64,000 bases of DNA. Source: Acidobacteriota bacterium. GTDB lineage: Bacteria; Acidobacteriota; Terriglobia; Bryobacterales; Bryobacteraceae. Location of the stretch: positions 1-64,000 of the forward strand of contig JAPKYX010000216.1 of the NCBI GenBank assembly GCA_026394075.1, read 5' to 3'. The notes under the pieces are model-generated. The model had not been told where the DNA came from. It saw only the letters and a list, made by a program, of their open reading frames with translations, and ran no database searches. Positions 1 through 64,000 of this stretch are shown here, piece by piece (the first letter of the stretch is position 1; each line of letters starts with the position of its first letter). The position numbers and the translations under genes are program-made.

Positions 1-147
1 TGGGATGGTGGGCCGTCTCGGAGAACGTCGAGGTACGGAGATATCGTGGCTGGCCACCGTCATCGACGACAGCCAGCCCCACGATGCTTTCGATCACAAC
101 TTCAAGTTAACACTCCCGGTTGTGAACCAGAATACTGGGCCTGATAG
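1..147. other. Left edge, no assignable gene
   Basis: These 147 bases lie downstream of glnK. The minus strand is open from a GTG at 97 and, in another frame, from an ATG at 63, both running off the edge. Either could be the start of a further leftward gene, but too little is visible to choose or to name a product. Confidence 0.3.
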
Positions 148-486
148 CTACAGTGCGGATTCGCCACGGTCGCCGTTGCGGATGCGGATTGCTTCCGTCA
201 CGTCGCTCACAAAGATCTTGCCGTCGCCGATCTTGCCCGTGCGGGCGCCATCGACAATCGCCGCCACCACTTCTTCCACGCGCCCTTCCGGAACCACCAG
301 TTCCAGCTTCAGGCGCGGAATCTCCTGCACCTCATACTCCTGGCCGCGGTAGATCTCCGTATGGCCTTTTTCACGGCCATGGCCGCGGACCTCGGTGATC
401 GTCAATCCGTCAACGCCGGCCTTTTTCAGGGCTGCCTTGACGTCTTCCAGTTTGAACGGTTGGATGATCGCTTCAATCTTCTTCAT
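148..486 (-). CDS. glnK: Nitrogen regulatory protein PII
   Basis: A 112-residue PII signal protein, the usual family length. PII trimers sense 2-oxoglutarate, ATP/ADP and often glutamine, and control ammonium transport and glutamine synthetase in the cytoplasm. The N-terminus MKKIEAIIQPFK is typical, and the T-loop carries YRGQEY with Tyr51 at the classical uridylylation position. The C-terminal TGKIGDGKIFV segment matches the PII signature. I chose the ATG at 486 because it gives the family N-terminus and has AGAAGG upstream; a longer open frame reaching 612 would overlap amtB and add a non-family tail. It lies 40 bases downstream of amtB on the same strand, the standard amtB-glnK arrangement, so it probably binds and blocks AmtB when nitrogen is plentiful. 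GlnK rather than GlnB is inferred only from this linkage. Confidence 0.95.
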   Translation of the reverse strand: MKKIEAIIQPFKLEDVKAALKKAGVDGLTITEVRGHGREKGHTEIYRGQEYEVQEIPRLKLELVVPEGRVEEVVAAIVDGARTGKIGDGKIFVSDVTEAIRIRNGDRGESAL

Positions 487-526
487 ATGGATGTTGGCCT
501 TCTCAGTTTCCTTATGCGTCGATTCC

Positions 527-1900
527 TTACGCGTCGAAGTTGTAGCCTTCTTCGCCATGCTGGCTGACGTCGAGACCAATCGTCTCCTGATCAGGCGTGG
601 CCCGCACCCCACCGCAAACGATATCGCAAATCTTCAGGATGATCAGCGTCCCGACGATGGCGATGCCCCAGGCGATGGCGACACCAATCAACTGATTGAC
701 GATCTGGCCGCCGTTGCCGTCAATCAAGCCACCCTTGCCGTCGGCAATGGCGCTGTTGACCGCTTTGGTGGCAAACACACCCGTCAGGATGGCGCCCAAC
801 GTTCCGCCGGCCCCGTGGACACCAAAAGCATCCAGCGAGTCGTCGTAGTTGAACATGTTCTTCACCTTCACCACCATGAAGTAGCAAACGATGCCGCCCA
901 CAAAACCCATAATCAGGGCCGGACCGGGCTTCACAAAACCGGAAGCCGGCGTGATCACCACCAACCCCGCGACCGCGCCCGAAATGCCACCCAGCACGCT
1001 GGGCTTCGAGTGCAGCCATTCCATCAACACCCAGCCGATGGCAGCAGTTGCCGCCGCAAAGTGCGTGGCCGTAAACGCGCTGGAAGCCAGAGCATTCGCC
1101 GCCAGCGCGCTGCCGGCGTTGAAGCCAAACCAGCCCACCCACATCAAGCAGGCGCCAATGAAGCTCAGCACCAGCGAGTGCGGCTTCATCGGTTCACTAC
1201 CGTAGCCCTTGCGCTTGCCCAGGTAGATCGCGCAAACCAGCGCCGACACGCCAGAGGTGATGTGCACCACCGTGCCGCCCGCAAAGTCGAAGCAGGGAAT
1301 TGATCCGCCCAGGAAGGCGTTCAGCAATCCACCCTTGCCCCACACCATGTGCGCCATCGGGTAGTAAACCAGGAACGACCACAGCGTCATGAACAGGCAC
1401 ATTGCGCCAAACTTCATGCGTTCGGCAAACGCACCGGTGATCAGTGCCGGTGTGATGATGGCGAACATCATCTGGAACAGCATCCACGTCTGGTGCGGAA
1501 TCGTGGCGGCGTAGTCGCCCATCGGGTCGCCACCCACGCCCTCCAGCATGAAGTACCGCAAGTCGCCGATAAACGCATTGCCTTCGCCGAACGAAAGGCT
1601 ATAGCCGATGACCGCCCACAGCACCGTTGCCAGCGCCATCAGCGTAAAGCTCTGCATCATCGTCGCCAATACATTTTTCTTGCGGACCAGTCCGCCGTAG
1701 AAAAGCGCCAATCCCGGGCCGGTCATCATCAACACCAGGGCGCAGGAGACCAGCATCCAGGCGTTGTCGCCCGCCGATTGGGCGGCGGCTACTTTCGCCT
1801 GCAGGTCCTTGATGGGGTCGGGTGGTGCCGCTGGCGCTTGGGCCCATAGAGCCAGGGAGGAAAGCGCCGCGAGCGAAATGAGAGATCCAAGTCGTTTCAT
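527..1900 (-). CDS. amtB: Ammonium transporter AmtB
   Basis: A 457-residue Amt/Rh-family ammonium channel of the inner membrane. It starts with a cleavable-looking signal peptide (MKRLGSLISLAALSSLALWA), then an Ala/Pro-rich linker, then about eleven membrane helices. Family motifs are visible: ALFYGGLVRKKNVL in the first helix, GDYAATIPHQTW, FAGGTVVHITSG with the first pore histidine, and DAFGVHGAGGTLGAILTG with the second. The ATG at 1900 is preceded by GGAGAACT as a ribosome site; an upstream TTG/ATG extension to 1975 would spoil the signal peptide. glnK follows 40 bases later, so the two are co-transcribed. The gene is divergent from the porin at 2168 across about 270 bases that include an AT-rich stretch near 2010-2060. 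Nitrogen control is likely but I could not identify the operator. Confidence 0.96.
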   Translation of the reverse strand: MKRLGSLISLAALSSLALWAQAPAAPPDPIKDLQAKVAAAQSAGDNAWMLVSCALVLMMTGPGLALFYGGLVRKKNVLATMMQSFTLMALATVLWAVIGYSLSFGEGNAFIGDLRYFMLEGVGGDPMGDYAATIPHQTWMLFQMMFAIITPALITGAFAERMKFGAMCLFMTLWSFLVYYPMAHMVWGKGGLLNAFLGGSIPCFDFAGGTVVHITSGVSALVCAIYLGKRKGYGSEPMKPHSLVLSFIGACLMWVGWFGFNAGSALAANALASSAFTATHFAAATAAIGWVLMEWLHSKPSVLGGISGAVAGLVVITPASGFVKPGPALIMGFVGGIVCYFMVVKVKNMFNYDDSLDAFGVHGAGGTLGAILTGVFATKAVNSAIADGKGGLIDGNGGQIVNQLIGVAIAWGIAIVGTLIILKICDIVCGGVRATPDQETIGLDVSQHGEEGYNFDA

Positions 1901-2167
1901 AGTTCTCCGGGAGTTGGAAATGGCCAGTGACGGGGAGCCAGGGTTCGGCGACGACGAAGGCGCTCGGTAGTTCATTATCTTCCCTTAAGGGGGGTGTCGT
2001 AGCCAAGTGAATCATTTTTATTTAAGGGATCGAAATATTCTATTAGCCAGACTGATGCGAACTCTCCTACACTCCATTCATGTTTTCCGCGTGGGTGCCG
2101 ATTCTTTAGAGTGTTTTCAAAAACTGGAACGGATAGAACCCAACGGGTAGAACCAAAGGAGAGATGG

Positions 2168-3298
2168 ATGAAGCATAGTCAAGTCGTGTTGGGATTGTTC
2201 TGCGCGGGCCTAGCCGTGGCCCCGGCGCTACACGCACAGGCCGCACCGGCTGCTGCTCCCGCCGCCGCGCCGGGCTATGGATTGAATATCAGCGGTCTGG
2301 TGGACGGTTACGCCAACTACACCAAGAATGACCCTGCCAGCCGCAACCTGCTGTACCGGAATTTCGACGTGCGCAGCAATGGGTTCAGTTTGAATATGGC
2401 CCGCATGGCCATCGCGCATGATGCGGATCCGATCGGTTTTCGCGTCGATCTGGGTATCGGCCGCGCCTGGGATCTGTTTAATTTTCAGGACACCGCCAAC
2501 GGTTTTGACAACATGAAGTACCTGCCGCAGGCCTACGTGTCTTTCAAGCCCGCGTCCTGGAAGGGCGTGCAGGTTGATTTCGGAAAGTTTTACACCAGCG
2601 CCGGCGCTGAATTGACCGAAACCCACCTGGGCTGGAATTATTCACGCGCCCTGATGTACGCCAACGGCCCCTACTACCACTTCGGCTTCCGCTCCACCGT
2701 ACCGGTGGGTAAGAGCCTGGTGGTTGGCGCGCAGTTGGTGAATGGTTGGAACAACGTGGAAGACACCAATACCGGCAAAACGGTGGGCCTCACCAGCCTC
2801 TACACCGCCGGCGGCGGCAAGTTTACCTGGGGCAACAACTACTACGTCGGACCCGAGAAAACGGCCTCCAACGAGGGCTACCGCCATTTCTACGACACCG
2901 TTTTTGCCGTCAACACCAGCAAAGTCAGCGCCTACCTCAACATCGACTACGGCGTGGACAAGTTCGCCGTCGGCCGGGGCAGCAATCAGTGGTTCGCGGT
3001 CGGCTCCGCCGCCAAGTTCCAGCTGACCAAGAAGTTCGCCATTTCGCCCCGCGCGGAAATCTACAAGGACTACGACGGTTTCATCACCGGCACGCCGCAG
3101 AACCTGAAGGAGGTCACTCTCACGGGCGAATACAAGCCTCACGACAACTTCCTGACGCGCCTGGAATACCGCCGGGACTGGTCCGACAAGGCCGTCTTTG
3201 AGAAGGGCAAGCTGGCCAGCATCACCAAGAATCAGGACACGCTGGCACTAGGCCTGGTCTTCTTCTTTGACAACTTCAAGATGAACCTCGGGCGCTAA
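2168..3298 (+). CDS. Outer-membrane beta-barrel porin (BBP2/OmpL-like)
   Basis: A 376-residue exported protein. Residues 1-24 form a signal peptide ending ALHAQA, followed by an Ala/Pro spacer. The rest is a run of alternating amphipathic strands rich in Tyr, Gly and Asn, with segments such as GLVDGYANYTKNDP, FRVDLGIGRAWD and VQVDFGKFYTSAGAE, and it ends in an aromatic-containing strand (FFFDNFKMNLGR). This pattern fits the putative beta-barrel porin-2 (OmpL-like) family in the outer membrane. The ATG at 2168 has AAGGAGAGATGG just before it; a longer frame from 2111 lacks a signal peptide. The gene sits between amtB-glnK and glnA, so a role in letting a nitrogen source through the outer membrane is a reasonable inference, but substrate cannot be read from the sequence. 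Confidence 0.85.
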   Translation: MKHSQVVLGLFCAGLAVAPALHAQAAPAAAPAAAPGYGLNISGLVDGYANYTKNDPASRNLLYRNFDVRSNGFSLNMARMAIAHDADPIGFRVDLGIGRAWDLFNFQDTANGFDNMKYLPQAYVSFKPASWKGVQVDFGKFYTSAGAELTETHLGWNYSRALMYANGPYYHFGFRSTVPVGKSLVVGAQLVNGWNNVEDTNTGKTVGLTSLYTAGGGKFTWGNNYYVGPEKTASNEGYRHFYDTVFAVNTSKVSAYLNIDYGVDKFAVGRGSNQWFAVGSAAKFQLTKKFAISPRAEIYKDYDGFITGTPQNLKEVTLTGEYKPHDNFLTRLEYRRDWSDKAVFEKGKLASITKNQDTLALGLVFFFDNFKMNLGR

Positions 3299-3413
3299 GG
3301 GCGATCTGCCGACCGGTCCGCCAGCCGCCCCGCTGCGGCGCTTGATTGGGTCCATAAAATTTACTGATCCACAGGCTGGCGTGTGGCGTACCGCTGTCCG
3401 GCGAAAGTTGGCT

Positions 3414-3419
3414 TATAAT
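3414..3419 (+). promoter_or_regulatory. -10 element of glnA promoter
   Basis: A perfect TATAAT lies 157 bases before the glnA ATG. No good -35 hexamer is placed 16-18 bases upstream, so the promoter may be activator-dependent or of extended type. A transcript from here would carry a leader of about 145 bases containing the hairpins at 3462-3485 and 3494-3519. Confidence 0.55.
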
Positions 3420-3493
3420 CAACAGATTGCGGTGAGATTGCTCATCGGCGTCAAAATCCTTGGTGGTTCCCCGTTCCGCACCACCTGATGCCT

Positions 3494-3525
3494 CCGAGCC
3501 GTGAACGATCCCCGCTCGGCTTTTT
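3494..3525 (+). terminator. Leader terminator/attenuator before glnA
   Basis: CCGAGC (3494-3499) pairs with GCTCGG (3514-3519) across a 14-base loop and is followed directly by CTTTTT. This is an intrinsic-terminator shape lying inside the glnA leader, after the TATAAT and 45 bases before the ATG. A second hairpin, GGTGGT (3462-3467) with ACCACC (3480-3485), precedes it. It could instead terminate readthrough from the porin gene. Confidence 0.55.
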
Positions 3526-3570
3526 CAAAACAAAGCCTTTCAAAACGTTTTCTGGAAAAAGAGGAGATCG

Positions 3571-5001
3571 ATGTCTAACGACCTGCGCAACTTCCTGTCG
3601 CTCTCATACGACGAGCTGGAAGAACTGAATCTGAATGCGAAGGAACAGCGGAAGAGCCGCGTTTCCATCGACACGATCCGCGAGGAACGGATCAAGTACC
3701 TGACCGACGAGAAGCGGATCAAGGCTGTCACCGTCATGTTCAGCGACCTGGAAGGCCGCCTGCACATGCTCGACTACGACAAGAAGTTCCTGATCAACAG
3801 CTACGACAACCTGACCTTTGATGGATCCTCCATCCGTGGCTTTACCGCGCAGCGCGAAAGCGACCTGCGCTTGGGCATGGACTGGGGCGCCTTCTACTGG
3901 GGCCCCGCCGACATCTTCGGCACCGGCAAGGTGATGGTGTTCGGTGAAGTGATCGACAAGGACGGTTCGGCCTACGTCGGTGACATCCGTGGCGTGTTGA
4001 AGACCTACTCCAACAGCCTCTATGCCACCAAGGGCTACACCCTGAACGCGGCCAACGAAATCGAAGGCTTCCTGTTCAAGGGTGAGGAAGCGGAGCGCAA
4101 CTACCACGAGACCGGCAAGTTCGAGTACGTCAACACTGGCGGCTACTACCACTCCCTGCCGGGCGACCCGCTGCGCACCTTCATCGACACCGCCGCTGAA
4201 GTGCAGCGCGCCATGGGCTTCCAGAACGAAAAGGATCACCCGGAAGTCGCGCCCTCGCAGTTTGAAATCAACTACGGCTACGGCGAAGTGGTCGCTGCCT
4301 CCGATCAGATCCAGCTCTACAAGCTGATCTGCCGGCAGGTGGCCCGCAAGATGGGCTTGACCGCCAGCTTCCTGCCGAAGCCCGTCGTGGGCGTCAACGG
4401 CAACGGCATGCACACCAACGTGTCCATCTCCAAGGAAGGCAAGAACCTGTTCTGGGATCCCAAGGGCGAAGAGAAGATCTCCAAGATGGCCTGGCAGTTC
4501 GTGGACCGCATCCTGACCCACGGCAACGACATCTGCCTCAGCCTGAATGCCAGCGTCAACGCCTACCGCCGCCTGGACCCGCACTTTGAAGCGCCGAACC
4601 AGATCAAGGCCTCGGCCGTCGATCGCGGCTCGATGGTCCGCATCCCGATCGGCAACGAAAAGAGCTCCCGCGTCGAAGTCCGCTCGGTGGGCCCGGACGC
4701 CAACCCGTACATGGTGCTCTACTCGATCTTCAAGACCGGCCTCGACGGCGAGACCGCCAAGATCAAGAACCTCCGCCAGGCCGACCGTTACCTGCCGGAC
4801 AACATCTACACCGCCATCGACAACTTCAAGGCGGCCGATTGGACCACCACCCTGTTTGGCCCCGACGTGAAGTCCCGCTACATCGACCTCAAGCAGGGTT
4901 CGGCGGACCGTTGCGCCCGCCAACTGGGCACCTTCGTCAAGACGCCGGAAGTCCAGTTCCACCACGAAGTCTACAACCAGTACCTCTGGAACCAGTTCTA
5001 G
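3571..5001 (+). CDS. glnA: Glutamine synthetase, type I
   Basis: A 476-residue glutamine synthetase that makes glutamine from glutamate, ammonium and ATP. The beta-grasp signature FDGSSIRGF is at about residues 83-91, a metal-ligand segment NEIEGFLF near 162-169, and the ATP-binding loop NGNGMHTN at 276-283, where the usual second histidine of GMHxH is Asn. NPYMVLYSIFKTG lies near the C-terminus. The NLYDLPP adenylylation motif of enteric enzymes is not present; DNIYTAIDNF stands in that region, so GlnE-type control is doubtful. The ATG at 3571 follows a strong GAGGAGATCG ribosome site. Expression is probably controlled in the 150-base leader, which holds a terminator-like hairpin. Together with amtB, glnK and the porin it forms a nitrogen-assimilation locus. 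Confidence 0.97.
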   Translation: MSNDLRNFLSLSYDELEELNLNAKEQRKSRVSIDTIREERIKYLTDEKRIKAVTVMFSDLEGRLHMLDYDKKFLINSYDNLTFDGSSIRGFTAQRESDLRLGMDWGAFYWGPADIFGTGKVMVFGEVIDKDGSAYVGDIRGVLKTYSNSLYATKGYTLNAANEIEGFLFKGEEAERNYHETGKFEYVNTGGYYHSLPGDPLRTFIDTAAEVQRAMGFQNEKDHPEVAPSQFEINYGYGEVVAASDQIQLYKLICRQVARKMGLTASFLPKPVVGVNGNGMHTNVSISKEGKNLFWDPKGEEKISKMAWQFVDRILTHGNDICLSLNASVNAYRRLDPHFEAPNQIKASAVDRGSMVRIPIGNEKSSRVEVRSVGPDANPYMVLYSIFKTGLDGETAKIKNLRQADRYLPDNIYTAIDNFKAADWTTTLFGPDVKSRYIDLKQGSADRCARQLGTFVKTPEVQFHHEVYNQYLWNQF

Positions 5002-5030
5002 ACTTCGCCGTGTGATTCACACAGAGTCAG

Positions 5031-5064
5031 CGCCCCGGGCTTCGGTCCGGGGCGTTTCTCTTTT
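5031..5064 (+). terminator. Intrinsic terminator of glnA
   Basis: CGCCCCGG (5031-5038) pairs with CCGGGGCG (5047-5054) around a GCTTCGGT loop, followed by TTTCTCTTTT. It lies 30 bases past the glnA stop. Confidence 0.85.
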
Positions 5065-5150
5065 GGATCGCTGAATAGCTACCTGCCTGGGGTTAGGCCC
5101 GCAGAGTGCCCATAAAAACCACCACCGCCCCAAACAAGAGCCGCAGCCGA

Positions 5151-5184
5151 ACCGAGCCGCGACCAGCAGGAGCGGTCTGCCCTC
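5151..5184 (+). repeat. Dispersed intergenic repeat, copy A
   Basis: ACCGAGCCGCGACCAGCAGG followed by AGCGGTCTGCCCTC. This is one of about nine copies in the window of an imperfectly palindromic unit (AGCCGC ... GAGCGG core). It sits between glnA and the convergent exporter gene. Confidence 0.75.
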
Positions 5185-5251
5185 ATTCCCACCAGCCTAT
5201 CTGGCCCAATCCAATCCCGCAGTCATTCAACGCACTTCCGACGCATATACA

Positions 5252-6787
5252 CTACAGCGCCGGCACCTTGAACACGCCCAGCGCTGCACCCGTCATCAGC
5301 ACACCAACGCCCACAATCACCGCCGCCGAAAGCACCGGAACCACTCGAAATGCCCGGCTGCTGGTAATCGCTGGCATGGCTGGCATCAAGGACTTGGCGT
5401 ACAGCACCGCGCCGCCGATCGCCATCAACACCAACGCTAACCCCAGGCTGAAGCTGACCAGCAGAATCAACCCATAGGCCGCCCGGCCCATCGCGATCGC
5501 GCTCAGCAACAGCACCAGCGCCGTGGGGCAGGGCACCAGGCCGCCGGACACACCCAAGGCCGTCAAGCTGCCCAGCGTGATCTTCACCGGCAGGTCGTGA
5601 TGATGATGTGGACCGTTGCCGTGGTCATGCGTGTGGCCGTGGTCTTGACCGTCATCGTGGCTGTGGTCATGCCCGTAATCGCCGCCGCCACCGGTCAGCT
5701 TGGCCAGGCGCCTCTGGAACAGGTTCATGCCCACCATCACGATGGCCAGGCCCGAGATCGCCCCCATCCAGGGCACGATCCGCTCCGGCAGAATGTACTG
5801 CGATAGAAACAGCGTCACCAGCCCCAACGCAAACACGCTGATCGTGTGCGTGAAGGTCACCATCGCGCCCAGAAAAACCGCATGCTTTAGCGTCCCGCGA
5901 GCGCCCACCAGATAAGCGGCCACAATCGTCTTGCCATGCCCCGGCGACATCGCATGCAGCGCCCCGGCCACAAACGCCGCCCCCAGACCCAACAGAGCCA
6001 GCTCGAACGGCAGTTCCTTCCGGCTGAGCAGCGTGGACAGAAAGTCACCCCGGACCATCGTGCCCGCACTCGCATCCTGCGGGCCCCCGGCCACGGGTGC
6101 CGCTGCCGGAGCATCTGCATCCGCCTGCCGTGCCTCTGCCGCCACCTTGACGGCCGGCTTGGCCTCCGGCAACGGCGGGCGCACCGCTTGGCTCGCCAGC
6201 GGAGCCCCGGCATGGACGGTCACCGATGCGTGCAGGTCTTGCGGCGGTGCCCCGCTTGAGTCCGGCGGGTATTCGGCCAACGCCTTGCTGCGGTCCGGCG
6301 TCTCTCCCGTCACCACTTCCTTCCAGCCGGTACGGCCAGCAAAATTGGGATCGTCGTAGCTCACCGTTCCGCCGGCGGGCACGGCCACCAACAGCTCCGC
6401 GGTCACCCGCATCACCGGCATCGCCCCCGCCCCCTCGGCGACCACGACACTGGTGCTCTCCACCACGGCGCTCAACCGCTGGCCGCCGGAAGTGAACTGC
6501 AACGCCCGCACCCAGGCCGCCATCTTCTCCGGTGCCAGCTTCTTCAGCGCTTCCGGGTCGCTGGAGCTGGACAGCTCGAAGGTGGGAATCTCCGCCAGAT
6601 CAATCGCGTACGTCACTCGTAAGACGCCCGGCGCTGGTTTCAGGCGTGCATAGTGGCTCACGCTGAAATTCCCCATCGGGTGCGCCCAAGTGGCCGCTGC
6701 CAGGGCGGCGAGAACAAATAGCGAAGACCGCAGCGGTTTCATCACTCTTTTGGTACGCATGACAACGGGATTCGGATTGCGCGCCAT
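5252..6787 (-). CDS. NicO-family nickel/cobalt exporter-like membrane protein
   Basis: A 511-residue membrane protein. A signal peptide (LRSSLFVLAALAAATWA) leads into HPMGNFSVSHYARLK, typical of the extracytoplasmic N-terminal domain found in front of NicO/RcnA-like exporters. From about residue 265 the membrane domain begins, with HAMSPGHGKTIVAAYLVG, a His/Asp-rich cytoplasmic loop (GHDHSHDDGQDHGHTHDHG) and a second conserved helix GGLVPCPTALVLLLSA. These are the metal-binding motifs of the NicO family, so efflux of Ni/Co or a related metal is likely. Three in-frame starts exist (6787, 6760, 6742); the first has AGGAGA 11 bases upstream, while the third gives a shorter signal peptide. It diverges from deoC with only 35 bases between the starts, which include TAGTAT, so the two promoters share that space. 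Confidence 0.88.
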   Translation of the reverse strand: MARNPNPVVMRTKRVMKPLRSSLFVLAALAAATWAHPMGNFSVSHYARLKPAPGVLRVTYAIDLAEIPTFELSSSSDPEALKKLAPEKMAAWVRALQFTSGGQRLSAVVESTSVVVAEGAGAMPVMRVTAELLVAVPAGGTVSYDDPNFAGRTGWKEVVTGETPDRSKALAEYPPDSSGAPPQDLHASVTVHAGAPLASQAVRPPLPEAKPAVKVAAEARQADADAPAAAPVAGGPQDASAGTMVRGDFLSTLLSRKELPFELALLGLGAAFVAGALHAMSPGHGKTIVAAYLVGARGTLKHAVFLGAMVTFTHTISVFALGLVTLFLSQYILPERIVPWMGAISGLAIVMVGMNLFQRRLAKLTGGGGDYGHDHSHDDGQDHGHTHDHGNGPHHHHDLPVKITLGSLTALGVSGGLVPCPTALVLLLSAIAMGRAAYGLILLVSFSLGLALVLMAIGGAVLYAKSLMPAMPAITSSRAFRVVPVLSAAVIVGVGVLMTGAALGVFKVPAL

Positions 6788-6822
6788 GCTAATTTAGTAT
6801 CTCCTGGCGGGCAATTCGGTTC

Positions 6823-7482
6823 ATGATTCAATCCCTAATCGACCACACTATCCTGAAGCCTGGTGCAACGCGCGACGATGTGCTGCGGTTGTGCGCGGAA
6901 GCCCGTGAATACGGGTTCTTCAGCGTTTGCCTCAATCCCTACTGGGTGGGACTCGCGGCGAATGAGCTGTCTGGATCAGCCGTCAAGGTCTGCACCGTGG
7001 CGGGCTTTCCGTTGGGTGCGTCGACGCCGTTCATCAAGAACGCCGAAGCTGATGAGGCGTTGAAGCATGGTGCGGTTGAGATCGACATGGTGATCAACAT
7101 CGGTGCTCTGCGGGCGGGCGACACCGCGACGGTGCTCGAAGAGATCGGCCTGTTGGCGCACACCTGCCACCGCTCCGCTGCTCTGCTGAAAGTGATCATC
7201 GAGACGGCTCTGCTCACCGATGACCAGAAGCGGTTGGCGTGTGAGCTTGCGGTGCGCGCCGGCACTGACTTTGTGAAGACCTCCACCGGCTTTGCGGCCC
7301 ATGGAGCGACCGTTGAAGACGTCGCCTTGATGCGCGCGGTCGTAGGGCCAAAGATTGGCGTCAAGGCTTCCGGCGGCATCCGGACGCTGGCTGACTTGCG
7401 CCGCATGGTGGAGGCCGGTGCCAACCGCATTGGCGCTTCTTCCGGCGTCGACATCATGCGGGAGCTGGCCGCGAACTCATGA
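6823..7482 (+). CDS. deoC: Deoxyribose-phosphate aldolase
   Basis: A 219-residue class I aldolase that cleaves 2-deoxyribose-5-phosphate to glyceraldehyde-3-phosphate and acetaldehyde in nucleoside catabolism. The full family layout is present: IDHTILKP at the start, [19 protein letters not shown], the Schiff-base Lys152 in DFVKTSTGF, and the second catalytic lysine Lys181 in VKASGGIRT. Length matches bacterial DeoC. There is no Shine-Dalgarno; TAGTAT at 6795-6800 could drive a short leader. Its stop overlaps the start of the next gene (ATGA), so the phosphatase is translationally coupled to it, an unusual partner for a catabolic aldolase. Confidence 0.96.
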
Positions 7483-9308
7483 GGCGGCGTCGCCAGCCAC
7501 CCGTGGAGGGTGCCCCATCACGGCCCGCCGAATCATCGTCGGACCAGTCGTTGCCTACACAGTCGCCTTCTACACAGTCGCCGCCCGCCCGTTTCCAGCA
7601 GCGCGAAGAACTGCTCGATTTTCTGTTGGAAGTGGTGGGCCTCGCCTCCGAGACGCTCAACCTGGACCAGTTGCTCGAAAGCGTCGGCCACCTCGTCGTG
7701 CGGGCGATTCCTGCCGAACTACTGGCCATCTTGCTCTACAGTGAGCGCCGCAAGACGCTGCGCATTCGACACGCCATCGGCCATCGCGAGGAACTGGTAC
7801 GGCACCTGGAAGTCCGCCTGGGTGAAGGCTTGGTTGGCCAAGCGGCCATGACCCGTAAAGCCGTGCGCCTGGATGACGTCCGAACCGATCCGCGCTACCT
7901 CAGCGCCCTGGACGCCGTCCGGAGTGAACTCGCGGTGCCGATCCTGGTGCGCGGGCGTCTGGTGGGCGTCATCGACATTCAAGCCACGGCGCTCGCGGCT
8001 TTCACCCGTGAAGACGAGGCACTGCTCACGCTGATCGCGATGCGTATCGGGTCCGTGATCGACAACGCCCGGCTCTACCGGCGTCTCGAACGCAACCACC
8101 GCACGCTGCGCGCGCTGTCCGAGATGGCTCGCGAGTTCAGCTCCATTCTCGATCTCGATGAACTGCTGGACCGCATCGCCCGCGCCGTCCGTTCGCTGTT
8201 CGATTTCGATGCCTTCAGCATTCTCCTGATTGAGGGCGACTATCTGCGCCACCGCTTCAGCCAGCGCTACGACGAGCGCGTGGAAGTGGACAATATCCCC
8301 CTGAGCCATGGCTTGACCGGCCACGCCGCTTCTTACCGAGAGCCCGTGCTGGTGCGCGACACCACGGCCGACCCGCGCTACATCCCGGCCCATCCGGACA
8401 TCTTGAGCGAAGTGGCCGTGCCGCTAATCGTGAAGGATCGCGTGATCGGCGTCATCGATGTCGAAAGCGAACGGATGGGCTTCTTCACTGAAGATCACGT
8501 CCGGACGTTGATGCTGCTGGCGCCGCAGGTGGCCACCGCCATCGAGAACGCCCGGCTCTATGAGGAAGTAGAAACACGCAAACGGGAGATGGAGGGCGAT
8601 CTGGCCGCGGCCCGGCGCTTGCAGCATGTCCTGATGCCGCGCGAAGCTCCGCAGATCCAGGGCCTGGAGATCGCCATCGGCGCTCGCCCCGCGCGCGAAG
8701 TGTCGGGCGACATCTACGACTTCTTTGAACACGGCTACGACTACGCGCTGATCGCCTTTGGTGATTCCAGCGGCAAAGGCGCGGCGGCCGCCATCTACGG
8801 AGCGTTGGTCAGCGGTATGCTCCGTTCCATGGGCCCCCGGCGCCGCGGACCGGCGGCGCTGTTGCGCGTGCTAAACGAAGTGCTGGTGGAGCGGCGCGTG
8901 CATGCTCAATACGTCACTCTGCTCAGCATCTTGTGGGACCAGAGCAAGCGCGAGATGACCATCGCCAATGCCGGTGCGGTGCCGCCCTTGATCGTGCGCG
9001 GCCAGCAGTTGATCCAACCGCAAGTGGAAGGCGTCCCGTTAGGCTTGCTGGATGAACGGGACTACGATGAGATCAAGATCACCCTGGAGCCTCACGACAT
9101 CGTGCTGCTGTACTCGGACGGCTTCCAGGACCAAGCCAACCCCGAAGGCAGCCACTTTGGTGATGCCGAGCTGAACCGGATCCTGTTGGCGCAGGCCGGC
9201 CACCCGGCTCGGACCATTGCCGATGCTCTGTTTACCGCGCTGGACGATTATCGCGGCCCGGTCGGCCTGGCCGATGACCAGACGTTGATCGTGATGAAAG
9301 TGATTTAG
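7479..9308 (+). CDS. GAF-GAF-SpoIIE serine phosphatase (RsbU-like)
   Basis: A 609-residue cytoplasmic signalling protein. A basic, Ser/Pro-rich tail of about 40 residues is followed by two GAF sensor domains (about 45-200 and 215-365), a coiled-coil linker ([20 protein letters not shown]) and a C-terminal PP2C-type SpoIIE phosphatase domain (about 385-608). Phosphatase metal motifs are visible: [30 protein letters not shown] and [10 protein letters not shown]. Such proteins dephosphorylate anti-sigma-factor antagonists and activate stress or other regulons in response to a small ligand or redox signal. The ATG overlaps the deoC stop by four bases. No anti-sigma antagonist or kinase is encoded nearby, so the target lies elsewhere. 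The ligand of the GAF domains is unknown. Confidence 0.9.
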
Positions 9309-9329
9309 CAACCTCAAGGCTCAAGTGAC

Positions 9330-10571
9330 GTGACGCAACCTTTTTCATACTCGGATGGAAGACTCTTTTGTGACCAGGTGGCGCTGGATGAAATCGCCGC
9401 CGCCTGCGGTACGCCGTGCTACGTCTATTCGGCACGCGGCATTCTGAACCGTTATCAGGCTTATGACGAGGCCTTCGGCCGCACGCCGCATCTGGTTTGC
9501 TATGCCGTGAAGGCCAACTCCAACCTGTCACTGCTGCGCTTGCTGGCGCACGCCGGTGCGGGCTTCGACATTGTTTCCGGCGGCGAGCTGTTCCGCGTTC
9601 TGCAAGCCGGTGGCACCCCCTCCAAGATCGTCTTTTCCGGTGTCGGCAAGACGTCGGATGAAATCGAGTACGCGCTGAACTGCCGCATCCACAGCTTCAA
9701 CTGCGAATCGGAAGCGGAGCTCGGCCTGATCAACGAACTGGCGCTCAAGCGGGGCCTCCGCGCGCGCATCGCCCTCCGCGTCAACCCTGACGTCGATGCG
9801 GCCACGCACCCCTACATCTCGACCGGCCTGCGCGACAACAAGTTTGGCGTCGATATCGCCGACGCGGAGCGTGTGTACGAATACGCCCAGTCACTGCCGG
9901 GCTTGGCCCCGGAAAGTGTCAGCTGCCACATCGGCTCCCAGCTGCTGGACCCGTCACCGTTGATGGAAGCGGTGGACCGCATGGTGGCTTTGGCTGGACG
10001 CCTGCAACAGCGCGGCCTCCCCATCCGGAACCTGGACCTGGGCGGCGGTCTCGGCATCGCCTATCAGCCCGGCCAGAACACTCCCTTGATCCCGGCCTTT
10101 ATCGAAGAGATGAAGCGCCGCGTGGCGGAACTAGGGCTGACCATCATGATCGAACCCGGCCGCAGCCTGGTGGGCGAATGCGGCGTCCTGCTCTCCCGCG
10201 TCATCCACCGCAAGAAGAACTCCGTCAAGGAGTTCGTGGTGCTCGATGCCGCCATGAACGATCTGCTGCGTCCCGCGCTGTATCAAGCCCACCACGAAAT
10301 TCTGCCCGTGACGCAATCCCAACGGCCTCCGATGACCGCCGACATCGTCGGCCCCATCTGCGAGACCGGAGACTTTCTCGCCAAGGGCCGCACCTTGCCG
10401 GAACTGGAAGCGGGCGAGCTTGTCGCCCTGATGAGCGCCGGAGCCTACGGCTTCGTCATGTCGTCCAACTACAACTCCCGACCCCGCGTGGCGGAAGTGC
10501 TGGTGGAAGACAATCGCTGGCGCATCGTCCGCCAACGCGAAAAATTTGAAGACCTCGTCCGCGGCGAGTAG
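9330..10571 (+). CDS. lysA: Diaminopimelate decarboxylase
   Basis: A 413-residue PLP-dependent fold-III decarboxylase that converts meso-diaminopimelate to lysine, the last step of lysine synthesis. Motifs: YAVKANSN with the PLP lysine, GFDIVSGGEL, RVNPDVDAATHPYISTG, SCHIGSQL, LDLGGGLGI for phosphate binding, EPGRSLVG, and the C-terminal CETGDFLA and MSAGAYGFVMSSNYN that close the dimer active site. Length is normal. The start is GTG at 9330 with only a weak AAGG upstream; this gives the expected FSYSDGRLFCDQV N-terminus. It lies 21 bases after the phosphatase gene, so it may share its transcript. Confidence 0.95.
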   Translation: MTQPFSYSDGRLFCDQVALDEIAAACGTPCYVYSARGILNRYQAYDEAFGRTPHLVCYAVKANSNLSLLRLLAHAGAGFDIVSGGELFRVLQAGGTPSKIVFSGVGKTSDEIEYALNCRIHSFNCESEAELGLINELALKRGLRARIALRVNPDVDAATHPYISTGLRDNKFGVDIADAERVYEYAQSLPGLAPESVSCHIGSQLLDPSPLMEAVDRMVALAGRLQQRGLPIRNLDLGGGLGIAYQPGQNTPLIPAFIEEMKRRVAELGLTIMIEPGRSLVGECGVLLSRVIHRKKNSVKEFVVLDAAMNDLLRPALYQAHHEILPVTQSQRPPMTADIVGPICETGDFLAKGRTLPELEAGELVALMSAGAYGFVMSSNYNSRPRVAEVLVEDNRWRIVRQREKFEDLVRGE

Positions 10572-10616
10572 GTGCTCGAAACAGCGCAGGTGCTTCAACC
10601 GGCAACCGATGCCGTA

Positions 10617-10651
10617 ACCGAGCCGCGACCAGCGGGAGCGGGCTGCCCTCC
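10617..10651 (+). repeat. Dispersed intergenic repeat, copy B
   Basis: ACCGAGCCGCGACCAGCGGG followed by AGCGGGCTGCCCTCC; differs from copy A at two positions. It lies between the converging lysA and DUF3299 genes and can fold through AGCCGC with GCGGGCT. Confidence 0.75.
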
Positions 10652-10708
10652 AGTCCGCCAACCTCCTCGCCCCAAACCAGCCGGCACCTTCTAGCGGACT
10701 TCCGCTGG

Positions 10709-11278
10709 CTACGGTGTCGTATCCTCTTTGGCCCGTGAGGCTTCAATCTTGAAGCCCACCTTGCCGTAGGGCGAATCCGATTGCACGATCGACAAAATGC
10801 CCGACACCTCCACCGGTTTGGCAAACGTCACCTTGGCCGCGCCGGAGGTCATCTGGACAAAGACAATCTGGTTGGCCGGTGGAGGCGGCGTGTGGACGCA
10901 CATACCCGCTTCCGGCACCAGCAAAAACTCATCCGCGGATTCATTCTCGTCGGCAAACGGCACCATGTAGCCGGTTAGCCGAACAGCTCCGCCTTCCATC
11001 CGCTTCAAGGCTGCGGACAGATCGCCGGAGCGGGTGTTTAAGCCGCGCAGCAGAGCCCATTCAACGGGACGGTAGATTGATGGTTCGTCTTTCCGGGGCT
11101 CGTCCATCCCGGTATCCGGTGGCAGCGGTCGCGAATCGCTGATCGCCTTCGGTGCCGGCGCGCTTTCCTCCACCAACTTGTAGCGCGGCTGACAGGCGGT
11201 CAACAGAACAACCAGGCCAAGGCCCGCCGCGCACGTTCGGTACGCTCGAAGTCCTGGCGTTGGTGCTTCCTCAACCAT
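10709..11278 (-). CDS. DUF3299-like lipoprotein
   Basis: A 189-residue exported protein. The lipobox LVVLLTAC places the lipidated cysteine at about residue 29, after an N-terminal region that is long for a lipoprotein signal. The folded part, roughly residues 65-185, has VRLTGYMVPFADE, FLLVPEAGMCVHTPPPPANQIVFV and KVEVSG-type strands, which match the DUF3299 family of periplasmic proteins with unknown biochemical role (in some genomes next to copper or ABC export genes). It is probably monocistronic: the ATG has no Shine-Dalgarno but TAAGCT lies six bases upstream. It converges with lysA. Confidence 0.75.
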   Translation of the reverse strand: MVEEAPTPGLRAYRTCAAGLGLVVLLTACQPRYKLVEESAPAPKAISDSRPLPPDTGMDEPRKDEPSIYRPVEWALLRGLNTRSGDLSAALKRMEGGAVRLTGYMVPFADENESADEFLLVPEAGMCVHTPPPPANQIVFVQMTSGAAKVTFAKPVEVSGILSIVQSDSPYGKVGFKIEASRAKEDTTP

Positions 11279-11284
11279 GCAACC

Positions 11285-11290
11285 AGCTTA
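11285..11290 (-). promoter_or_regulatory. -10-like element, leaderless start of DUF3299 gene
   Basis: TAAGCT on the minus strand, six bases before the ATG at 11278, with no ribosome site between. Confidence 0.4.
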
Positions 11291-11327
11291 CCGGGCCGTT
11301 GCGCCCCGTGCCTGGAGATTCAATCCG

Positions 11328-11633
11328 CTATTGCGCTACCGCACTCACCACCATGCTGGTGGCGGCATCGGTGTAGTTGGGAATGTCGGCCAAAATCTCG
11401 CCGCCATGCTGTCCCAGCAGGGCACCCAGCGCCGCCTCATCCTGGAACAGCAGTTGCGCAATGCAAACGTAAGGCGATGGCGCGCCACCCAGCGAGGAGA
11501 CGCACCGGTCCACCGTCAGGGAAATCATGCCCAGCGGCTTGCCCAATCGTTCCACCAGGGGTGTATGCGTCGAGAGATAGTAATCCCAGTCGAAGCGGGA
11601 GCTGGTCGAATAAAGTACCGTAACGCGGATCAT
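11328..11633 (-). CDS. EthD-family protein
   Basis: A 101-residue protein with the dimeric alpha/beta-barrel EthD fold signature: MIRVTVLY at the start, DWDYYLSTHTPLVERL (the conserved His-Thr-Pro of the family) and a C-terminal IPNYTDAATSMVVS. Family members are small cytosolic oxidoreductase-associated or substrate-binding proteins; the reaction cannot be assigned. It starts at an ATG with TATAAT exactly six bases upstream and no Shine-Dalgarno, a clear leaderless arrangement. Confidence 0.8.
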   Translation of the reverse strand: MIRVTVLYSTSSRFDWDYYLSTHTPLVERLGKPLGMISLTVDRCVSSLGGAPSPYVCIAQLLFQDEAALGALLGQHGGEILADIPNYTDAATSMVVSAVAQ

Positions 11634-11639
11634 CGCGCC

Positions 11640-11645
11640 ATTATA
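11640..11645 (-). promoter_or_regulatory. -10 element, leaderless start of EthD gene
   Basis: A perfect TATAAT on the minus strand with a six-base gap to the ATG at 11633, placing the expected transcription start on or next to the start codon. Confidence 0.65.
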
Positions 11646-11677
11646 CGCAACTGGCCGCGCCGCCGTGCCCAGTGCGC

Positions 11678-12148
11678 CTACTTGATCTCCGCGCTGGTGG
11701 CTGTTGCCGGCTCCGCCGCGTAGTTCTGCCGGATCACCAGCGTCTGATCACTAAAGAACGTGCGCGTGCCGGTGGAGTTGAAGGCCACCGGATTGGCGTT
11801 GATCGTATACCCGCCCGGTCCGCCCGTCAGCGTGATCTTGTAGCCCTGCTTCTCGCCGCTGGCCAGATCTCCCGGAATCAGGTCCGCACCCGATGGGCTG
11901 GGGCTGCCGGAAGCCGGCGGGCCAAGCTCGGTCAGCGCGGTGGCAAACTTGCCAAACTGCGAGTAGTACTGGGTTTGCGATTGATGAATAGCCACGATGT
12001 GCCGGATCGCGGCCATCTCCTGCGCCTGCATGCGGGCGCGGTTAAGCTTGGGCACGGCAATGGCGGCGATAATCAGGATGATCGCGATAACGATCAGCAG
12101 TTCGACCAGGCTGAATCCGCGTGCGCGGCGGCGTTGACGATTGAGCAT
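11678..12148 (-). CDS. Type IV pilin / pseudopilin-like protein
   Basis: A 156-residue protein with a class III (prepilin) signal: basic leader MLNRQRRRARG, cleavage before Phe12, Glu at mature position 5 (GFSLVELLIVIAIIL) and one long hydrophobic helix. The C-terminal part (about 50-156) is a small globular domain with the Gly/Pro-rich loop seen in major pseudopilins (ELGPPASGSPSPSGADLIPG). It could be a type II secretion pseudopilin or a minor type IV pilin. The ATG at 12148 follows GAGGAGACAT. The processing enzyme is probably the prepilin peptidase at 35183-36001. No secretion or pilus assembly genes are adjacent, so it is an orphan pilin in this window. Confidence 0.88.
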   Translation of the reverse strand: MLNRQRRRARGFSLVELLIVIAIILIIAAIAVPKLNRARMQAQEMAAIRHIVAIHQSQTQYYSQFGKFATALTELGPPASGSPSPSGADLIPGDLASGEKQGYKITLTGGPGGYTINANPVAFNSTGTRTFFSDQTLVIRQNYAAEPATATSAEIK

Positions 12149-12373
12149 ATGTCTCCTCGGATGCCTCTTGGACGGGCACCAACCCTCTACTGTATGACGG
12201 AGCGGACGCCCATGGCGTGCAGACCCCTGGCGGAATCTCCGCGCCGCGCCCACCGTTGACCGCGCGGCGCAAAACTTTGGCGGCCCCATGGGAATAGCCG
12301 GACCCTCTCTCGGCATACATCCCAGCGATGATGCTCGCCTTTCGCGGCAGCCGTCGTCCAGGTGAGGAGATCA

Positions 12374-13060
12374 ATGACGACGAAGCGGCTGGAGCAGAAG
12401 CACTCTCTCGGCAAGCGGTGGACCCACTGGGTAAATTTCCCGGTGCTGATGGTGATGATCTGGAGCGGCTTGCTTATCTACTGGGCCAACGACGTCTACG
12501 AAGTCAACCTGGGGCCAGCCTCGTTCCATTTCTTTCCGGATGCGGTCTACCGGGCCTTCAACCTGGACCACCGGCTTTCTGAAGGCATGGCGGTCCACTT
12601 TCTGTTCATGTGGCTGTTTGCCATAAACGGCGTGATGTACGTTCTCTACACCGCGATCTCGGGTGAATGGCGTGATCTGGTGCCGCAAAAGGGCTCGTTT
12701 GGCGATGCGCTCCAGGTGATGCTCTACGATCTCGGTCTCCGCAAGCAGCTGCCGCCCCAAGGCAAGTACAACGCGGCCCAGCGGGTGACGTATTCCGCCA
12801 TCATCGTGATGGGCCTGGGCAGTCTCATCACCGGTCTGGCCATCTACAAGCCGATCCAGGTGGCCTGGCTGACTGAAGGGCTGGGCGGCTACACCTGGGC
12901 TCGCGCCGAGCATTTCGTGCTCACCCTGGGGTATCTGGGATTCTTTGTCATCCATATTGCGCAGGTACTTCGCGCGGGTTGGGGCAACTTCCAATCCATG
13001 GTGACGGGCGTGGAACTGGTGGAAACCAAGTTGGCTGCCAAGGAGACGGTCCATGAATAA
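12374..13060 (+). CDS. Membrane cytochrome b subunit
   Basis: A 228-residue inner-membrane protein of the di-haem cytochrome b561/formate-dehydrogenase gamma type. It has about four to five membrane helices and candidate haem histidines in KRWTHWVNFPVL, LDHRLSEGMAVHFLFMWLF and HFVLTLGYLGFFVIHIAQV. It overlaps the molybdopterin oxidoreductase gene by eight bases, so the pair should form one complex, with this subunit passing electrons between the quinone pool and the periplasmic molybdenum subunit. The ATG at 12374 is chosen for its AGGAG ribosome site; an in-frame GTG lies at 12362. The role is analogous to MsrQ for MsrP, but the sequence is not an MsrQ-type protein. Confidence 0.85.
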   Translation: MTTKRLEQKHSLGKRWTHWVNFPVLMVMIWSGLLIYWANDVYEVNLGPASFHFFPDAVYRAFNLDHRLSEGMAVHFLFMWLFAINGVMYVLYTAISGEWRDLVPQKGSFGDALQVMLYDLGLRKQLPPQGKYNAAQRVTYSAIIVMGLGSLITGLAIYKPIQVAWLTEGLGGYTWARAEHFVLTLGYLGFFVIHIAQVLRAGWGNFQSMVTGVELVETKLAAKETVHE

Positions 13061-13811
13061 CGCAACTTTGCCGCCCACCACGCCGGAGCAGGAGCTGGCC
13101 AAGCGCACGCGGCGCGGTTTCCTGGGCTTGGGTCTCGGCGCGGCGGCGGCCGCCGGAGGCTGGCAGTGGCTCTGGTCCCAGCCACAGGAAGGCGGCGTTC
13201 CGGTGCCGCTGCGGAGCGTATTGGACGCCAATGCCCGCCTCAACCAGAACCTGTTATTCCGCGATGCCCATCTGGCACCGGAGTTTCCGCCGGAGCGCAT
13301 CCAAGCCATTCGCGCCAATGGCGACTTCGGCCTGGAAGGTGCCCTCGACGCCGATGCCTGGCGTCTCGCCCTGACGCCCTGGCGCGGCGCGGCTCCCCTG
13401 CAATTGACCATGGCGGACCTGAAGAAGCTGAACAAGCTCGAATACACCGCCGAGTTCAAGTGCATCGAAGGCTGGAGCTCAATTGTCCGCTGGGGCGGCG
13501 TCCGCTTCCGGGACTTTGTGGCCCTCTACGCGCCGGGTGCCGAGAAGGCCGCCTACGTCAGCCTGACCACGCCCGACAAAGAGTATTTTGTCGGTGTCGA
13601 CATGGCCAGCATGCTGCACCCGCAAACGATGCTCTGCTTTGAGAAGAACGGCCAGCCGCTGGAACTGGCCCATGGTGCGCCCCTCCGCCTGGTGATCCCC
13701 GTGAAGTACGGCATCAAGAACATCAAGCGGATCGGCACCATCTCCTTCAGCGACCAGGCGCCCCCGGACTACTGGGCCGAAGAGGGCTACGACTACTACG
13801 CCGGCCTGTAG
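13053..13811 (+). CDS. Tat-exported molybdopterin oxidoreductase (sulfite oxidase fold)
   Basis: A 252-residue periplasmic enzyme. A twin-arginine signal (KRTRRGFLGLGLG, residues 17-29) precedes a single sulfite-oxidase-type molybdopterin domain. Cys137 in EFKCIEGWSSIVRWGGV is the expected molybdenum ligand; the C-terminal RLVIPVKYGIKNIKRIG binds the cofactor. It lacks the dimerisation domain of true sulfite oxidases and so resembles the YedY/MsrP group, which reduces oxidised methionine in periplasmic proteins, though other substrates (sulfoxides, nitrogen oxides) are possible. Start and stop overlap with the cytochrome b gene (ATGAATAA), which shows tight co-translation. Confidence 0.88.
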   Translation: MNNATLPPTTPEQELAKRTRRGFLGLGLGAAAAAGGWQWLWSQPQEGGVPVPLRSVLDANARLNQNLLFRDAHLAPEFPPERIQAIRANGDFGLEGALDADAWRLALTPWRGAAPLQLTMADLKKLNKLEYTAEFKCIEGWSSIVRWGGVRFRDFVALYAPGAEKAAYVSLTTPDKEYFVGVDMASMLHPQTMLCFEKNGQPLELAHGAPLRLVIPVKYGIKNIKRIGTISFSDQAPPDYWAEEGYDYYAGL

Positions 13812-13896
13812 GCGCTCCGCCGCCGCGCTGATGTGGTATCCGTCATGAGGTGAACTTTGCTCCTCTGTTAGCGCTTCCCCCGGGCCGGATCCGTCC

Positions 13897-15141
13897 ATGA
13901 CGCTTCCGGGTTTGCGCTGGTACATCATCGGGCTGGTCTTCTTCGCCACGCTGATCAACTTCATTGACCGGCTGACGGTCTCCGTGCTCGCCCCCGTCAT
14001 CGTGCGGGACCTAGGCTTGTCGAACCAGCAGTTCGCGCAGATCGCCACCTGGTTTCTGGCGGCCTATTCCGTCAGCCAGGCGCTTTCGGGGCGCCTCTAT
14101 GACCGCCTGGGCATCAAGCGCGGCTTCACTTGGTCCATCATCGTCTGGTCTCTGGCGGCCATGGCGCACGCCTTCGCGAGATCCGCCCTCAGCTTGAGCA
14201 TCTGCCGGTTCCTGTTGGGTGCCGGTGAGGCCGGCAACTGGCCCGGAGCGGCCAAGGTGGCAGGCGAATGGTTTCCCGCCTCGGAACGCCCGCTGGCCAT
14301 GGCCATCTTCAACAGCGGTGCCGCGCTGGGCAGTGTCCTGGCACCGCCGCTGATCATCTTCCTGCAATTGCGGTTCGGCTGGCAGATGACCTTTCTGGTC
14401 ACCGGCTCCCTGGGCTTTCTCTGGCTGCTCGTGTGGCTGTGGGCCTATCAGCCGCCCGCCGAGCACCGGTGGCGGCATGCCTCAGAGCCCTACGGCGGAG
14501 CGGAAGCGGCATCGACGCCACGCTGGACCTACGCCCAGCTATTCCGCACTCGTGAAACCTGGGCCATCGTCCTGGCCCGCCTGTTGACGGACCCGGTCTG
14601 GTGGCTCTACATCACCTGGCTGCCCCTCTACCTAAGCCGCGTCCACGGACTGAACCTCCAGCAGATCGCCTGGGTGGCCCCCGTCCCGTTTCTCGCCGCC
14701 GACGCGGGCAGCTTGCTGGGCGGCGGCGCCGCGCTGTGGCTGGTGAAACGCGGCTGGAGCATCGACCGTGCCCGCAAGGCCGTCATCCTCGCCTCCGCCG
14801 CACTGATGTCCGTCGGGTTGGCCGCCGGGCAAGTGAAGGATGCCGTCGCCGCCGTCGTGCTCATCTCGACGGTCACCTTCGGGTTCCAAGCCTGGATCAA
14901 CAACGTCCAAACCCTCCCCAGCGACTACTTTCCCGCCTCCTCCGTCGCCTCCGTAGCCGGCCTCGGCGGCTTGGGCGCGGGCATTGGCGCCATGGTCTTC
15001 ACCCTCTCCACCGGCTGGGTAGTGGACCATCTAGGCTACACCCCCATCCTGCTGACCGCAGGCGTCCTGCCAGTCATCGGCACCGCCCTACTGCTAGCCC
15101 TAGGCGGTAAGATCCGCCCCCTCTCCCATCCCCCGAAATAA
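13897..15141 (+). CDS. MFS transporter, ACS/hexuronate type
   Basis: A 414-residue major facilitator with twelve predicted helices. The N-terminus YIIGLVFFATLINFIDRLTVSVLAP and the loop-2/3 motif GRLYDRLGIKRGF are typical of the anion:cation symporter family that includes hexuronate (ExuT) and glucarate carriers. GAGEAGNWPGAAKVAGEWFP is another strong ACS signature. The substrate is probably a sugar acid, but no catabolic gene is adjacent. No Shine-Dalgarno is visible before the ATG, and the gene stands alone, 85 bases after the molybdopterin oxidoreductase. Confidence 0.88.
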   Translation: MTLPGLRWYIIGLVFFATLINFIDRLTVSVLAPVIVRDLGLSNQQFAQIATWFLAAYSVSQALSGRLYDRLGIKRGFTWSIIVWSLAAMAHAFARSALSLSICRFLLGAGEAGNWPGAAKVAGEWFPASERPLAMAIFNSGAALGSVLAPPLIIFLQLRFGWQMTFLVTGSLGFLWLLVWLWAYQPPAEHRWRHASEPYGGAEAASTPRWTYAQLFRTRETWAIVLARLLTDPVWWLYITWLPLYLSRVHGLNLQQIAWVAPVPFLAADAGSLLGGGAALWLVKRGWSIDRARKAVILASAALMSVGLAAGQVKDAVAAVVLISTVTFGFQAWINNVQTLPSDYFPASSVASVAGLGGLGAGIGAMVFTLSTGWVVDHLGYTPILLTAGVLPVIGTALLLALGGKIRPLSHPPK

Positions 15142-15145
15142 GCCG

Positions 15146-15180
15146 TTCCGAGCCGCGACCAGCAGGAGCGGGCTCTTCCA
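15146..15180 (+). repeat. Dispersed intergenic repeat, copy C
   Basis: TTCCGAGCCGCGACCAGCAG followed by GAGCGGGCTCTTCCA, directly after the MFS stop. With copy D it is part of a larger tandem unit (AATAAGCC ... repeat) of about 74 bases. Confidence 0.75.
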
Positions 15181-15218
15181 TACCCGCAACCTGTCCCAGC
15201 CCCTGGAATAAGCCCCAC

Positions 15219-15251
15219 TCTGAGCCGCGACCAGCAGGAGCGGGCTCTTCC
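15219..15251 (+). repeat. Dispersed intergenic repeat, copy D
   Basis: TCTGAGCCGCGACCAGCAGG followed by AGCGGGCTCTTCC; nearly identical to copy C, including the shared upstream AATAAGCC, which points to local tandem duplication. Confidence 0.75.
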
Positions 15252-15291
15252 GTAAACAATCACATCTTCCATCTAGCGAAAAATGCCCCCC

Positions 15292-15326
15292 ACCGAGCCG
15301 CGACAGAATGGAGCGGAGTGCTGAGT
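15292..15326 (+). repeat. Dispersed intergenic repeat, copy E
   Basis: ACCGAGCCGCGACAGAATGG followed by AGCGGAGTGCTGAGT; a more diverged unit, third in a row in this gap. Confidence 0.65.
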
Positions 15327-15400
15327 CACCCGCATCCGTCCCAGCCCCAGCACAGCCCCACAGCAAACCACCCGGTGCCCACCAGCGACAGCAAGCAAGA

Positions 15401-15406
15401 TATACT
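15401..15406 (+). promoter_or_regulatory. -10 element of NTF2-like gene
   Basis: TATACT, 13 bases before the ATG at 15420, no ribosome site; a very short leader is expected. Confidence 0.5.
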
Positions 15407-15419
15407 CACCCCAACCCAC

Positions 15420-15848
15420 ATGATCCGCGCACTCACCGTCCTCGCCCTAGCCGCCCTCAGCCTCACCGCCCAGGATGCGGCGGCCATTGAAAAGTTGGAT
15501 GCCGCCTGGGCGCAAGCCATCCTCGCCAAAGACGTCGCCCAACTCGACAAACTGCTCGCCGCTGACCTCATCTATGGCCATGCCTCCGGCGTGCTCGACA
15601 CCAAGAAGGACTACCTGGAAAAGATCCGCTCCGGCCGCCAGCATTACCAGACCGTGGAGCGCAAAAAAGTCTCCGTCCGCGTCCTCGGAGACAGCGCCGT
15701 CACGCACTGCTGGATGCACGTCACCGGCATCAACCCCGCCGGCAAGTTCGACGACAAAGTGATGCTGCTCCACGTCTGGTCCAAACGCGGCGGAAGCTGG
15801 CAGCTGGTGGCCCACCAGACCGCCAAGGTCGACAAGATCCCGGACTAG
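15420..15848 (+). CDS. Secreted NTF2-like (DUF4440) protein
   Basis: A 142-residue protein with a signal peptide (MIRALTVLALAALSLTAQ) and one cone-shaped NTF2-like domain: AIEKLDAAWAQAILAKDVAQLDKLLAADLIYGH is the DUF4440 start, and VWSKRGGSWQLVAHQTAKV its closing strands. Family members bind or turn over small molecules or act as structural proteins; no catalytic set can be assigned. The ATG at 15420 is chosen because it begins the signal peptide; an in-frame upstream ATG at 15318 would run through repeat copy E. It is a single-gene unit flanked by repeats on both sides. Confidence 0.82.
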   Translation: MIRALTVLALAALSLTAQDAAAIEKLDAAWAQAILAKDVAQLDKLLAADLIYGHASGVLDTKKDYLEKIRSGRQHYQTVERKKVSVRVLGDSAVTHCWMHVTGINPAGKFDDKVMLLHVWSKRGGSWQLVAHQTAKVDKIPD

Positions 15849-15900
15849 TTCGGGCCTTGGAAAGCCTCTAAGCCCCACCGCTCAACCAAGCCCAGTGCTA

Positions 15901-15930
15901 CTGAGCCGCGCGCGTCAGCAAGCGGTCTCC
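15901..15930 (+). repeat. Dispersed intergenic repeat, copy F (variant)
   Basis: CTGAGCCGCGCGCGTCAGCA followed by AGCGGTCTCC. It keeps GAGCCGCG and AGCGG ends but has a different middle (CGCGTCAGCA), so it is a second subtype of the family. Confidence 0.55.
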
Positions 15931-15991
15931 GGCACCTCTTCACGTACAACCCGCCTGCCATCGGCCTGCGCTGAAGCCCGCCCCACATTGT

Positions 15992-15997
15992 TACTAT
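15992..15997 (+). promoter_or_regulatory. -10-like element of LRR gene
   Basis: TACTAT nine bases before the ATG at 16007, with no Shine-Dalgarno. Confidence 0.4.
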
Positions 15998-16006
15998 GTG
16001 AGATCC

Positions 16007-16882
16007 ATGCCGAGCTACACCCAAGCCGACTTACTCGAGAGCATCTATGATGGCCGCCTTGATCTCTCGGGACAAGAGCTCACCGAAATCCCGCCCGCCC
16101 TCTTCGAGCTAGGCGACCAGCTTAACCATCTCGACCTCTCGCGTAACCAGATCACCACCATCCCAAACTCACTCGCCCAACTCTGCCAGCTCACCCATCT
16201 CGACCTCTCGCAAAACACAATCACCACCATCCCAGACTCACTCGCCCAACTCTCCCAGCTCCGCCAACTCGTCCTCGGGGCCAACCAGATCACCAGTCTT
16301 TCCGACTCGCTCGCCCAGCTTTCCCATCTCAGCGAACTCGATCTCACACGCAACCAGATCACCACCATCCCCGACTTCCTCGCCTCACTCTCCCAACTCG
16401 CCGAACTCCACCTCGGGGGTAATCGGATCACCACCATCCCTGACGCCCTCGCCGAACTCTCTCATCTCACCCGGCTCAACCTCTGGGCCAACCAGATCAC
16501 CCCCATCCCAGACTCCCTCGGCCAACTCTCCCATCTCACCCACCTCAACATCGGGGGCAACCACATCTCAGCCATCCCTGGCTCCCTCGGTCGACTCTCC
16601 CAGGTCACGACTCTTTTCCTAGATGACAACCAGCTCATCGACTTGCCGCACTCTCTCCTCCGACTCACCAAGCTGACCCAGTTGTTCCTCCACAGCAACC
16701 CCCAACTGGGACTTCCGGCCGAGGTTCTTGGGCCGACATGGCTGGACGTCTACCAATACCGCAAACTGCGCTTTGAGAATCTTGGGCCCGAATGGGACGT
16801 TCTCCGACAACGCGGACTGCCCGCCGACCCCCGCGCCATCCTAAACTTCTACTTCCGCACGCAGGTCGACTTCCTCCCTTGA
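16007..16882 (+). CDS. Leucine-rich repeat protein, possible Roco fragment
   Basis: A 291-residue cytoplasmic protein made of about nine to ten LRRs of 23 residues, for example LTHLDLSQNTITTIPDSLAQ, spanning residues 17-245. The ITTIP and SLAQL segments are nearly invariant and the DNA repeats with a 69-base period, so the array expanded recently. After the LRRs comes a short conserved tail, VYQYRKLRFENLG and PRAILNFYFRTQ; in LRR-Roco proteins a similar ILxYYFR segment stands just before the Roc GTPase domain. Here the reading frame stops 10 residues later and no P-loop is encoded. It may be a truncated Roco protein or a stand-alone LRR adaptor. It has no signal peptide. Confidence 0.82.
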   Translation: MPSYTQADLLESIYDGRLDLSGQELTEIPPALFELGDQLNHLDLSRNQITTIPNSLAQLCQLTHLDLSQNTITTIPDSLAQLSQLRQLVLGANQITSLSDSLAQLSHLSELDLTRNQITTIPDFLASLSQLAELHLGGNRITTIPDALAELSHLTRLNLWANQITPIPDSLGQLSHLTHLNIGGNHISAIPGSLGRLSQVTTLFLDDNQLIDLPHSLLRLTKLTQLFLHSNPQLGLPAEVLGPTWLDVYQYRKLRFENLGPEWDVLRQRGLPADPRAILNFYFRTQVDFLP

Positions 16883-17280
16883 ACGAAGTCCATCTCTTCC
16901 CGGATTGTCGCGAGGCGCGCTGAAGATGTTCATTGCAGTTACCAGGGTGAGCCGCTGCGCCATGTCTCACGACCACTTGCCAGGACCGGTTCGGACGCGG
17001 GTTTGGCACGTCTTGCGGGCTCTAAGGCTGGGCATCGATGCCTCCGCACCGCAGTAACTGCTGAACCAGAACCCTTCTCCTTTGCCACCGCCCTCCTATC
17101 CCGACGCTTGCCCCCCCGCACCCCATCCTCGGGTCGGCGGAAGAGACCGGCGTCTGAGCCGCCACGCTATCTCGATGTCTCAGAATGTCTCACCGTGTCC
17201 CGTTTGCGCGGAATAGATCGGGCCTCCTTCACTCCCACCCCATTGAATGCCGGACCAGCGGTTGGCACGGCGCAAGGCGA
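16883..17280. other. Gene-free gap after LRR gene
   Basis: About 400 bases with no supportable coding region. No P-loop or other GTPase remnant could be read in any frame after the LRR stop. The gap ends at the TATAAT of the next gene; no terminator or copy of the dispersed repeat was found. Confidence 0.6.
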
Positions 17281-17286
17281 TATAAT
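17281..17286 (+). promoter_or_regulatory. -10 element of beta-helix gene
   Basis: A perfect TATAAT 11 bases before the ATG at 17298; the leader would be only about four bases. Confidence 0.6.
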
Positions 17287-17297
17287 GACGCCGAACT

Positions 17298-19244
17298 ATG
17301 GCCCATCGAAACTTGTTACTCTGCTTGCCCTTGCTGGCCAGCACCGCGTTTGCCCAGAACCCCACCACCGCCGGACGCTTCGTGGTGGAACATCCGACGC
17401 TCTTAAATTTGGGCTTTGAATGGTCCATCTCGGGCGATCAAAACCGCAACGCCAAGGTGGACGTTCAGTACCGCAAGGTGGGCGACTCCGCTTGGCGCAC
17501 CGCACTGCCCCTGGTCCGCATTGGTGGCGAGAACATCTACCGCCGTCGCGAGAATTTGGATTACACCGTGCCCCAGGGCTTCGCGGGCAGCATCCTCAAC
17601 CTGACCCCCGGCACCGAATACGAGTGCCAGTTCAAGATGACGGACCCCGATGGCGCCACGGGCGAAACCACCAAAACGGTCAAGGTGAAGACCCGCACGG
17701 AGCCTCAGCCCTACAAAGGCGGCCGCACGCTGCACGTCTATTCGCCGGACTACGTCGGTCCCAAGCAAGAACCCAACTTCACCAGCCTGCTGCAGGCCTA
17801 CTACGGCGCGGGGCTGGGCGATTGGAGCGTCGTCTGGGAGCGTCGCGCGCAACCCGGCGACACCATCCTGATCCATGCCGGCATGTACCGCAACATCCGG
17901 ACCGACTATGTTGACCCGATGATGACGCCCTTTGACGGCGTCAACTCACTCACCCTGAAGGGTACCGCCGAAAAGCCCATCACCATCAAGGCCGCCGGCG
18001 ACGGCGACGTGGTGTTTGACGGAGACGGCAACCACGTCATCCTGGACGTTTCCGCCTCCGCCCACCACATCATCGACGGCATCACCTTCAAGAACACCGA
18101 CGTGGCCATCATGGCCGGGCAGAAGGAGGTGATCGGCGCGGTCAACCTGACGGTGAAGAACTGCCGCTTTGAAGAGATCGGCTTCGGCGTCTGGACCGAA
18201 TACGCCGGGTCGAGCGACTTCTACATCGCCGACAACCTGTTCCTCGGCCGCGAAGACCGCTTCCGCTTAATTGGTTGGACGGGGTTCATGTGGCAGCCGG
18301 TTGGCCCATTCGGATCGCACAAGCTGCGCAGCTACTATGCGGTGAAGGTCTACGGGCCGGGCCACGTGATCGCGCACAATTCGATCGCCTACTTCCACGA
18401 CGCGCTCGCCATCTCTACCTACGGCACGCCGGAGCAGGACCCGGAACGCCGCGCGTCGTCGATCGACATCTACAACAACGACATGCACATGTTCAACGAC
18501 GACTTCATCGAAACCGATGGCGGCGTCCACAACATCCGCGTCTTCAACAACCGCGGCGTCAACGCGGCCATGGGCGGCTATAGCTCACAGCCGGTGTTCG
18601 GCGGCCCGGTCTACTTCTACCGCAACCTCCTCTATCACACGCCCGGCGGCGTGGCCTTCAAGTTCTCGGCCAAACCGGCTGGGTTGTTCGTCTTCCACAA
18701 CACCCTGATCGGCGAGCAGGTGGTGAAGGACCCCTACTCCAACGTCCATTTCCGCAACAACCTCTTCCTGGGCCGCGATACGCCGGAGCGGGGCATCATG
18801 ACGTGGGCCAACGCGACGCCGGCCTACTCTTCCGACTACAACGGCTTCCGCCCCAACAAGGGTGTCGCCGCCAACTATCAGTGGCTGGCCCCGCCCCCGG
18901 GTCAGATCGTCTATGAGCCGAAGCCCGAAGCGTGGAAGACGTTCAGCAATCTGGCCGACTTCAAAGCGGCCACGGGCCAGGAAGCCCACGGCATGGAAGT
19001 GGACTTCGACATCTTCGAGAACCTGGTCGCGCCGGACCCCTCCAAGCGCCACGCCGTCTATCACCAGATGGACCTGAACTTCAAGCTGAAGGCCACCGGC
19101 AAGGCCGTCGATGCGGGTGTGGCGATTCCGACCGTCAACGAAGGCTTTGCGGGCAAAGCGCCGGATCTGGGAGCACTGGAAGCCGGTCAGCCGCTGCCCA
19201 AGTATGGCCCGCGCTGGATCACCTGGCAGCCGTTCTACCGCTGA
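17298..19244 (+). CDS. Secreted right-handed beta-helix protein
   Basis: A 648-residue exported protein. Residues 1-19 are a signal peptide (LLLCLPLLASTAFAQ). A fibronectin-III-like or similar beta-sandwich follows (about 25-135; GSILNLTPGTEYECQFKM). Residues 170-480 form a parallel beta-helix with regular Asn ladders (HVILDVSASAHHIIDG, VNLTVKNCRFEEIG, SIDIYNNDMHMFNDDFIE, VYFYRNLLYH), and a C-terminal segment ends KAPDLGALEAG, as in many polysaccharide-active beta-helix proteins. It is probably a carbohydrate lyase or binding protein; no lyase active site can be named. It converges with the S9 peptidase and the two stop codons overlap by 10 bases. Confidence 0.82.
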   Translation: MAHRNLLLCLPLLASTAFAQNPTTAGRFVVEHPTLLNLGFEWSISGDQNRNAKVDVQYRKVGDSAWRTALPLVRIGGENIYRRRENLDYTVPQGFAGSILNLTPGTEYECQFKMTDPDGATGETTKTVKVKTRTEPQPYKGGRTLHVYSPDYVGPKQEPNFTSLLQAYYGAGLGDWSVVWERRAQPGDTILIHAGMYRNIRTDYVDPMMTPFDGVNSLTLKGTAEKPITIKAAGDGDVVFDGDGNHVILDVSASAHHIIDGITFKNTDVAIMAGQKEVIGAVNLTVKNCRFEEIGFGVWTEYAGSSDFYIADNLFLGREDRFRLIGWTGFMWQPVGPFGSHKLRSYYAVKVYGPGHVIAHNSIAYFHDALAISTYGTPEQDPERRASSIDIYNNDMHMFNDDFIETDGGVHNIRVFNNRGVNAAMGGYSSQPVFGGPVYFYRNLLYHTPGGVAFKFSAKPAGLFVFHNTLIGEQVVKDPYSNVHFRNNLFLGRDTPERGIMTWANATPAYSSDYNGFRPNKGVAANYQWLAPPPGQIVYEPKPEAWKTFSNLADFKAATGQEAHGMEVDFDIFENLVAPDPSKRHAVYHQMDLNFKLKATGKAVDAGVAIPTVNEGFAGKAPDLGALEAGQPLPKYGPRWITWQPFYR

Positions 19245-21343
19245 GGCTTCAGCTTCCGCTCCAGAAACTCGGCGGTGGCATCGTTCACCTTTAGCCGGTT
19301 GGCGTGACGCATCCAGTGGTGGGTGTCGTCGGGCACTACCAGCAATTCGTATTCGACTTTGGCGGCGTCCAAACGGCGCACCAGGTCGGTAGTTTGGCTG
19401 AAGCGGACGTTACGGTCGTCATCGGCGTGGATCAGCAGCACCGGGCTTTTCCAGGTGGCGATGCTCGAAACAGGGGAGCTCTTCCAGGCCACCGCCGCTG
19501 CCTGTTCGCTGTCGGTTTTTTCGTAGCGCCAGGATGTGCCCCCGAAGCGCGATCCGCCGTCGGCGGTCATGTCGTGGACTCCGTGGATGTCCACGCCCGC
19601 GGCAAACAGGTCGGAATTGCGGCCCAGCGCCAGTGCGGTTAGGTAGCCACCGTAGCTGCCGCCATAGATGCCAATGCGCTTGGCGTCCACTTCAGGCCGC
19701 GTGCGAAGGTAGAGCGCGGCGGCTTTGACGTCCAGGTACTCGCTTGCCCCCTGTGCCCCGGCGGCGGGCGGTTGATGAAGGTCGTAGCCATAGCCGATGC
19801 CCAGCCGGTAGTTGATCGCCAGCACGACAAAGCCGCGCGAGGCCAGGTATTGGTTGAAGGCGTAGCAGTGGGCATAGTAGTCGCCATAGTGCCAGCCCTG
19901 CAACATCTGGCGCGGTGGCCCGCCATGGACAAACACGATGGCCGGCCGCTGGCCGCTGCCCCCTTGATCGAACAGTGTGGCGTGCACTTCCAGGCCGTCT
20001 TCGGCTTTGTACGTCACCACCTTCGGTGTCACCAGCTTCGAGGTGGGGAAGTCCGCCGGAATCTGCGCCGCACCTACCAGCCGTCCCGGACCGCCCGCGA
20101 ACGGCATTACCGCCAGAACGGCCGGACGCTGCGCCGTCGCGCTGAAGTAGGCAATGTGCTGTCGATCACCGGTCAGCACCGGAGTCCACTCCAGACCCTC
20201 GCCCGGGGTCAGTACTTCCGGGGCCGATTGATCCACAGGAGCCTTGCCAATGTGCCGCCGCTCAATGTCTCCGGGAGTGTTGCCCGCGTTGGCCGTATAG
20301 AACAGCCACTGGCCGTCGCCGCTCAGGGTCACGTGCTCCACCATGTATCGCCCCGGGGTTAGCAGCAGCGGCTTGTCCTCGTTCTCGCCAATCGAATAGA
20401 GATGCGGCCAGCCATCCAGGTAGCTCAAGAAGACGATGCGTCCCTTTGCCGCCCAGTGCAGATTCAACTGGCCGTCCGTCGTCGGCATCGATCCGCGCGG
20501 CGTCGCTGGGCTTTGGTAGAGCTGCCGCGCCTTGCCCGTGGCGACGTCGCCAATCCAGAGTGACCAAGCATTCACCGCCCGCGTGAGCCGGGAGACAGGC
20601 GCTCCACCAGTGCCCGGCATCCGGGCGAAGACCAGGCGCTTGCCATCGGGTGACCACTTCGGCCGAGTGTCTCGGGCGGCGCTGGCACCCACCCACGCAA
20701 TCGGTTGATCGTCGCCTGCGTAGACTCCGACAAAGCTGTGATCGCCACGTGCTGAGACGAAGGCCAGCTTTGTCCCATCGGGTGACCATTCGGGCGATCC
20801 ATTATCGCCGCGGGCTTGGAACAGCCGTTTGGCGGGCTTGCTGCCATCGATCGGTACCACCCAGATCTGCCGCTCCCGCACATAGACCACACGCGCGCCA
20901 TCGGGTGAGATGGCCGGTGATTCGCCCTCGCCCAGGCTCTTCGGTTCGCCGCCGGCAAAGGGCAGGCTCCACACTTGCACGCGCGTCGGCACGGGGTCGC
21001 CCGCCGGGTTCACTGGCAGTGAGTCATCCCAGTTGGAGCCGTGGTCCCCACCACGCACGTAGACCACGTGGCTGCCATCAGAGCTGAGCGTCACCTGCGT
21101 CAGTTCCTGGGCGTCGTCGCGGGTGTAGCGGGTCAACTGGCGGGGCTGAAAAGTGGGGCCTTCGGCCACCCAGAGGTTGCGCTTGCCTTGCTCATTCAGA
21201 GCCCAAGCGATCCGGCTGCCCTTGGCGGAGGCGGTCAACTCATTGCCATAAGGAAAGCTGCTGACCTGTGCCGCCGTGAAGTCAGCGGCCCCAGCCGCAC
21301 TGACCAGGACCAGGCCCGCAAGCAGAAACAAAGTACCGTTCAT
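19235..21343 (-). CDS. S9-family peptidase (dipeptidyl/acylaminoacyl peptidase)
   Basis: A 702-residue secreted serine peptidase. A signal peptide (MNGTLFLLAGLVLVSAAGAA) leads to an N-terminal beta-propeller of WD/TolB-type blades, each with SPDGxxxxF/Y signatures (ISPDGARVVYV, WSPDGTKLAFV, WSPDGKRLVFA). The C-terminal alpha/beta-hydrolase domain (about 445-700) carries the oxyanion HGGP, the nucleophile serine in GIYGGSYGGYLTAL, the Asp region HADDDRNVRF and the His in DDTHHWM. It should cleave peptides from oligopeptides in the periplasm or outside. The ATG at 21343 is chosen because it begins the signal peptide. Confidence 0.93.
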   Translation of the reverse strand: MNGTLFLLAGLVLVSAAGAADFTAAQVSSFPYGNELTASAKGSRIAWALNEQGKRNLWVAEGPTFQPRQLTRYTRDDAQELTQVTLSSDGSHVVYVRGGDHGSNWDDSLPVNPAGDPVPTRVQVWSLPFAGGEPKSLGEGESPAISPDGARVVYVRERQIWVVPIDGSKPAKRLFQARGDNGSPEWSPDGTKLAFVSARGDHSFVGVYAGDDQPIAWVGASAARDTRPKWSPDGKRLVFARMPGTGGAPVSRLTRAVNAWSLWIGDVATGKARQLYQSPATPRGSMPTTDGQLNLHWAAKGRIVFLSYLDGWPHLYSIGENEDKPLLLTPGRYMVEHVTLSGDGQWLFYTANAGNTPGDIERRHIGKAPVDQSAPEVLTPGEGLEWTPVLTGDRQHIAYFSATAQRPAVLAVMPFAGGPGRLVGAAQIPADFPTSKLVTPKVVTYKAEDGLEVHATLFDQGGSGQRPAIVFVHGGPPRQMLQGWHYGDYYAHCYAFNQYLASRGFVVLAINYRLGIGYGYDLHQPPAAGAQGASEYLDVKAAALYLRTRPEVDAKRIGIYGGSYGGYLTALALGRNSDLFAAGVDIHGVHDMTADGGSRFGGTSWRYEKTDSEQAAAVAWKSSPVSSIATWKSPVLLIHADDDRNVRFSQTTDLVRRLDAAKVEYELLVVPDDTHHWMRHANRLKVNDATAEFLERKLKPQR

Positions 21344-21417
21344 CACCAACCCCCACACGGGAACTCGGGCGCTGCCTCGCACCCTGTGCGGTATTGTCCC
21401 AGATCATGAAGACGGCG

Positions 21418-24120
21418 CTACCGTACTACCGGGAGGATGACATGCGAAGCTTTCACCCCACCGCGGAAGATGGTCTGCTTGGCCGTGGCCGGATGCTTCT
21501 CATCGGCGATGGGGCGGCCGGTGTTCAGGTTGCGGTCGTATTTGGGGAAGTTGCTGGAGGCGATGTCGACCCGGATGCGGTGCCCGGCGCGGAAGACATT
21601 GCTGGTCACTCCGGCATCGATGGTGATGGTGTAGTCCTGGCCGGGCTTGGCCAGTACCGGCTTGTCGAGACCGTCGCGATAGCGCAGCCGCAGGATGCCA
21701 TCGGTCAGCAACCGGGCTTCGCCGCTGGGGAAGACGTCGATCAGCTTAGCCGTGAAGTCCGTGTCGGGCGCTGACGTGCGGATGTGCAATTGCACTCGGA
21801 TCGGTCCGGTCACTTCCAGGTCCTCGGTCAAAGGCGGAGTCACATACTGCAGGACGTCCGGACGGGCACCGATCAACCGCTGGTCAAGCGGCCCCCAGGC
21901 AAAGATGGCCGGATTGCAGCAGGTGGTGCCGCCGCGCGTGGGCACGGGCTGGCGCGGGTCGTAGTTGTAACGGTCCGCGCCTTCCGCAGGTGGAACGATG
22001 GATAGCTGACGGTCCGGGCTCAAGTAGTAGCGGGTGGCCACGGCCCTTTTCAATGGCCACTCGGCTTCGTCGCGCCACTTGTTGGCACCCATGACAAAGA
22101 TCGTGTAGGGGCCGCCCGGGATCTCGCCCGGCTTGTCGTTCAGCCAGCGGTCAAACCAGGCCAACTGCATCGTCCGGATCGGGTAGCTTGAGTCACGCCC
22201 GAAATCGACCCCCGGGAAGGGGATTGACATGTTGTGAGCCCAAGGTCCGATAGCGATGCGGTAGTTGTTCGATCGGCGGCGGAGATTGGTGATGGTGGCC
22301 AGGTCGCTCTGCACGTTGGGGTCAAACCATCCGGCGACCGAGAAGGCCGGCGTTGTCACCTTGGCCAACTGCTCCCGGACACTGATCGCGCGCCAGAAGG
22401 TGTCGTAGTCGGGATGGTCCAGCGCCTGCTGCCAAAGCGGCAGTGTCTGTCCCGCTGCTTCCTTGTCCATGCTCCGCAGCGGCAGGTGGAGCACGTAACG
22501 GTCAAAGCCCGGGTCGCGATGGGTAGGCTTGCGCAGGTTCTCCACCAGCCACAGCATCCGGTGCCCCAACCGCATCGCCCCACCGCGAGCGTAGAAGCGG
22601 TCTCGGTACTCATCAATGCCCGCGTGAACCGGGAAGATGGCCTTCAGCGCGGCCGGTTGCTCCATGGCGGCCTTCCACTGCGTCAGGCCGATGTAGGATC
22701 CGCCGCTCATCCCGACGCGGCCATTGGACCACGGCTGCTTCACGATCCAGTTGATCGTGTCCTCGCCATCAGCCGGCTCCTGGTCCAGCATGTTAAATAT
22801 CCCTTCGCTCGCGTAGCGCCCGCGGACATCCTGCACCATGACGGCAAAGCCATGGTTGACGAACGAATCATTGGCCCCCAGTTCCGTGCCCTTGCCATAC
22901 GGCGTGCGGATCAGGATCACCGCAAAGCGGCCTTCGGCCTGCGGTAGAAAGATGTTCGCGGCCAGCTTCACGCCGTCACGCATTGGCACCAGCGCCTCGC
23001 GCTTCACCGCTGCCTGCGACGTGGCCGTCAGCAGCAGGGCCAGCGCAATCAGCGCGACGCAGTGGGTCACGATCTGCCAGATCCTCTGCGCGACCCGGGC
23101 CGGTTGGTGATCCTCCCGGACCTTCGCGGCCGCGCGCTCGCCCAGCATTCGCCGGTCCGCCGGAGACTCGGATAGCCATTGCATGGCGGCGGCCAGGTGC
23201 GCGTCTTCCGACGGGCCGGGTTCAACGGCGATGGCCGCCAACTCCTCCGCCGCGGGGGCCGTGCCGATGATGGGTTTGCCGATCCCGGCCAAGCGGATCG
23301 CGATGCCGGAGGTTTCACCGGCGGAGGGCCACTTCAGGTTGATGCAAGCGTCGACCGCCGCCGCCCGAACCCAGAACTCCTGCTCCGGTGCGTAGGGTAG
23401 CCAGGTGATGCGTTGCCCGCTCAGTCGGTCTCGAAATGCCCGGGCGTAGTCCTCTGAAACAAAGTCCCCGGAGACCAGCAGGGCAGCTTGGGGCACGCGC
23501 TCCAGCGCCCGTAGCACGGTGGGCAGGCGCTTCGATTCCCGCAGATGCCCGAACACTCCGAACAGCGTTCCGGCGGGCAGGGTATCGCGGAGCCGGGCCA
23601 CTGAGACAGAGTCAATCTGTGGTGCTTCAAACAAGTGCGGGACCACCTCGACGCGCACCGCTGGGGCGTGAGCTCGGACCATGGCCGCGGCTTCCGGATT
23701 GTGGACGATGACAGCGCGGGAACGCTCCGCCAGGCGTTTCAGCATGGGATATTCAAAGTATCGCGAATCGCCCCCGGACCCGGCGCGGCTGTGCCACAGG
23801 CGTTCTGCACTGCCGGTCTGCCAGACGCCATAGTTGTAGGCGAACTCCTCCAAGTACTGCTCGCGCGGCAGGTGTCCCAGTAGGAAGTGGTGCAGCACCG
23901 CGTCATGCAGCAGCACCACGCCCGGTTGCTCCAGCGCCCGGCGATAGATGGCACTATGCAGCGGGTTGTTGCCGATCTGATAGAGATTGACGTCGCCTTC
24001 GCCGAGCAGCACTTGCTGTTCAGCCGACGCCTGTTGCTTCAGCGCCGTCAGCAATGCTTCGGCATAGGCGGCCACGCCGGTGCGGGCCGGCGGCAGCGGC
24101 GCGAAGTACCCGAGCTTCAC
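21418..24120 (-). CDS. In-frame fusion: GT4-like glycosyltransferase + CocE/NonD hydrolase
   Basis: One open frame of 900 codons with two unrelated halves. Residues 1-350 are a complete GT4-type glycosyltransferase: MKLGYFAPLPPARTGVAAYA at the start, FGVFGHLRESKRLP and a nucleotide-sugar loop near AAVDACINLKWPSAGETSG, ending VAQRIWQI as such enzymes do. Residue 351 is a GTG codon (23068-23070) that opens a perfect secretion signal, VTHCVALIALALLLTATSQA, followed by a CocE/X-Pro-dipeptidase-like hydrolase (about 375-900) with GRVGMSGGSYIGLTQW (Ser), the AGWFDPN Asp region, HNMSIPFPG and a jelly-roll C-terminus. AGAGGA stands 12 bases before that GTG. Either the cell makes a membrane-threaded fusion, or two proteins are made and the upstream gene lacks its own stop. 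It overlaps yggS by ATGA. Confidence 0.85.
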   Translation of the reverse strand: MKLGYFAPLPPARTGVAAYAEALLTALKQQASAEQQVLLGEGDVNLYQIGNNPLHSAIYRRALEQPGVVLLHDAVLHHFLLGHLPREQYLEEFAYNYGVWQTGSAERLWHSRAGSGGDSRYFEYPMLKRLAERSRAVIVHNPEAAAMVRAHAPAVRVEVVPHLFEAPQIDSVSVARLRDTLPAGTLFGVFGHLRESKRLPTVLRALERVPQAALLVSGDFVSEDYARAFRDRLSGQRITWLPYAPEQEFWVRAAAVDACINLKWPSAGETSGIAIRLAGIGKPIIGTAPAAEELAAIAVEPGPSEDAHLAAAMQWLSESPADRRMLGERAAAKVREDHQPARVAQRIWQIVTHCVALIALALLLTATSQAAVKREALVPMRDGVKLAANIFLPQAEGRFAVILIRTPYGKGTELGANDSFVNHGFAVMVQDVRGRYASEGIFNMLDQEPADGEDTINWIVKQPWSNGRVGMSGGSYIGLTQWKAAMEQPAALKAIFPVHAGIDEYRDRFYARGGAMRLGHRMLWLVENLRKPTHRDPGFDRYVLHLPLRSMDKEAAGQTLPLWQQALDHPDYDTFWRAISVREQLAKVTTPAFSVAGWFDPNVQSDLATITNLRRRSNNYRIAIGPWAHNMSIPFPGVDFGRDSSYPIRTMQLAWFDRWLNDKPGEIPGGPYTIFVMGANKWRDEAEWPLKRAVATRYYLSPDRQLSIVPPAEGADRYNYDPRQPVPTRGGTTCCNPAIFAWGPLDQRLIGARPDVLQYVTPPLTEDLEVTGPIRVQLHIRTSAPDTDFTAKLIDVFPSGEARLLTDGILRLRYRDGLDKPVLAKPGQDYTITIDAGVTSNVFRAGHRIRVDIASSNFPKYDRNLNTGRPIADEKHPATAKQTIFRGGVKASHVILPVVR

Positions 24121-24773
24121 GGCTTCCGGCGAGACCCGAACAGGGCGGTGCCCACGCGGATATGCGTGGCGCCCTCTTCAATGGCCACTTCAAAATCGTT
24201 CGACATGCCCATCGATAAGGCGGGCAATTGCAGCGGTGCCGCCAGTTCGCGCAGTTGGATGAAGTAGGGGCGGGCGGTTTCGGCGTCCTCTGACCAGGGC
24301 GGGATGGTCATCAATCCACGCAGCGTCAGTTGCGGGCAGCTACGGACAGCCTCAATGATGGCGGGCAACTCACTGGGGGCCGCGCCATGCTTGGCCTCCT
24401 CGTCCGACAACTTCACCTCGATCATGACGTCCAGCGGGAAGCCGTGATCGTTCAGACGGCGGGCCAGCTTGGCGCTATCGACCGTTTGAATTGTTTGAAA
24501 CAGTTCCGCCGCTTTGCGTGACTTGTTCGATTGCAGATGGCCGATCAGGTGGAAGCGCGCCTCCGGCATGCTTTGCAACTGCGGCTTCTTCACCTCGAAC
24601 TCCTGCACATAGCTTTCGCCAAACTCCCGCAATCCCAGCACGTAGGCTTCTTCCAGTGCCGCCGCCGGAAAGATCTTGCTGACCGCGATCAGCGTCACCT
24701 CTTCGCGCCGGCGTCCTGCTCGGGCGCAGGCGCTCGCGATCCGTTCCTCGATAGCATCCAGCCGCTCTCTCAC
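24117..24773 (-). CDS. yggS: PLP homeostasis protein (YggS/PLPBP)
   Basis: A 218-residue fold-III PLP-binding protein of the YggS family, which holds PLP without known catalysis and affects amino-acid and vitamin B6 balance. Motifs: TLIAVSKIFPA with the PLP lysine, FGESYVQE, FHLIGHLQSNKSR, MIEVKLSDEEAKHG, LRGLMTIPPW, LSMGMSNDFEVAIEEG and THIRVGTALFG. Length is normal. The start is GTG at 24773 with no good ribosome site; TAAGAT nine bases upstream overlaps the ATG of the divergent gene at 24788. The fusion gene downstream overlaps it by four bases. Confidence 0.94.
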   Translation of the reverse strand: MRERLDAIEERIASACARAGRRREEVTLIAVSKIFPAAALEEAYVLGLREFGESYVQEFEVKKPQLQSMPEARFHLIGHLQSNKSRKAAELFQTIQTVDSAKLARRLNDHGFPLDVMIEVKLSDEEAKHGAAPSELPAIIEAVRSCPQLTLRGLMTIPPWSEDAETARPYFIQLRELAAPLQLPALSMGMSNDFEVAIEEGATHIRVGTALFGSRRKP

Positions 24774-24774
24774 G

Positions 24775-24788
24775 TACCTTTGATCTTA
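24775..24788. promoter_or_regulatory. Overlapping divergent -10 elements
   Basis: The two starts (GTG at 24773, minus; ATG at 24788, plus) are 14 bases apart. TACCTT (24775-24780, plus) is seven bases before the ATG and TAAGAT (24783-24788, minus) nine bases before the GTG. Both promoters would have to sit inside the opposing genes. Confidence 0.35.
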
Positions 24789-26008
24789 TGACGGACACGC
24801 AGGCCGTGATTGAGGAGTTTATTCAGAAGGCCGCCCGGCCCGTGCTGATCGAACCGGGCGAGCCGGAGATTCCGCTTGAGGCCGGGGGCTATTCAGTCGA
24901 TCTGCTGCCTCAAGGCTTGCAGCTGCACGCCTGGACGGAGGACCGCAGCTACGCCCGCCGCGTGGTGGGCATCAAGAGCCGCAAGCCCGGCCGCCTGGAA
25001 CTGCGCGTCTCGCGCCTGGGGCGTCCGGAGGGCATCGTGACGCTGCTGGACACCGGCGACCTCCGGAACCTCGAGGTCCGCCGCCGCGGCCAGCGGGAGG
25101 TGTTCCGCGAGCAGTTCCGGTTGATCCTGAAGCGGCAGTTCCCGGAGTGGGAGTTGGCGGAGCTGTCGACGGCACCGGATCTGGAGCATTCACTCTCGCC
25201 CGTTTATCCGCGTGCCTCACTCCGGCGAGGTACGGCCGTGATGGCCGCCATTGGCGCCGGTCCAGAGACGGCCGATGCGGATGGCGCGCTGAGCTTCGGC
25301 TTGATCTGGCTCGATTATCTGCGCCGCCGGGATCCGAAAGCGATCATCGAGCGGCTGGCCATCTTTCTGCCGGAAGGACGGGTGCGCAACACCGCGCTGC
25401 GTCTCCGCTGGCTGGACCCCAAGGCGGCGCGCATCGACCTCTACGTGACAACTCAACAAGGTGAGCATCTGCTGGACCCGCGCGACTGGGGCAACCTGCA
25501 TACACAACTCGATGCCCCCTTGCCGCCGCGCCTGTTGCCGGACCCGCGGCCGGAGGCGCAACTGGAAGCCATCGTCCGCGCGCAGATCGACCGCCTGGAC
25601 GCCGCGCTGCGCCCGGAGTTTATCTACCGCCAAGCACCCGCGATGGCCGCCCAGGATCGGGGCATCATCGACCTGCTGGCGGTGGACTTTGATGGGCGGC
25701 TTTGTGTGATCGAACTGAAGGCCAGCGCCGACATCCACTTGCCGCTGCAGGCCCTTGATTATTGGATGCGGGTCCAGTGGCACCTGCAGCAGGGTGACTT
25801 TCCCCGGCGTGGCTATTTCCCTCAACTGCCGCTGTCGCGAGCCGCGCCGCTGCTCTATCTTGTCGCCCCGGCGTTTGAGTTTCACCCGGCCAACGAGACG
25901 CTGCTGCGCTTCATTTCGCCGGCGGTTCCGGTGGGGTGCCTGGGGGTTGGTGCAAACTGGAGGGAGGAGTTAAAGGTGCTCACCCGGAAGGGCCCTGCAC
26001 CACGCTAG
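24788..26008 (+). CDS. PD-(D/E)XK nuclease-like protein of unknown role
   Basis: A 406-residue soluble protein that I do not recognise as a named family. Residues 275-330 carry a PD-(D/E)XK-type core: Asp295 in RGIIDLLAVD, then strand CVIELKA with Glu309 and Lys311, then a helix (LPLQALDYWMRVQW) that would complete the fold; Glu260 may be the fourth residue. The same Asp/Glu-x-Lys spacing occurs in RecB-like and NucS-like nucleases. The first 250 residues have no motif I can assign. It precedes a DUF697-like gene by three bases, so the two are an operon. DNA cleavage is an inference from the motif only. Likely leaderless (TACCTT seven bases upstream). Confidence 0.7.
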   Translation: MTDTQAVIEEFIQKAARPVLIEPGEPEIPLEAGGYSVDLLPQGLQLHAWTEDRSYARRVVGIKSRKPGRLELRVSRLGRPEGIVTLLDTGDLRNLEVRRRGQREVFREQFRLILKRQFPEWELAELSTAPDLEHSLSPVYPRASLRRGTAVMAAIGAGPETADADGALSFGLIWLDYLRRRDPKAIIERLAIFLPEGRVRNTALRLRWLDPKAARIDLYVTTQQGEHLLDPRDWGNLHTQLDAPLPPRLLPDPRPEAQLEAIVRAQIDRLDAALRPEFIYRQAPAMAAQDRGIIDLLAVDFDGRLCVIELKASADIHLPLQALDYWMRVQWHLQQGDFPRRGYFPQLPLSRAAPLLYLVAPAFEFHPANETLLRFISPAVPVGCLGVGANWREELKVLTRKGPAPR

Positions 26009-26011
26009 CGA

Positions 26012-26872
26012 ATGTCAGTGAACATCCTGGGCCAATTGCGGCAGGCGGCCGCCAAACTGAACCCGAACGAAGTACGCGAGGCAGCCGAGCGGCGGCCCGC
26101 CATCTTGCTGCGCGCACGGTCGGAGATGGCCTACGACGCCATGTTCCGGTTTCTCTTGCCCGCCTCTCTATCTGAAGCCAAGCGGCAGCGGATCACCGAA
26201 TGCATCTTCCTGGAAGGTGAAACGCCCAAGCCGGCGCGGTTCGATTTGACGCTGGTGGAGCATGGCATCCCCGCGGAACCGGGCGAGTTTGTCTATTCTC
26301 GGGAGCGGGAAGAGAAGTTGGTTCGCGAAGTGCTGGACCATGATGAAAGCGTCGGGCTGCCGTTGGCGCGCTGCTTCCCGGCCTTCCGTCCGGAAGTAAC
26401 CAGCCGCACGATCCAGACCATCGCTGTCGAGAACGCGGTGTTCTCAGTAGCCACCGCTTTGCCCAACATCGCGCCCTATCTGGGCCTGGTATGGACGCCG
26501 GGCGAGTTTGCCTCCGACACGGCGTTTCTCACCCTGAACCAGATCCGGATGCTGTTCCTGCTGGGCGGTGCCAGTGATCGCGCGGTGGGCTATGGCGAAC
26601 AGAAGTCCGAGATCGCGTCGCTGGTGGCCGGTGCGTTCGGCTGGCGCGCGGTGGCGCGTGAACTGGCCGGCAAGATTCCGCTGGGCGGCGGCTTGATCCC
26701 CAAGGCGGCCATCGCCTTTGCCGGTACGTGGGTGGTCGGTAGTTCAGTGGAGAGGCTTTACCGGGTGGGCTATGGCTACACGCGCGCCGAACGGTCCAGC
26801 GCCTATGGCGAGGCCTTTGAGCGTGGCAAGCAGGTGGCCGCCGCCGTCATCGACAAATGGAGAAATCGTTGA
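26012..26872 (+). CDS. DUF697-like membrane-associated protein
   Basis: A 286-residue protein. The C-terminal third (about 190-285) resembles DUF697 (YcjF-type): VAGAFGWRAVARELAGKI, PLGGGLIPKAAIAFAGTWVVGSSVERLYRVGYGYT. These helices usually insert in or lie on the membrane; DUF697 proteins are often partnered with GTPases, and none is present here. The N-terminal half is unassigned. It begins three bases after the nuclease-like gene and overlaps the SDR gene by 16 bases, so translation is coupled on both sides. Confidence 0.65.
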   Translation: MSVNILGQLRQAAAKLNPNEVREAAERRPAILLRARSEMAYDAMFRFLLPASLSEAKRQRITECIFLEGETPKPARFDLTLVEHGIPAEPGEFVYSREREEKLVREVLDHDESVGLPLARCFPAFRPEVTSRTIQTIAVENAVFSVATALPNIAPYLGLVWTPGEFASDTAFLTLNQIRMLFLLGGASDRAVGYGEQKSEIASLVAGAFGWRAVARELAGKIPLGGGLIPKAAIAFAGTWVVGSSVERLYRVGYGYTRAERSSAYGEAFERGKQVAAAVIDKWRNR

Positions 26873-27603
26873 AACCAGTTGCCCTCGTCACGGGCGCCAG
26901 TCGCGGCATTGGCCGAGCTATCGCCATTCAGCTTTCCAGCACGCATCAGGTGGTGGGCACCTATCGTGGCAATCGTGAAGCAGCAGAATCGCTGGCCGCT
27001 GAAACCGGCAGCGCGATCTTTCCTTGCGATATCGGGTCGCGTGATGACCGCGAGGCGCTGCTCAATTTCACCCGCGAGAAGTTCGGGCGTCTGGATCTGC
27101 TGGTGAACAATGCCGGCATTGCGCCGCGCCATCGGAACGATGTGCTGGAGGCCACCGAAGAGAGCTTCGATGAACTGATCGGCACCAACCTCAAAGGTCC
27201 GCACTTTCTGACGCGCGACGCCGCCAAGTGGATGCTGGCGCAGGGTAACGGGCGCATCGTTTTCGTCACATCGATTTCCGCCTACACCGCCTCCGTGAAC
27301 CGGGCTGATTACTGCATCTCCAAAGCCGGCCTTTCGATGAGTGCCAAAGTCTATTCGCAACGGCTGGCGGGTGAAGGCATTCTGGTGTTTGAGATCCGGC
27401 CCGGCATCATCCGCACTGACATGATCTCGGCTGTCGAGAAGACCTACGAGGAGCGCATCGCCAACGGCCTGCTGCCGCAACGCCGCATGGGCGAAGGTGC
27501 GGACGTCGCGCGAGCGGTGGAGGCCATCGCTTCCGGGCTGCTGGACTATTCCGCTGGTCAAGTGCTGAACGTGGATGGCGGGTTCCATTTGCGATCGCTC
27601 TAG
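26857..27603 (+). CDS. SDR-family 3-oxoacyl reductase-like enzyme
   Basis: A 248-residue short-chain dehydrogenase/reductase. It has the NAD(P)-binding TGASRGIGRA, LLVNNAGIAP, catalytic Ser in VFVTSISAYTAS, YCISK with Tyr and Lys, and the C-terminal GQVLNVDGGFHL. Annotated relatives are usually called 3-ketoacyl-ACP reductase, but this copy has no other fatty-acid gene nearby. It overlaps the end of the DUF697-like gene and lies 36 bases before an MFS gene that seems to have its own promoter. A catabolic role with the carrier and the flavin oxidoreductase downstream is likely. Confidence 0.9.
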   Translation: MEKSLKPVALVTGASRGIGRAIAIQLSSTHQVVGTYRGNREAAESLAAETGSAIFPCDIGSRDDREALLNFTREKFGRLDLLVNNAGIAPRHRNDVLEATEESFDELIGTNLKGPHFLTRDAAKWMLAQGNGRIVFVTSISAYTASVNRADYCISKAGLSMSAKVYSQRLAGEGILVFEIRPGIIRTDMISAVEKTYEERIANGLLPQRRMGEGADVARAVEAIASGLLDYSAGQVLNVDGGFHLRSL

Positions 27604-27624
27604 TGCTGAAACCCTAGCGTCACT

Positions 27625-27630
27625 GATACT
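27625..27630 (+). promoter_or_regulatory. -10-like element of MFS gene
   Basis: GATACT nine bases before the ATG at 27640; no Shine-Dalgarno. Confidence 0.35.
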
Positions 27631-27639
27631 CTATTGAGA

Positions 27640-28920
27640 ATGCAGCAGCGTCCTTTTTACGGCTGGTGGATCACCGTCTTCGCGTTTTTGACCTTCGGTA
27701 TTGCCGTAGGCATTCCGTATTACGGCGGCCCGTTCTTTTACGACTACTACGAGAAGTCATTCGGTTGGTCCCGCGCGGACATCACGCTGGGCTTTCCGCT
27801 GGCGGCGACTCTGACGTTGTGGGTGGGTCCGCTGGTGGTGCCCAAGTTTTCGCCACGCTGGCTGATTGTGATCGGGTCCGGATTAACGGCGCTGGCCTTC
27901 TTTGGCTTTAGCCAGATGCAGGGCTCGCTGATGTTCTATTACGGACTGTGGTTTCTCTACATCGTGGGCTACATCTTCTCGGGCCCAATTGCCCACCAGG
28001 TGATCGTGTCGCAGTGGTTCAAGAGCCGCCGCGGCTTGGCGATGGCTATTGTCTATTTGGGTGTGGCCGCCTTTGCCGCCGTGTCCGCCAAGTACATTGC
28101 GCGTCCGCTGACGGAGGCCTTTGGTGATTTCCGCTACGGCTTGATTGGCTTTGCCTGCTGCCTGTTTTTGGCTTGGCCGATCGCCATCTTCGGACTGCGG
28201 GACAAGCCCAAGGACATGGGCCAGTTTCCGGATGGCGAGGCGGGGCCGCCGGCGGATGCACACCAGGAGCCGAAGGCGTTTGGCTATCTGCTGCGGCAGC
28301 CCGCTTTCTGGTTGTTGCTGGTGGGCAGCCTGTGTTCCATCGGATCGATTGGCTCCATCAATCAGCACATGAAGTTTGTGTTCGCGGAGCGCGGCTTTAA
28401 GGACCAGAAGACACTGGATGCGCTGTTCGGCAATGCGCTGTTCATCATTGCGTTCTCTTCCGCTGGCGGCCGCCTGCTGATGGGGTACCTGGCGGACCGG
28501 TTCAACAAGAAGTACGTGATGCTGGCCACCTACGCGCTGGTGGCCTCCACGATCCCGCTGCTGATGTTGTCCAGCCCCGAAAATGAGCAGATGGTCTACA
28601 TCTTCAGCCTACTGTTCGGCTTCGGCATGGGGGCTGACTACATGTTGATCCCGCTGATGGCGGCGGACCGGTTTGGCGTCAATTCGCTAGCGCGGGCGAT
28701 GGCGATTATTCTGCCCGCCGATACGCTGGGCCAAACGTGGTTCCCCTACATCATTGCCAAGCTCCGAGAGAACACTGGCAGCTACGGCCCGGCCTTGCAG
28801 GTGCTGTTTGTCCTGGCCGCCATTGGCGCGCTGGCCATCCTGATGCTGCCGCGCAAGAACCAAACTCCGAATGAGACACTTCACCTACAAGACGCTAGCC
28901 GAGCTTCAACACGCGGCTAG
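27640..28920 (+). CDS. MFS transporter, oxalate/formate or monocarboxylate type
   Basis: A 426-residue transporter with twelve membrane helices. The start FYGWWITVFAFLTFGIAVGIPYYG, QWFKSRRGLAMAIVYLGVA and RLLMGYLADRFNKKYV fit the oxalate:formate antiporter/monocarboxylate branch of the MFS. The central loop is short (KPKDMGQFPDG). Substrate is probably an organic acid. The gene overlaps the flavin oxidoreductase downstream by 50 bases, so the two are co-expressed, suggesting the carrier imports the compound the reductase acts on. Confidence 0.86.
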   Translation: MQQRPFYGWWITVFAFLTFGIAVGIPYYGGPFFYDYYEKSFGWSRADITLGFPLAATLTLWVGPLVVPKFSPRWLIVIGSGLTALAFFGFSQMQGSLMFYYGLWFLYIVGYIFSGPIAHQVIVSQWFKSRRGLAMAIVYLGVAAFAAVSAKYIARPLTEAFGDFRYGLIGFACCLFLAWPIAIFGLRDKPKDMGQFPDGEAGPPADAHQEPKAFGYLLRQPAFWLLLVGSLCSIGSIGSINQHMKFVFAERGFKDQKTLDALFGNALFIIAFSSAGGRLLMGYLADRFNKKYVMLATYALVASTIPLLMLSSPENEQMVYIFSLLFGFGMGADYMLIPLMAADRFGVNSLARAMAIILPADTLGQTWFPYIIAKLRENTGSYGPALQVLFVLAAIGALAILMLPRKNQTPNETLHLQDASRASTRG

Positions 28921-30295
28921 CGCGCTCTCGACCGGCCACGTCGGCTTTGAAGAAGACAAGCAGAAGATCCGGGAAGCGCTAGCGCGGCCCGTTCAACTTG
29001 CCTCCCGTGTGGTGGGCAACTCCATGGCCATCCACCCGATGGAAGGCTGCGACGGGACCCTCGATGGGCGTCCCGATGAATTGACCATCCGCCGCTACGA
29101 ACGCTTTGCCCGGGGCGGCGCCAAGCTGATCTGGTTTGAAGCCACCGCCGTGCGCGAGGATGGCCGTGCCAACACGCGCCAGTTGTGGATCACGCGCGAG
29201 AACGTGGGCGACTACGCCGCCATCAACAAGCGCATCCTGGCACTGCACAAAGAGGCTTGGGGCACCACCGACGATGTGCTGATGCCGGTACAGTTGACCC
29301 ATTCCGGCCGCTACGCCGTGCCGCGCAAGACCATTGCGTATCACAACCCGCTAATCGATGCGAAATCAAAGACGCCGGACGACTATCCCGTCATCTCCGA
29401 CGATGAACTGGAACGCCTGGAAGATGCCTACGTGGACGCGGCGGGCTTGTGTCTGGAAGCCGGGTTCTCCGCCATCGACATGAAGGCCGTGCACGGCTAC
29501 CTGATCCACGAGATGCTGGGCGCGAAGACCTTTGAAGGCAGCCGGTACCGGGGGCCTGAACTTGCCAATCGCACGCGGTTTATCAAGAACGTTCTGGGCA
29601 AGCTGAAGGCCAAGTTCGGCTCGCGGCTGACGCTCTGCATGCGTCTGAATGCCTTTGACAGCGTGCCGTGGCAGCTGAACGGCGAGCACTACCCGTTTGA
29701 GACGCCTTACCCCTATGGCTGGGGCGTAGATCCGATGAACCCGCTGGAAGAAGATCTCACCGAGGTGAAGACGCTGGTGGGCTGGGTGCGGGAGTGGGGC
29801 GTTGAGGTGTTGAACATCTCGATCGGTTGCCCCTACTACAACCCGCACATCGGGCGGCCTTTTGAGAAGCCGGACGAGGGCAACTATGAGCAGCCGGAGC
29901 ACCCACTGCTGGGTGTGGATCGCCACTTCCGCATCTCCGCCGAACTACAGCGCGCCTTCCCGGATTTCCCGCTGGTGGGCACCGGCTATTCGTGGCTCCA
30001 GAAGTACGCCATCAACGCAGCGGCGCACAATGTCGCCTCCGGAGCGATCACGTTCTTTGGCCTGGGCCGCGGCGTGCTGGCGTATCCGGACTTTGCCAAG
30101 GATGTGCTAGAGCAGGGCGAGTTGGATGAACTGCGGGTCTGCAAAACGCTGACTTATTGCACGTACCTGATGCGGCAGAAGAACCATCCGCTGGGCCAGT
30201 TTCCGGCCGGGTGTCCGCCCTTCGACAAGGAAGCCTATGGCGGCCTGATGAAGGACGCGCGCGCGGCGCAGCGCCTGGTCAGCTTGAAGCAATAA
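28871..30295 (+). CDS. NADH:flavin oxidoreductase (old yellow enzyme family)
   Basis: A 474-residue FMN-dependent TIM-barrel enzyme. It shows SRVVGNSMAIHPMEGCDGT, QLTHSGRYAVP, IDMKAVHGYLIHEMLGA and KFGSRLTLCMRLN, the active-site and FMN-binding regions of the 2,4-dienoyl-CoA reductase/OYE group. The C-terminal region has cysteines (KTLTYCTYL, FPAGCPPFD) but no full CxxC set for a 4Fe-4S cluster, and no separate FAD/NAD domain follows. It reduces an activated C=C bond of an unknown substrate. The start lies 50 bases inside the MFS gene. It converges on the GNAT gene with a 17-base overlap. Confidence 0.88.
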   Translation: MRHFTYKTLAELQHAASALSTGHVGFEEDKQKIREALARPVQLASRVVGNSMAIHPMEGCDGTLDGRPDELTIRRYERFARGGAKLIWFEATAVREDGRANTRQLWITRENVGDYAAINKRILALHKEAWGTTDDVLMPVQLTHSGRYAVPRKTIAYHNPLIDAKSKTPDDYPVISDDELERLEDAYVDAAGLCLEAGFSAIDMKAVHGYLIHEMLGAKTFEGSRYRGPELANRTRFIKNVLGKLKAKFGSRLTLCMRLNAFDSVPWQLNGEHYPFETPYPYGWGVDPMNPLEEDLTEVKTLVGWVREWGVEVLNISIGCPYYNPHIGRPFEKPDEGNYEQPEHPLLGVDRHFRISAELQRAFPDFPLVGTGYSWLQKYAINAAAHNVASGAITFFGLGRGVLAYPDFAKDVLEQGELDELRVCKTLTYCTYLMRQKNHPLGQFPAGCPPFDKEAYGGLMKDARAAQRLVSLKQ

Positions 30296-30737
30296 CTTCT
30301 TCGTACATCAGGTAGTGCGTCTCCTGCATGCCCAGCCGCCGGTAAACGGCCTGGGCGCGGGAGTTCTCCTGCTCGACATAGAGCCGGAAGCCGCAGCAAT
30401 CGCCCCGCTCTTGCGCGATGCGCTTTACTTCGCCATAGAGCGCGGGGTAGACGCCTTGGCCGCGAAACTCCGGCTTGACGTAGACGCTCTGGATCCAGAA
30501 GAAGACACCGTTGCGCCAGTCGCTCCATTCGTAGGTGATCATCAGGCCGCCGGCCACCGCGCCATCCACTTCGGCCATCAGGTAGAAGCCGAACTGAGGC
30601 CGGGCGAAGAGACCTTTGACGCCGGGCAGGATGACGCTATCGGGTAGGATCTTGTTCTCAGTCTCGATGGCCATGGCCTGATTGAAGGCCGCAATGGCGG
30701 GGATGTCGGTTTCGACGGCGGGGCGGATGGTGATCAT
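30279..30737 (-). CDS. GNAT-family N-acetyltransferase
   Basis: A 152-residue acetyl-CoA-dependent transferase. MITIRPAVETDIPAIAAFNQ opens the fold, VYVKPEFRGQGVYPALYGEV is the acetyl-CoA pyrophosphate loop (R/Q-x-x-G-x-G/A), and FRLYVEQENSRAQAVYRRLGM the typical C-terminal strand-helix. Substrate unknown. The start overlaps the stop of the Smr gene (ATGA). It is the last gene of the leftward haem operon transcript. Confidence 0.9.
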   Translation of the reverse strand: MITIRPAVETDIPAIAAFNQAMAIETENKILPDSVILPGVKGLFARPQFGFYLMAEVDGAVAGGLMITYEWSDWRNGVFFWIQSVYVKPEFRGQGVYPALYGEVKRIAQERGDCCGFRLYVEQENSRAQAVYRRLGMQETHYLMYEEVIASS

Positions 30738-31042
30738 GGGAGTGTGGGGCCAGCGAACGGTTGAAGAGACACAATTGTCGCACCCCAGCCGCCCGCTTCG
30801 GCGGGGGCATCGCTGAAGGCTGAGACGAAGGGCGTGCGGGACAGGACACTCCGCACGGTCTCGCGCTGCACGCCGATGCCGCGTCCGTGGATGATCCGCA
30901 GGGCGGTCAACCCCGCCGCATGGGCCGCTTCGAGATACGCCTCCACGGCCTCCTTTACGTCGCGCGGAGCGATGGAGTGGAGGTCGAAGACATCTTCAAT
31001 GGGCAGTTCGAACGGCTCGTTCGATGGCGGTGACGATTCCAT
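30734..31042 (-). CDS. Small Smr-domain protein
   Basis: A 102-residue protein that is nearly all Smr domain: FDLHSIAPRDVKEAVEAYL with the conserved DLH, and LRIIHGRGIG (the HGxG loop), as in the C-terminus of MutS2. Smr domains nick or bind nucleic acid, including mRNA on collided ribosomes. It starts 47 bases inside the end of the SUMT-HemD gene; the ATG at 31042 has TGGAG 10 bases upstream, and an extension to 31084 has no support. Confidence 0.85.
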   Translation of the reverse strand: MESSPPSNEPFELPIEDVFDLHSIAPRDVKEAVEAYLEAAHAAGLTALRIIHGRGIGVQRETVRSVLSRTPFVSAFSDAPAEAGGWGATIVSLQPFAGPTLP

Positions 31043-32288
31043 CCGTGGTGTACTCCAGAGCTTCGATCTCGGGCTCCAGGCCATGCTGGCGCAGCGTGGC
31101 GGTGGTGATGGGTCCGATGGAGGCGATACGGCCGGTGGGAGGTCCAGCCAGCGCCAGGAAGTTCTTCACGGTGGAACTGCTGGTGAAGGTCACCCAATCG
31201 TACGTGCCGGGCAGGGAAGCGGTCTGCCGGGGCACGATGGTGCGGTAGGCATCGACGACATCCACCCGCGCTCCACGCTGCCGCAGAGCATCGGGCACGA
31301 CATCGCGGGCCACGGTGGCACGCGGGATCAGGATGCGCTGACCGGCCAGATCCGCGGGTAGTGCCGCCACCAGGCCTTCGCCCACATAGTCGCGCGGCAC
31401 CACATCGACCTTCAGCTTCAGCTTCTCCACGGCGGCCCTGGTGGCGGGTCCGATGGTGCAGATGCGGGCGCGCAGACCACGGAGGTCGTCGACGCGGTCA
31501 AACAGCGCCGTGACGCCATTGACGGAGGTGAAGATCAGCCAGTCGTATTCACCCAGCGAGGCGGCAGCCCGGTCGAGCGGTGCCGGGTCCGCCGGCGGGA
31601 CGATCTCGATGACGGGGAACTCGATCACCTCGGCGCCCAAGGCGCGCAGGCGCACGTTCATGCGGCTAGATTCGGCGCGCGTGACGACGATCCGCTGGCC
31701 ATAGAGCGGCAGTGACTTCAGGTTGGCGACAGCACCGGCGATGATGATCGAAGGCGCTTGGGCGTGCGTGAGGCTTTCGCGATAGATCTGCTGCTGCGGA
31801 CGGGAGGCGTTCTCCACCGCGATGGCTGGTCCGGCCTGGGTGGGGCGGCCCATGTAGTACACCACGGTGTCGGCCTCCGGCACGGGAATCGCCGGGTCAT
31901 GCGCCGAGATCAGTGCAACGGTGCGGCCCAGCGTCTTGTGCGTCAGTGAGACTTTTGCCGCCGCAGCAGCGGCGGTGGCGGCGGTGACGCCGGGGATGAT
32001 CTCGTAGGGGACGCCCGCTTGGTCCAGCGCTTCCATCTGCTCAACCAGACGTCCGTAGATGGTGGGGTCTCCCACTTGCAGGCGCACGACGCGAAGACCG
32101 GCTTGCGCGGCGGCGATCAATTGCGCCGGGTTCTGATAGGGCTGAGAATGGGGCGACAGGCTCCAGATGGCTTCCGGCACCAGCTCATCGTGGAAGACGG
32201 CCTGGGCTTGTTCAATCGCTCGCCGGGCCTTCAAGGTAAGCAGTTCAGCATCGCCGGGGCCCGCGCCGGTGAACAGCACCGGTGTCAC
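30996..32288 (-). CDS. Fused uroporphyrinogen-III methyltransferase-like domain + HemD
   Basis: A 430-residue two-domain protein in the haem operon. Residues 1-195 are SUMT/CobA-like: VLFTGAGPGDAELLTLKA, VPYEIIPGVTAATAAAA and PSIIIAGAVANLKSL are recognisable. But the usual GKRxGxH block after the first loop is missing (ELVPEAIWSLSPHSQPYQ runs straight to NPAQLIAAAQAG), and the GGDP loop reads VGDPTIYGR, so methyltransferase activity may be lost or changed. Residues 197-430 are uroporphyrinogen-III synthase (GQRIVVTRAE, WLIFTSVNGVTALF, CTIGPATRAAVE, WVTFTSSSTVKNF, SIGPITTATL), which closes the tetrapyrrole ring. Start is GTG, overlapping the hemC stop by four bases. Confidence 0.9.
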   Translation of the reverse strand: MTPVLFTGAGPGDAELLTLKARRAIEQAQAVFHDELVPEAIWSLSPHSQPYQNPAQLIAAAQAGLRVVRLQVGDPTIYGRLVEQMEALDQAGVPYEIIPGVTAATAAAAAAKVSLTHKTLGRTVALISAHDPAIPVPEADTVVYYMGRPTQAGPAIAVENASRPQQQIYRESLTHAQAPSIIIAGAVANLKSLPLYGQRIVVTRAESSRMNVRLRALGAEVIEFPVIEIVPPADPAPLDRAAASLGEYDWLIFTSVNGVTALFDRVDDLRGLRARICTIGPATRAAVEKLKLKVDVVPRDYVGEGLVAALPADLAGQRILIPRATVARDVVPDALRQRGARVDVVDAYRTIVPRQTASLPGTYDWVTFTSSSTVKNFLALAGPPTGRIASIGPITTATLRQHGLEPEIEALEYTTDGIVTAIERAVRTAH

Positions 32289-33124
32289 CGGACGGCCTCT
32301 AGCGCCCGCGCCACGACATCCGGGCCTTCACCCAGAAACTTCCGGAGCCGCGTGCCATCCGGCTCCGCCACCGCACAACGCAGTACTCCGTCCGAGACGT
32401 GGCAGCCCATCGGGACCTGACAGCCACCACCCATCGCTCTTAGAAAGTCGCGCTCCATCTCCACGGCGGCGCGAGTTGGCGGGTGATCGAGGAAGGTGAA
32501 CCGCGTATCGCCGGAGCGTGTCTCGACCGCCAAAGCTCCTTGGCCGACCGCCGGACACATCAGTTCAACCGGCACGTAGTCGGTGATCCGGTGCGCCCAG
32601 CCTAAACGCTTCAGGCCCGCGACCGCCAGCAGGATGACGTCGAACTGGCCTTCGTCCAGTTTGCGCAACCGGGTATCGACGTTGCCACGGATGGATTCGA
32701 TGATCAGGTCCGGCCTCGCGGCCTTCAATTGTGCGTGACGACGCAGCGCGCTGGTGCCGACCCGGGCCCCCTGGGGCAAGTCGGCCAAGGTGCGCCCGAT
32801 TAGGGCATCGCGAGCATCTTCGCGTTCGGGAATCGCCGTGATCTCGAGACCCGCCGGCAGTTCCGTGGGCATGTCCTTCATCGAATGGACGGCCAAGTCG
32901 ATGCGGCCATCGAGCAGAGCTTCTTCCAGTTCCTTGGTGAACAGGCCCTTGGTGGACGTCTGCGCGCCCAACTGCGCCAGTGGGACATCGGTGATCTTGT
33001 CGCCGGTGGTGTGGATGATCTCGATACGGGCGTCCAGGCCGCGCGCCGCCATCAGGCTTTGGATGTGTTCCGCCTGCCACAGGGCCAGCTTGGAACCTCG
33101 GGAACCGATCACCAACTGGCTCAC
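32285..33124 (-). CDS. hemC: Hydroxymethylbilane synthase
   Basis: A 279-residue porphobilinogen deaminase that joins four porphobilinogens for haem synthesis. IGSRGSKLALWQAEHI, AVHSMKDMP with the catalytic Asp, GTSALRRHAQL, RGNVDTRLRKL and the cofactor-carrying Cys235 in GGGCQVPMG are intact. The protein is slightly short because the third domain is trimmed at the C-terminus. Start is GTG overlapping the hemA stop by four bases (GTGA). Confidence 0.96.
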   Translation of the reverse strand: MSQLVIGSRGSKLALWQAEHIQSLMAARGLDARIEIIHTTGDKITDVPLAQLGAQTSTKGLFTKELEEALLDGRIDLAVHSMKDMPTELPAGLEITAIPEREDARDALIGRTLADLPQGARVGTSALRRHAQLKAARPDLIIESIRGNVDTRLRKLDEGQFDVILLAVAGLKRLGWAHRITDYVPVELMCPAVGQGALAVETRSGDTRFTFLDHPPTRAAVEMERDFLRAMGGGCQVPMGCHVSDGVLRCAVAEPDGTRLRKFLGEGPDVVARALEAVR

Positions 33125-34365
33125 AGTTTGAAAACTCTCTTGATGGAATCAATCACGGGCAATGTCTCTGGGGCCGCCACTTGACGCCGGATCTCGGCGA
33201 TGGGGCCGTGGGCGATCTTGTTGATGATGCCGCGGGTGAGGGCTTCCAGAGCTTCTTCCTGCTCCGGGCGCAGCGGGCCCAGCTTACTGCGGAAGCGCTC
33301 CACTTCACCGGCGCGCACGCGTTCCAGCGCCGCCTGGAGGCCGACAATGGCCGGACCGGCTTCGCGGACTTTCAGGCGCTCTTCCAGGCGCAGCACTTCT
33401 TCATCGACAATGCGCTCCGCTTGGGCGGCGGCTCCGGCGCGCTCCTTCAAGTTGCGCTGCACGACGGCTTGCAGGTCGTCGATGTCGTACAGGAAAGCGT
33501 TGTCCAGCTTGTTTACTTCCGGGTCGATGTTGCGCGGTACCGCGATGTCGATTACAAATATCGGCTTATTGCGGCGGGCCTGTAGGGCCAGGCGTACATC
33601 TTCCTTGGTCAGAATGTAGCCGGTGGCGCCGCTGGAGGCGATGATGATGTCGGCATGCGGCAGGGACTGCTTGAAGGTGGAATAGTCGATGATCCAGCCG
33701 CCGAACAGCTGCGCCACATCAACCGCGCGCTGGTAAGTGCGGTTGGTGACGTAGATATGCTTGGCACCATTGCGATGCAGGTGGCGCGCGGCCAGCTCAC
33801 TCATCTTGCCCGCACCGATCAGCAGGACCTTGGAATCGGCCAGGGAGCCGAAGATCTCGCGCGCCAGCTCAACGGCGGCATAGCTGACCGAGACCGCGTT
33901 TTCGCCAATCTCGGTTTCATTGCGGACGCGCTTGGCCACACTGAAGGCCGACGTCAAAACCGTGTCCAGCAGGCCGTTGACCGCGCCGTGTTCCTTGGCT
34001 GCCTGGTAGGCCTGCTTCAACTGGCCGAGAATTTGCGGCTCACCCAGGATCATCGAATCCAGGCTGGAAGCGACGCGGAACAGATGCCGGATCGCTTCCC
34101 GGCCTTCGTGCAGAAACAGATGCCCGCGCATCTCCTCGCCAGGCGGCAGAAAGCGCGCCAGACACGCGGCGGCGTCGGCGGAATCCTCCAGCGTGACGGC
34201 TACTTCCACCCGGTTGCAGGTAGACAGGATCAGCCCTTCGCCCATCCCGGTTTGCTCGCGCAAACGGGCCAGCTCCGAGGCCAGGGCATCGCCCGGGATA
34301 GCCAGCCGCTCCCGGATCTCCACCGGAGCCGTTCGATGATTGACACCCGCCACGGCCAGCTTCAT
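33121..34365 (-). CDS. hemA: Glutamyl-tRNA reductase
   Basis: A 414-residue enzyme that reduces glutamyl-tRNA to glutamate-1-semialdehyde, the first committed step of tetrapyrrole synthesis. AVAGVNHRTAPVEIRERLAI, LSTCNRVEVAV with the catalytic cysteine, the NADP-binding VLLIGAGKMSELAARHL, and the C-terminal dimerisation helices (FRSKLGPLRPEQEEALEALT) are present. The ATG at 34365 is chosen because it gives the canonical start and overlaps the previous stop (ATGA); the frame stays open upstream to 34464. Confidence 0.96.
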   Translation of the reverse strand: MKLAVAGVNHRTAPVEIRERLAIPGDALASELARLREQTGMGEGLILSTCNRVEVAVTLEDSADAAACLARFLPPGEEMRGHLFLHEGREAIRHLFRVASSLDSMILGEPQILGQLKQAYQAAKEHGAVNGLLDTVLTSAFSVAKRVRNETEIGENAVSVSYAAVELAREIFGSLADSKVLLIGAGKMSELAARHLHRNGAKHIYVTNRTYQRAVDVAQLFGGWIIDYSTFKQSLPHADIIIASSGATGYILTKEDVRLALQARRNKPIFVIDIAVPRNIDPEVNKLDNAFLYDIDDLQAVVQRNLKERAGAAAQAERIVDEEVLRLEERLKVREAGPAIVGLQAALERVRAGEVERFRSKLGPLRPEQEEALEALTRGIINKIAHGPIAEIRRQVAAPETLPVIDSIKRVFKL

Positions 34366-35171
34366 CGCAGCAAGCTCTCCCGGATGCCGACGTGCGCCGC
34401 CCAGGTAAGGACGGAGAAGCCCAGAACACTCAAGGCCATCACGGCAGCCTTGCGCCCACGCCAACCGGCGGAGACACGCAGGAACACCATCACCAGATAG
34501 CCTAGCCAGGTCGCCCAGGCGACGACGATCTTGGGATCAGAGACCCACGCCGTGCCCGATTCAATGAAGCCCCAAATGCTGCCCATCAAGACGGCGAGCG
34601 TGATCAGGACGAAGCCCCAGCCCATGGACCGCGAGAGGATGTCGTCGAGGGTGGCCAGAGGCGGCAGCTTGCTGTTGAACCGTTTGGCTTTCAGCCGCCG
34701 CTCCTGAACCAGGTAGAAAAACGAGACCGACACCGCCGTCAGCAAAGCGGCATAGCCCGAGATTGCCAGCGTCACGTGCAACAACAGCCACGCATCCCGC
34801 ACCCGAGGGTTGGTCCAGGTAGCCACTGGAGTGCTGGTGGCTCCGATCAACGTCATCAGAAAAACCAGCGGAAAGACGATCAGGCTGAGCGAGACAAATC
34901 TGTAGCGCCAAAATAGCGCCAGAAAGCAGACTGCCAGCAGGAAGCCGCACAGCGAGATGGACTCATAGAAAGTCTCGGCTGGAAAACGTCCGGTTTGCCG
35001 GGCCAGATCGACCAGCGAGACCAGATGCACCAATGCCGCCACCGCGAACAGAATGAGCGCCGGACGGAAGAAGGTCGGTTTGCGCCGCAGGACCGTCAGA
35101 GTCGCATCCACCAAGCCCGGCAGGTACAGGACAGCGGCCACGCGCAACCAAAAGATACTGACGTCCGGCAT
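34362..35171 (-). CDS. CcsA/HemX-type cytochrome c assembly protein
   Basis: A 269-residue inner-membrane protein with about eight helices, of the CcmF/CcsA superfamily. FYESISLCGFLLAV stands at the haem-handling loop, DAWLLLHVTLAISGYAALL carries a conserved histidine, and WGFIESGTAWVSDPK is a WGxxW-like periplasmic segment. At the head of hemA operons this family is called HemX, a regulator of HemA level; the alternative is a role in cytochrome c maturation, useful given the multihaem cytochromes at 61-64 kb. It has a short leader (TATACT 13 bases upstream). Confidence 0.86.
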   Translation of the reverse strand: MPDVSIFWLRVAAVLYLPGLVDATLTVLRRKPTFFRPALILFAVAALVHLVSLVDLARQTGRFPAETFYESISLCGFLLAVCFLALFWRYRFVSLSLIVFPLVFLMTLIGATSTPVATWTNPRVRDAWLLLHVTLAISGYAALLTAVSVSFFYLVQERRLKAKRFNSKLPPLATLDDILSRSMGWGFVLITLAVLMGSIWGFIESGTAWVSDPKIVVAWATWLGYLVMVFLRVSAGWRGRKAAVMALSVLGFSVLTWAAHVGIRESLLR

Positions 35172-35182
35172 GCTTAGAACCC

Positions 35183-36001
35183 TTAGTATAAGCGGCCTGA
35201 GCGCCCCAGGTGCGCCAGGATTAATCCAGCCAGCGCCAGAAAGCTGCCGAGCGGCATTTCATCCAGCATTGCCTCCCGGCCGCGCATCAGCAGGCGGGGC
35301 ACGGCGGCCAGAGAACCGAGCACGCCCGCCGCCGCCACCGTCAACAGCGTGCCCTCCAAACCGACGAACGCGCCCAAGGTCAACATCATCTTGACGTCGC
35401 CAAACCCCAACCCTTCGCGCCCGCGGAGCCGCTCATAAATCGCACCGATCGACCACAGCATCGCGGCGGGGATTGCACCGCCCAGCACGCTCGAAAGCAG
35501 GCCTTCGCCCGCGGGAAGACGGTCCACTGGAAGAAACAGCGTGATCAGGCCCGGCGGCGGTGGCCACAGTGTGGCCAGCATCCACCCCACCACCGCGCCG
35601 CCGAGCGTGAACTCGTCGGGCAGAATGTAAGTCTCCATGTCGGTGAACAGCAGCACGATCATCACGGCGCTGAACAGCGCCAACCGCAACGCCTCGCCGC
35701 TGACGCCGTGTTGCAGGGCCGCGGAGACGAACGTGGCGGCGGTCAACAGTTCCACCAGGGCATAGCGCACGGAGATGCGTGTCTGACAGTGACGGCACCG
35801 CCCGCGGAGCAGCAACCAACTGACGACGGGTAGATTGTCATACCAGGCCACGACTCGTCCGCAGCTGGGACAGAAGCTGCGGCTCGGGTAGGCGGTGGAG
35901 AAATCACGCGGCAGGCGGTAGATGCAGACGTTCAGGTAGCTACCGATCAGCAACCCGGCCAGGGCCGCCAGCACGGCGAGGGCAACAGTGTCTTCTAGCA
36001 T
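35183..36001 (-). CDS. pilD: Prepilin peptidase (A24)
   Basis: A 272-residue bifunctional leader peptidase and N-methyltransferase of the inner membrane. The N-terminal cytoplasmic domain has two zinc-ligand pairs (C44PSC47, C69RHC72), and the catalytic aspartates are Asp121 in LLFTDMETYILPDE and the GFGDVKM motif near residue 202. It processes type IV pilins and type II pseudopilins, such as the one encoded at 11678-12148. Its start overlaps the end of the upstream glycosyltransferase gene by seven bases. Confidence 0.95.
   Translation of the reverse strand: MLEDTVALAVLAALAGLLIGSYLNVCIYRLPRDFSTAYPSRSFCPSCGRVVAWYDNLPVVSWLLLRGRCRHCQTRISVRYALVELLTAATFVSAALQHGVSGEALRLALFSAVMIVLLFTDMETYILPDEFTLGGAVVGWMLATLWPPPPGLITLFLPVDRLPAGEGLLSSVLGGAIPAAMLWSIGAIYERLRGREGLGFGDVKMMLTLGAFVGLEGTLLTVAAAGVLGSLAAVPRLLMRGREAMLDEMPLGSFLALAGLILAHLGRSGRLY
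35185..35190 (-). promoter_or_regulatory. -10 element of ccsA-like/hem operon
   Basis: TATACT on the minus strand, 13 bases before the ATG at 35171; it would start the haem operon transcript within the end of pilD. Confidence 0.45.
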
Positions 36002-36741
36002 GACAACACTTCACGGTAGACATTCATGGTCCGCTCCACCATGCGTTCCACGCTGAACTCCTTCATGATGACGGCGGGATCGACCACCATGGCGCGCGTT
36101 TCATCCAGCGCATCGCGGACCTGGTCCAGGTGGTCGATCACTTTGCCGAACTTCACCGCTTCCGGCAGGCCTCCGGCGCGGCTGGCGATCACGGGCACAC
36201 CTGCGGCCTGGGCCATCAGGGCCGCCGATCCCAGGCCCTCCATGTCGCTCAGATAGATGAACACATCGCACTCCCGCAAATCTTCCTCCAGATTCCGGAC
36301 GGCGACGGCGCCGGGCACGGTCTGGCCGTTTTTTGAGAGCAGAAGGATGCGGCCGGTGGAGCGGTCAGCGGGTGGCAGCGGGCGGATGGCATCGGGTACA
36401 ACATGAATCCTGGCCGCGGGTACCCCCGCGCTGTTCAACTCATCGGCCACATATTGGGAAACCGCCAGGTAGGCCGCCGCGCGGCTGTACTTCCATTGGG
36501 AAAGCAAGGTCCGTTGGACCGGAAAACCCACGCGCCGCGAGACCACAAAGGGCCGTCGGGCAAAGGTGTGGCTGCGAGCATCATGGCAATGCTCCAGGTC
36601 CCAGTGCTTGATGGGCTGCGGGATCAGGGGCGAACGTACACCACAGTCGATGCCGGCCGCCCGAAGTCCCTCCACCAGCATTTGCAGCTGGAACTGGCCG
36701 CCTTGCCAGGTTTTGCCGGTGTCGGAGTGCAGGATGGTCAT
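35995..36741 (-). CDS. Glycosyltransferase family 4-like protein
   Basis: A 248-residue GT-B glycosyltransferase, shorter than the usual 350-400 residues. The N-terminus MTILHSDTGKTWQGGQFQLQMLVEGL and the SQYVADELNSAGVPAARIHVVPDAI boundary are typical; the C-terminal domain has the acceptor/nucleotide motif FIYLSDMEGLGSAALMAQAAGVPVIAS with EGLG and A-GxP. The section between them is abbreviated. With the adjoining GT2 enzyme it probably builds part of the cell-surface lipopolysaccharide. Confidence 0.85.
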   Translation of the reverse strand: MTILHSDTGKTWQGGQFQLQMLVEGLRAAGIDCGVRSPLIPQPIKHWDLEHCHDARSHTFARRPFVVSRRVGFPVQRTLLSQWKYSRAAAYLAVSQYVADELNSAGVPAARIHVVPDAIRPLPPADRSTGRILLLSKNGQTVPGAVAVRNLEEDLRECDVFIYLSDMEGLGSAALMAQAAGVPVIASRAGGLPEAVKFGKVIDHLDQVRDALDETRAMVVDPAVIMKEFSVERMVERTMNVYREVLSC

Positions 36742-36757
36742 GCGGCGCGGAGGCTCT

Positions 36758-37507
36758 TCACTCCACTTCGCCGCGCATGGTCTTGGCCTTGGCGTACTTC
36801 AAAAAATTGTAGAGCGCCGCCATGTGGGCGATGGCCAAACCCTCAAAGCCGTCCAGGAAACCGCGCTTCAGGACATACGTGGAAAAGAAGGTCCACGGCG
36901 GATTCAGCGCCAGATGCCGCCAGGTGATGGGCGTTTTCATGGCGATCAGCTGCTCGGCCGCGAGTGTCGTGTAGCGATCCATGGTGCGCAAATGCTCGGT
37001 GAGCGACTGGCAGGTAAAGTGGAGCAGGCTTTCGTCCAGGTGTTCCACCTTGCCCTGGACCCTGACGCTTTCGTGCACGAAGTCGCCTTCCCAGCAGGCT
37101 TTGCGGCGGTCAAACAAGCGGACTTTGCGGTCCGGATACCAGCCGGAATGCAGGATCCACTTGCCCAGATACTGCGCCAGACGCGGCATGGTGTAGCCGT
37201 CCGCTTTCGGGCCGGTCTTCTTCAACTGCCAGATCTCGCCTTCCAGCGCTTCGCTGAGCGCCTCGTCGGCATCGATCGAGAGCACCCAATCGTGACTGCA
37301 TTGCTCCAGCGCAAAGTTCTTCTGGCCGGCATAGCCGCGCCACTGGCTCTCCACGACCCGCGCGCCGAGGTTGGCGGCGATCTCGCAGGTCCGGTCGCTC
37401 GAGCCGGAATCGACGACGACAATCTCGTCGCAGCAGCGGAGGCTCTCAATGGCCCGGGCGATGTTGCGCTGCTCGTTCAGCGTGATGATCGCGGCGGAGA
37501 TCTTCAT
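36758..37507 (-). CDS. Glycosyltransferase family 2 (WaaE/LpcC-like)
   Basis: A 249-residue GT-A enzyme. MKISAAIITLNEQRNIARAI opens the fold; DEIVVVDSGSSDRTCEIA and WVLSIDADEALS (the metal-binding DAD) are the donor-site motifs. The C-terminal segment HFTCQSLTEHLRTMDRYTTLAAEQL matches the group that adds glucose or related sugars to LPS inner core. It lies 16 bases upstream of the GT4 gene on the same strand. Confidence 0.9.
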   Translation of the reverse strand: MKISAAIITLNEQRNIARAIESLRCCDEIVVVDSGSSDRTCEIAANLGARVVESQWRGYAGQKNFALEQCSHDWVLSIDADEALSEALEGEIWQLKKTGPKADGYTMPRLAQYLGKWILHSGWYPDRKVRLFDRRKACWEGDFVHESVRVQGKVEHLDESLLHFTCQSLTEHLRTMDRYTTLAAEQLIAMKTPITWRHLALNPPWTFFSTYVLKRGFLDGFEGLAIAHMAALYNFLKYAKAKTMRGEVE

Positions 37508-37522
37508 TCGTTCATGCCCATC

Positions 37523-38401
37523 CTACGCTGAAATCGGCGCGGGCATAAAGCTGAGTAGAAACAGCAGCAGCGCCACAATGGATAACACCACACGCGTTGC
37601 GCCAATCGGGGTGTCGTCGTAGATAAACGGATGCTTGCGCCCGATGAAATACAGCCCCACGGCCCACACCCACCAAGGCCAATAGAGAAAGCCCAATGGG
37701 ATCAGCGCCGCCAGAGTGAACTTGGAGATTGTCTTGTGGCGCTCACCAAACAGAGCGTAGAGAATGTGGCCGCCGTCCAATTGGCCCACCGGCAGCAGAT
37801 TCAGCGCCGTCGCAAACAGACCCACCCAAGCCGCGCGGGCCAAGGGATGCAGATAGATGTCCGCCGACGGTATGCCCGGGAAGAAGAAGCGCTCCACCAG
37901 CGTGATGAGCACCGGCGTGCCAAACAGAATGTCGCCTTCATGGGCGATGCCGGGCAGGTGCTTCGACATGCTAATCCCGATCAGCAGCAGCGGAATCAAG
38001 GCGACAAAGCCCGCCAGCGGCCCGGCGACGCCCACGTCAAACAGCACCTTGCGTGAATAGATGATGGACCGGATGCGGATGAAGGCCCCGAAGGTGCCAA
38101 TAAAGCTGGGGGCGGGGAGAAAGTACGGCAGGCTGGCGTCCAGCCGGTAGTGCACGCAGGCCAGATAATGGCCCATCTCATGCGCCAGCAAAATGAACAG
38201 CAACGCGAGCGAGAAGGGCAGGCCGGTCAGCAGAACGGCCGGGTTGTCCACCGGCCACAACATCAGCAATAGATCATGTTCCAGCCGGAACGAGGGAAGG
38301 TTGCGGTGAAAGTTCTCCACCAGGCGTGAGCCAGTGGCCGAACAGGTGACCAATGTCACCAAAAAGAGCGCGGCATGCAGCCACAAGCGCCGGGGACGCA
38401 A
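37523..38401 (-). CDS. Site-2 (M50) membrane metalloprotease
   Basis: A 292-residue intramembrane zinc protease with six to seven helices. HEMGH in LLAHEMGHYLACVHY gives the zinc histidines and glutamate, and NLLPVGQLDGGH the third ligand. It is the compact form without a PDZ domain. Such proteases release membrane-tethered regulators. It starts with TTG six bases after the HU stop; that start is the only in-frame one giving a full first helix. Substrate is unknown. Confidence 0.9.
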   Translation of the reverse strand: MRPRRLWLHAALFLVTLVTCSATGSRLVENFHRNLPSFRLEHDLLLMLWPVDNPAVLLTGLPFSLALLFILLAHEMGHYLACVHYRLDASLPYFLPAPSFIGTFGAFIRIRSIIYSRKVLFDVGVAGPLAGFVALIPLLLIGISMSKHLPGIAHEGDILFGTPVLITLVERFFFPGIPSADIYLHPLARAAWVGLFATALNLLPVGQLDGGHILYALFGERHKTISKFTLAALIPLGFLYWPWWVWAVGLYFIGRKHPFIYDDTPIGATRVVLSIVALLLFLLSFMPAPISA

Positions 38402-38407
38402 GGCGAT

Positions 38408-38677
38408 CTACTGGAGGCTTTGCAGCTCTTTGCCGGGCTTAAAGCGGACCGCTTTGCCGGGCGGAATCGCCACTTCGGCACCCGTGCGGGGATTGCGGCC
38501 GATGCCGGTCTTCCGCGGGCGTACGTTGAAGATGCCAAAGCCACGCAGCTCAATGCGCTCGCCGCTGCCGAGGGCGCGCTTCATGCTCTCAAAAACGGTC
38601 TCCACGGCCATCTCGGCCTTGGTCTTGGTGATGCCCGTTTTGTTGACCACTTCGTTGATAATGTCGAGTTTGATCAA
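38408..38677 (-). CDS. hup: HU/IHF-type DNA-binding protein
   Basis: An 89-residue nucleoid protein. MIKLDIINEVVNKTGITKTKA, GERIELRGFGIFNVRPRKTGIGRNPRTG and VRFKPGKELQ cover the HU/IHF dimer fold, with the Arg/Pro arm that bends DNA. The start is TTG at 38677: AGGAGG lies eight bases upstream and it yields the exact family N-terminus, while a longer frame to 38794 would add 39 unrelated residues. A strong promoter (TTGACA-18-TATCAT) lies in front. It heads the leftward cluster of M50 protease, glycosyltransferases and pilD. Confidence 0.94.
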   Translation of the reverse strand: MIKLDIINEVVNKTGITKTKAEMAVETVFESMKRALGSGERIELRGFGIFNVRPRKTGIGRNPRTGAEVAIPPGKAVRFKPGKELQSLQ

Positions 38678-38727
38678 AACCGCCGCCTCCTGGCCTTGGT
38701 GCCGTCCTGTTGGCACAAGTAAACCCC

Positions 38728-38757
38728 ATGATAGGATTGGGCTTAGATCCGTGTCAA
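38728..38757 (-). promoter_or_regulatory. Housekeeping sigma promoter of HU gene
   Basis: Minus strand: TTGACA (38752-38757), 18-base spacer, TATCAT (38728-38733). Start of transcription near 38721 gives a leader of about 44 bases that holds the AGGAGG. The best full -35/-10 pair in the window. Confidence 0.75.
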
Positions 38758-38780
38758 GGTCCAGTGTTTCGCCAACTCCC

Positions 38781-39257
38781 ATGTCCACTATCAATCCGGC
38801 CCTTTTCCGGCGGGCTTGCGGTCAGTTTCCCACCGGTGTTTGCATTGCTACCACGTTTGACGGAGTTCCGCATGGCCTGACGGTGAACTCGTTTACGTCA
38901 GTCTCACTGGAGCCGCCGGTGGTTCTGTTCTGCATTGACCATAGTGCCGCCATCCGGGAAGTGTTCCGGCGGCGCACGCACTTTGCGATCAACATTCTGG
39001 GCCAACACCAGCAAGAGATCTCGACCGCCTTTGCGTATCGCCGCGACGACCGGTTTGAGGGCGTGGCGTGGCGCCCGGGAGTGGATTCCGTGCCGGTGAT
39101 TGAAGGTTCGGTGGCGGCCATCGAATGCCGGCTGGTGGAAGTTGTGCCGGTGGGTGACCATGACATCTTCCTGGGCGAAGCCGTGGCGGTTTCGGTTGAA
39201 GAAGGTGAGCCGCTGGTGTACGCTCGGGGCGGTTACGCAAAACTGGAGGGTTCATGA
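38781..39257 (+). CDS. Flavin reductase-like (FMN-binding split barrel) protein
   Basis: A 158-residue flavin reductase of the HpaC/SnaC type. INPALFRRACGQFPTGVCIAT, GLTVNSFTSVSLEPPVVLFCID and HFAINILGQHQQEIS are the family FMN-site motifs. It supplies reduced flavin to a monooxygenase, none of which is visible nearby. ATG at 38781; a longer frame back to 38334 is antisense to the HU and M50 genes and is not used. It overlaps the nitrilase start by four bases (ATGA). Confidence 0.88.
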   Translation: MSTINPALFRRACGQFPTGVCIATTFDGVPHGLTVNSFTSVSLEPPVVLFCIDHSAAIREVFRRRTHFAINILGQHQQEISTAFAYRRDDRFEGVAWRPGVDSVPVIEGSVAAIECRLVEVVPVGDHDIFLGEAVAVSVEEGEPLVYARGGYAKLEGS

Positions 39258-40573
39258 TGCGGATTCTGTGCGTGGCATCGCTGGCGCTGTCCGTGGTGGC
39301 GGCGGAATCGGACGGCTGGCAGTCGCGCGCGCCCCGCGCGGAGATTACTCCTGTGTTCGGCAGCATGGCGGCGGGCGGCCCGACGGGTCAAGCACGCCTC
39401 ATGATTGAAGGCGATGGACGCGAGGGCTTGGCCGGCAGCTGGCGTAAGTTGCAAGCGGTGAAGGGCGGCCAGCGGTATCGCTTTTCGGTGTGGCGGCGCA
39501 CGGTGGGCTTGGAATCGGTGCCGCACAACGCCTTTGTGACGCTCGACTGGTTGGATGCCGAAGGCCGCCGCGTGGCCGATAGCCGGCCGCTGGTGGCGGA
39601 CTACCTGAAGACTCTCCCGCCCACCTCAACGCCTGAATATCCGCGCGAAACCGCCAATCGCCGTCAGGACTGGGTGGAAGTGGCGGCCGATTATGAGGCA
39701 CCGCGCGCCGCCGTGGCCGCCCGACTGGATCTGCACTTCCGGTGGTCGGCCAAAGGACGGGTGGAATGGTCCGGTGCGACGCTGGCGGAAAGCAACGCCG
39801 CTCCGGTGGAGCGCAAGGTCCGCCTGGCGTCCGTCCACTACAAGCCGAAAGGGCCAACGCCCGCCGCCAATCGCGAACAGTATGTTCCCCTTATCGAGCA
39901 AGCCGCGCGGGAGAGGGCAGACTTAGTTGTGCTGGGTGAGACTCTGACTTACCCGAACACGGGCCTCAGTTACACCGCCGCAGCGGAGCCGGTGCCGGGG
40001 CCATCAACAGAGTTCTTCGGGCAGTTGGCGAAGAAGCATCAGCTGCACATCGTGGCGGGATTGCTGGAACGGCAAGGCCATCTGGTCTACAACGTCAGCG
40101 TGCTGATCGCGCCCGATGGCATCATCCTGGGCAAGTACCGCAAGGTGACGCTGCCCGATGGCGAATGGGAAGGCGGGTTGACGCCGGGCCGGGACTACCC
40201 GGTGTTTGATACCCGGTTTGGCCGGGTGGGCATGATGATCTGCTACGACGGCTTCTTCCCGGAAGTGGCCCGCGAGCTGACTTTAAAGGGTGCGGAAGTG
40301 ATCGCCTGGCCCGTCTGGGGTTGCAATCCGCAACTGGCCAAGGCTCGTGCGGCGGAGAACCACGTCTATCTGGTGAGCAGCACCTATGAGCCGGTGCAAA
40401 GTAACTGGATGCTCAGCGCGATCTGGTCCCACACGGGCGACACGCTGGGCTATGGGCGGGAGTGGGGCACTGTGAGTATCGCCGAAGTGGATCTGGAGTC
40501 CGTCACCCGCTGGAAGAGCCTCGGCGATTTCAAAGGCCGCATCCCGCACCACACGCCACTGCCGAAGCGCTAG
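39254..40573 (+). CDS. Secreted nitrilase-superfamily amidohydrolase
   Basis: A 439-residue protein with two parts. Residues 1-17 are a signal peptide (ILCVASLALSVVAA); 20-185 form a beta-sandwich like a carbohydrate-binding domain. Residues 188-435 are a carbon-nitrogen hydrolase with the Glu-Lys-Cys triad at Glu229 (VVLGETLTY), Lys297 (KYRKVTLP) and Cys330 (MMICYDGFFPE). It should hydrolyse an amide or nitrile outside the cytoplasm, which is uncommon for this family. It is translationally coupled to the flavin reductase. Its TAG stop shares bases with the stop of the convergent YkgJ gene. Confidence 0.88.
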   Translation: MMRILCVASLALSVVAAESDGWQSRAPRAEITPVFGSMAAGGPTGQARLMIEGDGREGLAGSWRKLQAVKGGQRYRFSVWRRTVGLESVPHNAFVTLDWLDAEGRRVADSRPLVADYLKTLPPTSTPEYPRETANRRQDWVEVAADYEAPRAAVAARLDLHFRWSAKGRVEWSGATLAESNAAPVERKVRLASVHYKPKGPTPAANREQYVPLIEQAARERADLVVLGETLTYPNTGLSYTAAAEPVPGPSTEFFGQLAKKHQLHIVAGLLERQGHLVYNVSVLIAPDGIILGKYRKVTLPDGEWEGGLTPGRDYPVFDTRFGRVGMMICYDGFFPEVARELTLKGAEVIAWPVWGCNPQLAKARAAENHVYLVSSTYEPVQSNWMLSAIWSHTGDTLGYGREWGTVSIAEVDLESVTRWKSLGDFKGRIPHHTPLPKR

Positions 40574-41100
40574 CCGCCGACCTTCTTCGGGAAGTCGGAA
40601 GCCTGCTTGTACGCTTCCAGCGTGTTGTAGACAATCGGGCAGACGCTGGCGCGCTCCGGCATGTGCCACATGCGGGCAATCAATGAGCCGGGCCCGCGTA
40701 CCAGGTGCGGGTAGTCCCGGCAGATGTCCGGGCGGTCTTCATAGATCAGGCATTCGTTGCCGTTCAAAAAGACGCAGCCGTTCTCGTCGTCGCGCTTCAG
40801 GATGATGCCTTCTTCTTCGCTGGGCAGCGTGTACTCGTCGATGACGCGCGACTTCTTCAAGCGCAGGGCCTTGATCAACCGTTCAATGTCGCGCTCTGTG
40901 AGGCGGACGGTGGATTGGCGGCAGCAATTGGCGCAGGTCTGGCAGTCGATCTTGGCTTCGATATCAACGGCGGTGCGGCGGAGGATGCGCTCGGCAATGG
41001 GGTGCGTCTTCAAATGCTTGCGCAACCGCTCATTGTCGGCACGGTCGCGGTCGCCCAGGCGCTTGATCTGAACCAGATCGGTAATCACTCCTACCAGCAT
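40570..41100 (-). CDS. YkgJ-family cysteine-cluster protein
   Basis: A 176-residue cytoplasmic protein with a zinc- or iron-binding cysteine cluster: KIDCQTCANCCRQSTV (C-x2-C-x2-CC), NGCVFLNGNECLIYEDRPDICRDYP, and a last Cys in ASVCPI. This is the UPF0153/YkgJ pattern. Function is unknown. The ATG at 41100 is chosen as the family start; the frame remains open upstream. It is divergent from the PLP enzyme and converges with the nitrilase at a shared CTAG. Confidence 0.88.
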   Translation of the reverse strand: MLVGVITDLVQIKRLGDRDRADNERLRKHLKTHPIAERILRRTAVDIEAKIDCQTCANCCRQSTVRLTERDIERLIKALRLKKSRVIDEYTLPSEEEGIILKRDDENGCVFLNGNECLIYEDRPDICRDYPHLVRGPGSLIARMWHMPERASVCPIVYNTLEAYKQASDFPKKVGG

Positions 41101-41139
41101 AGCGGGCGCGTGAAACCCACCGCGCTTGCTCAAGTAGGC

Positions 41140-41145
41140 TAGAAT
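41140..41145 (+). promoter_or_regulatory. -10 element, leaderless start of PLP gene
   Basis: TAGAAT six bases before the ATG at 41152; no ribosome site. Confidence 0.5.
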
Positions 41146-41151
41146 CCCAAG

Positions 41152-42375
41152 ATGACACGCCGCGACGTCTTCTTCCGCTTGCCGGCCAGCTGGGCTGGTG
41201 CAGCGGCTGCTGTTCGGGCCGAAGGCTCTGATGAATCCTACTGGCAGATGGTGGCGCGGCTTTTCCCGCTCGATTCTGGCCTGCTCTACCTGAATGCCGC
41301 CAACGTCTGTCCGGCATCGCGTCCGGTGATGGACCGGTACCTGGAATACCTCCGGGACTTCCACGCCAACCCCTCATTCCAGAACCGCGAGAAGTACACG
41401 GCGATTGAGGAACGCGTACGGTCGAAGTTCGCGGCGCTGCTCAGCGCAACTCCGGATGAGATCGCCATCACGCGCAACACCAGCGAAGGGTCCAACCTGG
41501 TGGTCCACGGCATCGACCTGAAGGCGGGCGACGAGGTGATCATCACCGATCACAATCACCCCTCCAATAGCGACAGCTGGAAGGTGCGTGCGCAACGCGA
41601 TGGCATCGTCATTAGAAGTCTGCCCGTCCCGGTCCCCGGCACGTCGGCAGCCGACCTGTTGGGCAAGCTGGAGGGCATGATCGGCCCCAAGACACGCGTC
41701 ATCGCCATCACGCATCTCACCAGCACCGTGGGCTTGCGCTTTCCGGCCAAGGAAGTGGGCGAAATCGCGAAGCGCCGCGGCCTCTGGTATCACCTGGATG
41801 GCGCGCAGAGCTTCGGCGCGATGGACATTGACCTGCGCGCGATCGGTTGCGATTCGTTCTCGTCCAGCATGCACAAGTGGCCGATGGGGCCGCTGGAAGC
41901 GGGCGTGCTGTATGTGAAGGCCTCGCGGCACAAGGAGCTGTGGCCGGCCATCGTCACCGCCGGATGGAGCGACAAGCTGGTGGGGGCGCGCAAGTTTGAG
42001 GTGTTCGGCCAGCGTGACAACCCACGGTTGGCCTCGATTGAGGCAGCGCTGGACTTTTTGACGATGGTGGGTCCGAAGCGGATCGAGGCTCGCGTGGCGC
42101 AGCTAACCGGGGCGTTGAAGCAGGCTTTCGCCGCCGACTCGCGCCTGATCCTGAAGACGAACATGCAGCCGGAGATGTCAGGCGGCGTGGTGAAGGTCGA
42201 CTGGAAGAACGGCAAGCGCAAGGAAGCCTACGACACGCTCTATTCCAAACACCGCTTGGCCTTGTCGCTCACGGGATCGGGTGATGCGGCAGGCTTGCGC
42301 TTCTCACCGCACATCTACAACACAATGGACGACATCAACCGCGCGGTGGCGGCGGTGAAGACGGTGCTGGGGTAA
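41152..42375 (+). CDS. Exported class-V aminotransferase-fold PLP enzyme
   Basis: A 407-residue PLP enzyme of the isopenicillin-N-epimerase/cysteine-desulfurase-like group. A probable Tat signal (MTRRDVFFRLPASWAGAAAA) puts it in the periplasm. The core has RNTSEGSNLVVHG, DHNHPSNSDSW, LDGAQSFGAMDIDL with the PLP aspartate, SSSMHKWPMGP with the Schiff-base lysine, and RFSPHIYNTMDDI near the end. It could be an epimerase, racemase or lyase on an amino acid or peptide. Leaderless start. Its terminator is the first hairpin at 42397-42420. Confidence 0.87.
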   Translation: MTRRDVFFRLPASWAGAAAAVRAEGSDESYWQMVARLFPLDSGLLYLNAANVCPASRPVMDRYLEYLRDFHANPSFQNREKYTAIEERVRSKFAALLSATPDEIAITRNTSEGSNLVVHGIDLKAGDEVIITDHNHPSNSDSWKVRAQRDGIVIRSLPVPVPGTSAADLLGKLEGMIGPKTRVIAITHLTSTVGLRFPAKEVGEIAKRRGLWYHLDGAQSFGAMDIDLRAIGCDSFSSSMHKWPMGPLEAGVLYVKASRHKELWPAIVTAGWSDKLVGARKFEVFGQRDNPRLASIEAALDFLTMVGPKRIEARVAQLTGALKQAFAADSRLILKTNMQPEMSGGVVKVDWKNGKRKEAYDTLYSKHRLALSLTGSGDAAGLRFSPHIYNTMDDINRAVAAVKTVLG

Positions 42376-42396
42376 CCCGGATTTGCTCGAAAGTTT

Positions 42397-42420
42397 AGCC
42401 CCATGCGTCAGCTTGGGGCT
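42397..42420 (+). terminator. Rightward terminator-like hairpin
   Basis: AGCCCCA ... TGGGGCT hairpin (loop TGCGTCAGCT) just after the PLP enzyme stop, followed by TCTTC. It is the inverted relative of the two units at 42435 and 42477. Confidence 0.6.
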
Positions 42421-42434
42421 TCTTCGCGAGCATG

Positions 42435-42462
42435 AAAAAGCCCCAAGCTCACGCAAGGGGCT
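42435..42462 (-). terminator. Leftward terminator hairpin, unit 2
   Basis: Read on the minus strand: AGCCCCTTGCGTGAGCTTGG, GGCT, then TTTTT. It should end the pspC transcript. Identical to unit 3 over 28 bases. Confidence 0.75.
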
Positions 42463-42476
42463 GGGTCGCACGATGG

Positions 42477-42504
42477 AAAAAGCCCCAAGCTCACGCAAGG
42501 GGCT
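42477..42504 (-). terminator. Leftward terminator hairpin, unit 1
   Basis: The same AGCCCCTTGCG ... GGGGCT hairpin plus T-tract as at 42435-42462, 15 bases after the pspC stop. Two identical copies 42 bases apart form a tandem terminator. Confidence 0.75.
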
Positions 42505-42519
42505 TCGGTCACGTTTCAA

Positions 42520-42858
42520 CTACGCCGACACAACGCGTGCCACATCGATGTCGCGCGGCATGACGATCCAGGCCACGATGTAGGCCAGCAGACCCACGCC
42601 CCAGGCCAGGAACGAGACCAGCCAGACAAAGCGGACCAGCGTGGAATCGACCCCAAAGAACTGGGCCACGCCGCCGCAGACTCCGGCGATCTTCTTGTCG
42701 CCCATGGTCCGCATCAGCCGCTTGGCGGCGCCGGACGGGGGCGGGGGAGCCTGCCAACCGGTCGAAGCCGGTCCGGAGCCGGGCGCGGTGGCCTGGCCGC
42801 AGGTGGAGCAAAAGCGGTCGTTATCTTTCAGTTGTGTGCCGCAAGCAGTGCAAAACAT
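42520..42858 (-). CDS. Zinc-ribbon PspC-domain membrane protein
   Basis: A 112-residue protein. Residues 1-22 are a zinc ribbon ([20 protein letters not shown]), then a Gly/Pro linker, then a PspC domain (about 48-112; [25 protein letters not shown]) with one or two membrane helices. PspC proteins sense envelope stress; no other psp gene is near. ATG at 42858 chosen because it opens the zinc ribbon and has GGGAG upstream. Confidence 0.88.
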
Positions 42859-43002
42859 GATGGCGTCTCCCGGGGCTAATTCTCGCTTGGTGAAAAATCT
42901 TCTTTCGAAGCACCTGGCGGAGTGCAAAACCCTCTGATTTCACAAACGATAGCACGGACCGGAAAGTTCCGTCCGGACTCAACACTTCCTCGCGCCCGGG
43001 CG

Positions 43003-43008
43003 TATTGT
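43003..43008 (+). promoter_or_regulatory. -10-like element of ECF sigma gene
   Basis: TATTGT seven bases before the GTG start at 43016, no ribosome site. Confidence 0.35.
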
Positions 43009-43015
43009 CTAGTGA

Positions 43016-43777
43016 GTGAGATTGGTGAACACCCCCGGAGCGGAGCTGGACAACCCGGAGCTGGAGCGGTTGGTGCTTCGCACAGCCTACCGGCTGCTCG
43101 GGCGGTGGGAAGAGGCGCAGGATGTCGCGCAGGACGCGTTCCTACGGGCGCACCAGACGACGGAGTTGGACGGCGAGCGGTTGCGTGCCTGGCTCTACCG
43201 GGTGACCGTGAACCTCTGCCGGGACCGGCACCGGCGAGGGCGCTTTCTGGTGCAGTGGCCGGAGACGGCGCCCGAGCCTTTCGACCACGGGCTCGACCCG
43301 GAGGCGGCGGCCGGTCTCGAGCAACAGCGGCGGATCTTGCACGCGGCACTGAAGCAACTGCCGCCCCGGGAGCAGGCCGCCATCCAATTGCATTACCTGG
43401 ATGGCCTGGCGGCCCCGGAGATTGCCGCACGGTTGGGCATCAGCGAGGGTACGGTCCGGTCAAACCTGTCGACGGGCCGAGTCCGGCTGAAGCGGCTTGT
43501 GGCGGCGGCGCTGGCGGCGGCCTTGTCTGTAGCAGTGGGTGGCTTGGTGTGGGTGGCGGGCTGGCAGACGGCGGATGTGGCAGCGCCAGCACCGATGGCG
43601 GCGAAGCTGCCAGTAGCTCCGCTCGCGGTGCCCAAGGCGACGGCACCGGTCCGTTTGGCCGCGCGGCGGGTGCCACCTGCCGGACTGATTCGCACCACCG
43701 TGGTGAAGATCGTCACCGACGATCCAGACGTAGTGATCTATTGGACGATGGACTTAAAGGGAGAAGGGAATCAATGA
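43016..43777 (+). CDS. ECF sigma factor with C-terminal membrane tail
   Basis: A 253-residue ECF RNA-polymerase sigma factor with an added tail. Region 2 (about 14-75) has LVLRTAYRLLGRWEEAQDVAQDAFLRA; region 4 (about 105-160) has LKQLPPREQAAIQLHYLDGL and ARLGISEGTVRSNLSTGRVRL. Directly after it come a transmembrane helix (161-184, LVAAALAAALSVAVGGLVWV) and a Pro/Ala-rich segment ending IVTDDPDVVIYW. That ending resembles the C-terminus of membrane anti-sigma or regulatory proteins seen beside such sigma genes. The sigma factor is thus tethered to the membrane by its own tail. GTG start, probably leaderless; coupled to the next gene by ATGA. Confidence 0.87.
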   Translation: MRLVNTPGAELDNPELERLVLRTAYRLLGRWEEAQDVAQDAFLRAHQTTELDGERLRAWLYRVTVNLCRDRHRRGRFLVQWPETAPEPFDHGLDPEAAAGLEQQRRILHAALKQLPPREQAAIQLHYLDGLAAPEIAARLGISEGTVRSNLSTGRVRLKRLVAAALAAALSVAVGGLVWVAGWQTADVAAPAPMAAKLPVAPLAVPKATAPVRLAARRVPPAGLIRTTVVKIVTDDPDVVIYWTMDLKGEGNQ

Positions 43778-44517
43778 GACTCAATGCGTTAGTTGCGCTG
43801 GCGGCCATGGCACTGCCGGCACTCGCCCAGGATGGACGGATTCAGTCGATTATCGATGTGAAGTACGGCGATCCCGCCACGATCACCACTCTGCTGATGG
43901 TGTTCCCGAACTGCGGGATCAACTTCAATCCGGGATTGCGCACCATCCAGGTTTGCGCCAATTCGGCGGCGGGCTTGAAGACGATTGAAGAGACAATCCG
44001 GAGATACGACGTCTATAAGCCGGCCGAGAACATTGAGTTCACGATCTACCTGCTGGTTGCTTCGCCTGATCCGGCCAAGTCCGGGCCGGTGCCTGCGGCA
44101 CTGGAGTCCGTGATGAAGCAGATGACGGCGACCTTCGCGCTGAAAGGTTACCGCCTGTTTGACACGATCGTCCTCCGAGCGAGAGATTCGCGCACGGCGG
44201 AGGTCAGTGCGATTGCGCCGACGCGCGGGATCGACGGGCACGCCATTCTCTACCAGTGCCGGATTCAGTCGGCGCGAATCACTCAGGATGACAAGGGCAA
44301 GAATATCCGTATTGACGGCCTACGGGTCGGTTTGCGTATCCCCCAGCGGGCGGGTGGTTCCGGGGGGCCGGGTACGGTGCCGCAGTTCAACTATGCCGAG
44401 AGCGGGTTCAATACCGACATTGATGTGCGGGAAGGGCAAAAGGCCGTGGTCGGCAAAGCGAATCTCGACGGGAATGAGACCATGTTCGCCGTGCTGGTGC
44501 CGAAGATTGTGGAGTAG
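43774..44517 (+). CDS. Periplasmic secretin/N0-domain-like protein
   Basis: A 247-residue protein with a signal peptide (MRLNALVALAAMALPALA). The mature start IQSIIDVKYGDPATITTLLMVF, INFNPGLRTIQVCANSAAGL and TIEETIRRYDV match the short secretin/TonB N-terminal domains that bind partner proteins. The rest (FTIYLLVASPDPA, VGLRIPQR, GQKAVVGKANLDGNETMFAVLVPK) resembles parts of secretin subunits, but there is no complete pore domain. AAAGGGAGAAGGG precedes the ATG. It is coupled to the ECF sigma factor, suggesting it is the sigma factor's periplasmic target or sensor. Confidence 0.78.
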   Translation: MRLNALVALAAMALPALAQDGRIQSIIDVKYGDPATITTLLMVFPNCGINFNPGLRTIQVCANSAAGLKTIEETIRRYDVYKPAENIEFTIYLLVASPDPAKSGPVPAALESVMKQMTATFALKGYRLFDTIVLRARDSRTAEVSAIAPTRGIDGHAILYQCRIQSARITQDDKGKNIRIDGLRVGLRIPQRAGGSGGPGTVPQFNYAESGFNTDIDVREGQKAVVGKANLDGNETMFAVLVPKIVE

Positions 44518-44568
44518 TGGAAACGTGGTCAGCGAGTGACGTACGCGGCTCAGGGCCATCCAGACCCT

Positions 44569-44601
44569 ACCGAGCCGCGACGGTAACGGAGCGGACCTTT
44601 C
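44569..44601 (+). repeat. Dispersed intergenic repeat, copy G
   Basis: ACCGAGCCGCGACGGTAACG followed by GAGCGGACCTTTC. It is in the gap between convergent genes and faces copy H. Confidence 0.72.
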
Positions 44602-44639
44602 AAGGCCAGCCAGATCCACAAGTATTGGGCAAGGTCTGG

Positions 44640-44672
44640 GCGGACCGCTCCTGTTGGCAAGCGGCCCGGTGA
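44640..44672 (-). repeat. Dispersed intergenic repeat, copy H (inverted)
   Basis: On the minus strand ACCGGGCCGCTTGCCAACAG then GAGCGGTCCG. It is opposite to copy G, 38 bases away, so GGAGCGG of G can pair with CCGCTCC of H. Confidence 0.6.
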
Positions 44673-44675
44673 CCT

Positions 44676-46031
44676 TTACAGGTTCGACAACTGGCTGATC
44701 TTGCCGGTGCTGTCGCCGAACTTTTCGGCTTTGACGCCTGCTGCTTCCAGCATCGTCAGGTAGAGGTTGGTCATCGGCGTGCCCTTGGGGTAGCGCACGT
44801 GCCGTCCGCCGTGGACGCGGCCGTTGCCGCCACCCGCCAGCAAGGCCGGCAGGTTGAGGTGCTCATGCCGGTTGCCGTCGCTGATGCTGCTGCCGTAGAC
44901 CAACATCGAATGATCCAGCAACGTGCCGTCGCCGTCCTTGGTCTCTTTCAGGCGCTGCACCAGGTAGCTGAACATCAATACGTGGTGCTGGTCGATCTTC
45001 TGCAGCTTGGCGATCTTTTCGGCGTCGTTGAAGTGATGCGACAAGCCGTGGTGGGCGTCCGGAACACCGATTGACCGGTACGTGCGGTTGCCACCTTCGC
45101 GGCCCATCATGAAGGTGATGGTGCGGGTGAGATCGGCCTGGAAAGCGATGGTGATCAGGTCCGCCATCAGGTGGGCGTGCTCTTCAAAGGTGGGCGGAAT
45201 GCCGCCGGGGCGGTCAATGGCCGGGAGATCCGGCGCGTCGGCGCTTTGGGCCTCCACCCGCTGGATGCGCTGCTCGATCTCACGGACGGAATCGAGATAC
45301 TCGCTCAACTTGCGCTTGTCGGCGGTGCCCAGCGAACTGCCCAGGCGACCGGCATCGTCACGGACAAAGTCGAGAATGCTGCGATCCTGGCGCGCTTGCA
45401 AAATGCGAGCCGCCGGGTCAGTGGTTTCGCCATCGCCAAACAGCCGTTCAAACACGGCCCGCGGATTCATCTCCGGCGGCAGCGGCGTCGAGGGCGAACT
45501 CCAGGAAAGGGTGTTGCTGTAGGCGCAGCTGTAGCCGGAATCGCAGTTGCCCACCAGCCGGTTGTCTTCCAGGCCAATCTCCAGCGACGGCAGCGTCGTC
45601 TGGCGGCCAATCTCTTTGGCCAGAATCTGGTCGATCGATACCCCGGCCTGGATGTCCGCGCCTTGGGTCTTCTTGGGGTGGACGCCGGTTAGCCAGGTCG
45701 CACCTGCCCGCGCGTGATCGCCCGCGCCATCGCCCAGCGCCTGACCCGTGTAGTGGTCCAGACCCGACATCACCAGCAAGTTCTCGCGGAACGGGGCCAG
45801 CGACTGCAGTGTCTTGGTGAACTCAAACGCCTTGCCTTCGACCGCCGGCGTCCAGTCCTTCATGATGATGCCGTTGGGCACATAGACAAAGGCGGTCCGC
45901 AGCGGCGCGGCACCAGATTTGGCCGGGCCAGCCAGCGCCGGAGACATGGCATCGAGGAAGGGCAGCGCGACCGCTGTGCCCAGGCCGCGTAGCAGGCTGC
46001 GGCGGGAAAGGGCCTTATTCGTCAAGATCAT
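44676..46031 (-). CDS. DUF1552 protein, Tat-exported
   Basis: A 451-residue exported protein. The Tat signal (SRRSLLRGLGTAVALPFLD) is followed by the DUF1552 fold: AFVYVPNGIIMKDWTP, NLLVMSGLDHYTG, HARAGATWLTG, MNPRAVFERLFGDG, ITFMMGREGGNRTY and SMLVYGSSISDGNRHEHLNLP. This family of sulfatase-like (DUF1501-related) proteins occurs almost only beside DUF1592 cytochromes in Planctomycetes and Acidobacteria. Function is not established; a role in breaking down complex polymers has been proposed by context. It overlaps the DUF1592 gene by ATGA. Confidence 0.9.
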   Translation of the reverse strand: MILTNKALSRRSLLRGLGTAVALPFLDAMSPALAGPAKSGAAPLRTAFVYVPNGIIMKDWTPAVEGKAFEFTKTLQSLAPFRENLLVMSGLDHYTGQALGDGAGDHARAGATWLTGVHPKKTQGADIQAGVSIDQILAKEIGRQTTLPSLEIGLEDNRLVGNCDSGYSCAYSNTLSWSSPSTPLPPEMNPRAVFERLFGDGETTDPAARILQARQDRSILDFVRDDAGRLGSSLGTADKRKLSEYLDSVREIEQRIQRVEAQSADAPDLPAIDRPGGIPPTFEEHAHLMADLITIAFQADLTRTITFMMGREGGNRTYRSIGVPDAHHGLSHHFNDAEKIAKLQKIDQHHVLMFSYLVQRLKETKDGDGTLLDHSMLVYGSSISDGNRHEHLNLPALLAGGGNGRVHGGRHVRYPKGTPMTNLYLTMLEAAGVKAEKFGDSTGKISQLSNL

Positions 46032-48346
46032 CGGTCGGGAGTCCTCCTCATCTGGAATGGTACGCTATTGGCGATCGCCAGCGCGAGAGCCGAAAACTGA
46101 TAGCCGTTCTTGGCCGTTTCGCGCCGAATGTTGCGCACGGTGGGCAGGTCGTAATGCTCCAGGCCGCGGCCCAGCGCATAGGTCAGTAGCTTCTCGGAGA
46201 TGCAGTCGACAAACTGGTCACTGCGCTCCATCAACACTTGCTTCAACCCGGACGGCCCGCGGAACGTCGCTCCACCGGGCAGCGCACCGGAGGAATCGAC
46301 TTCTGCACCATCCTCGGTCTTGCGATAAGTGCCAACCGCGTCAAAGTTTTCAAGCGCAAAGCCCAGCGGATCGAGCCGCGAATGGCAGGCCGCACAGGCG
46401 ATGTTGGCGCGATGCTCCTCCAGCGCCTTGCGCAGATCCTTGGCGGAGTTAGCAGCGCTGGCCTTCAGGTCCGGCACGTTGGGCGGCGGCGGTGGGGGTG
46501 GGGAAGCGAGAATGTTTTCGAGCACCCACTTGCCGCGCAGGACGGGCGAAGTGCGGGTGGGGTAAGACGAGACCAGCAGGACGCTGCCATGGGTCAGCAC
46601 GCCCCCGCGCTCCTCCCCATTCAGCGGCACACGGCGAAAGTAGGAACCCTTTACGCCGGGGACGCCATAGTGACTGGCCAGCCGTTCGTTCAGGAACGAG
46701 TAATCAGCGTTCAGAAACTCGAGAACATTGCGGTCTTCCCGCACGATGTGCTCGACAAACAGCTCAGTTTCTCGCTGCATGGCGAACCGCAACGGCTCAT
46801 CGAATTTGGGGAACTTGTCCGGGTCCGGCCGCCAGTTGGCTACATTGCGGAGCTGCAACCACTGCCCCGCAAAGTTCTCGACCAGAGCGCGAGACTTGGG
46901 GTCGGCCAGCATACGCTTCACTTGCGTGGCCAGCACCGGACGCAAGCGATTCTGCGACGCCAGCTGCAATAGTTCGTCGTCCGGGATGCTGCTCCAGATA
47001 AAGAAAGATAGGCGCGAGGCTAGCTCCAGGTCGGAGATGCGATGCCGCGACCCGGGCAGGGCATTGGCGGGCGACTTCTCCACCCGGAACAGGAAGTGCG
47101 GCGAAACCAGAATGGCGCGCAACGCAGTTTCGATACCGGCCTCAAAGCTGTTGCCATCCTTGCGCCCCATGGCGAAGACCTTCATCAAAGGGGCCGTGTC
47201 CGCCAGCGTGACCGGCCGGCGGTAGGCTCGGCGGGCGAGGGTGTTGATGATGCGTTGCGCACAGGTAGCTTCGGGAAGGCTGGGGCCAGGGCGGCAGGTG
47301 AGGACGCGAGCGCGCGAATCGGAGTTCCCCGGACCCTTGGGATCAAAGGGACCGCCGATCAGCACGTAATCCACTGAGGCGGGCGAAGACGGCGGCGGGG
47401 CCAGCGGGCCGCGCGCCACTGCTCCACCCTCCACCTTGGCCAGTTCCGGCAGGAAGCCCGCGCCAATTGAATGTTTACCCGGCTTCAGCGGGACGCGAAT
47501 TTCGACGTTGCGTGAAATCTGAGCTTCTTCAGCGGCGTTAATGGCCACATCCAACAACTGGACGCGCTTGCCATCTACCCGAAGATCTAGCTTGGGCGGC
47601 GGCAGCGTCGATGACGGATTGCCCCGGACCCGCACCATGATCGAATACTCAGCTTCCACCGGGAAGTAGGGCCGCACCACGATTCCGCCGCGCACGGTCA
47701 GTGGCAGTTCGCCGCCAGTCTCGCCATTGGTGGCGGCGGTCGGTGAGTACTTTTCGATGGCCGGCTTCGACTTCACGTTGCCCATCGCCAGCCGGCTGAC
47801 GCGCCGGGCGGTGGACATGTACTTTTCCATGTGCAGCGGCGAAACGGTGAGAACAGAGCCGATGTTGTCGAAGCCGTAGCCGGAATCATCGGCCGGCAAA
47901 CTCGCGGCATTGTCGAGATCCAGTGCCACCAGATCGCGCACGGCGTTCGAGTACTCCGCCCGGTTCAGACGATGGATGGCCGGTGCGCCAGGGTTGGGTT
48001 GGGCGGCCGCATTGCGGTCGAGTTCGCCTTCCAGCCAGGTTGACAGCGACAATGCCGCCGCCTTGTCGGGTTGTGGCGCGCCCACCGGAGGCATCTCACC
48101 GGTGCGGACCTTGCGCAGCACCTTCTCCCATGGCGCGGCGTCGGCCGGAATGGCCGTGGTCTTCAAACTCGTGATGGCGATGTCGGCGGTCTTCAACTGC
48201 TCGTTGTGGCAGGCCACGCAATACCGGTTGAGCAACCTCTGATGCGTCTGCGCGGGAGCCGGAGCTGCCGCTTTGGCCGAGGGAGCGGGCGCTTGGGCTG
48301 CGATGGAGAGCGCAACGGTGAAGGCGGAGATGAGTGCGCGAAGCAT
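46028..48346 (-). CDS. DUF1592-type secreted cytochrome protein
   Basis: A 772-residue secreted multidomain protein. After a signal peptide (MLRALISAFTVALSIAAQ) come a class I cytochrome c domain with CVACH (about residue 46), DUF1587, a carbohydrate-binding-like stretch, then DUF1595/1592/1588/1585. Key segments: AIHRLNRAEYSNAVRDLVALD, SRLSFFIWSSIPDDELLQLA, YSFLNERLASHYGV, TRTSPVLRGKWVLENIL and a second haem-like CAACH in CAACHSRLDPLGFALENFDAVG. The set is typical of the planctomycete-type cytochromes that pair with DUF1552. I chose the ATG at 48346; the TTG at 48397 would extend the signal peptide. Confidence 0.9.
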   Translation of the reverse strand: MLRALISAFTVALSIAAQAPAPSAKAAAPAPAQTHQRLLNRYCVACHNEQLKTADIAITSLKTTAIPADAAPWEKVLRKVRTGEMPPVGAPQPDKAAALSLSTWLEGELDRNAAAQPNPGAPAIHRLNRAEYSNAVRDLVALDLDNAASLPADDSGYGFDNIGSVLTVSPLHMEKYMSTARRVSRLAMGNVKSKPAIEKYSPTAATNGETGGELPLTVRGGIVVRPYFPVEAEYSIMVRVRGNPSSTLPPPKLDLRVDGKRVQLLDVAINAAEEAQISRNVEIRVPLKPGKHSIGAGFLPELAKVEGGAVARGPLAPPPSSPASVDYVLIGGPFDPKGPGNSDSRARVLTCRPGPSLPEATCAQRIINTLARRAYRRPVTLADTAPLMKVFAMGRKDGNSFEAGIETALRAILVSPHFLFRVEKSPANALPGSRHRISDLELASRLSFFIWSSIPDDELLQLASQNRLRPVLATQVKRMLADPKSRALVENFAGQWLQLRNVANWRPDPDKFPKFDEPLRFAMQRETELFVEHIVREDRNVLEFLNADYSFLNERLASHYGVPGVKGSYFRRVPLNGEERGGVLTHGSVLLVSSYPTRTSPVLRGKWVLENILASPPPPPPPNVPDLKASAANSAKDLRKALEEHRANIACAACHSRLDPLGFALENFDAVGTYRKTEDGAEVDSSGALPGGATFRGPSGLKQVLMERSDQFVDCISEKLLTYALGRGLEHYDLPTVRNIRRETAKNGYQFSALALAIANSVPFQMRRTPDR

Positions 48347-48384
48347 CGTATGGGAGGCAGCCTTTTCGCTTGCCGCAAGGCAGC

Positions 48385-48390
48385 TTATAT
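48385..48390 (+). promoter_or_regulatory. -10-like element of ankyrin gene
   Basis: TTATAT about nine bases before the ATG at 48400. The same AT-rich spot, read on the other strand, could serve the divergent DUF1592 gene. Confidence 0.4.
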
Positions 48391-48399
48391 CATTCAATC

Positions 48400-49695
48400 A
48401 TGAGATTGTGTTCCCGGCGGCTGGGATGGCTTGTTTTCTTCACGACTTGTGCGATGGCGCTGGCCGCGGACAGCCGCTTGATCACCGCGGTGCAGCAACG
48501 GGACCAGAAGCTGGTGCTGGAACTGGTGAAGCAGGGCGCGGATGTCAATGCCGCGCGCGCTGATGGTTCCACCGCGCTCGGCTGGGCGGCGCGGCGGGAG
48601 GATGCCGAATTGGTCAGCGTCCTCGTGCGGGCCGGGGCCAAGGTAAATGTCGCGGACGAGAACGCCGAGACTCCGCTGACACTGGCCTGCGGGCAGGGCA
48701 ATGCGGCGGTGGCGAAGCTGTTGCTGGAGGCCAAGGCCGACGTGAACGCCCGGCGCTGGAATGGCGAATCGGCGTTGATGCTGGCGGTCAACTCCGGCAA
48801 TGCGGCCCTCGTGAAACTGTTGCTCGATGCCGGGGCATTGGTGAACGTAGCCGAAGATCGCGCGGGACAAACTGCGTTGATGTGGGCCACGGCGGAAGGC
48901 AAGGCCGAGATTGTCAAGCTGCTGCTCGAAAAGGGTGCCGACCCGAAAGCCGTGTCCAAGGGCCGCTACACTCCGCTGCTGCTGGCGGCGCAACGGGGCG
49001 ACCAGCCCAGTGTCCAGGCCTTGCTGACGGCGGGCGCCGATGCGTTGGCTAAGGCTCCCGATGGCAGCACCGCCTTTTCTATCGCCCTGGCTCGCGGGCA
49101 CGAAGCCGTAGCGCGGATGCTGCTGGAGAAGGGCGCCGATGTCAACGCCAAGGACACCAACGGAGGCACGCCCTTGCATGAAGCGGTCCGCCAAGGCAAG
49201 ACCGCACTGGTGCGCGACCTGGTGGCGCGCGGGGCCAGCCTGCAAGCGCGAACCGAAGTACAGGCCGGGCAACGTCCCAGCCCGTTCCGCAACTATGGCC
49301 TCACGCCATTTCTGACCGCCGCCGAAGCCGGCAATGTAGAGCTGATGAAGGAACTGATCAAGTTGGGCTCCGACCCTAAGGAGAAGAACCCCGATGGCGT
49401 GGGCGCTCTACTGCTCACCACCGGCAGCCGCAAGATCGACGCCGTCAAGTTCGTCCTGGAACAAGGTGCCGACGTGAATGAATCCCGCAAGGGCGGCGGC
49501 AACGCCCTCCACACCGCCATCCGCTTCGGAGCCAACGAGATCATTCAACTGCTGGTGGACCGTGGCGCGGACCTCACCATCAAGGACCGTTTCGGCCGCA
49601 CGCCGCTTGAAGAAGCCGAGTTCGAGGCCCCGAAACCAACCATCGAGCTGATGCGCAAAATAATGGCCGCCAAAGCGCCGCCCAAGGCGCAGTAG
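48400..49695 (+). CDS. Secreted ankyrin-repeat protein
   Basis: A 431-residue exported protein. A signal peptide (LGWLVFFTTCAMALAA) is followed by about twelve ankyrin repeats from residue 24 to 420, with standard units such as GSTALGWAARREDAELVSVL, VRAGAKVNVADENAETPLTL and GQTALMWATAEGKAEIVKLL. Ankyrins mediate protein binding. It is divergent from the DUF1592/DUF1552 pair with 53 bases between the starts; in Planctomycetes and Acidobacteria ankyrin genes often stand beside that pair, so it may act in the same secreted system. Confidence 0.92.
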   Translation: MRLCSRRLGWLVFFTTCAMALAADSRLITAVQQRDQKLVLELVKQGADVNAARADGSTALGWAARREDAELVSVLVRAGAKVNVADENAETPLTLACGQGNAAVAKLLLEAKADVNARRWNGESALMLAVNSGNAALVKLLLDAGALVNVAEDRAGQTALMWATAEGKAEIVKLLLEKGADPKAVSKGRYTPLLLAAQRGDQPSVQALLTAGADALAKAPDGSTAFSIALARGHEAVARMLLEKGADVNAKDTNGGTPLHEAVRQGKTALVRDLVARGASLQARTEVQAGQRPSPFRNYGLTPFLTAAEAGNVELMKELIKLGSDPKEKNPDGVGALLLTTGSRKIDAVKFVLEQGADVNESRKGGGNALHTAIRFGANEIIQLLVDRGADLTIKDRFGRTPLEEAEFEAPKPTIELMRKIMAAKAPPKAQ

Positions 49696-49699
49696 CTCC

Positions 49700-51118
49700 C
49701 TATCGCGGCGGAAACTGTTGCAGCATCCCGGCGCCGCCCATCAGCTTTTCGATGTCCGCCAGCTTGGAGGGCAGGAAATCCGTAAAGTTCTCGTAGCCGG
49801 TTTCCGTGATCACGATCACGTCCTCGTACCGGATGTAGAGATTCTCGTCTTGGACGCGCAGTTGTGGGTCGATCGAGAAGACATGCCCCGGCTTCAGCGG
49901 ACCGCGATGGTATGGGCCATCGTCATGCACGGCCAGCCCCACTGGGTGCGAGAAGACGCCGCCGCCACTTTCCACCAGCAGCCGTGCGCCCCGCTCATAG
50001 CTGGGCTTTGAGAACTTCCAGCGGGCGAACACTGCCTCCATGTCCGCCCGCGTCTCATCGCGGATCTGGTCCACGGTCTTGCCCGGTTTGATCCGTGCCA
50101 GGATGGCGTCGCGATACTCCAGGACAAACCCGAGCAGCTCGCGCTGAGCCGGCGTAAACTTGCCGTTCACCGGCCACATACGCGTGACGTCGCTGGTGTA
50201 GTAGCGATAGTCCGGCGCAAAGTCCATCAGCACCAGATCGCCACTTTTCAGCGGGCTCAGATTGCGGTAGTAATGCGGATTCCAGATATTGGCCGTGCCC
50301 GCAGCGGTGATGGAGCGGTAGCCTTCCAGCCGCGCGCCGCCCGCCAGAAATACATAGCGCGCCGCGGCGTCCAAGTGATACTCCGACAACCCGGTGCGTG
50401 TGGTCTTGATCGCCTCCATGATGGCGTAGCCCGCCAGTTGCGAGGCCCGGCGGATCAGCGCGATCTCGCGCGTGCTTTTGACGCTGCGCAGTTCGTCCAG
50501 GATCGGCGTCAGGTCCTCCACTTTGGCGCGCGGATAACGGTTGCGGATCAGCGCGGCGAAATGCTCCTCGCGGGACAAGCGCCCATCCCAGGGGTCCAGC
50601 GAGATGGCGGCGTTGGAGGCCTGCGCTTCAATCCGTTGCTGCGCGGCCCCTTCAGCGGGCGAAAACAGCGTGTAGATGGTGGCGGGCACGCCGCCCTGTT
50701 CGCCCAACCAGTTGGTGCGCATGGCCTCGGTGCTCACCACCGTGTCGGCCCCGGTGTACTGTTGCGCCAACTGAGCATCGTCGGCGGACAGCACCCGCCC
50801 TTCGCTCTGCTCCAGCCGCCGATTGCGCGGCGGTAGATAGAGCGTCGCCTTCTTGGTCCGGCCATCGAGCAACAGATACGAATGCGGCGTCTCCACGCCA
50901 CACAGGTAGTAGAACTCGTTCGATTGGCGCGGGAAGGCAAAGCCCCGCTCAAAGGGTGCACCCTGCAGCACGGCCACCGCGTTGGGGCCGATCTGGGCAT
51001 AGATCTTCGACCAGCGCGTGCGAAACTCCTCGGCAGGAAAATCCTGCTGGAAGTAGAGCGCGCTTTGGCCGAAGGCCGGGGCGGCCAGGGCGAACAGAAA
51101 CAAGCGAGGGAAGGTCAT
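49700..51118 (-). CDS. Secreted aminopeptidase P family (M24) protein
   Basis: A 472-residue exported peptidase. A signal peptide (MTFPRLFLFALAAPAFG) is followed by the creatinase-like N-domain and a pita-bread domain. Metal ligands: Asp in LVLMDFAPDYRYYTSDVTRMW, His in FSHPVGLAVHD, and the last glutamate in YIRYEDVIVIT. The fourth position, usually Glu in the TIEPG motif, is Asp (FSIDPQLR). It should remove the N-terminal residue before proline in the periplasm. The ATG at 51118 is used because it starts the signal peptide. It lies 23 bases downstream of the S9 gene and converges with the ankyrin gene. Confidence 0.9.
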   Translation of the reverse strand: MTFPRLFLFALAAPAFGQSALYFQQDFPAEEFRTRWSKIYAQIGPNAVAVLQGAPFERGFAFPRQSNEFYYLCGVETPHSYLLLDGRTKKATLYLPPRNRRLEQSEGRVLSADDAQLAQQYTGADTVVSTEAMRTNWLGEQGGVPATIYTLFSPAEGAAQQRIEAQASNAAISLDPWDGRLSREEHFAALIRNRYPRAKVEDLTPILDELRSVKSTREIALIRRASQLAGYAIMEAIKTTRTGLSEYHLDAAARYVFLAGGARLEGYRSITAAGTANIWNPHYYRNLSPLKSGDLVLMDFAPDYRYYTSDVTRMWPVNGKFTPAQRELLGFVLEYRDAILARIKPGKTVDQIRDETRADMEAVFARWKFSKPSYERGARLLVESGGGVFSHPVGLAVHDDGPYHRGPLKPGHVFSIDPQLRVQDENLYIRYEDVIVITETGYENFTDFLPSKLADIEKLMGGAGMLQQFPPR

Positions 51119-51141
51119 AAGTTCAACTCTGTTTAGATACT

Positions 51142-53184
51142 TTAGTTGGGCGTCGGCCCGGTACCCAGATACTGCTGCCACCACAACAGCTCCTGCCGGT
51201 AACGATGGACGGTGTCCCAGGGTGACCAGCCGCCGTGCGACGTATTCGGATAGCGCACAAACTTCGCGGGAACCTGGCGCTTCTTCAAGGCCGTGTACAT
51301 CTCCTCGGCCTGCGCAATCGGCACCCGGTGATCAGCTTCACCATGCACGAACAACGTCGGCGTCGAGACCTTGTCGGCGTAAGTAATGGGCGACTGGCGG
51401 ATCATGGTGCGGTTGCCTTCCGGCTCCCAGGGATAGCCGAGAAACTCCGTTTCCTTGGTGCGCGGAATGTCGCCCGTGCCGTAGTTGCTGATCCAGTTGG
51501 TGGGCCCCGCGCCGACTACAGCCGCCGCAAAGCGATTCGTGTGGCCGATCAGCCAGTTGGTCAAAAAGCCGCCATAGGAATACCCCGTGACGCCCAGGCG
51601 CTTGGGGTCCGCTGAGTAGTGGCGCAGCGCGTAGTCCAAGCCCGCCATCACGTCCTCCATGTCCCGGTCACCCCAAGCGCCCCACGTGCCCCAGCGGAAC
51701 TTCTCGCCGTAACCCGTGCTGGCTCGCGGATTGGTGGAGACCACGATGTAGCCCGCCGCCGCCAGCAGTTGGTGAGGGTAGGCGAAGTTGTTGGCGTAGG
51801 CCCCATGCGGGCCGCCGTGGCTGGTCAGGATCAGCGGATACTTGCCTTTGCTCGCGCTATAGCCGGGAGGCAGCAGCACCCAGCCATCAATTGAGGTGCC
51901 GTCCTTGCTGTCAAAGCGAATCCGTTCGGTGGCGCCCAGCTGAAAGGCGGCGGGCGTGGTCAGCATCTTCTCCGCACCAGCGGCGATGCCATTAAATGGC
52001 GCGATGAAGAGCGTGCCGGGGTGATCGGGGTCACTGCCTAGATACGCCATCTGCTCGCCCGGTTCAGTCATGGAGAAGCCGGACAGCACGCGGTCGCCCT
52101 TTGTCACGGGCTGCACTTCGCCCGTGGCCACCGTCAACCGGAACAGGTGCGCGGTGCCCCTATCCTGAGCTTCAAAATAGATCGCTTGCCCATCCGCAGA
52201 CCAGCGCGGAGAAACCGGCATGCCGTCCCAGTTGGCGGTCAGGTTGCGCGGCGGCTGGGCGTTGGCAGCAGAGAACACCGCAATGTCCTCGGGGCTGCCA
52301 AAACGCTGCTTCAGCTTCAGCACCAAACCCAGGCCCTGCTCCCGGACCACGGCGATTGAGTGGCCATCGGGTGACCACGTGGGGCTCTGGTGGTGATAGC
52401 CATCATCGGCGGACAAGCGCAGCAGGCTCCGGCCGGCAAGCGTGAAAGCATAGAGATCCGCGCGCTCATACGCATACTCATCGCGCTGATGGGTGTTGGC
52501 CGTAAAGGCCAGCCGCTGGCTGTCGGGTGACCAGGTGACGCCGCTCACATCCACGCCCAACCGCGTCAACTGCAGCGGCGCACCGCCAGCGCGGGCAACA
52601 ACGTACAGCTCTTGCGGCGGCGTAGCCACCGGGTCGCGCGGGTCCGGCAAATAGCCCCGGCCGTCGAACCGGAAATTCATCCAGTCGTAGATGCGCCCCT
52701 TGAAGCGCTTCTCCACTTGGCGGTCGAACTCCGAAAGCTCCGCTGCGGGTTTCGCTGGCGGAGGCGTGCGCTTGGTGAAGGCAATCCAGACGTTGTCTGG
52801 GCTGAACACCGGACGGCCCTCGACACCAGGAATCTCCACGCGCGGCGTACCTGGCACATCCATCTTCAGGAAGTAAGTTTTGCCCGCGGAAGTGAAGGCC
52901 AGCAACTGGCCATCCGGGCTCCACTGCGGCGCCGTCGCGCCACCCGCTTCCCCCGCCACCCGGACCGCCGCCGTGGAACCATCCGCGGGCACCAGCCAGA
53001 TCTCACTATGCCGCCGATTCTCGGCTTCGACGATGGTGGTCCTGACATAGGCCACCCGCTTGCCATCGGGCGAAATAGCCGGCGACGAGAGCGTTTCCAG
53101 CCGGTAGTAATCGGCCAGCGTCACAGGGGCAGGCTGGGCCAGCAAGAGCGCTGAAAAGATCAGGCCAAAAGCAGCGGTGCGCAT
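51142..53184 (-). CDS. S9-family peptidase, second copy
   Basis: A 680-residue secreted serine peptidase with the same layout as the one at 19235-21343. A signal peptide (MRTAAFGLIFSALLLAQ) and a propeller with SPDG blades (ISPDGKRVAYVRT, WSPDGQLLAFTSA, WSPDSQRLAFTA, WSPDGHSIAVVRE) precede the catalytic domain: HGGPHGAY, the serine in GVTGYSYGGFLTNWL, Asp in HGEADHRVPIAQ and His in NTSHGGWSP. The ATG at 53184 has AGGAG upstream and starts the signal peptide. With the aminopeptidase P it forms a secreted peptide-degrading unit. Confidence 0.93.
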   Translation of the reverse strand: MRTAAFGLIFSALLLAQPAPVTLADYYRLETLSSPAISPDGKRVAYVRTTIVEAENRRHSEIWLVPADGSTAAVRVAGEAGGATAPQWSPDGQLLAFTSAGKTYFLKMDVPGTPRVEIPGVEGRPVFSPDNVWIAFTKRTPPPAKPAAELSEFDRQVEKRFKGRIYDWMNFRFDGRGYLPDPRDPVATPPQELYVVARAGGAPLQLTRLGVDVSGVTWSPDSQRLAFTANTHQRDEYAYERADLYAFTLAGRSLLRLSADDGYHHQSPTWSPDGHSIAVVREQGLGLVLKLKQRFGSPEDIAVFSAANAQPPRNLTANWDGMPVSPRWSADGQAIYFEAQDRGTAHLFRLTVATGEVQPVTKGDRVLSGFSMTEPGEQMAYLGSDPDHPGTLFIAPFNGIAAGAEKMLTTPAAFQLGATERIRFDSKDGTSIDGWVLLPPGYSASKGKYPLILTSHGGPHGAYANNFAYPHQLLAAAGYIVVSTNPRASTGYGEKFRWGTWGAWGDRDMEDVMAGLDYALRHYSADPKRLGVTGYSYGGFLTNWLIGHTNRFAAAVVGAGPTNWISNYGTGDIPRTKETEFLGYPWEPEGNRTMIRQSPITYADKVSTPTLFVHGEADHRVPIAQAEEMYTALKKRQVPAKFVRYPNTSHGGWSPWDTVHRYRQELLWWQQYLGTGPTPN

Positions 53185-53382
53185 TGAATCGGAGGCTCCT
53201 GAAGTGAAGTCGGAGGCGCAGCAGGCAACGGGGCCTCGCGGTGCCGGGCCCGGGAGATCTCCCAGCATACACAAATCACATTGCAGGCGAGCGCGGCTGG
53301 GCACCTTCCGGCGCAAGATCCCGCAATCCGCATGCTGGCGCATGGCGGCTCGGAAATGCGCGCCCGTCATCGACATTTACTT

Positions 53383-53421
53383 ACCGAGCCGTGACCGCAA
53401 GGGAGCGGTGCTCAGATCCCC
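53383..53421 (+). repeat. Dispersed intergenic repeat, copy I
   Basis: ACCGAGCCGTGACCGCAAGG followed by GAGCGGTGCTCAGATCCCC. It differs from copy A in the middle (GACCGCAAGG) and is closest to what appears to be the ancestral unit. Confidence 0.7.
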
Positions 53422-53445
53422 ATGGTGCGACGAAAATGCATCAGC

Positions 53446-56112
53446 CTAAGGCGCAGTCTGCTGCAGCAGTTTCGCCACCAGCGCTGTCCATCCCGTTTGA
53501 TGGCTGGCCCCTAGTCCGGCGCCGGTGTCGCCGTGGAAGTACTCGTAGAACAGAATGTGATCCCGGAAGTGCGGGTCGTTCTGGAATAGCGGCGAATCCT
53601 CGTAGACCGGACGCCGTCCGTCGGCATCTTTCAGGAACAATCGCGACAACCGGCGCGACAGCTCCGCCGCTACTTCATCCAGCGGCATGAAGTTCCCTGA
53701 GCCGGATGGGCATTCCACCTGCACTGCGTCGCCGTGGTAGTAACCGAACTTCTGCAGGCTCTCGATCAGCAAGTAGTTCAACGGAAACCAGACCGGTCCG
53801 CGCCAGTTCGAATTGCCGCCAAACATCCAGCTGGAGGACTCGCCGGGCTCATAGTCGATCCGGTAGTCCTGATCATGAACGCGCATCGTATACGGGTGTT
53901 GCGCGTGCTCCCGGGACAGGCTGCGGAGGCCGTGGGGCGACAGAAACTCCGTCTCATCGAGCATCCGGGACATCAACCGTCGCAAGCGTTCGCGGCCCAC
54001 CAGCGAAAGCAACCGGCGCGAGTTCTGGCCGGGCCGGGTGAGGGAGGCGAGGTTGCCGCACAGGTCCGGCCGGTTCTCGATAAACCACTTGGTGCGGCGG
54101 GCGAAGTTGGGCAGCCGGTCGTAGGTGTCCAGTTCCAGGCTTTCCACCGCAAACAGCGGGATCAAGCCCACCATGCTGCGGATCTTCAAGTGCATGGACC
54201 GCCCGTCCGGGAACTGGAGCCGGTCATAGTAAAAGCCGTCTTCCTCATCCCACAGGCCCTGGTCACCGGAGCGGTTCATCGCATTGGCGATGTAGAGGAA
54301 GTGTTCAAAAAACTTGCTCGCGATGTCTTCGTAGACCGGATTGTAGAGCGCCAGCTCAATCGCGATCTTCAGCATGTTCAGGCAGTACATCGCCATCCAG
54401 GCCGTGCCATCGGATTGTTCCAGCAGGACGCCGCCGGGCAGCGGGCGCGAACGGTCGAAGACGCCGATGTTATCCAGGCCCAGAAAGCCGCCCTCAAAGA
54501 TGTTGTTCCCGGCCGAATCCTTGCGGTTCACCCACCAGGTGAAGTTCATCAGCAGCTTGTGGAAGACGCTTTCCAGAAACTTGATGTCGCCCTCACCGCG
54601 GATGCGCCGGTCGATCTGGAAGACGCGCCAGCAGGCCCAGGCATGCACCGGCGGATTGACGTCGGAGAAGTTCCACTCATAGGCCGGGATCTGGCCGTTG
54701 GGGTGCATGTACCATTCGCGCAACAGCAGGCTCAACTGGCCTTTGGCGAACTCCGGGTCAATCAGCGCGAATGGAATGGCGTGGAAGGCCGTGTCCCAGG
54801 CGGCGTACCAGGGATACTCCCACTTGTCCGGCATCGAGATGATGTCTTCATTGAAGACATGGTTCCACGCGCTGTTGCGCCCTTCGGCGCGGTTCACTGG
54901 AGGCGGCGGAAAGGCGGGGTCGCCTTTGCTCCAGTAATGGTAGAACTGCTTGGTCCAGATCAGGCCCGCAAAGGCGTGGCGCTGGACCTGGGGGGCGTCG
55001 TCGGTCAAGTCGGGGGGGATGAAGAAGGTGTAGAACTGATCGGCCTCCGCGATGCGCTCGGCGAAGATCTGGTCGAAGTTCTGGGTCCACAGCTGCTCGG
55101 ACGGACGTTGCAGCCGCCAGCGGATGGTGCTGGTCTCACCGGGCGCCAGCGTCATGCGATACCAAGCAGCAGCCTTCGTGCCAATATCAGCCGGGTTGAT
55201 GGCGTGCTGTTCACCACGCAACACAAAGCGGTGGAAGGCATCCTTGTAGAAACGCGTGGGCGAGGCGTAGTTGTACAGCAGCTCCGTGTTGGTTTCGTTC
55301 TCGGTGAACAGCAGCCGCTCCGGCCGTTCCAGGTGGAGATGCAACTGCCCCAGCGTCGGCTCATTCAGTTCGACGCACTCGGGACTGGCTTGCGCGAGCG
55401 TTGGCCGCACTGCCTCCAGCCCCCAGCTCCAGGTATTCCGGAACCACACCGTGGGCAGCACGTGCAGCGCCGCCGCCTCCGGCCCGCGATTGGTCACCGT
55501 GATCCGGCACAGGATGTCGTCGGGTGAGGCCTTGGCGTACTCCACCTGCACGTCGAAGTAGCGATCTTCGGCAAAGATGCTGGTGTTGGCCAACTCCAGC
55601 TCCGGTGCCGTGCGCGGGCGGCGGCCCATCTCGCGCAACTGCGAATAAGGGAACTCCCGCTGCGGGTACTTGTAGAGGAACTTCAAGTAAGAATGCGTGG
55701 GCGTGGCGTCCAGGTAGTAATAGCACTCCTTGACGTCCTCTCCGTGGTTGCCCTCCGGGTTCGACAGCCCGAACAGCTTCTCCTTCAACAGCGGATCGCG
55801 CCCATTCCACAACGCCAGGCTCAGGCAGATGCGCTGGTGGTTGTCACACACGCCAGCCAAACCATCCTCACCCCAGCGGAATGCCTGGGCGTGGGACCGC
55901 TCAAACGTCAGCGCCCGCCACGCATCGCCGGACAGCGAGTAGTCCTCGCGCACCGTGCCCCAGGCCCGTTCCGCCACGTATGGCCCCCAGCGCCGCCAGT
56001 GCTTCTCGCGCCGCGTAGTTTCTTCCAGCCGTTGGCCTTCCTGTGTCTGCTGGGCGGGACTGCCCGATGGTGAATGGTGCGGGCGGGGGGCTGGTGTGGG
56101 GGAGTCGGTCAT
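53446..56112 (-). CDS. GH63-like alpha-glucosidase
   Basis: An 888-residue cytoplasmic glycoside hydrolase of the GH63/mannosyl-oligosaccharide glucosidase type. The N-terminal domain (about 60-370, [20 protein letters not shown]) is followed by an (alpha/alpha)6 barrel with [68 protein letters not shown] and [20 protein letters not shown]; acidic residues in the WDTAFH and GGNSNWRGP areas are the likely catalytic pair. It has no signal peptide. Bacterial members hydrolyse glucosylglycerate or related alpha-glucosides. ATG at 56112 chosen; the TTG at 56145 is possible. Confidence 0.9.
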
Positions 56113-56256
56113 GCGCAAAAGCTCATCTGATGGGGCAATCCCCAATTGGTTGGCACCAGCGGACCCGCCAAAGCAGCGTCCGGTAGCGCTCTCCCCACCT
56201 TATCGACTTTGGCTGGTGCCCGCAGGACCCCGTATTTCCCGGACGCTCAGAGCGGA

Positions 56257-57432
56257 CTAAAGCGGCCGGCTGGCCTTCAGCGTGACGGTTTGCTTCGACT
56301 GCCGGTCCTCGATGATCAGCTGGCCGTTCTCGTGCCGCGCGTCATCCACTTTGGTGAACCCGGCCGGGACGCGCGTGATGAACATCAGGAAGCGGGTGGA
56401 GAGCTTCGACTTGGCGGGCAGCCACTTGAACGTGGGGACACCAAACAGCGTGCCCATCTCCACCGTTTGCCGGCGCGAGACATCATAAGGCTGCGTGCCG
56501 AATTCGAGACCTCGCGTCATCGCCAGATTGGTCGGGTAGTTCAGCCACTCCTGCAGCCACGGGTAGTCATCCCGCCGGTAGAGATAACCCAGCATCAGGC
56601 GGCTTTCCGTGTTGATGGCGGTCACGAACTCCAGGCGCCGGTTGGGGTCCACCGCACACCCCGTGTGGTCCAGCGAATCGGGCTTGGCGGGTGCGGACCG
56701 CAGATTGATCGTGCCGCCCGCCTGCAACGGAGCGATCGGATAGGTGAACTCCTGCCCGCCCAGCAACGTCCGATTGCGCGGAATGTTCTGGTGGGGGCGT
56801 GTCTGGCAGCGGCCCACCGAGGCATCCACCACCGTCACTTCCGGCTTCAGAAACGGGTAGCCGATCGTCGCATGCTCCGCCCAGTTGGCCGGCCGGTCAA
56901 ACGCCGTCTGACTTTCGAGCGTGCTGTCGACATAGACCACCTGCTCGCCCTCCACCAGCTCCACCCGTCGCGTAAACGTCTCCTGGACCAGCGGCAGATT
57001 GGCCCGCCAAGTGATCTGCTGAACGCCATCCGCATTGGTGGCGGACACGCGCTCCCAGGGCTGACGGTGCGCCTCGCCGTGGCCATCAAGACCCGCCGCC
57101 TTTTCCTCTGTTGAAGAAGGGCCGAAGCCGTCGACGCAGACGAAGTGGCCGATCGAGTCGCCGAAGCGCGCCGGGATCTTGTGCTCGCGGGCGATGGCCG
57201 CCGGGTTCCAAAGCGGGTTTAGGTGTTGCGGATCGTCCTTGAGCGTGAAACTGGCAAACGCTCCTCCGCGATTGAGCACCTGCAGTTCGAGTTTGTTGTT
57301 CTCTACGACGGTGGCCTCGCGGCCCTCGATGTTTGCCTGACGCTGCGCCCACACGGCGGAGAGCGCCAGAGTGAAAAACAGGCTTCCGGCAACCCGCGGT
57401 AGCCGGGCGGAGAGACCAAGTAGGTGAAGCAT
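56257..57432 (-). CDS. Secreted mutarotase-like (aldose epimerase fold) protein
   Basis: A 391-residue exported protein. A signal peptide (MLHLLGLSARLPRVAGSLFF and so on to AVWAQ) precedes a beta-sandwich of the galactose-mutarotase superfamily: EGREATVVENNKLELQVLNRGGAFASFTL, EHKIPARFGDSIGHFVCVDGFG and TLLGGQEFTYPIA. The catalytic residues of aldose 1-epimerase cannot be identified, so it may bind or isomerise sugars, or be a lyase relative. It stands in front of the GH63-like gene on the same strand, 144 bases away. Confidence 0.7.
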   Translation of the reverse strand: MLHLLGLSARLPRVAGSLFFTLALSAVWAQRQANIEGREATVVENNKLELQVLNRGGAFASFTLKDDPQHLNPLWNPAAIAREHKIPARFGDSIGHFVCVDGFGPSSTEEKAAGLDGHGEAHRQPWERVSATNADGVQQITWRANLPLVQETFTRRVELVEGEQVVYVDSTLESQTAFDRPANWAEHATIGYPFLKPEVTVVDASVGRCQTRPHQNIPRNRTLLGGQEFTYPIAPLQAGGTINLRSAPAKPDSLDHTGCAVDPNRRLEFVTAINTESRLMLGYLYRRDDYPWLQEWLNYPTNLAMTRGLEFGTQPYDVSRRQTVEMGTLFGVPTFKWLPAKSKLSTRFLMFITRVPAGFTKVDDARHENGQLIIEDRQSKQTVTLKASRPL

Positions 57433-57620
57433 CGCCGATATCTTTTCACAACCCAGGCCCCCAAGGGCTCGTCCGGCGCGTCCGCCCCCCTCATTTGATT
57501 TCGCTGGCGTTGAGTCTTCTAGCGCAGAAGGGCACGCAGACATGGGTCCTGTCACCCCTTTTTGGGGGCCACCTTCCGCGCAGGACCATAAGTTGCCGCC
57601 AGATGACAGGGCTAACTGTT

Positions 57621-57634
57621 GGTCACCCAAGTGC
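57621..57634 (+). promoter_or_regulatory. Possible sigma-54 (-24/-12) site
   Basis: GG (57621-57622), ten bases, GC (57633-57634), with GTGCT at the -12 side, 72 bases before the PEP-CTERM gene. The GG-N10-GC spacing fits sigma-54 but the remainder matches the consensus poorly. Sigma-54 control of PEP-CTERM genes is known in other bacteria. Confidence 0.25.
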
Positions 57635-57706
57635 TCCTCTATTTGGCGTATCGAAAAGTCTGTGAAACCTGACGACAAAGTTAGGCGCAGAAAGGAGTAT
57701 ATCGAT

Positions 57707-58243
57707 ATGAAACGACTATTCGTAGCGGCCTTGTTGACCGCGAATCTGGCCACGGCTTGTCGCATTTACGATCTCTACCAAGACTGGAGCGACGATCCGG
57801 ACCGATGGGGTTGGTCGCTCACTGGGGGTTACTTCGAGAAGGGCTCAGCTGGCATTCTAGTACTACCCGACCCCTGGGCGCGGGTGGGCTGGCAGTATGA
57901 CGGCCGCTCTGGGGGGCTAGTTAGCATCTCTGGTTCAGTGGAGTATGCCGAGGGCTTCCAGCTGGCGAGTGATGATTTCGAACTGCTTCTGGATGGGCAG
58001 CTGCTGACCTCTGGCACCGTCAGCTATCTCAATCCTGGACCGATCCATTTCAGGTTCGGTATCCCGTATACCCACCACGCTAACGTGGAGTTTTTCTTAC
58101 ACGCTACGGGGCCTATCTGCTGTGCCATCGCAAATGTGAGCTTGGTGTACGAAACTGTTCCGGAGCCCGGTACATTCGGGCTGATGGCGACCGCCGGGCT
58201 GGCCCTGCTGGTGGCTGGCTACCGGCATCACCACCAGACCTAA
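57707..58243 (+). CDS. PEP-CTERM-sorted secreted protein
   Basis: A 178-residue exported protein with a signal peptide (MKRLFVAALLTANLATA) and the C-terminal sorting signal VPEPGTFGLMATAGLALLVA, that is VPEP, a transmembrane stretch, and a basic end (YRHHHQT). Exosortase would cut it and place it on the surface or in the exopolysaccharide matrix. The middle is a beta-rich, Gly/Tyr-rich domain of about 130 residues with no known family. AAAGGAG lies 10 bases before the ATG at 57707. The only PEP-CTERM gene in the window; the exosortase is elsewhere. Confidence 0.85.
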   Translation: MKRLFVAALLTANLATACRIYDLYQDWSDDPDRWGWSLTGGYFEKGSAGILVLPDPWARVGWQYDGRSGGLVSISGSVEYAEGFQLASDDFELLLDGQLLTSGTVSYLNPGPIHFRFGIPYTHHANVEFFLHATGPICCAIANVSLVYETVPEPGTFGLMATAGLALLVAGYRHHHQT

Positions 58244-58277
58244 ACCGAGAGCGCGAGGCGGGAGGGCGTTTCGGCCT

Positions 58278-59252
58278 TCAGCGCGAGTGGGTTTTCAGCC
58301 GCCGCTCCAGGTAGTCCACAAACCGGGCGGTGGGGTCAAAGCCCACCACGTTCACCGCATCCGTAACGAAGTTAGACAGCGCATTGATGTCGTAATAGGC
58401 GATCTCGCCCGTCCGCTCATCCACCAGATACTCGATGCCGCCGACATCCAGCTTCGCCGCCCGTGCCAGCGCCAGTGCGCCTTCAATCGCGGCCGCTGGC
58501 GGGTGCTCGGCTTCGATGCGGAGCTTCTTCTTGCCGGGTGCTTCCACCGGGCAGGCGCTCATGTCCACCGGCGGCGGAGGCGGAGCGTCGTCCACCTGGC
58601 AGATATCGGCCGGGCAGAGGTTGAAGCTCGAAAGATCGGGCCAGATGCGGATGGCGTAGAGGAACTGGTTGTCCAGGATCTCGACGCGCACAATCGATTG
58701 ATCACGGGCGGTGAGAAACTCCTGCACCAGCGCGGTGCCATCGACGCCAAAATCAAACGTCGCGGCGGCCAGTTGCTCCATCGAGTCAAAGCGCACAATG
58801 CCCGCGCCGCTACCGCCCACGTTGGGTTTGAAGACGATAGGGAAGCGCAGTCCCTGGGCGGCCTCCACCACTCGGGCGGCGCTGTTGACGACCCGAGCTT
58901 TCGGATAACCCACGCCGCAGCGCCGGAACAGGTCCAGCTGCAAAGCCTTCGAGATCTCCACCGCATAGGCGGGGGTGCCGTTCACCACGGGAACGCCAGT
59001 CTCCTCCAGATGCCGCAGGTAGTCGCGGACGGTGAAGATGCCATTGCCGTGTCCCCGCCGGTGCGAGGAAGGGCTCATGCGGTTCACCACCAGGCTGTGG
59101 CCGACCGGCTGCTCCGGGTCGTAGACAAAATCGGCGGCCGGAAGCGGGGCCCAGGGCAGTCCGCGGCGGTCCAGTTCGCTAAACAGCAGGTTGAACCACT
59201 CGGGATGCTCGTACAGAATGCCGATCGACGGAGATGCGGGAGGCGCGCTCAT
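58278..59252 (-). CDS. ATP-grasp ligase-like protein
   Basis: A 324-residue ATP-grasp protein of the RimK/D-Ala-D-Ala-ligase-like class. MSAPPASPSIGILYEHPEWF begins the pre-ATP-grasp fold, FPIVFKPNVGGSGAGIVRF is the phosphate loop, ALVQEFLTARDQSIVRVEIL the adenine side, and DINALSNFVTDAV the metal-binding end. It joins a carboxylate to an amine or thiol with ATP, but the substrate cannot be read from sequence. It follows, and overlaps by ATGA, a 2Fe-2S protein gene, which is an uncommon partner. Confidence 0.82.
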   Translation of the reverse strand: MSAPPASPSIGILYEHPEWFNLLFSELDRRGLPWAPLPAADFVYDPEQPVGHSLVVNRMSPSSHRRGHGNGIFTVRDYLRHLEETGVPVVNGTPAYAVEISKALQLDLFRRCGVGYPKARVVNSAARVVEAAQGLRFPIVFKPNVGGSGAGIVRFDSMEQLAAATFDFGVDGTALVQEFLTARDQSIVRVEILDNQFLYAIRIWPDLSSFNLCPADICQVDDAPPPPPVDMSACPVEAPGKKKLRIEAEHPPAAAIEGALALARAAKLDVGGIEYLVDERTGEIAYYDINALSNFVTDAVNVVGFDPTARFVDYLERRLKTHSR

Positions 59253-60232
59253 AAAGTGATTGTGGCATCCTCGCCCGCCCGCTCGCGGCGGCTCCGTCCC
59301 CAGACGGCATTCCAGGGTGGAATCACAATGCTGACGCTGCCGAAAGCCTGGGCCTGGCAGGCGAGGCGGAGCAATGGGCGAGATGACTCAGTGTCCAGGC
59401 CCGGAGCGTCAAAGTACCCAAAATAGTCCATCCGCTGGCGCTCAAACGGCGTGATCTCCGACAGTTTCTCCTGTCCGCCCAGGACTCCCACCCAGCAAGT
59501 ACCGCAAGCCCCCGACCGGCAATCCACCGGGATGATGCCCATGCCCTCGTAGCAGCGTGGGTCGCGTAAGTGGTGTGGCCGCTTGTCAAGTTCCGCAGCG
59601 GTGGTGATGTGTTGCGACGGAATCAGGGGGAACCAGCCATCGGCGGTCTGCTCTTCGCAGATCACCCGGGGTGTCGAGCGCTTCCCGCGCAGCCGTTCCC
59701 CCAGCGAGGGGGCAAAATCAGAGGCCCGCGAGCGGAGCACCTGGTCGGCGGGGTGACCACGGGCGGTCACTCGGTTGGTCACCGCCTTGGCTGCTTCGGC
59801 GTTGGCGGGCGATTCCCAGCCGTCCCAGCCCGTCTGCCGCAGCGTCATCAGACCGATGGCCGCCATCGCCAGTGAGAACTCCGCTGGCGCTTGGCTGGCC
59901 TGGGCTACCGCTTCGACGGTCTCCCGCAAGTCAGTGCCCCCTCTGGCGGTGCCAATAGCGGCCTTCACCACCGCCCAGTAGCGGTGGCCGTAAAGGAACT
60001 CGTGGGAAGTATCCACCTGATCAAGCAGGCGGTAGGCGCCATTCACCTGGTAAAACTTTTCAAACTGCGGGCGTGACGCGGGGTTCTGCGCCAATGCGTG
60101 CCAGGGGAGCGGCCACAGTCCAAACCAGATGCGCAGCGCGTCGCGGTCCACGGCGTGCGTGCGCGGCAGCAGTTGCCGGATAACGTCCGGCCACTGGCCG
60201 TCCTGTTGCTGGAGTGAATCGAATAGGTTCAT
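59249..60232 (-). CDS. 2Fe-2S ferredoxin-domain protein with unknown N-terminus
   Basis: A 327-residue cytoplasmic protein. Residues 1-190 are a helical domain with no family I recognise (MNLFDSLQQQDGQWPDVIRQ; SHEFLYGHRYWAVVKAAIG). About residues 200-310 form a ferredoxin domain with CRSGACGTC (C-x4-C-x2-C) and a fourth Cys in LACQAQAFGS, which fits a plant-type 2Fe-2S cluster, rather like the succinate-dehydrogenase iron-sulfur subunit. It is coupled to the ATP-grasp gene by ATGA, so the pair should act in one pathway. The ATG at 60232 is used; the frame is open further upstream without a start signal. Confidence 0.78.
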   Translation of the reverse strand: MNLFDSLQQQDGQWPDVIRQLLPRTHAVDRDALRIWFGLWPLPWHALAQNPASRPQFEKFYQVNGAYRLLDQVDTSHEFLYGHRYWAVVKAAIGTARGGTDLRETVEAVAQASQAPAEFSLAMAAIGLMTLRQTGWDGWESPANAEAAKAVTNRVTARGHPADQVLRSRASDFAPSLGERLRGKRSTPRVICEEQTADGWFPLIPSQHITTAAELDKRPHHLRDPRCYEGMGIIPVDCRSGACGTCWVGVLGGQEKLSEITPFERQRMDYFGYFDAPGLDTESSRPLLRLACQAQAFGSVSIVIPPWNAVWGRSRRERAGEDATITL

Positions 60233-60293
60233 ACGGGGCAAGCACTTGGATGCTTCTGCGACACCCGGGGATGCGCCGTTGGGATGATGCTCC

Positions 60294-60323
60294 TTGACAG
60301 CAGGCCGTCGATTCTCATAGATT
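60294..60323 (+). promoter_or_regulatory. Promoter of the DapA-like gene
   Basis: TTGACA (60294-60299), 18-base spacer, TAGATT (60318-60323). Transcription would start near 60330 and give a leader of about 35 bases. Confidence 0.5.
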
Positions 60324-60364
60324 CGCGGAGGGGCACATTTCAGCCCCACCCTGGTCCCCAAAAC

Positions 60365-61201
60365 GTGAAAATTCCCTCAAGCGGCATCATTCCCCCCCTC
60401 GTCACGCCCCTGGCCTCGCCGGGTTCGCTGGATTATGCGGGCCTCGAAAATGTGGCCGGGCGGGCCATCGCCGCCGGTGTTACGGGCTTGTTCGTGCTGG
60501 GCACCACGGGCGAAGCACCCAGCCTGCCGATGCGGCTGAAAAGGGAACTGGTGCAGCGCACCATGGCGGTGACGGCGGGACGCCTGCCGGTGCTGGTGGG
60601 ATTGCTGGAAGCCTGCGTCGAGGATTCCCTGGAACTGGCCGAGTTCGCCGCCGCCCAGGGCGCCACCGGCCTGGTGCTGACTCCGCCGTTTTACTTTCCG
60701 ATGACGCAGTCGCAGCTGATCAGCTATGAGCCGGAAACCATCGCCCACCTGTGTCAGATGCCGCAGGTGTGTGGCGCGAAAGATTCCGGCGGCGATCTGG
60801 AACGCTTTGCCCGCACCCGCGCGCTGGTGCCCAGCCTGCCGCTGCTGTGGGGTCCGGAAGAACGGTTGCTCGATGCCATGGACTTGGGTGCCGATGGCGG
60901 CGTCACTGGTGGGGCCAATCTCTTCCCTGAACTTTACGTGGGTCTTTACCGGGCCCTCGAGGCGGGTGACCGCGAACGGGCGACGGCACTGAATGCGGTG
61001 GTGCAGTTGGTCAGCGAGCAGATATACTCCGCCTCCTATGGCGGCCCCAGTTTCCTGCTAGGCATGAAGTGCGCGTTGCAGGCACTGGGCCTGGCCAGCG
61101 GCCTGCCGGCTGAGCCGTTGACTGCTCTCGACGACGCAACGCAGGCACGCATTCAGGCCGCCTTGCCGGCACTCACGGCGCAATTGGCCGCTGTGCTCTA
61201 A
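60365..61201 (+). CDS. DapA/NanA-like aldolase with apparent internal deletion
   Basis: A 278-residue class I aldolase of the dihydrodipicolinate synthase superfamily. GIIPPLVTPLA, VLGTTGEAPSLP and Lys139 in VCGAKDSGGD (the Schiff base) are present. But the strand with the conserved YNxP, which supplies the catalytic tyrosine, is missing: FPMTQSQLISY at residue 121 is followed at once by EPETIAHLCQ, where family members have about 25 more residues. The loss is in frame, so the protein is continuous but probably altered or inactive. GTG start at 60365 gives the family N-terminus; a longer frame to 60284 is not used. It may be a DHDPS or N-acetylneuraminate-lyase-like paralogue. Confidence 0.8.
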   Translation: MKIPSSGIIPPLVTPLASPGSLDYAGLENVAGRAIAAGVTGLFVLGTTGEAPSLPMRLKRELVQRTMAVTAGRLPVLVGLLEACVEDSLELAEFAAAQGATGLVLTPPFYFPMTQSQLISYEPETIAHLCQMPQVCGAKDSGGDLERFARTRALVPSLPLLWGPEERLLDAMDLGADGGVTGGANLFPELYVGLYRALEAGDRERATALNAVVQLVSEQIYSASYGGPSFLLGMKCALQALGLASGLPAEPLTALDDATQARIQAALPALTAQLAAVL

Positions 61202-61236
61202 ATTGCACACCCCCGGCCTATCTGGGTGAAATGGCT

Positions 61237-61290
61237 CAGCGTCGTCTTGCGCTGCGGAATATGCCCCGGGCCGCTTATCGCAAGACGCTG
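61237..61290 (+). repeat. Imperfect inverted repeat in cytochrome leader
   Basis: CAGCGTCGTCTTGCG (61237-61251) is the complement of CGCAAGACGCTG (61279-61290) with three extra bases. It lies between the DapA-like stop and the NapC-like start. Confidence 0.55.
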
Positions 61291-61329
61291 ATTCGACAGA
61301 TCGTCTGATTGGCCCTTGAATTGCTCTCG

Positions 61330-61355
61330 ATTGGTGCGACTTTGTCTCGCCAATT
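61330..61355 (+). promoter_or_regulatory. Start-proximal hairpin of NapC-like gene
   Basis: ATTGG-x-GCGA pairs with TCGC-x-CAAT three bases before the ATG at 61359; there is no free Shine-Dalgarno. It could hide or define the start site. Confidence 0.35.
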
Positions 61356-61358
61356 CGA

Positions 61359-62795
61359 ATGAACAGATTCCTTGACCGGCCAATCCTCGCCCTGCTCACC
61401 AGCCACTGGTTGTCGATGCTCGGGTCGGGCTTGGTGACCACGGCGGCCATCTCCTGGCTGCTGGTGCTGCCCCTGCAAATGCGCGGCCACGTCGAAAACC
61501 CCTACATGGGGATTCTCCTCTTTGTCGCTCTGCCAATTCTGTTTGTGGCCGGTTTGCTACTGATTCCGGTGGGTGTTCTGTTGGACCGGCGGCGCGTGAG
61601 GCGTGGCGTCGCCGCCGCGCAGGACCGGCCCGCCGTGATGCGGCGCGTGGCCACATTTCTGGCGATCACCACGATTGCCAACGTGATCATCGCCTCCCAA
61701 CTCACCTACCGGGCGGTGGAGCACATGGAGACGGCGCAATTCTGTGGCCAGACCTGCCATGTGATGGCTCCTGAACTGGCCTCCTACCAGAATTCTCCGC
61801 ATTCCCGTGTGGCGTGCGTCTCCTGCCATGTCGCGCCCGGCGCCAGCGGTTGGTTTGCCGCCAAGGCGGCGGGAGTCCGGCAATTGAGCGCTGTTGCGTT
61901 GAACAACCACCCCCGCCCCATCGCGTCCGCCATTGAGTCCGGCATGCTGGTGCCTGACTCAGAGACCTGTGAGCGGTGCCATTGGCCGCAGGGTTCAGGG
62001 AGTGTGAAGTTTAGCGTCATCCCCAACTTTGGCGACGATGAAGCCAATACCGCCACCCAGACCGTGCTGATGATGATGGTCGGTGGGTCAAAGGCCGCAC
62101 GGGGGATCCACGGTGCGCATTTTGGCCCTGGGGTCAGTGTCCGTTACGCGGCCTTGGACCCCAAGCGCCAAACCATCCCCTGGGTGGAGTACACCAACGC
62201 AGAGAGCAATGACCGCCGCACGTATGTGTCGGCTGACGTCAAGGCCGACCAATTGGCCGCCGCACCGCGCTTCCAGATGCAATGCGTCGATTGTCATAAC
62301 CGGCCCACGCACCGGTTCGAACTGCCGGAGCGGGCGGTGAACCGTGCCATGGCCACAGGCGATCTGTCACCCGGATTACCGTTCCTGAAGAAACAGGCGG
62401 TGGAGCTATTGCGCAAAGAGTACGCCTCGGCCGACGAGGCGGGCCGGCGCATCCCGGAAGCGCTGACGGCCTTTTACGAAACCAAGTATCCGCAAGTGGC
62501 GGGCACCCAGCGGAAGGCCGTGACGGACGCGGGCAAGCAGTTGGCCGCCATTTATCAACGGAATGTCTTCCCGGACTTAAAAGTCACCTGGGGAACCTAT
62601 GTGAATAATCTCGGGCATACCGATTCGCCAGGCTGCTTCCGCTGCCATGACGATGCCCACGTGGCCGCCAATCAAGCCACCATCAAGCAGGATTGTGCCA
62701 GTTGCCACGAACTGCTGGCGGTGGAAGAGTCCACGCCAGAGATCTTAAAGACATTGGGGCTGGCGGGTAAAATCGCGCAGTTGCAAAAGCGGTAA
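61359..62795 (+). CDS. NapC/NirT-like membrane multihaem cytochrome c
   Basis: A 478-residue inner-membrane cytochrome. Three membrane helices (about 14-36, 48-76, 98-114) replace the usual single anchor, then a periplasmic domain with six haem motifs: C129-x3-C-H (AQFCGQTCHVM), and five C-x2-C-H motifs at Cys153, 204, 309, 426 and 446. The first is the CX3CH spacing found in some NapC/NirT-type quinol oxidisers (the FCGxxCHxM region). It should take electrons from the quinone pool and hand them to a periplasmic cytochrome, probably the small one encoded next, and on to the OmcA/MtrC-type protein. The ATG at 61359 has no ribosome site but a hairpin. Confidence 0.88.
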   Translation: MNRFLDRPILALLTSHWLSMLGSGLVTTAAISWLLVLPLQMRGHVENPYMGILLFVALPILFVAGLLLIPVGVLLDRRRVRRGVAAAQDRPAVMRRVATFLAITTIANVIIASQLTYRAVEHMETAQFCGQTCHVMAPELASYQNSPHSRVACVSCHVAPGASGWFAAKAAGVRQLSAVALNNHPRPIASAIESGMLVPDSETCERCHWPQGSGSVKFSVIPNFGDDEANTATQTVLMMMVGGSKAARGIHGAHFGPGVSVRYAALDPKRQTIPWVEYTNAESNDRRTYVSADVKADQLAAAPRFQMQCVDCHNRPTHRFELPERAVNRAMATGDLSPGLPFLKKQAVELLRKEYASADEAGRRIPEALTAFYETKYPQVAGTQRKAVTDAGKQLAAIYQRNVFPDLKVTWGTYVNNLGHTDSPGCFRCHDDAHVAANQATIKQDCASCHELLAVEESTPEILKTLGLAGKIAQLQKR

Positions 62796-62822
62796 ACCAC
62801 CCAATTCGGGTGGTCTGATTTT
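62796..62822 (+). terminator. Intercistronic terminator-like hairpin
   Basis: ACCACCC (62796-62802), loop AATTC, GGGTGGT (62808-62814), then CTGATTTT. It starts at the stop of the NapC-like gene and may lower readthrough into, or protect, the small cytochrome message. Confidence 0.6.
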
Positions 62823-62852
62823 GGCTGGAACTTAAAGGAGAACGGGAACCAA

Positions 62853-63164
62853 ATGAGAACACTGATCACAGCGGTAGTGGGCACGGCGCTGGGCGCGGCC
62901 CTGGTGCTGGCGGCCGACGCGGCGGCGGGAAAGGCAACATACGACAAGAGTTGCAAGTCCTGCCACGGTGCCGATGGCACGGCCAATGCGGCGATCGCCA
63001 AGGGCCTGAAGGTGGAAATGAAGGCCCTGGGCAGCAAGGAAGTCCAGGCCAAAAGCGACGCCGACATCAAGAAAGTGATCGTCGATGGTCAGGGCAAGAT
63101 GAAAGGCTACAAAATTGCTAACCCAGATGACGTCGTAGCCCATGTCCGGTCTTTGAAGAAGTAA
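62853..63164 (+). CDS. Small periplasmic cytochrome c
   Basis: A 103-residue class I cytochrome. A signal peptide (MRTLITAVVGTALGAALVLA) precedes a mature protein of about 80 residues with Cys34-x2-Cys37-His38 (KSCKSCHGADG) and a methionine ligand in GQGKMKGYKIA. AAAGGAGAACGGG lies before the ATG. It should shuttle electrons in the periplasm between the NapC-like cytochrome and the outer-membrane conduit. Confidence 0.92.
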   Translation: MRTLITAVVGTALGAALVLAADAAAGKATYDKSCKSCHGADGTANAAIAKGLKVEMKALGSKEVQAKSDADIKKVIVDGQGKMKGYKIANPDDVVAHVRSLKK

Positions 63165-63235
63165 TCAGGATCGGCTGGGTCTGGTTTCCGGAGCTGCCCG
63201 AAGCAGTAATCCGGACTTGAGTGGGGGAGGGTAAC

Positions 63236-64000
63236 GTGAAGCGAATCCAATGGCCGAAGGCGAAGTGGGCGGCAGCGGCAATTCTGCTGGGAGCAGCGGC
63301 GACGCTGGTCAGTCAGACTCCGAGTCCGTTTGCGCCCAATGAGGTTGCCGCCTATCTGGACCCGAACGTCGTAAACTTCGTTCGTCCGGGACTGGTGATC
63401 AAGGTGGAATCGGCCGAAGTGGCCACCGACGGCACCATCAGTGCTGTCGTGAATATCTCTGACCCTCGTGGGTTGGGGCTGGACCGGCTGGGTGTTAACA
63501 CGCCGGGCCCAGTTTCCTTGAGCTTTGTGGCCGCGTATCTCCCCCGCGGCCAGGCTCAGTACGTCTCCTACACCACCCGCCAGGCGACCGGCGCGGTGAG
63601 CGGCACCGTGACCCAGGCCGCATCTGATTCCGGTGGGGTCTATACCCAGTTGTCCGATGGCAAGTACCGCTACCGCTTCAACACCAAGGCTCCGGCCACC
63701 CATGACCGCAACGTCACGCACACCATCGGCGTCTACGGCAACCGCAACCTAACCGAGTTTGGGCTGCCGACCAACTATGCCAGCAACACTTTCAACTTCG
63801 TCCCCACCGGCGCCCCGGTGGCCGCTGTCCGTGATGTGATCCGGACCGAGAGCTGCAACCGCTGCCATGACCAGTTGAGCTTCCACGGTGGCTCCCGTCG
63901 CGGCATGGAGACGTGCGTGTTGTGCCACACGCCCCAGACCTCTGACCCGGATACGGGCAACACGATGGATCTGCCGGTCCTGGTTCACAAGCTCCATATG
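63236..64000 (+). CDS. OmcA/MtrC-type multihaem cytochrome, cut by the window edge
   Basis: The first 255 codons of a longer gene. GTG at 63236 follows GGGGGAGGGTAAC. After a signal-like N-terminus (AKWAAAAILLGAAATLVS) comes a beta-rich domain (about 35-200) and then the haem region with CNRCH at Cys207 and CVLCH at Cys227 so far; RGMETCVLCHTPQTSDPDT and VHKLHM fit OmcA/MtrC-family decahaem outer-surface cytochromes, which pass electrons to metals or other extracellular acceptors. More haem motifs should follow beyond 64000. No stop is reached in the window. Confidence 0.82.
   Translation, partial: MKRIQWPKAKWAAAAILLGAAATLVSQTPSPFAPNEVAAYLDPNVVNFVRPGLVIKVESAEVATDGTISAVVNISDPRGLGLDRLGVNTPGPVSLSFVAAYLPRGQAQYVSYTTRQATGAVSGTVTQAASDSGGVYTQLSDGKYRYRFNTKAPATHDRNVTHTIGVYGNRNLTEFGLPTNYASNTFNFVPTGAPVAAVRDVIRTESCNRCHDQLSFHGGSRRGMETCVLCHTPQTSDPDTGNTMDLPVLVHKLHM

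Follow-up and report, generated by a model that had tools for sequence, protein, structure and literature searches.

Does the run of cytochrome genes at the right-hand end of a 64,000-nucleotide stretch of acidobacterial DNA encode a complete route for electrons from the inner membrane to the cell surface? The step across the periplasm, from a quinol oxidase to an outer-membrane conduit, is unsettled in many bacteria that carry out extracellular electron transfer. The stretch analysed here (the window) covers bases 1-64000 of an 87,933-base contig, from a genome of 5.77 Mb in 302 contigs. An initial annotation, made from the letters of the window alone, read the last three genes as a NapC/NirT-like cytochrome, a small class I cytochrome and the start of an OmcA/MtrC-type protein, together spanning inner membrane, periplasm and outer surface. 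We read the contig on beyond the window, compared its proteins with families, solved structures and relatives, and weighed what the resulting block of genes is likely to do.

Gene content of the block

Beyond base 64000, gene 3 is completed and three further genes follow on the same contig and strand, giving a plus-strand block of six genes at 61359-69426. Gene 1 (61359-62795, 478 aa) encodes an ImcH-like, NapC/NirT-related candidate for an inner-membrane quinol oxidase, with five CXXCH motifs, one CX3CH motif and three N-terminal helices. Gene 2 (62853-63164, 103 aa) encodes a small monohaem cytochrome c of class I with one CXXCH, just as it had been annotated. Gene 3 (63236-65353, of which 63236-64000 lies inside the window) encodes MtrC and is followed by genes for MtrA (gene 4, 65340-66290), an MtrB-fold barrel (gene 5, 66287-68305) and a cytochrome with four haem motifs (gene 6, 68317-69426). 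The barrel and the further multihaem genes that the initial annotation suggested looking for downstream are present, at 65340-69426. mtrC overlaps mtrA, mtrA overlaps mtrB and the remaining intergenic gaps are 57, 71 and 11 bases, an arrangement that fits one transcript for the whole block. GC content is 63.2% in the block versus 62.9% in the contig. In four of the proteins, CXXCH counts of 5, 10, 10 and 4 compare with maxima of 1, 1, 3 and 1 in 2,000 residue shuffles of each; the observed counts were never equalled, which rules out a chance origin of the haem motifs.

The start of gene 3 had been assigned to the OmcA/MtrC type, and this assignment held, with a score of 496.6 bits against TIGR03507 (OmcA/MtrC; cut-off 209.3). 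Rather than ending without further haem motifs past base 64000, the gene encodes ten CXXCH in all, and a profile of its relatives matches the solved proteins MtrF, OmcA, UndA and MtrC. Its open frame runs from 63221, with a better start at the GTG at 63236, behind GGGGGAGGG. The translation contains no lipobox and no cysteine ahead of the first haem, so this MtrC would be without a lipid anchor; a loose lipobox pattern occurs in 7 of 102 MtrC rows. Shewanella MtrC is a lipoprotein, but this trait belongs to that one protein and is not general to the family.

MtrA, with ten CXXCH, scored 233.6 bits against TIGR03508, a family named DmsE (cut-off 192.2), and a profile of its relatives matched chain A of structure 6r2q at E 4.6e-56. 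Structure 6r2q is the Shewanella complex. The entry carries the title Structure of the Mtr complex and contains, as chain C, a decahaem protein of the OmcA/MtrC family; on these grounds we take chain A to be MtrA. Chain A bears an ill-fitting enzyme name in the file.

The barrel had no match in Pfam or NCBIfam at 0.001, and its sequence had none among solved structures at E up to 1. Its fold was predicted for an 88% identical protein (L107), from the nearest named relative, a MAG labelled LacPavin. This model, built with 48 relatives (pLDDT 85.3), has 27 strand segments, and Foldseek ranked MtrB (6r2q_B) first among its matches, at E 1.4e-14 and TM 0.66. The next match by E reached 9.6e-10 with a TM of 0.37, and the highest other query TM among the best 50 matches listed was 0.46. 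VIA-align likewise aligned the model with 6r2q_B over 553 residues at 3.7 Å, with a Z of 25.9 (next Z, 18.0). Identity to MtrB is 12-13%, and the barrel is therefore a strongly diverged MtrB-fold barrel; judged by the predicted fold of its 88% identical relative, the barrel of the block is of MtrB type. A second barrel, on contig C73 of the same genome, is related to that of the block (profile E 9.3e-41). Outside the block, the genome encodes further multihaem proteins and a second MtrA-barrel pair.

The initial proposal of a conduit from inner membrane through periplasm to outer surface is supported by the rest of the block, with its MtrC, MtrA, four-haem cytochrome and barrel of MtrB fold; the genes would presumably serve that role in the cell. 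The block represents the type of MtrCAB conduit that Baker et al. 2022 (PMC8805035) describe from Bryobacterales; their Group 5, from Acidobacteriia including Bryobacterales, has a tetrahaem gene behind mtrB according to extracts of that study.

An ImcH-like protein at the head of the block

Gene 1 had been described as a NapC/NirT-like protein with six haem motifs and three membrane helices. Both counts were borne out: five CXXCH motifs are accompanied by one CX3CH (CGQTCH at residue 129), and hydropathy revealed three hydrophobic segments, at about residues 21-39, 51-69 and 97-115. A structure model of middling confidence (pLDDT 73.1) predicted helices at 17-41, 48-81 and 90-123. The family assignment stands only in part. 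PF03264 (NapC/NirT) matched residues 98-208, over helix 3 and the first haems, at 40 bits (cut-off 24.1), but an ImcH-like identity fits the whole protein better. As set out in extracts of a 2018 survey (PMC6295460), ImcH proteins carry three helices, an adjoining CX3CH, five to nine CX2CH motifs and a NapC/NirT-like part, with 6-10 haem motifs in all, and 19 ImcH homologues were counted in Acidobacteria. The three helices and the CX3CH, singled out at first as oddities, are both usual for ImcH proteins by this account. Gene 1 is thus better called ImcH-like than NapC-like, an assignment made by the published description of ImcH and not by a Geobacter sequence. All 30 aligned relatives keep the C, C and H of its CX3CH, so the motif is not a sequencing slip.

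Gene 1 also shows similarity below cut-off to NrfH and TorC, with 55.8 bits against the NrfH equivalog model (cut-off 134.2). NrfH is its nearest solved protein by sequence and the sole fold match of its model, although a weak one (E 0.29). When the two are aligned, the invariant Lys169 of gene 1 falls on the lysine directly before the IAGARD stretch of NrfH and Gln175 falls on the aspartate of that stretch; the corresponding NrfH residues bind quinol. No NrfA was present among the proteins scanned around gene 1 (7 + 8 proteins, with MtrC common to both sets). Used as a query against plasmids, ImcH returned one partial NapC/NirT match only, from Selenomonas, covering 23% of the query.

Distribution and linkage in relatives

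So compact a set had been considered uncommon, a view that sampling of the family did not bear out. Of 200 family genomes, 146 (100 of the 140 good-quality ones) contained the barrel at a threshold of E 1e-50, and 153 contained an ImcH-like protein at a threshold of E 1e-20. In a draw of 250 genomes from the class, 41 contained a barrel match of at least 200 bits. Of these, 39 fell in the window's own family, which contributes 54 genomes to the class draw among the matches listed. The 41 clusters defined in this way, with the window's own counted, had adjacent MtrA in 40, MtrC in 39, the four-haem gene in 22 and ImcH in 15; in the one cluster lacking an adjacent MtrA, MtrA sits within the ImcH frame.

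We also analysed named public loci, using the best 80 of 105 relatives. Their titles are mostly Bryobacterales, Bryobacteraceae, Solibacter, Terriglobia and Acidobacteria, with one Sumerlaeaceae, and they revealed MtrA in 78, MtrC in 67, the four-haem gene in 46 and same-strand ImcH in 25. ImcH was scored as linked on the same strand only; it lies near on the opposite strand in L147, L161 and L181 and is more distant in L169, none of which is included in the 25. Named loci and sampled genomes overlap (for example, L107 and G326:C13), so that the two sets are not independent.

At least 36 of the 146 barrel-bearing family genomes have a same-strand ImcH no more than 6.5 kb from the barrel, and in these it lies upstream in 18 and downstream in 18. 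This figure is a lower bound, as pairs were drawn from the matches listed and contig breaks hide more. Among the matches listed, ImcH and barrel lie within 6.5 kb but on opposite strands in five further genomes of this set, and another 13 pairs share a contig at a distance of more than 6.5 kb; in the same matches, most barrel-bearing family genomes are without a same-strand ImcH nearby. In one genome (G198), which has mtrC-mtrA-mtrB and the four-haem gene, 168 kb separate this cluster from ImcH. At about one ImcH per genome, we estimate the chance expectation of such close pairs to be well below one. An ImcH tree, reduced from 63 to 58 rows by dropping near-identical ones and with fused proteins cut to 520 residues, implies that the upstream arrangement arose at least twice and groups the window's genus with downstream-type proteins, apart from a second upstream clade. 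This repeated, co-directional linkage of ImcH and barrel argues for a working partnership.

In-frame TGA codons in the ImcH genes of relatives, two of which had been counted for G069, were considered and rejected. In L095, the one case examined, the 460-aa frame stops inside the matched stretch, placing the TGA codons beyond the normal stop.

ImcH proteins fused to further haem modules

In two relatives, the ImcH frame is considerably longer than gene 1. That of L105 (genome G021), between mtrC and mtrA, encodes 887 aa with 18 haem motifs; its extra part consists of four c7-type repeats and matches, at 3.8e-30, structure 3ov0, identified in an extract of PMC10138318 as the Geobacter dodecahaem nanowire cytochrome GSU1996. 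In L087 (G249), ImcH, twelve additional haems and MtrA share a single frame of 1169 aa and 28 motifs, which lies immediately ahead of mtrB. Across 257 genomes of the order, two carry an ImcH fusion at E 1e-160. A fused ImcH query at E 1e-110 against 396 genomes of the phylum identified no fusion, its one match being an ordinary ImcH in a 501-aa frame. G021 and G249 are absent from the matches to the phylum draw and hence apparently lay outside it, and fusions elsewhere are possible.

For the fusion to MtrA in G249 there is a single assembly to go by, and we are unsure of this step, since misassembly or loss of a stop codon could produce the same frame. Reading the L087 junction in three frames revealed no start codon in the MtrA leader before the hydrophobic core and no alternative frame that would give mtrA a separate start. 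A leftover signal-peptide-like stretch at the junction makes the topology of the fused protein doubtful.

We offer tentatively the idea that Bryobacterales may have built a self-contained hybrid in which a Geobacter-type ImcH entry is wired to an MtrCAB exit of Shewanella type by gene linkage and, in two lineages, also by covalent fusion; the fused forms would bridge the periplasm without a diffusing shuttle. In each of the two relatives, a single polypeptide would lead from the quinol pool through 12 added c7 haems, which makes 18 motifs; in one relative it would continue through MtrA, reaching 28 motifs in a single open frame.

Proposed function and alternatives

The six genes probably form one outward electron conduit, from menaquinol to acceptors outside the cell, with the ImcH-like protein as its entry. 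At the inner membrane, the ImcH-like protein would oxidize menaquinol and load its own periplasmic haems. Electrons may then cross the periplasm by way of the monohaem cytochrome of gene 2, a probable periplasmic carrier, the four-haem cytochrome or both. MtrA, presumably in complex with and inside the MtrB-fold barrel, would take them through the outer membrane, and MtrC, at what is probably a surface site, would deliver them to Fe(III) or Mn(IV) minerals, humics or an electrode. Bryobacterales includes a described Fe(III)-reducing member (PMC8407742). RuBisCO had no match in the genome, which is 96.9% complete; a haem-copper oxidase is encoded, and the organism therefore probably respires oxygen too.

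The sequences of the parts carry no direction, and the same chain could run inward, in which case MtrCAB would draw electrons from an external donor, Fe(II) or another, and quinone would be reduced by the ImcH-like protein, as in Mto- and Pio-type iron oxidizers. The haem-copper oxidase of the genome would suit such a route. MtoD is a monohaem protein. The presence of a monohaem carrier gene also fits: in Group 4 of Baker et al., mtrCAB occurs in linkage with mtoD, and electron uptake is the function with which mtoC and mtoD are associated there (PMC8805035, in extract). We nonetheless regard inward flow as unlikely: extracts of the 2018 survey implicate ImcH so far in quinol oxidation only (PMC6295460), the nearly complete genome yielded no RuBisCO match, and MtrC together with the Fe(III)-reducing relative in the order fits outward flow better. 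It is also rather improbable that another inner-membrane enzyme or carrier serves MtrCAB while the ImcH-like gene is a neighbour working for a different periplasmic pathway. The genome's additional multihaem genes and second MtrA-barrel pair would leave room for such an arrangement, as would the lack of a nearby same-strand ImcH in most barrel-bearing family genomes among the matches listed, but same-strand linkage has arisen repeatedly and in two arrangements (at least 18 upstream and at least 18 downstream), and two relatives have ImcH fused to wire modules beside mtrB.

A nitrite or NO locus had been named at the outset as the competing identity, and a DMSO locus belongs with it: gene 1 would be an NrfH/NapC-type donor and MtrA would be DmsE. 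Such a locus would account for the similarity of gene 1 to NrfH and TorC and for the placement of gene 4 in a family named DmsE. However, the former similarity lies below cut-off, no nitrite, NO or DMSO reductase occurs among the two overlapping sets of proteins scanned around gene 1, and the companion of MtrA and the barrel is MtrC, not a molybdoenzyme. We consider this identity highly improbable and reject it in favour of the outward conduit with an ImcH-like entry.

Significance and comparison with known systems

Such an outward conduit would place candidates for each step from quinol to surface in one gene block, transferable to a laboratory host, and would open the role often proposed for acidobacteria in reducing iron or humics to direct test. 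With the fused relatives, one could ask whether a covalent periplasmic wire is able to replace a shuttle.

Acidobacterial mtrCAB is already known. Extracts of earlier work describe mtrA/mtrB candidates in several acidobacteria (PMC5900883), porin-cytochrome complexes in Holophaga (PMC7399161) and a proposal of acidobacterial Fe reduction from a decahaem survey (PMC3669403). What looks new is the wiring, with imcH beside mtrCAB. Among the matches listed from the open-licence literature, we found no report of an imcH-mtrCAB block in Acidobacteria; one Desulfobacterota strain expresses ImcH and Mtr homologues, their adjacency not being mentioned in the extract (PMC12133095). The locus updates two genomic statements, as they appear in extracts of their sources: mtrAB or mtoAB adjacent to imcH was not found in the 2018 survey (PMC6295460), and an inner-membrane quinone enzyme was near none of the five acidobacterial hits in Group 5 (PMC8805035).

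Compared with Shewanella MtrCAB (6r2q), MtrA and MtrC are homologous by sequence and the barrel by fold, whereas the barrel is only 12-13% identical in structural alignments, no CymA is present here and MtrC is without a lipobox. The Geobacter-type ImcH resembles gene 1 in its three helices, the CX3CH beside them, six motifs and a NapC/NirT-like middle, but extracts of the survey describe it without adjacent mtrAB or mtoAB, while gene 1 adjoins mtrCAB (PMC6295460). The four trihaem c7 modules of GSU1996 (3ov0) recur in the fused ImcH of L105 and L087, joined there to ImcH, whereas the window's own ImcH is without such an extension. The closest parallel in gene order, from what the extracts of Baker et al. 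describe, is the Group 5 MtrCAB of Bryobacterales, which shares mtrCAB followed by a tetrahaem cytochrome gene directly after mtrB; unlike that group, the present locus has ImcH-like and monohaem genes directly ahead of mtrCAB (PMC8805035).

Other multihaem genes and neighbouring features

The window's own genome holds a second MtrA-barrel pair (locus L193 on contig C73, 4570-7517, minus strand), in which the MtrA-type decahaem cytochrome matched TIGR03508 with a score of 240.9 bits. The barrel that directly follows this gene is related to that of the six-gene block, and no MtrC was found beside the pair on the 15.3 kb examined. Three further proteins of the same genome carry 7-8 haem motifs each, one at L196:2-1582 and two, both with matches to TPR-repeat families, at L196:3383-5020 and L197:1-1842.

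Within the window, a 2Fe-2S (Fer2) protein and an adjoining ATP-grasp RimK-like protein (58278-60361, minus strand) lie ahead of the six-gene block, their genes overlapping each other on the strand opposite to it. The protein with a PEP-CTERM-like tail at 57542-58243 (plus strand) scored 25.6 bits against flocculation protein PepA, below the cut-off of 80, and a stop-to-stop frame of 789 codons at 46031-48397 (minus strand) contains two CXXCH motifs.

Variant loci in relatives

Among barrel-bearing loci of relatives, six (L145, L157, L161, L166, L169 and L181) have the order mtrA-mtrB-mtrC, with the MtrC-type gene after the barrel, not before it. Additional multihaem genes (9-11 motifs) occur close to the mtr block in nine (L111, L114, L122, L128, L141, L147, L158, L163 and L164).

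ImcH is joined to four c7-type trihaem modules in one frame, adjoining mtrB, in 2 of 257 genomes of the order (L087:10914-14420 and L105:11620-14280, both minus strand), and the L087 frame also includes MtrA, reaching 1169 aa and 28 haem motifs. In both fusions, the c7-type modules joined to ImcH resemble GSU1996, the dodecahaem nanowire cytochrome of Geobacter.
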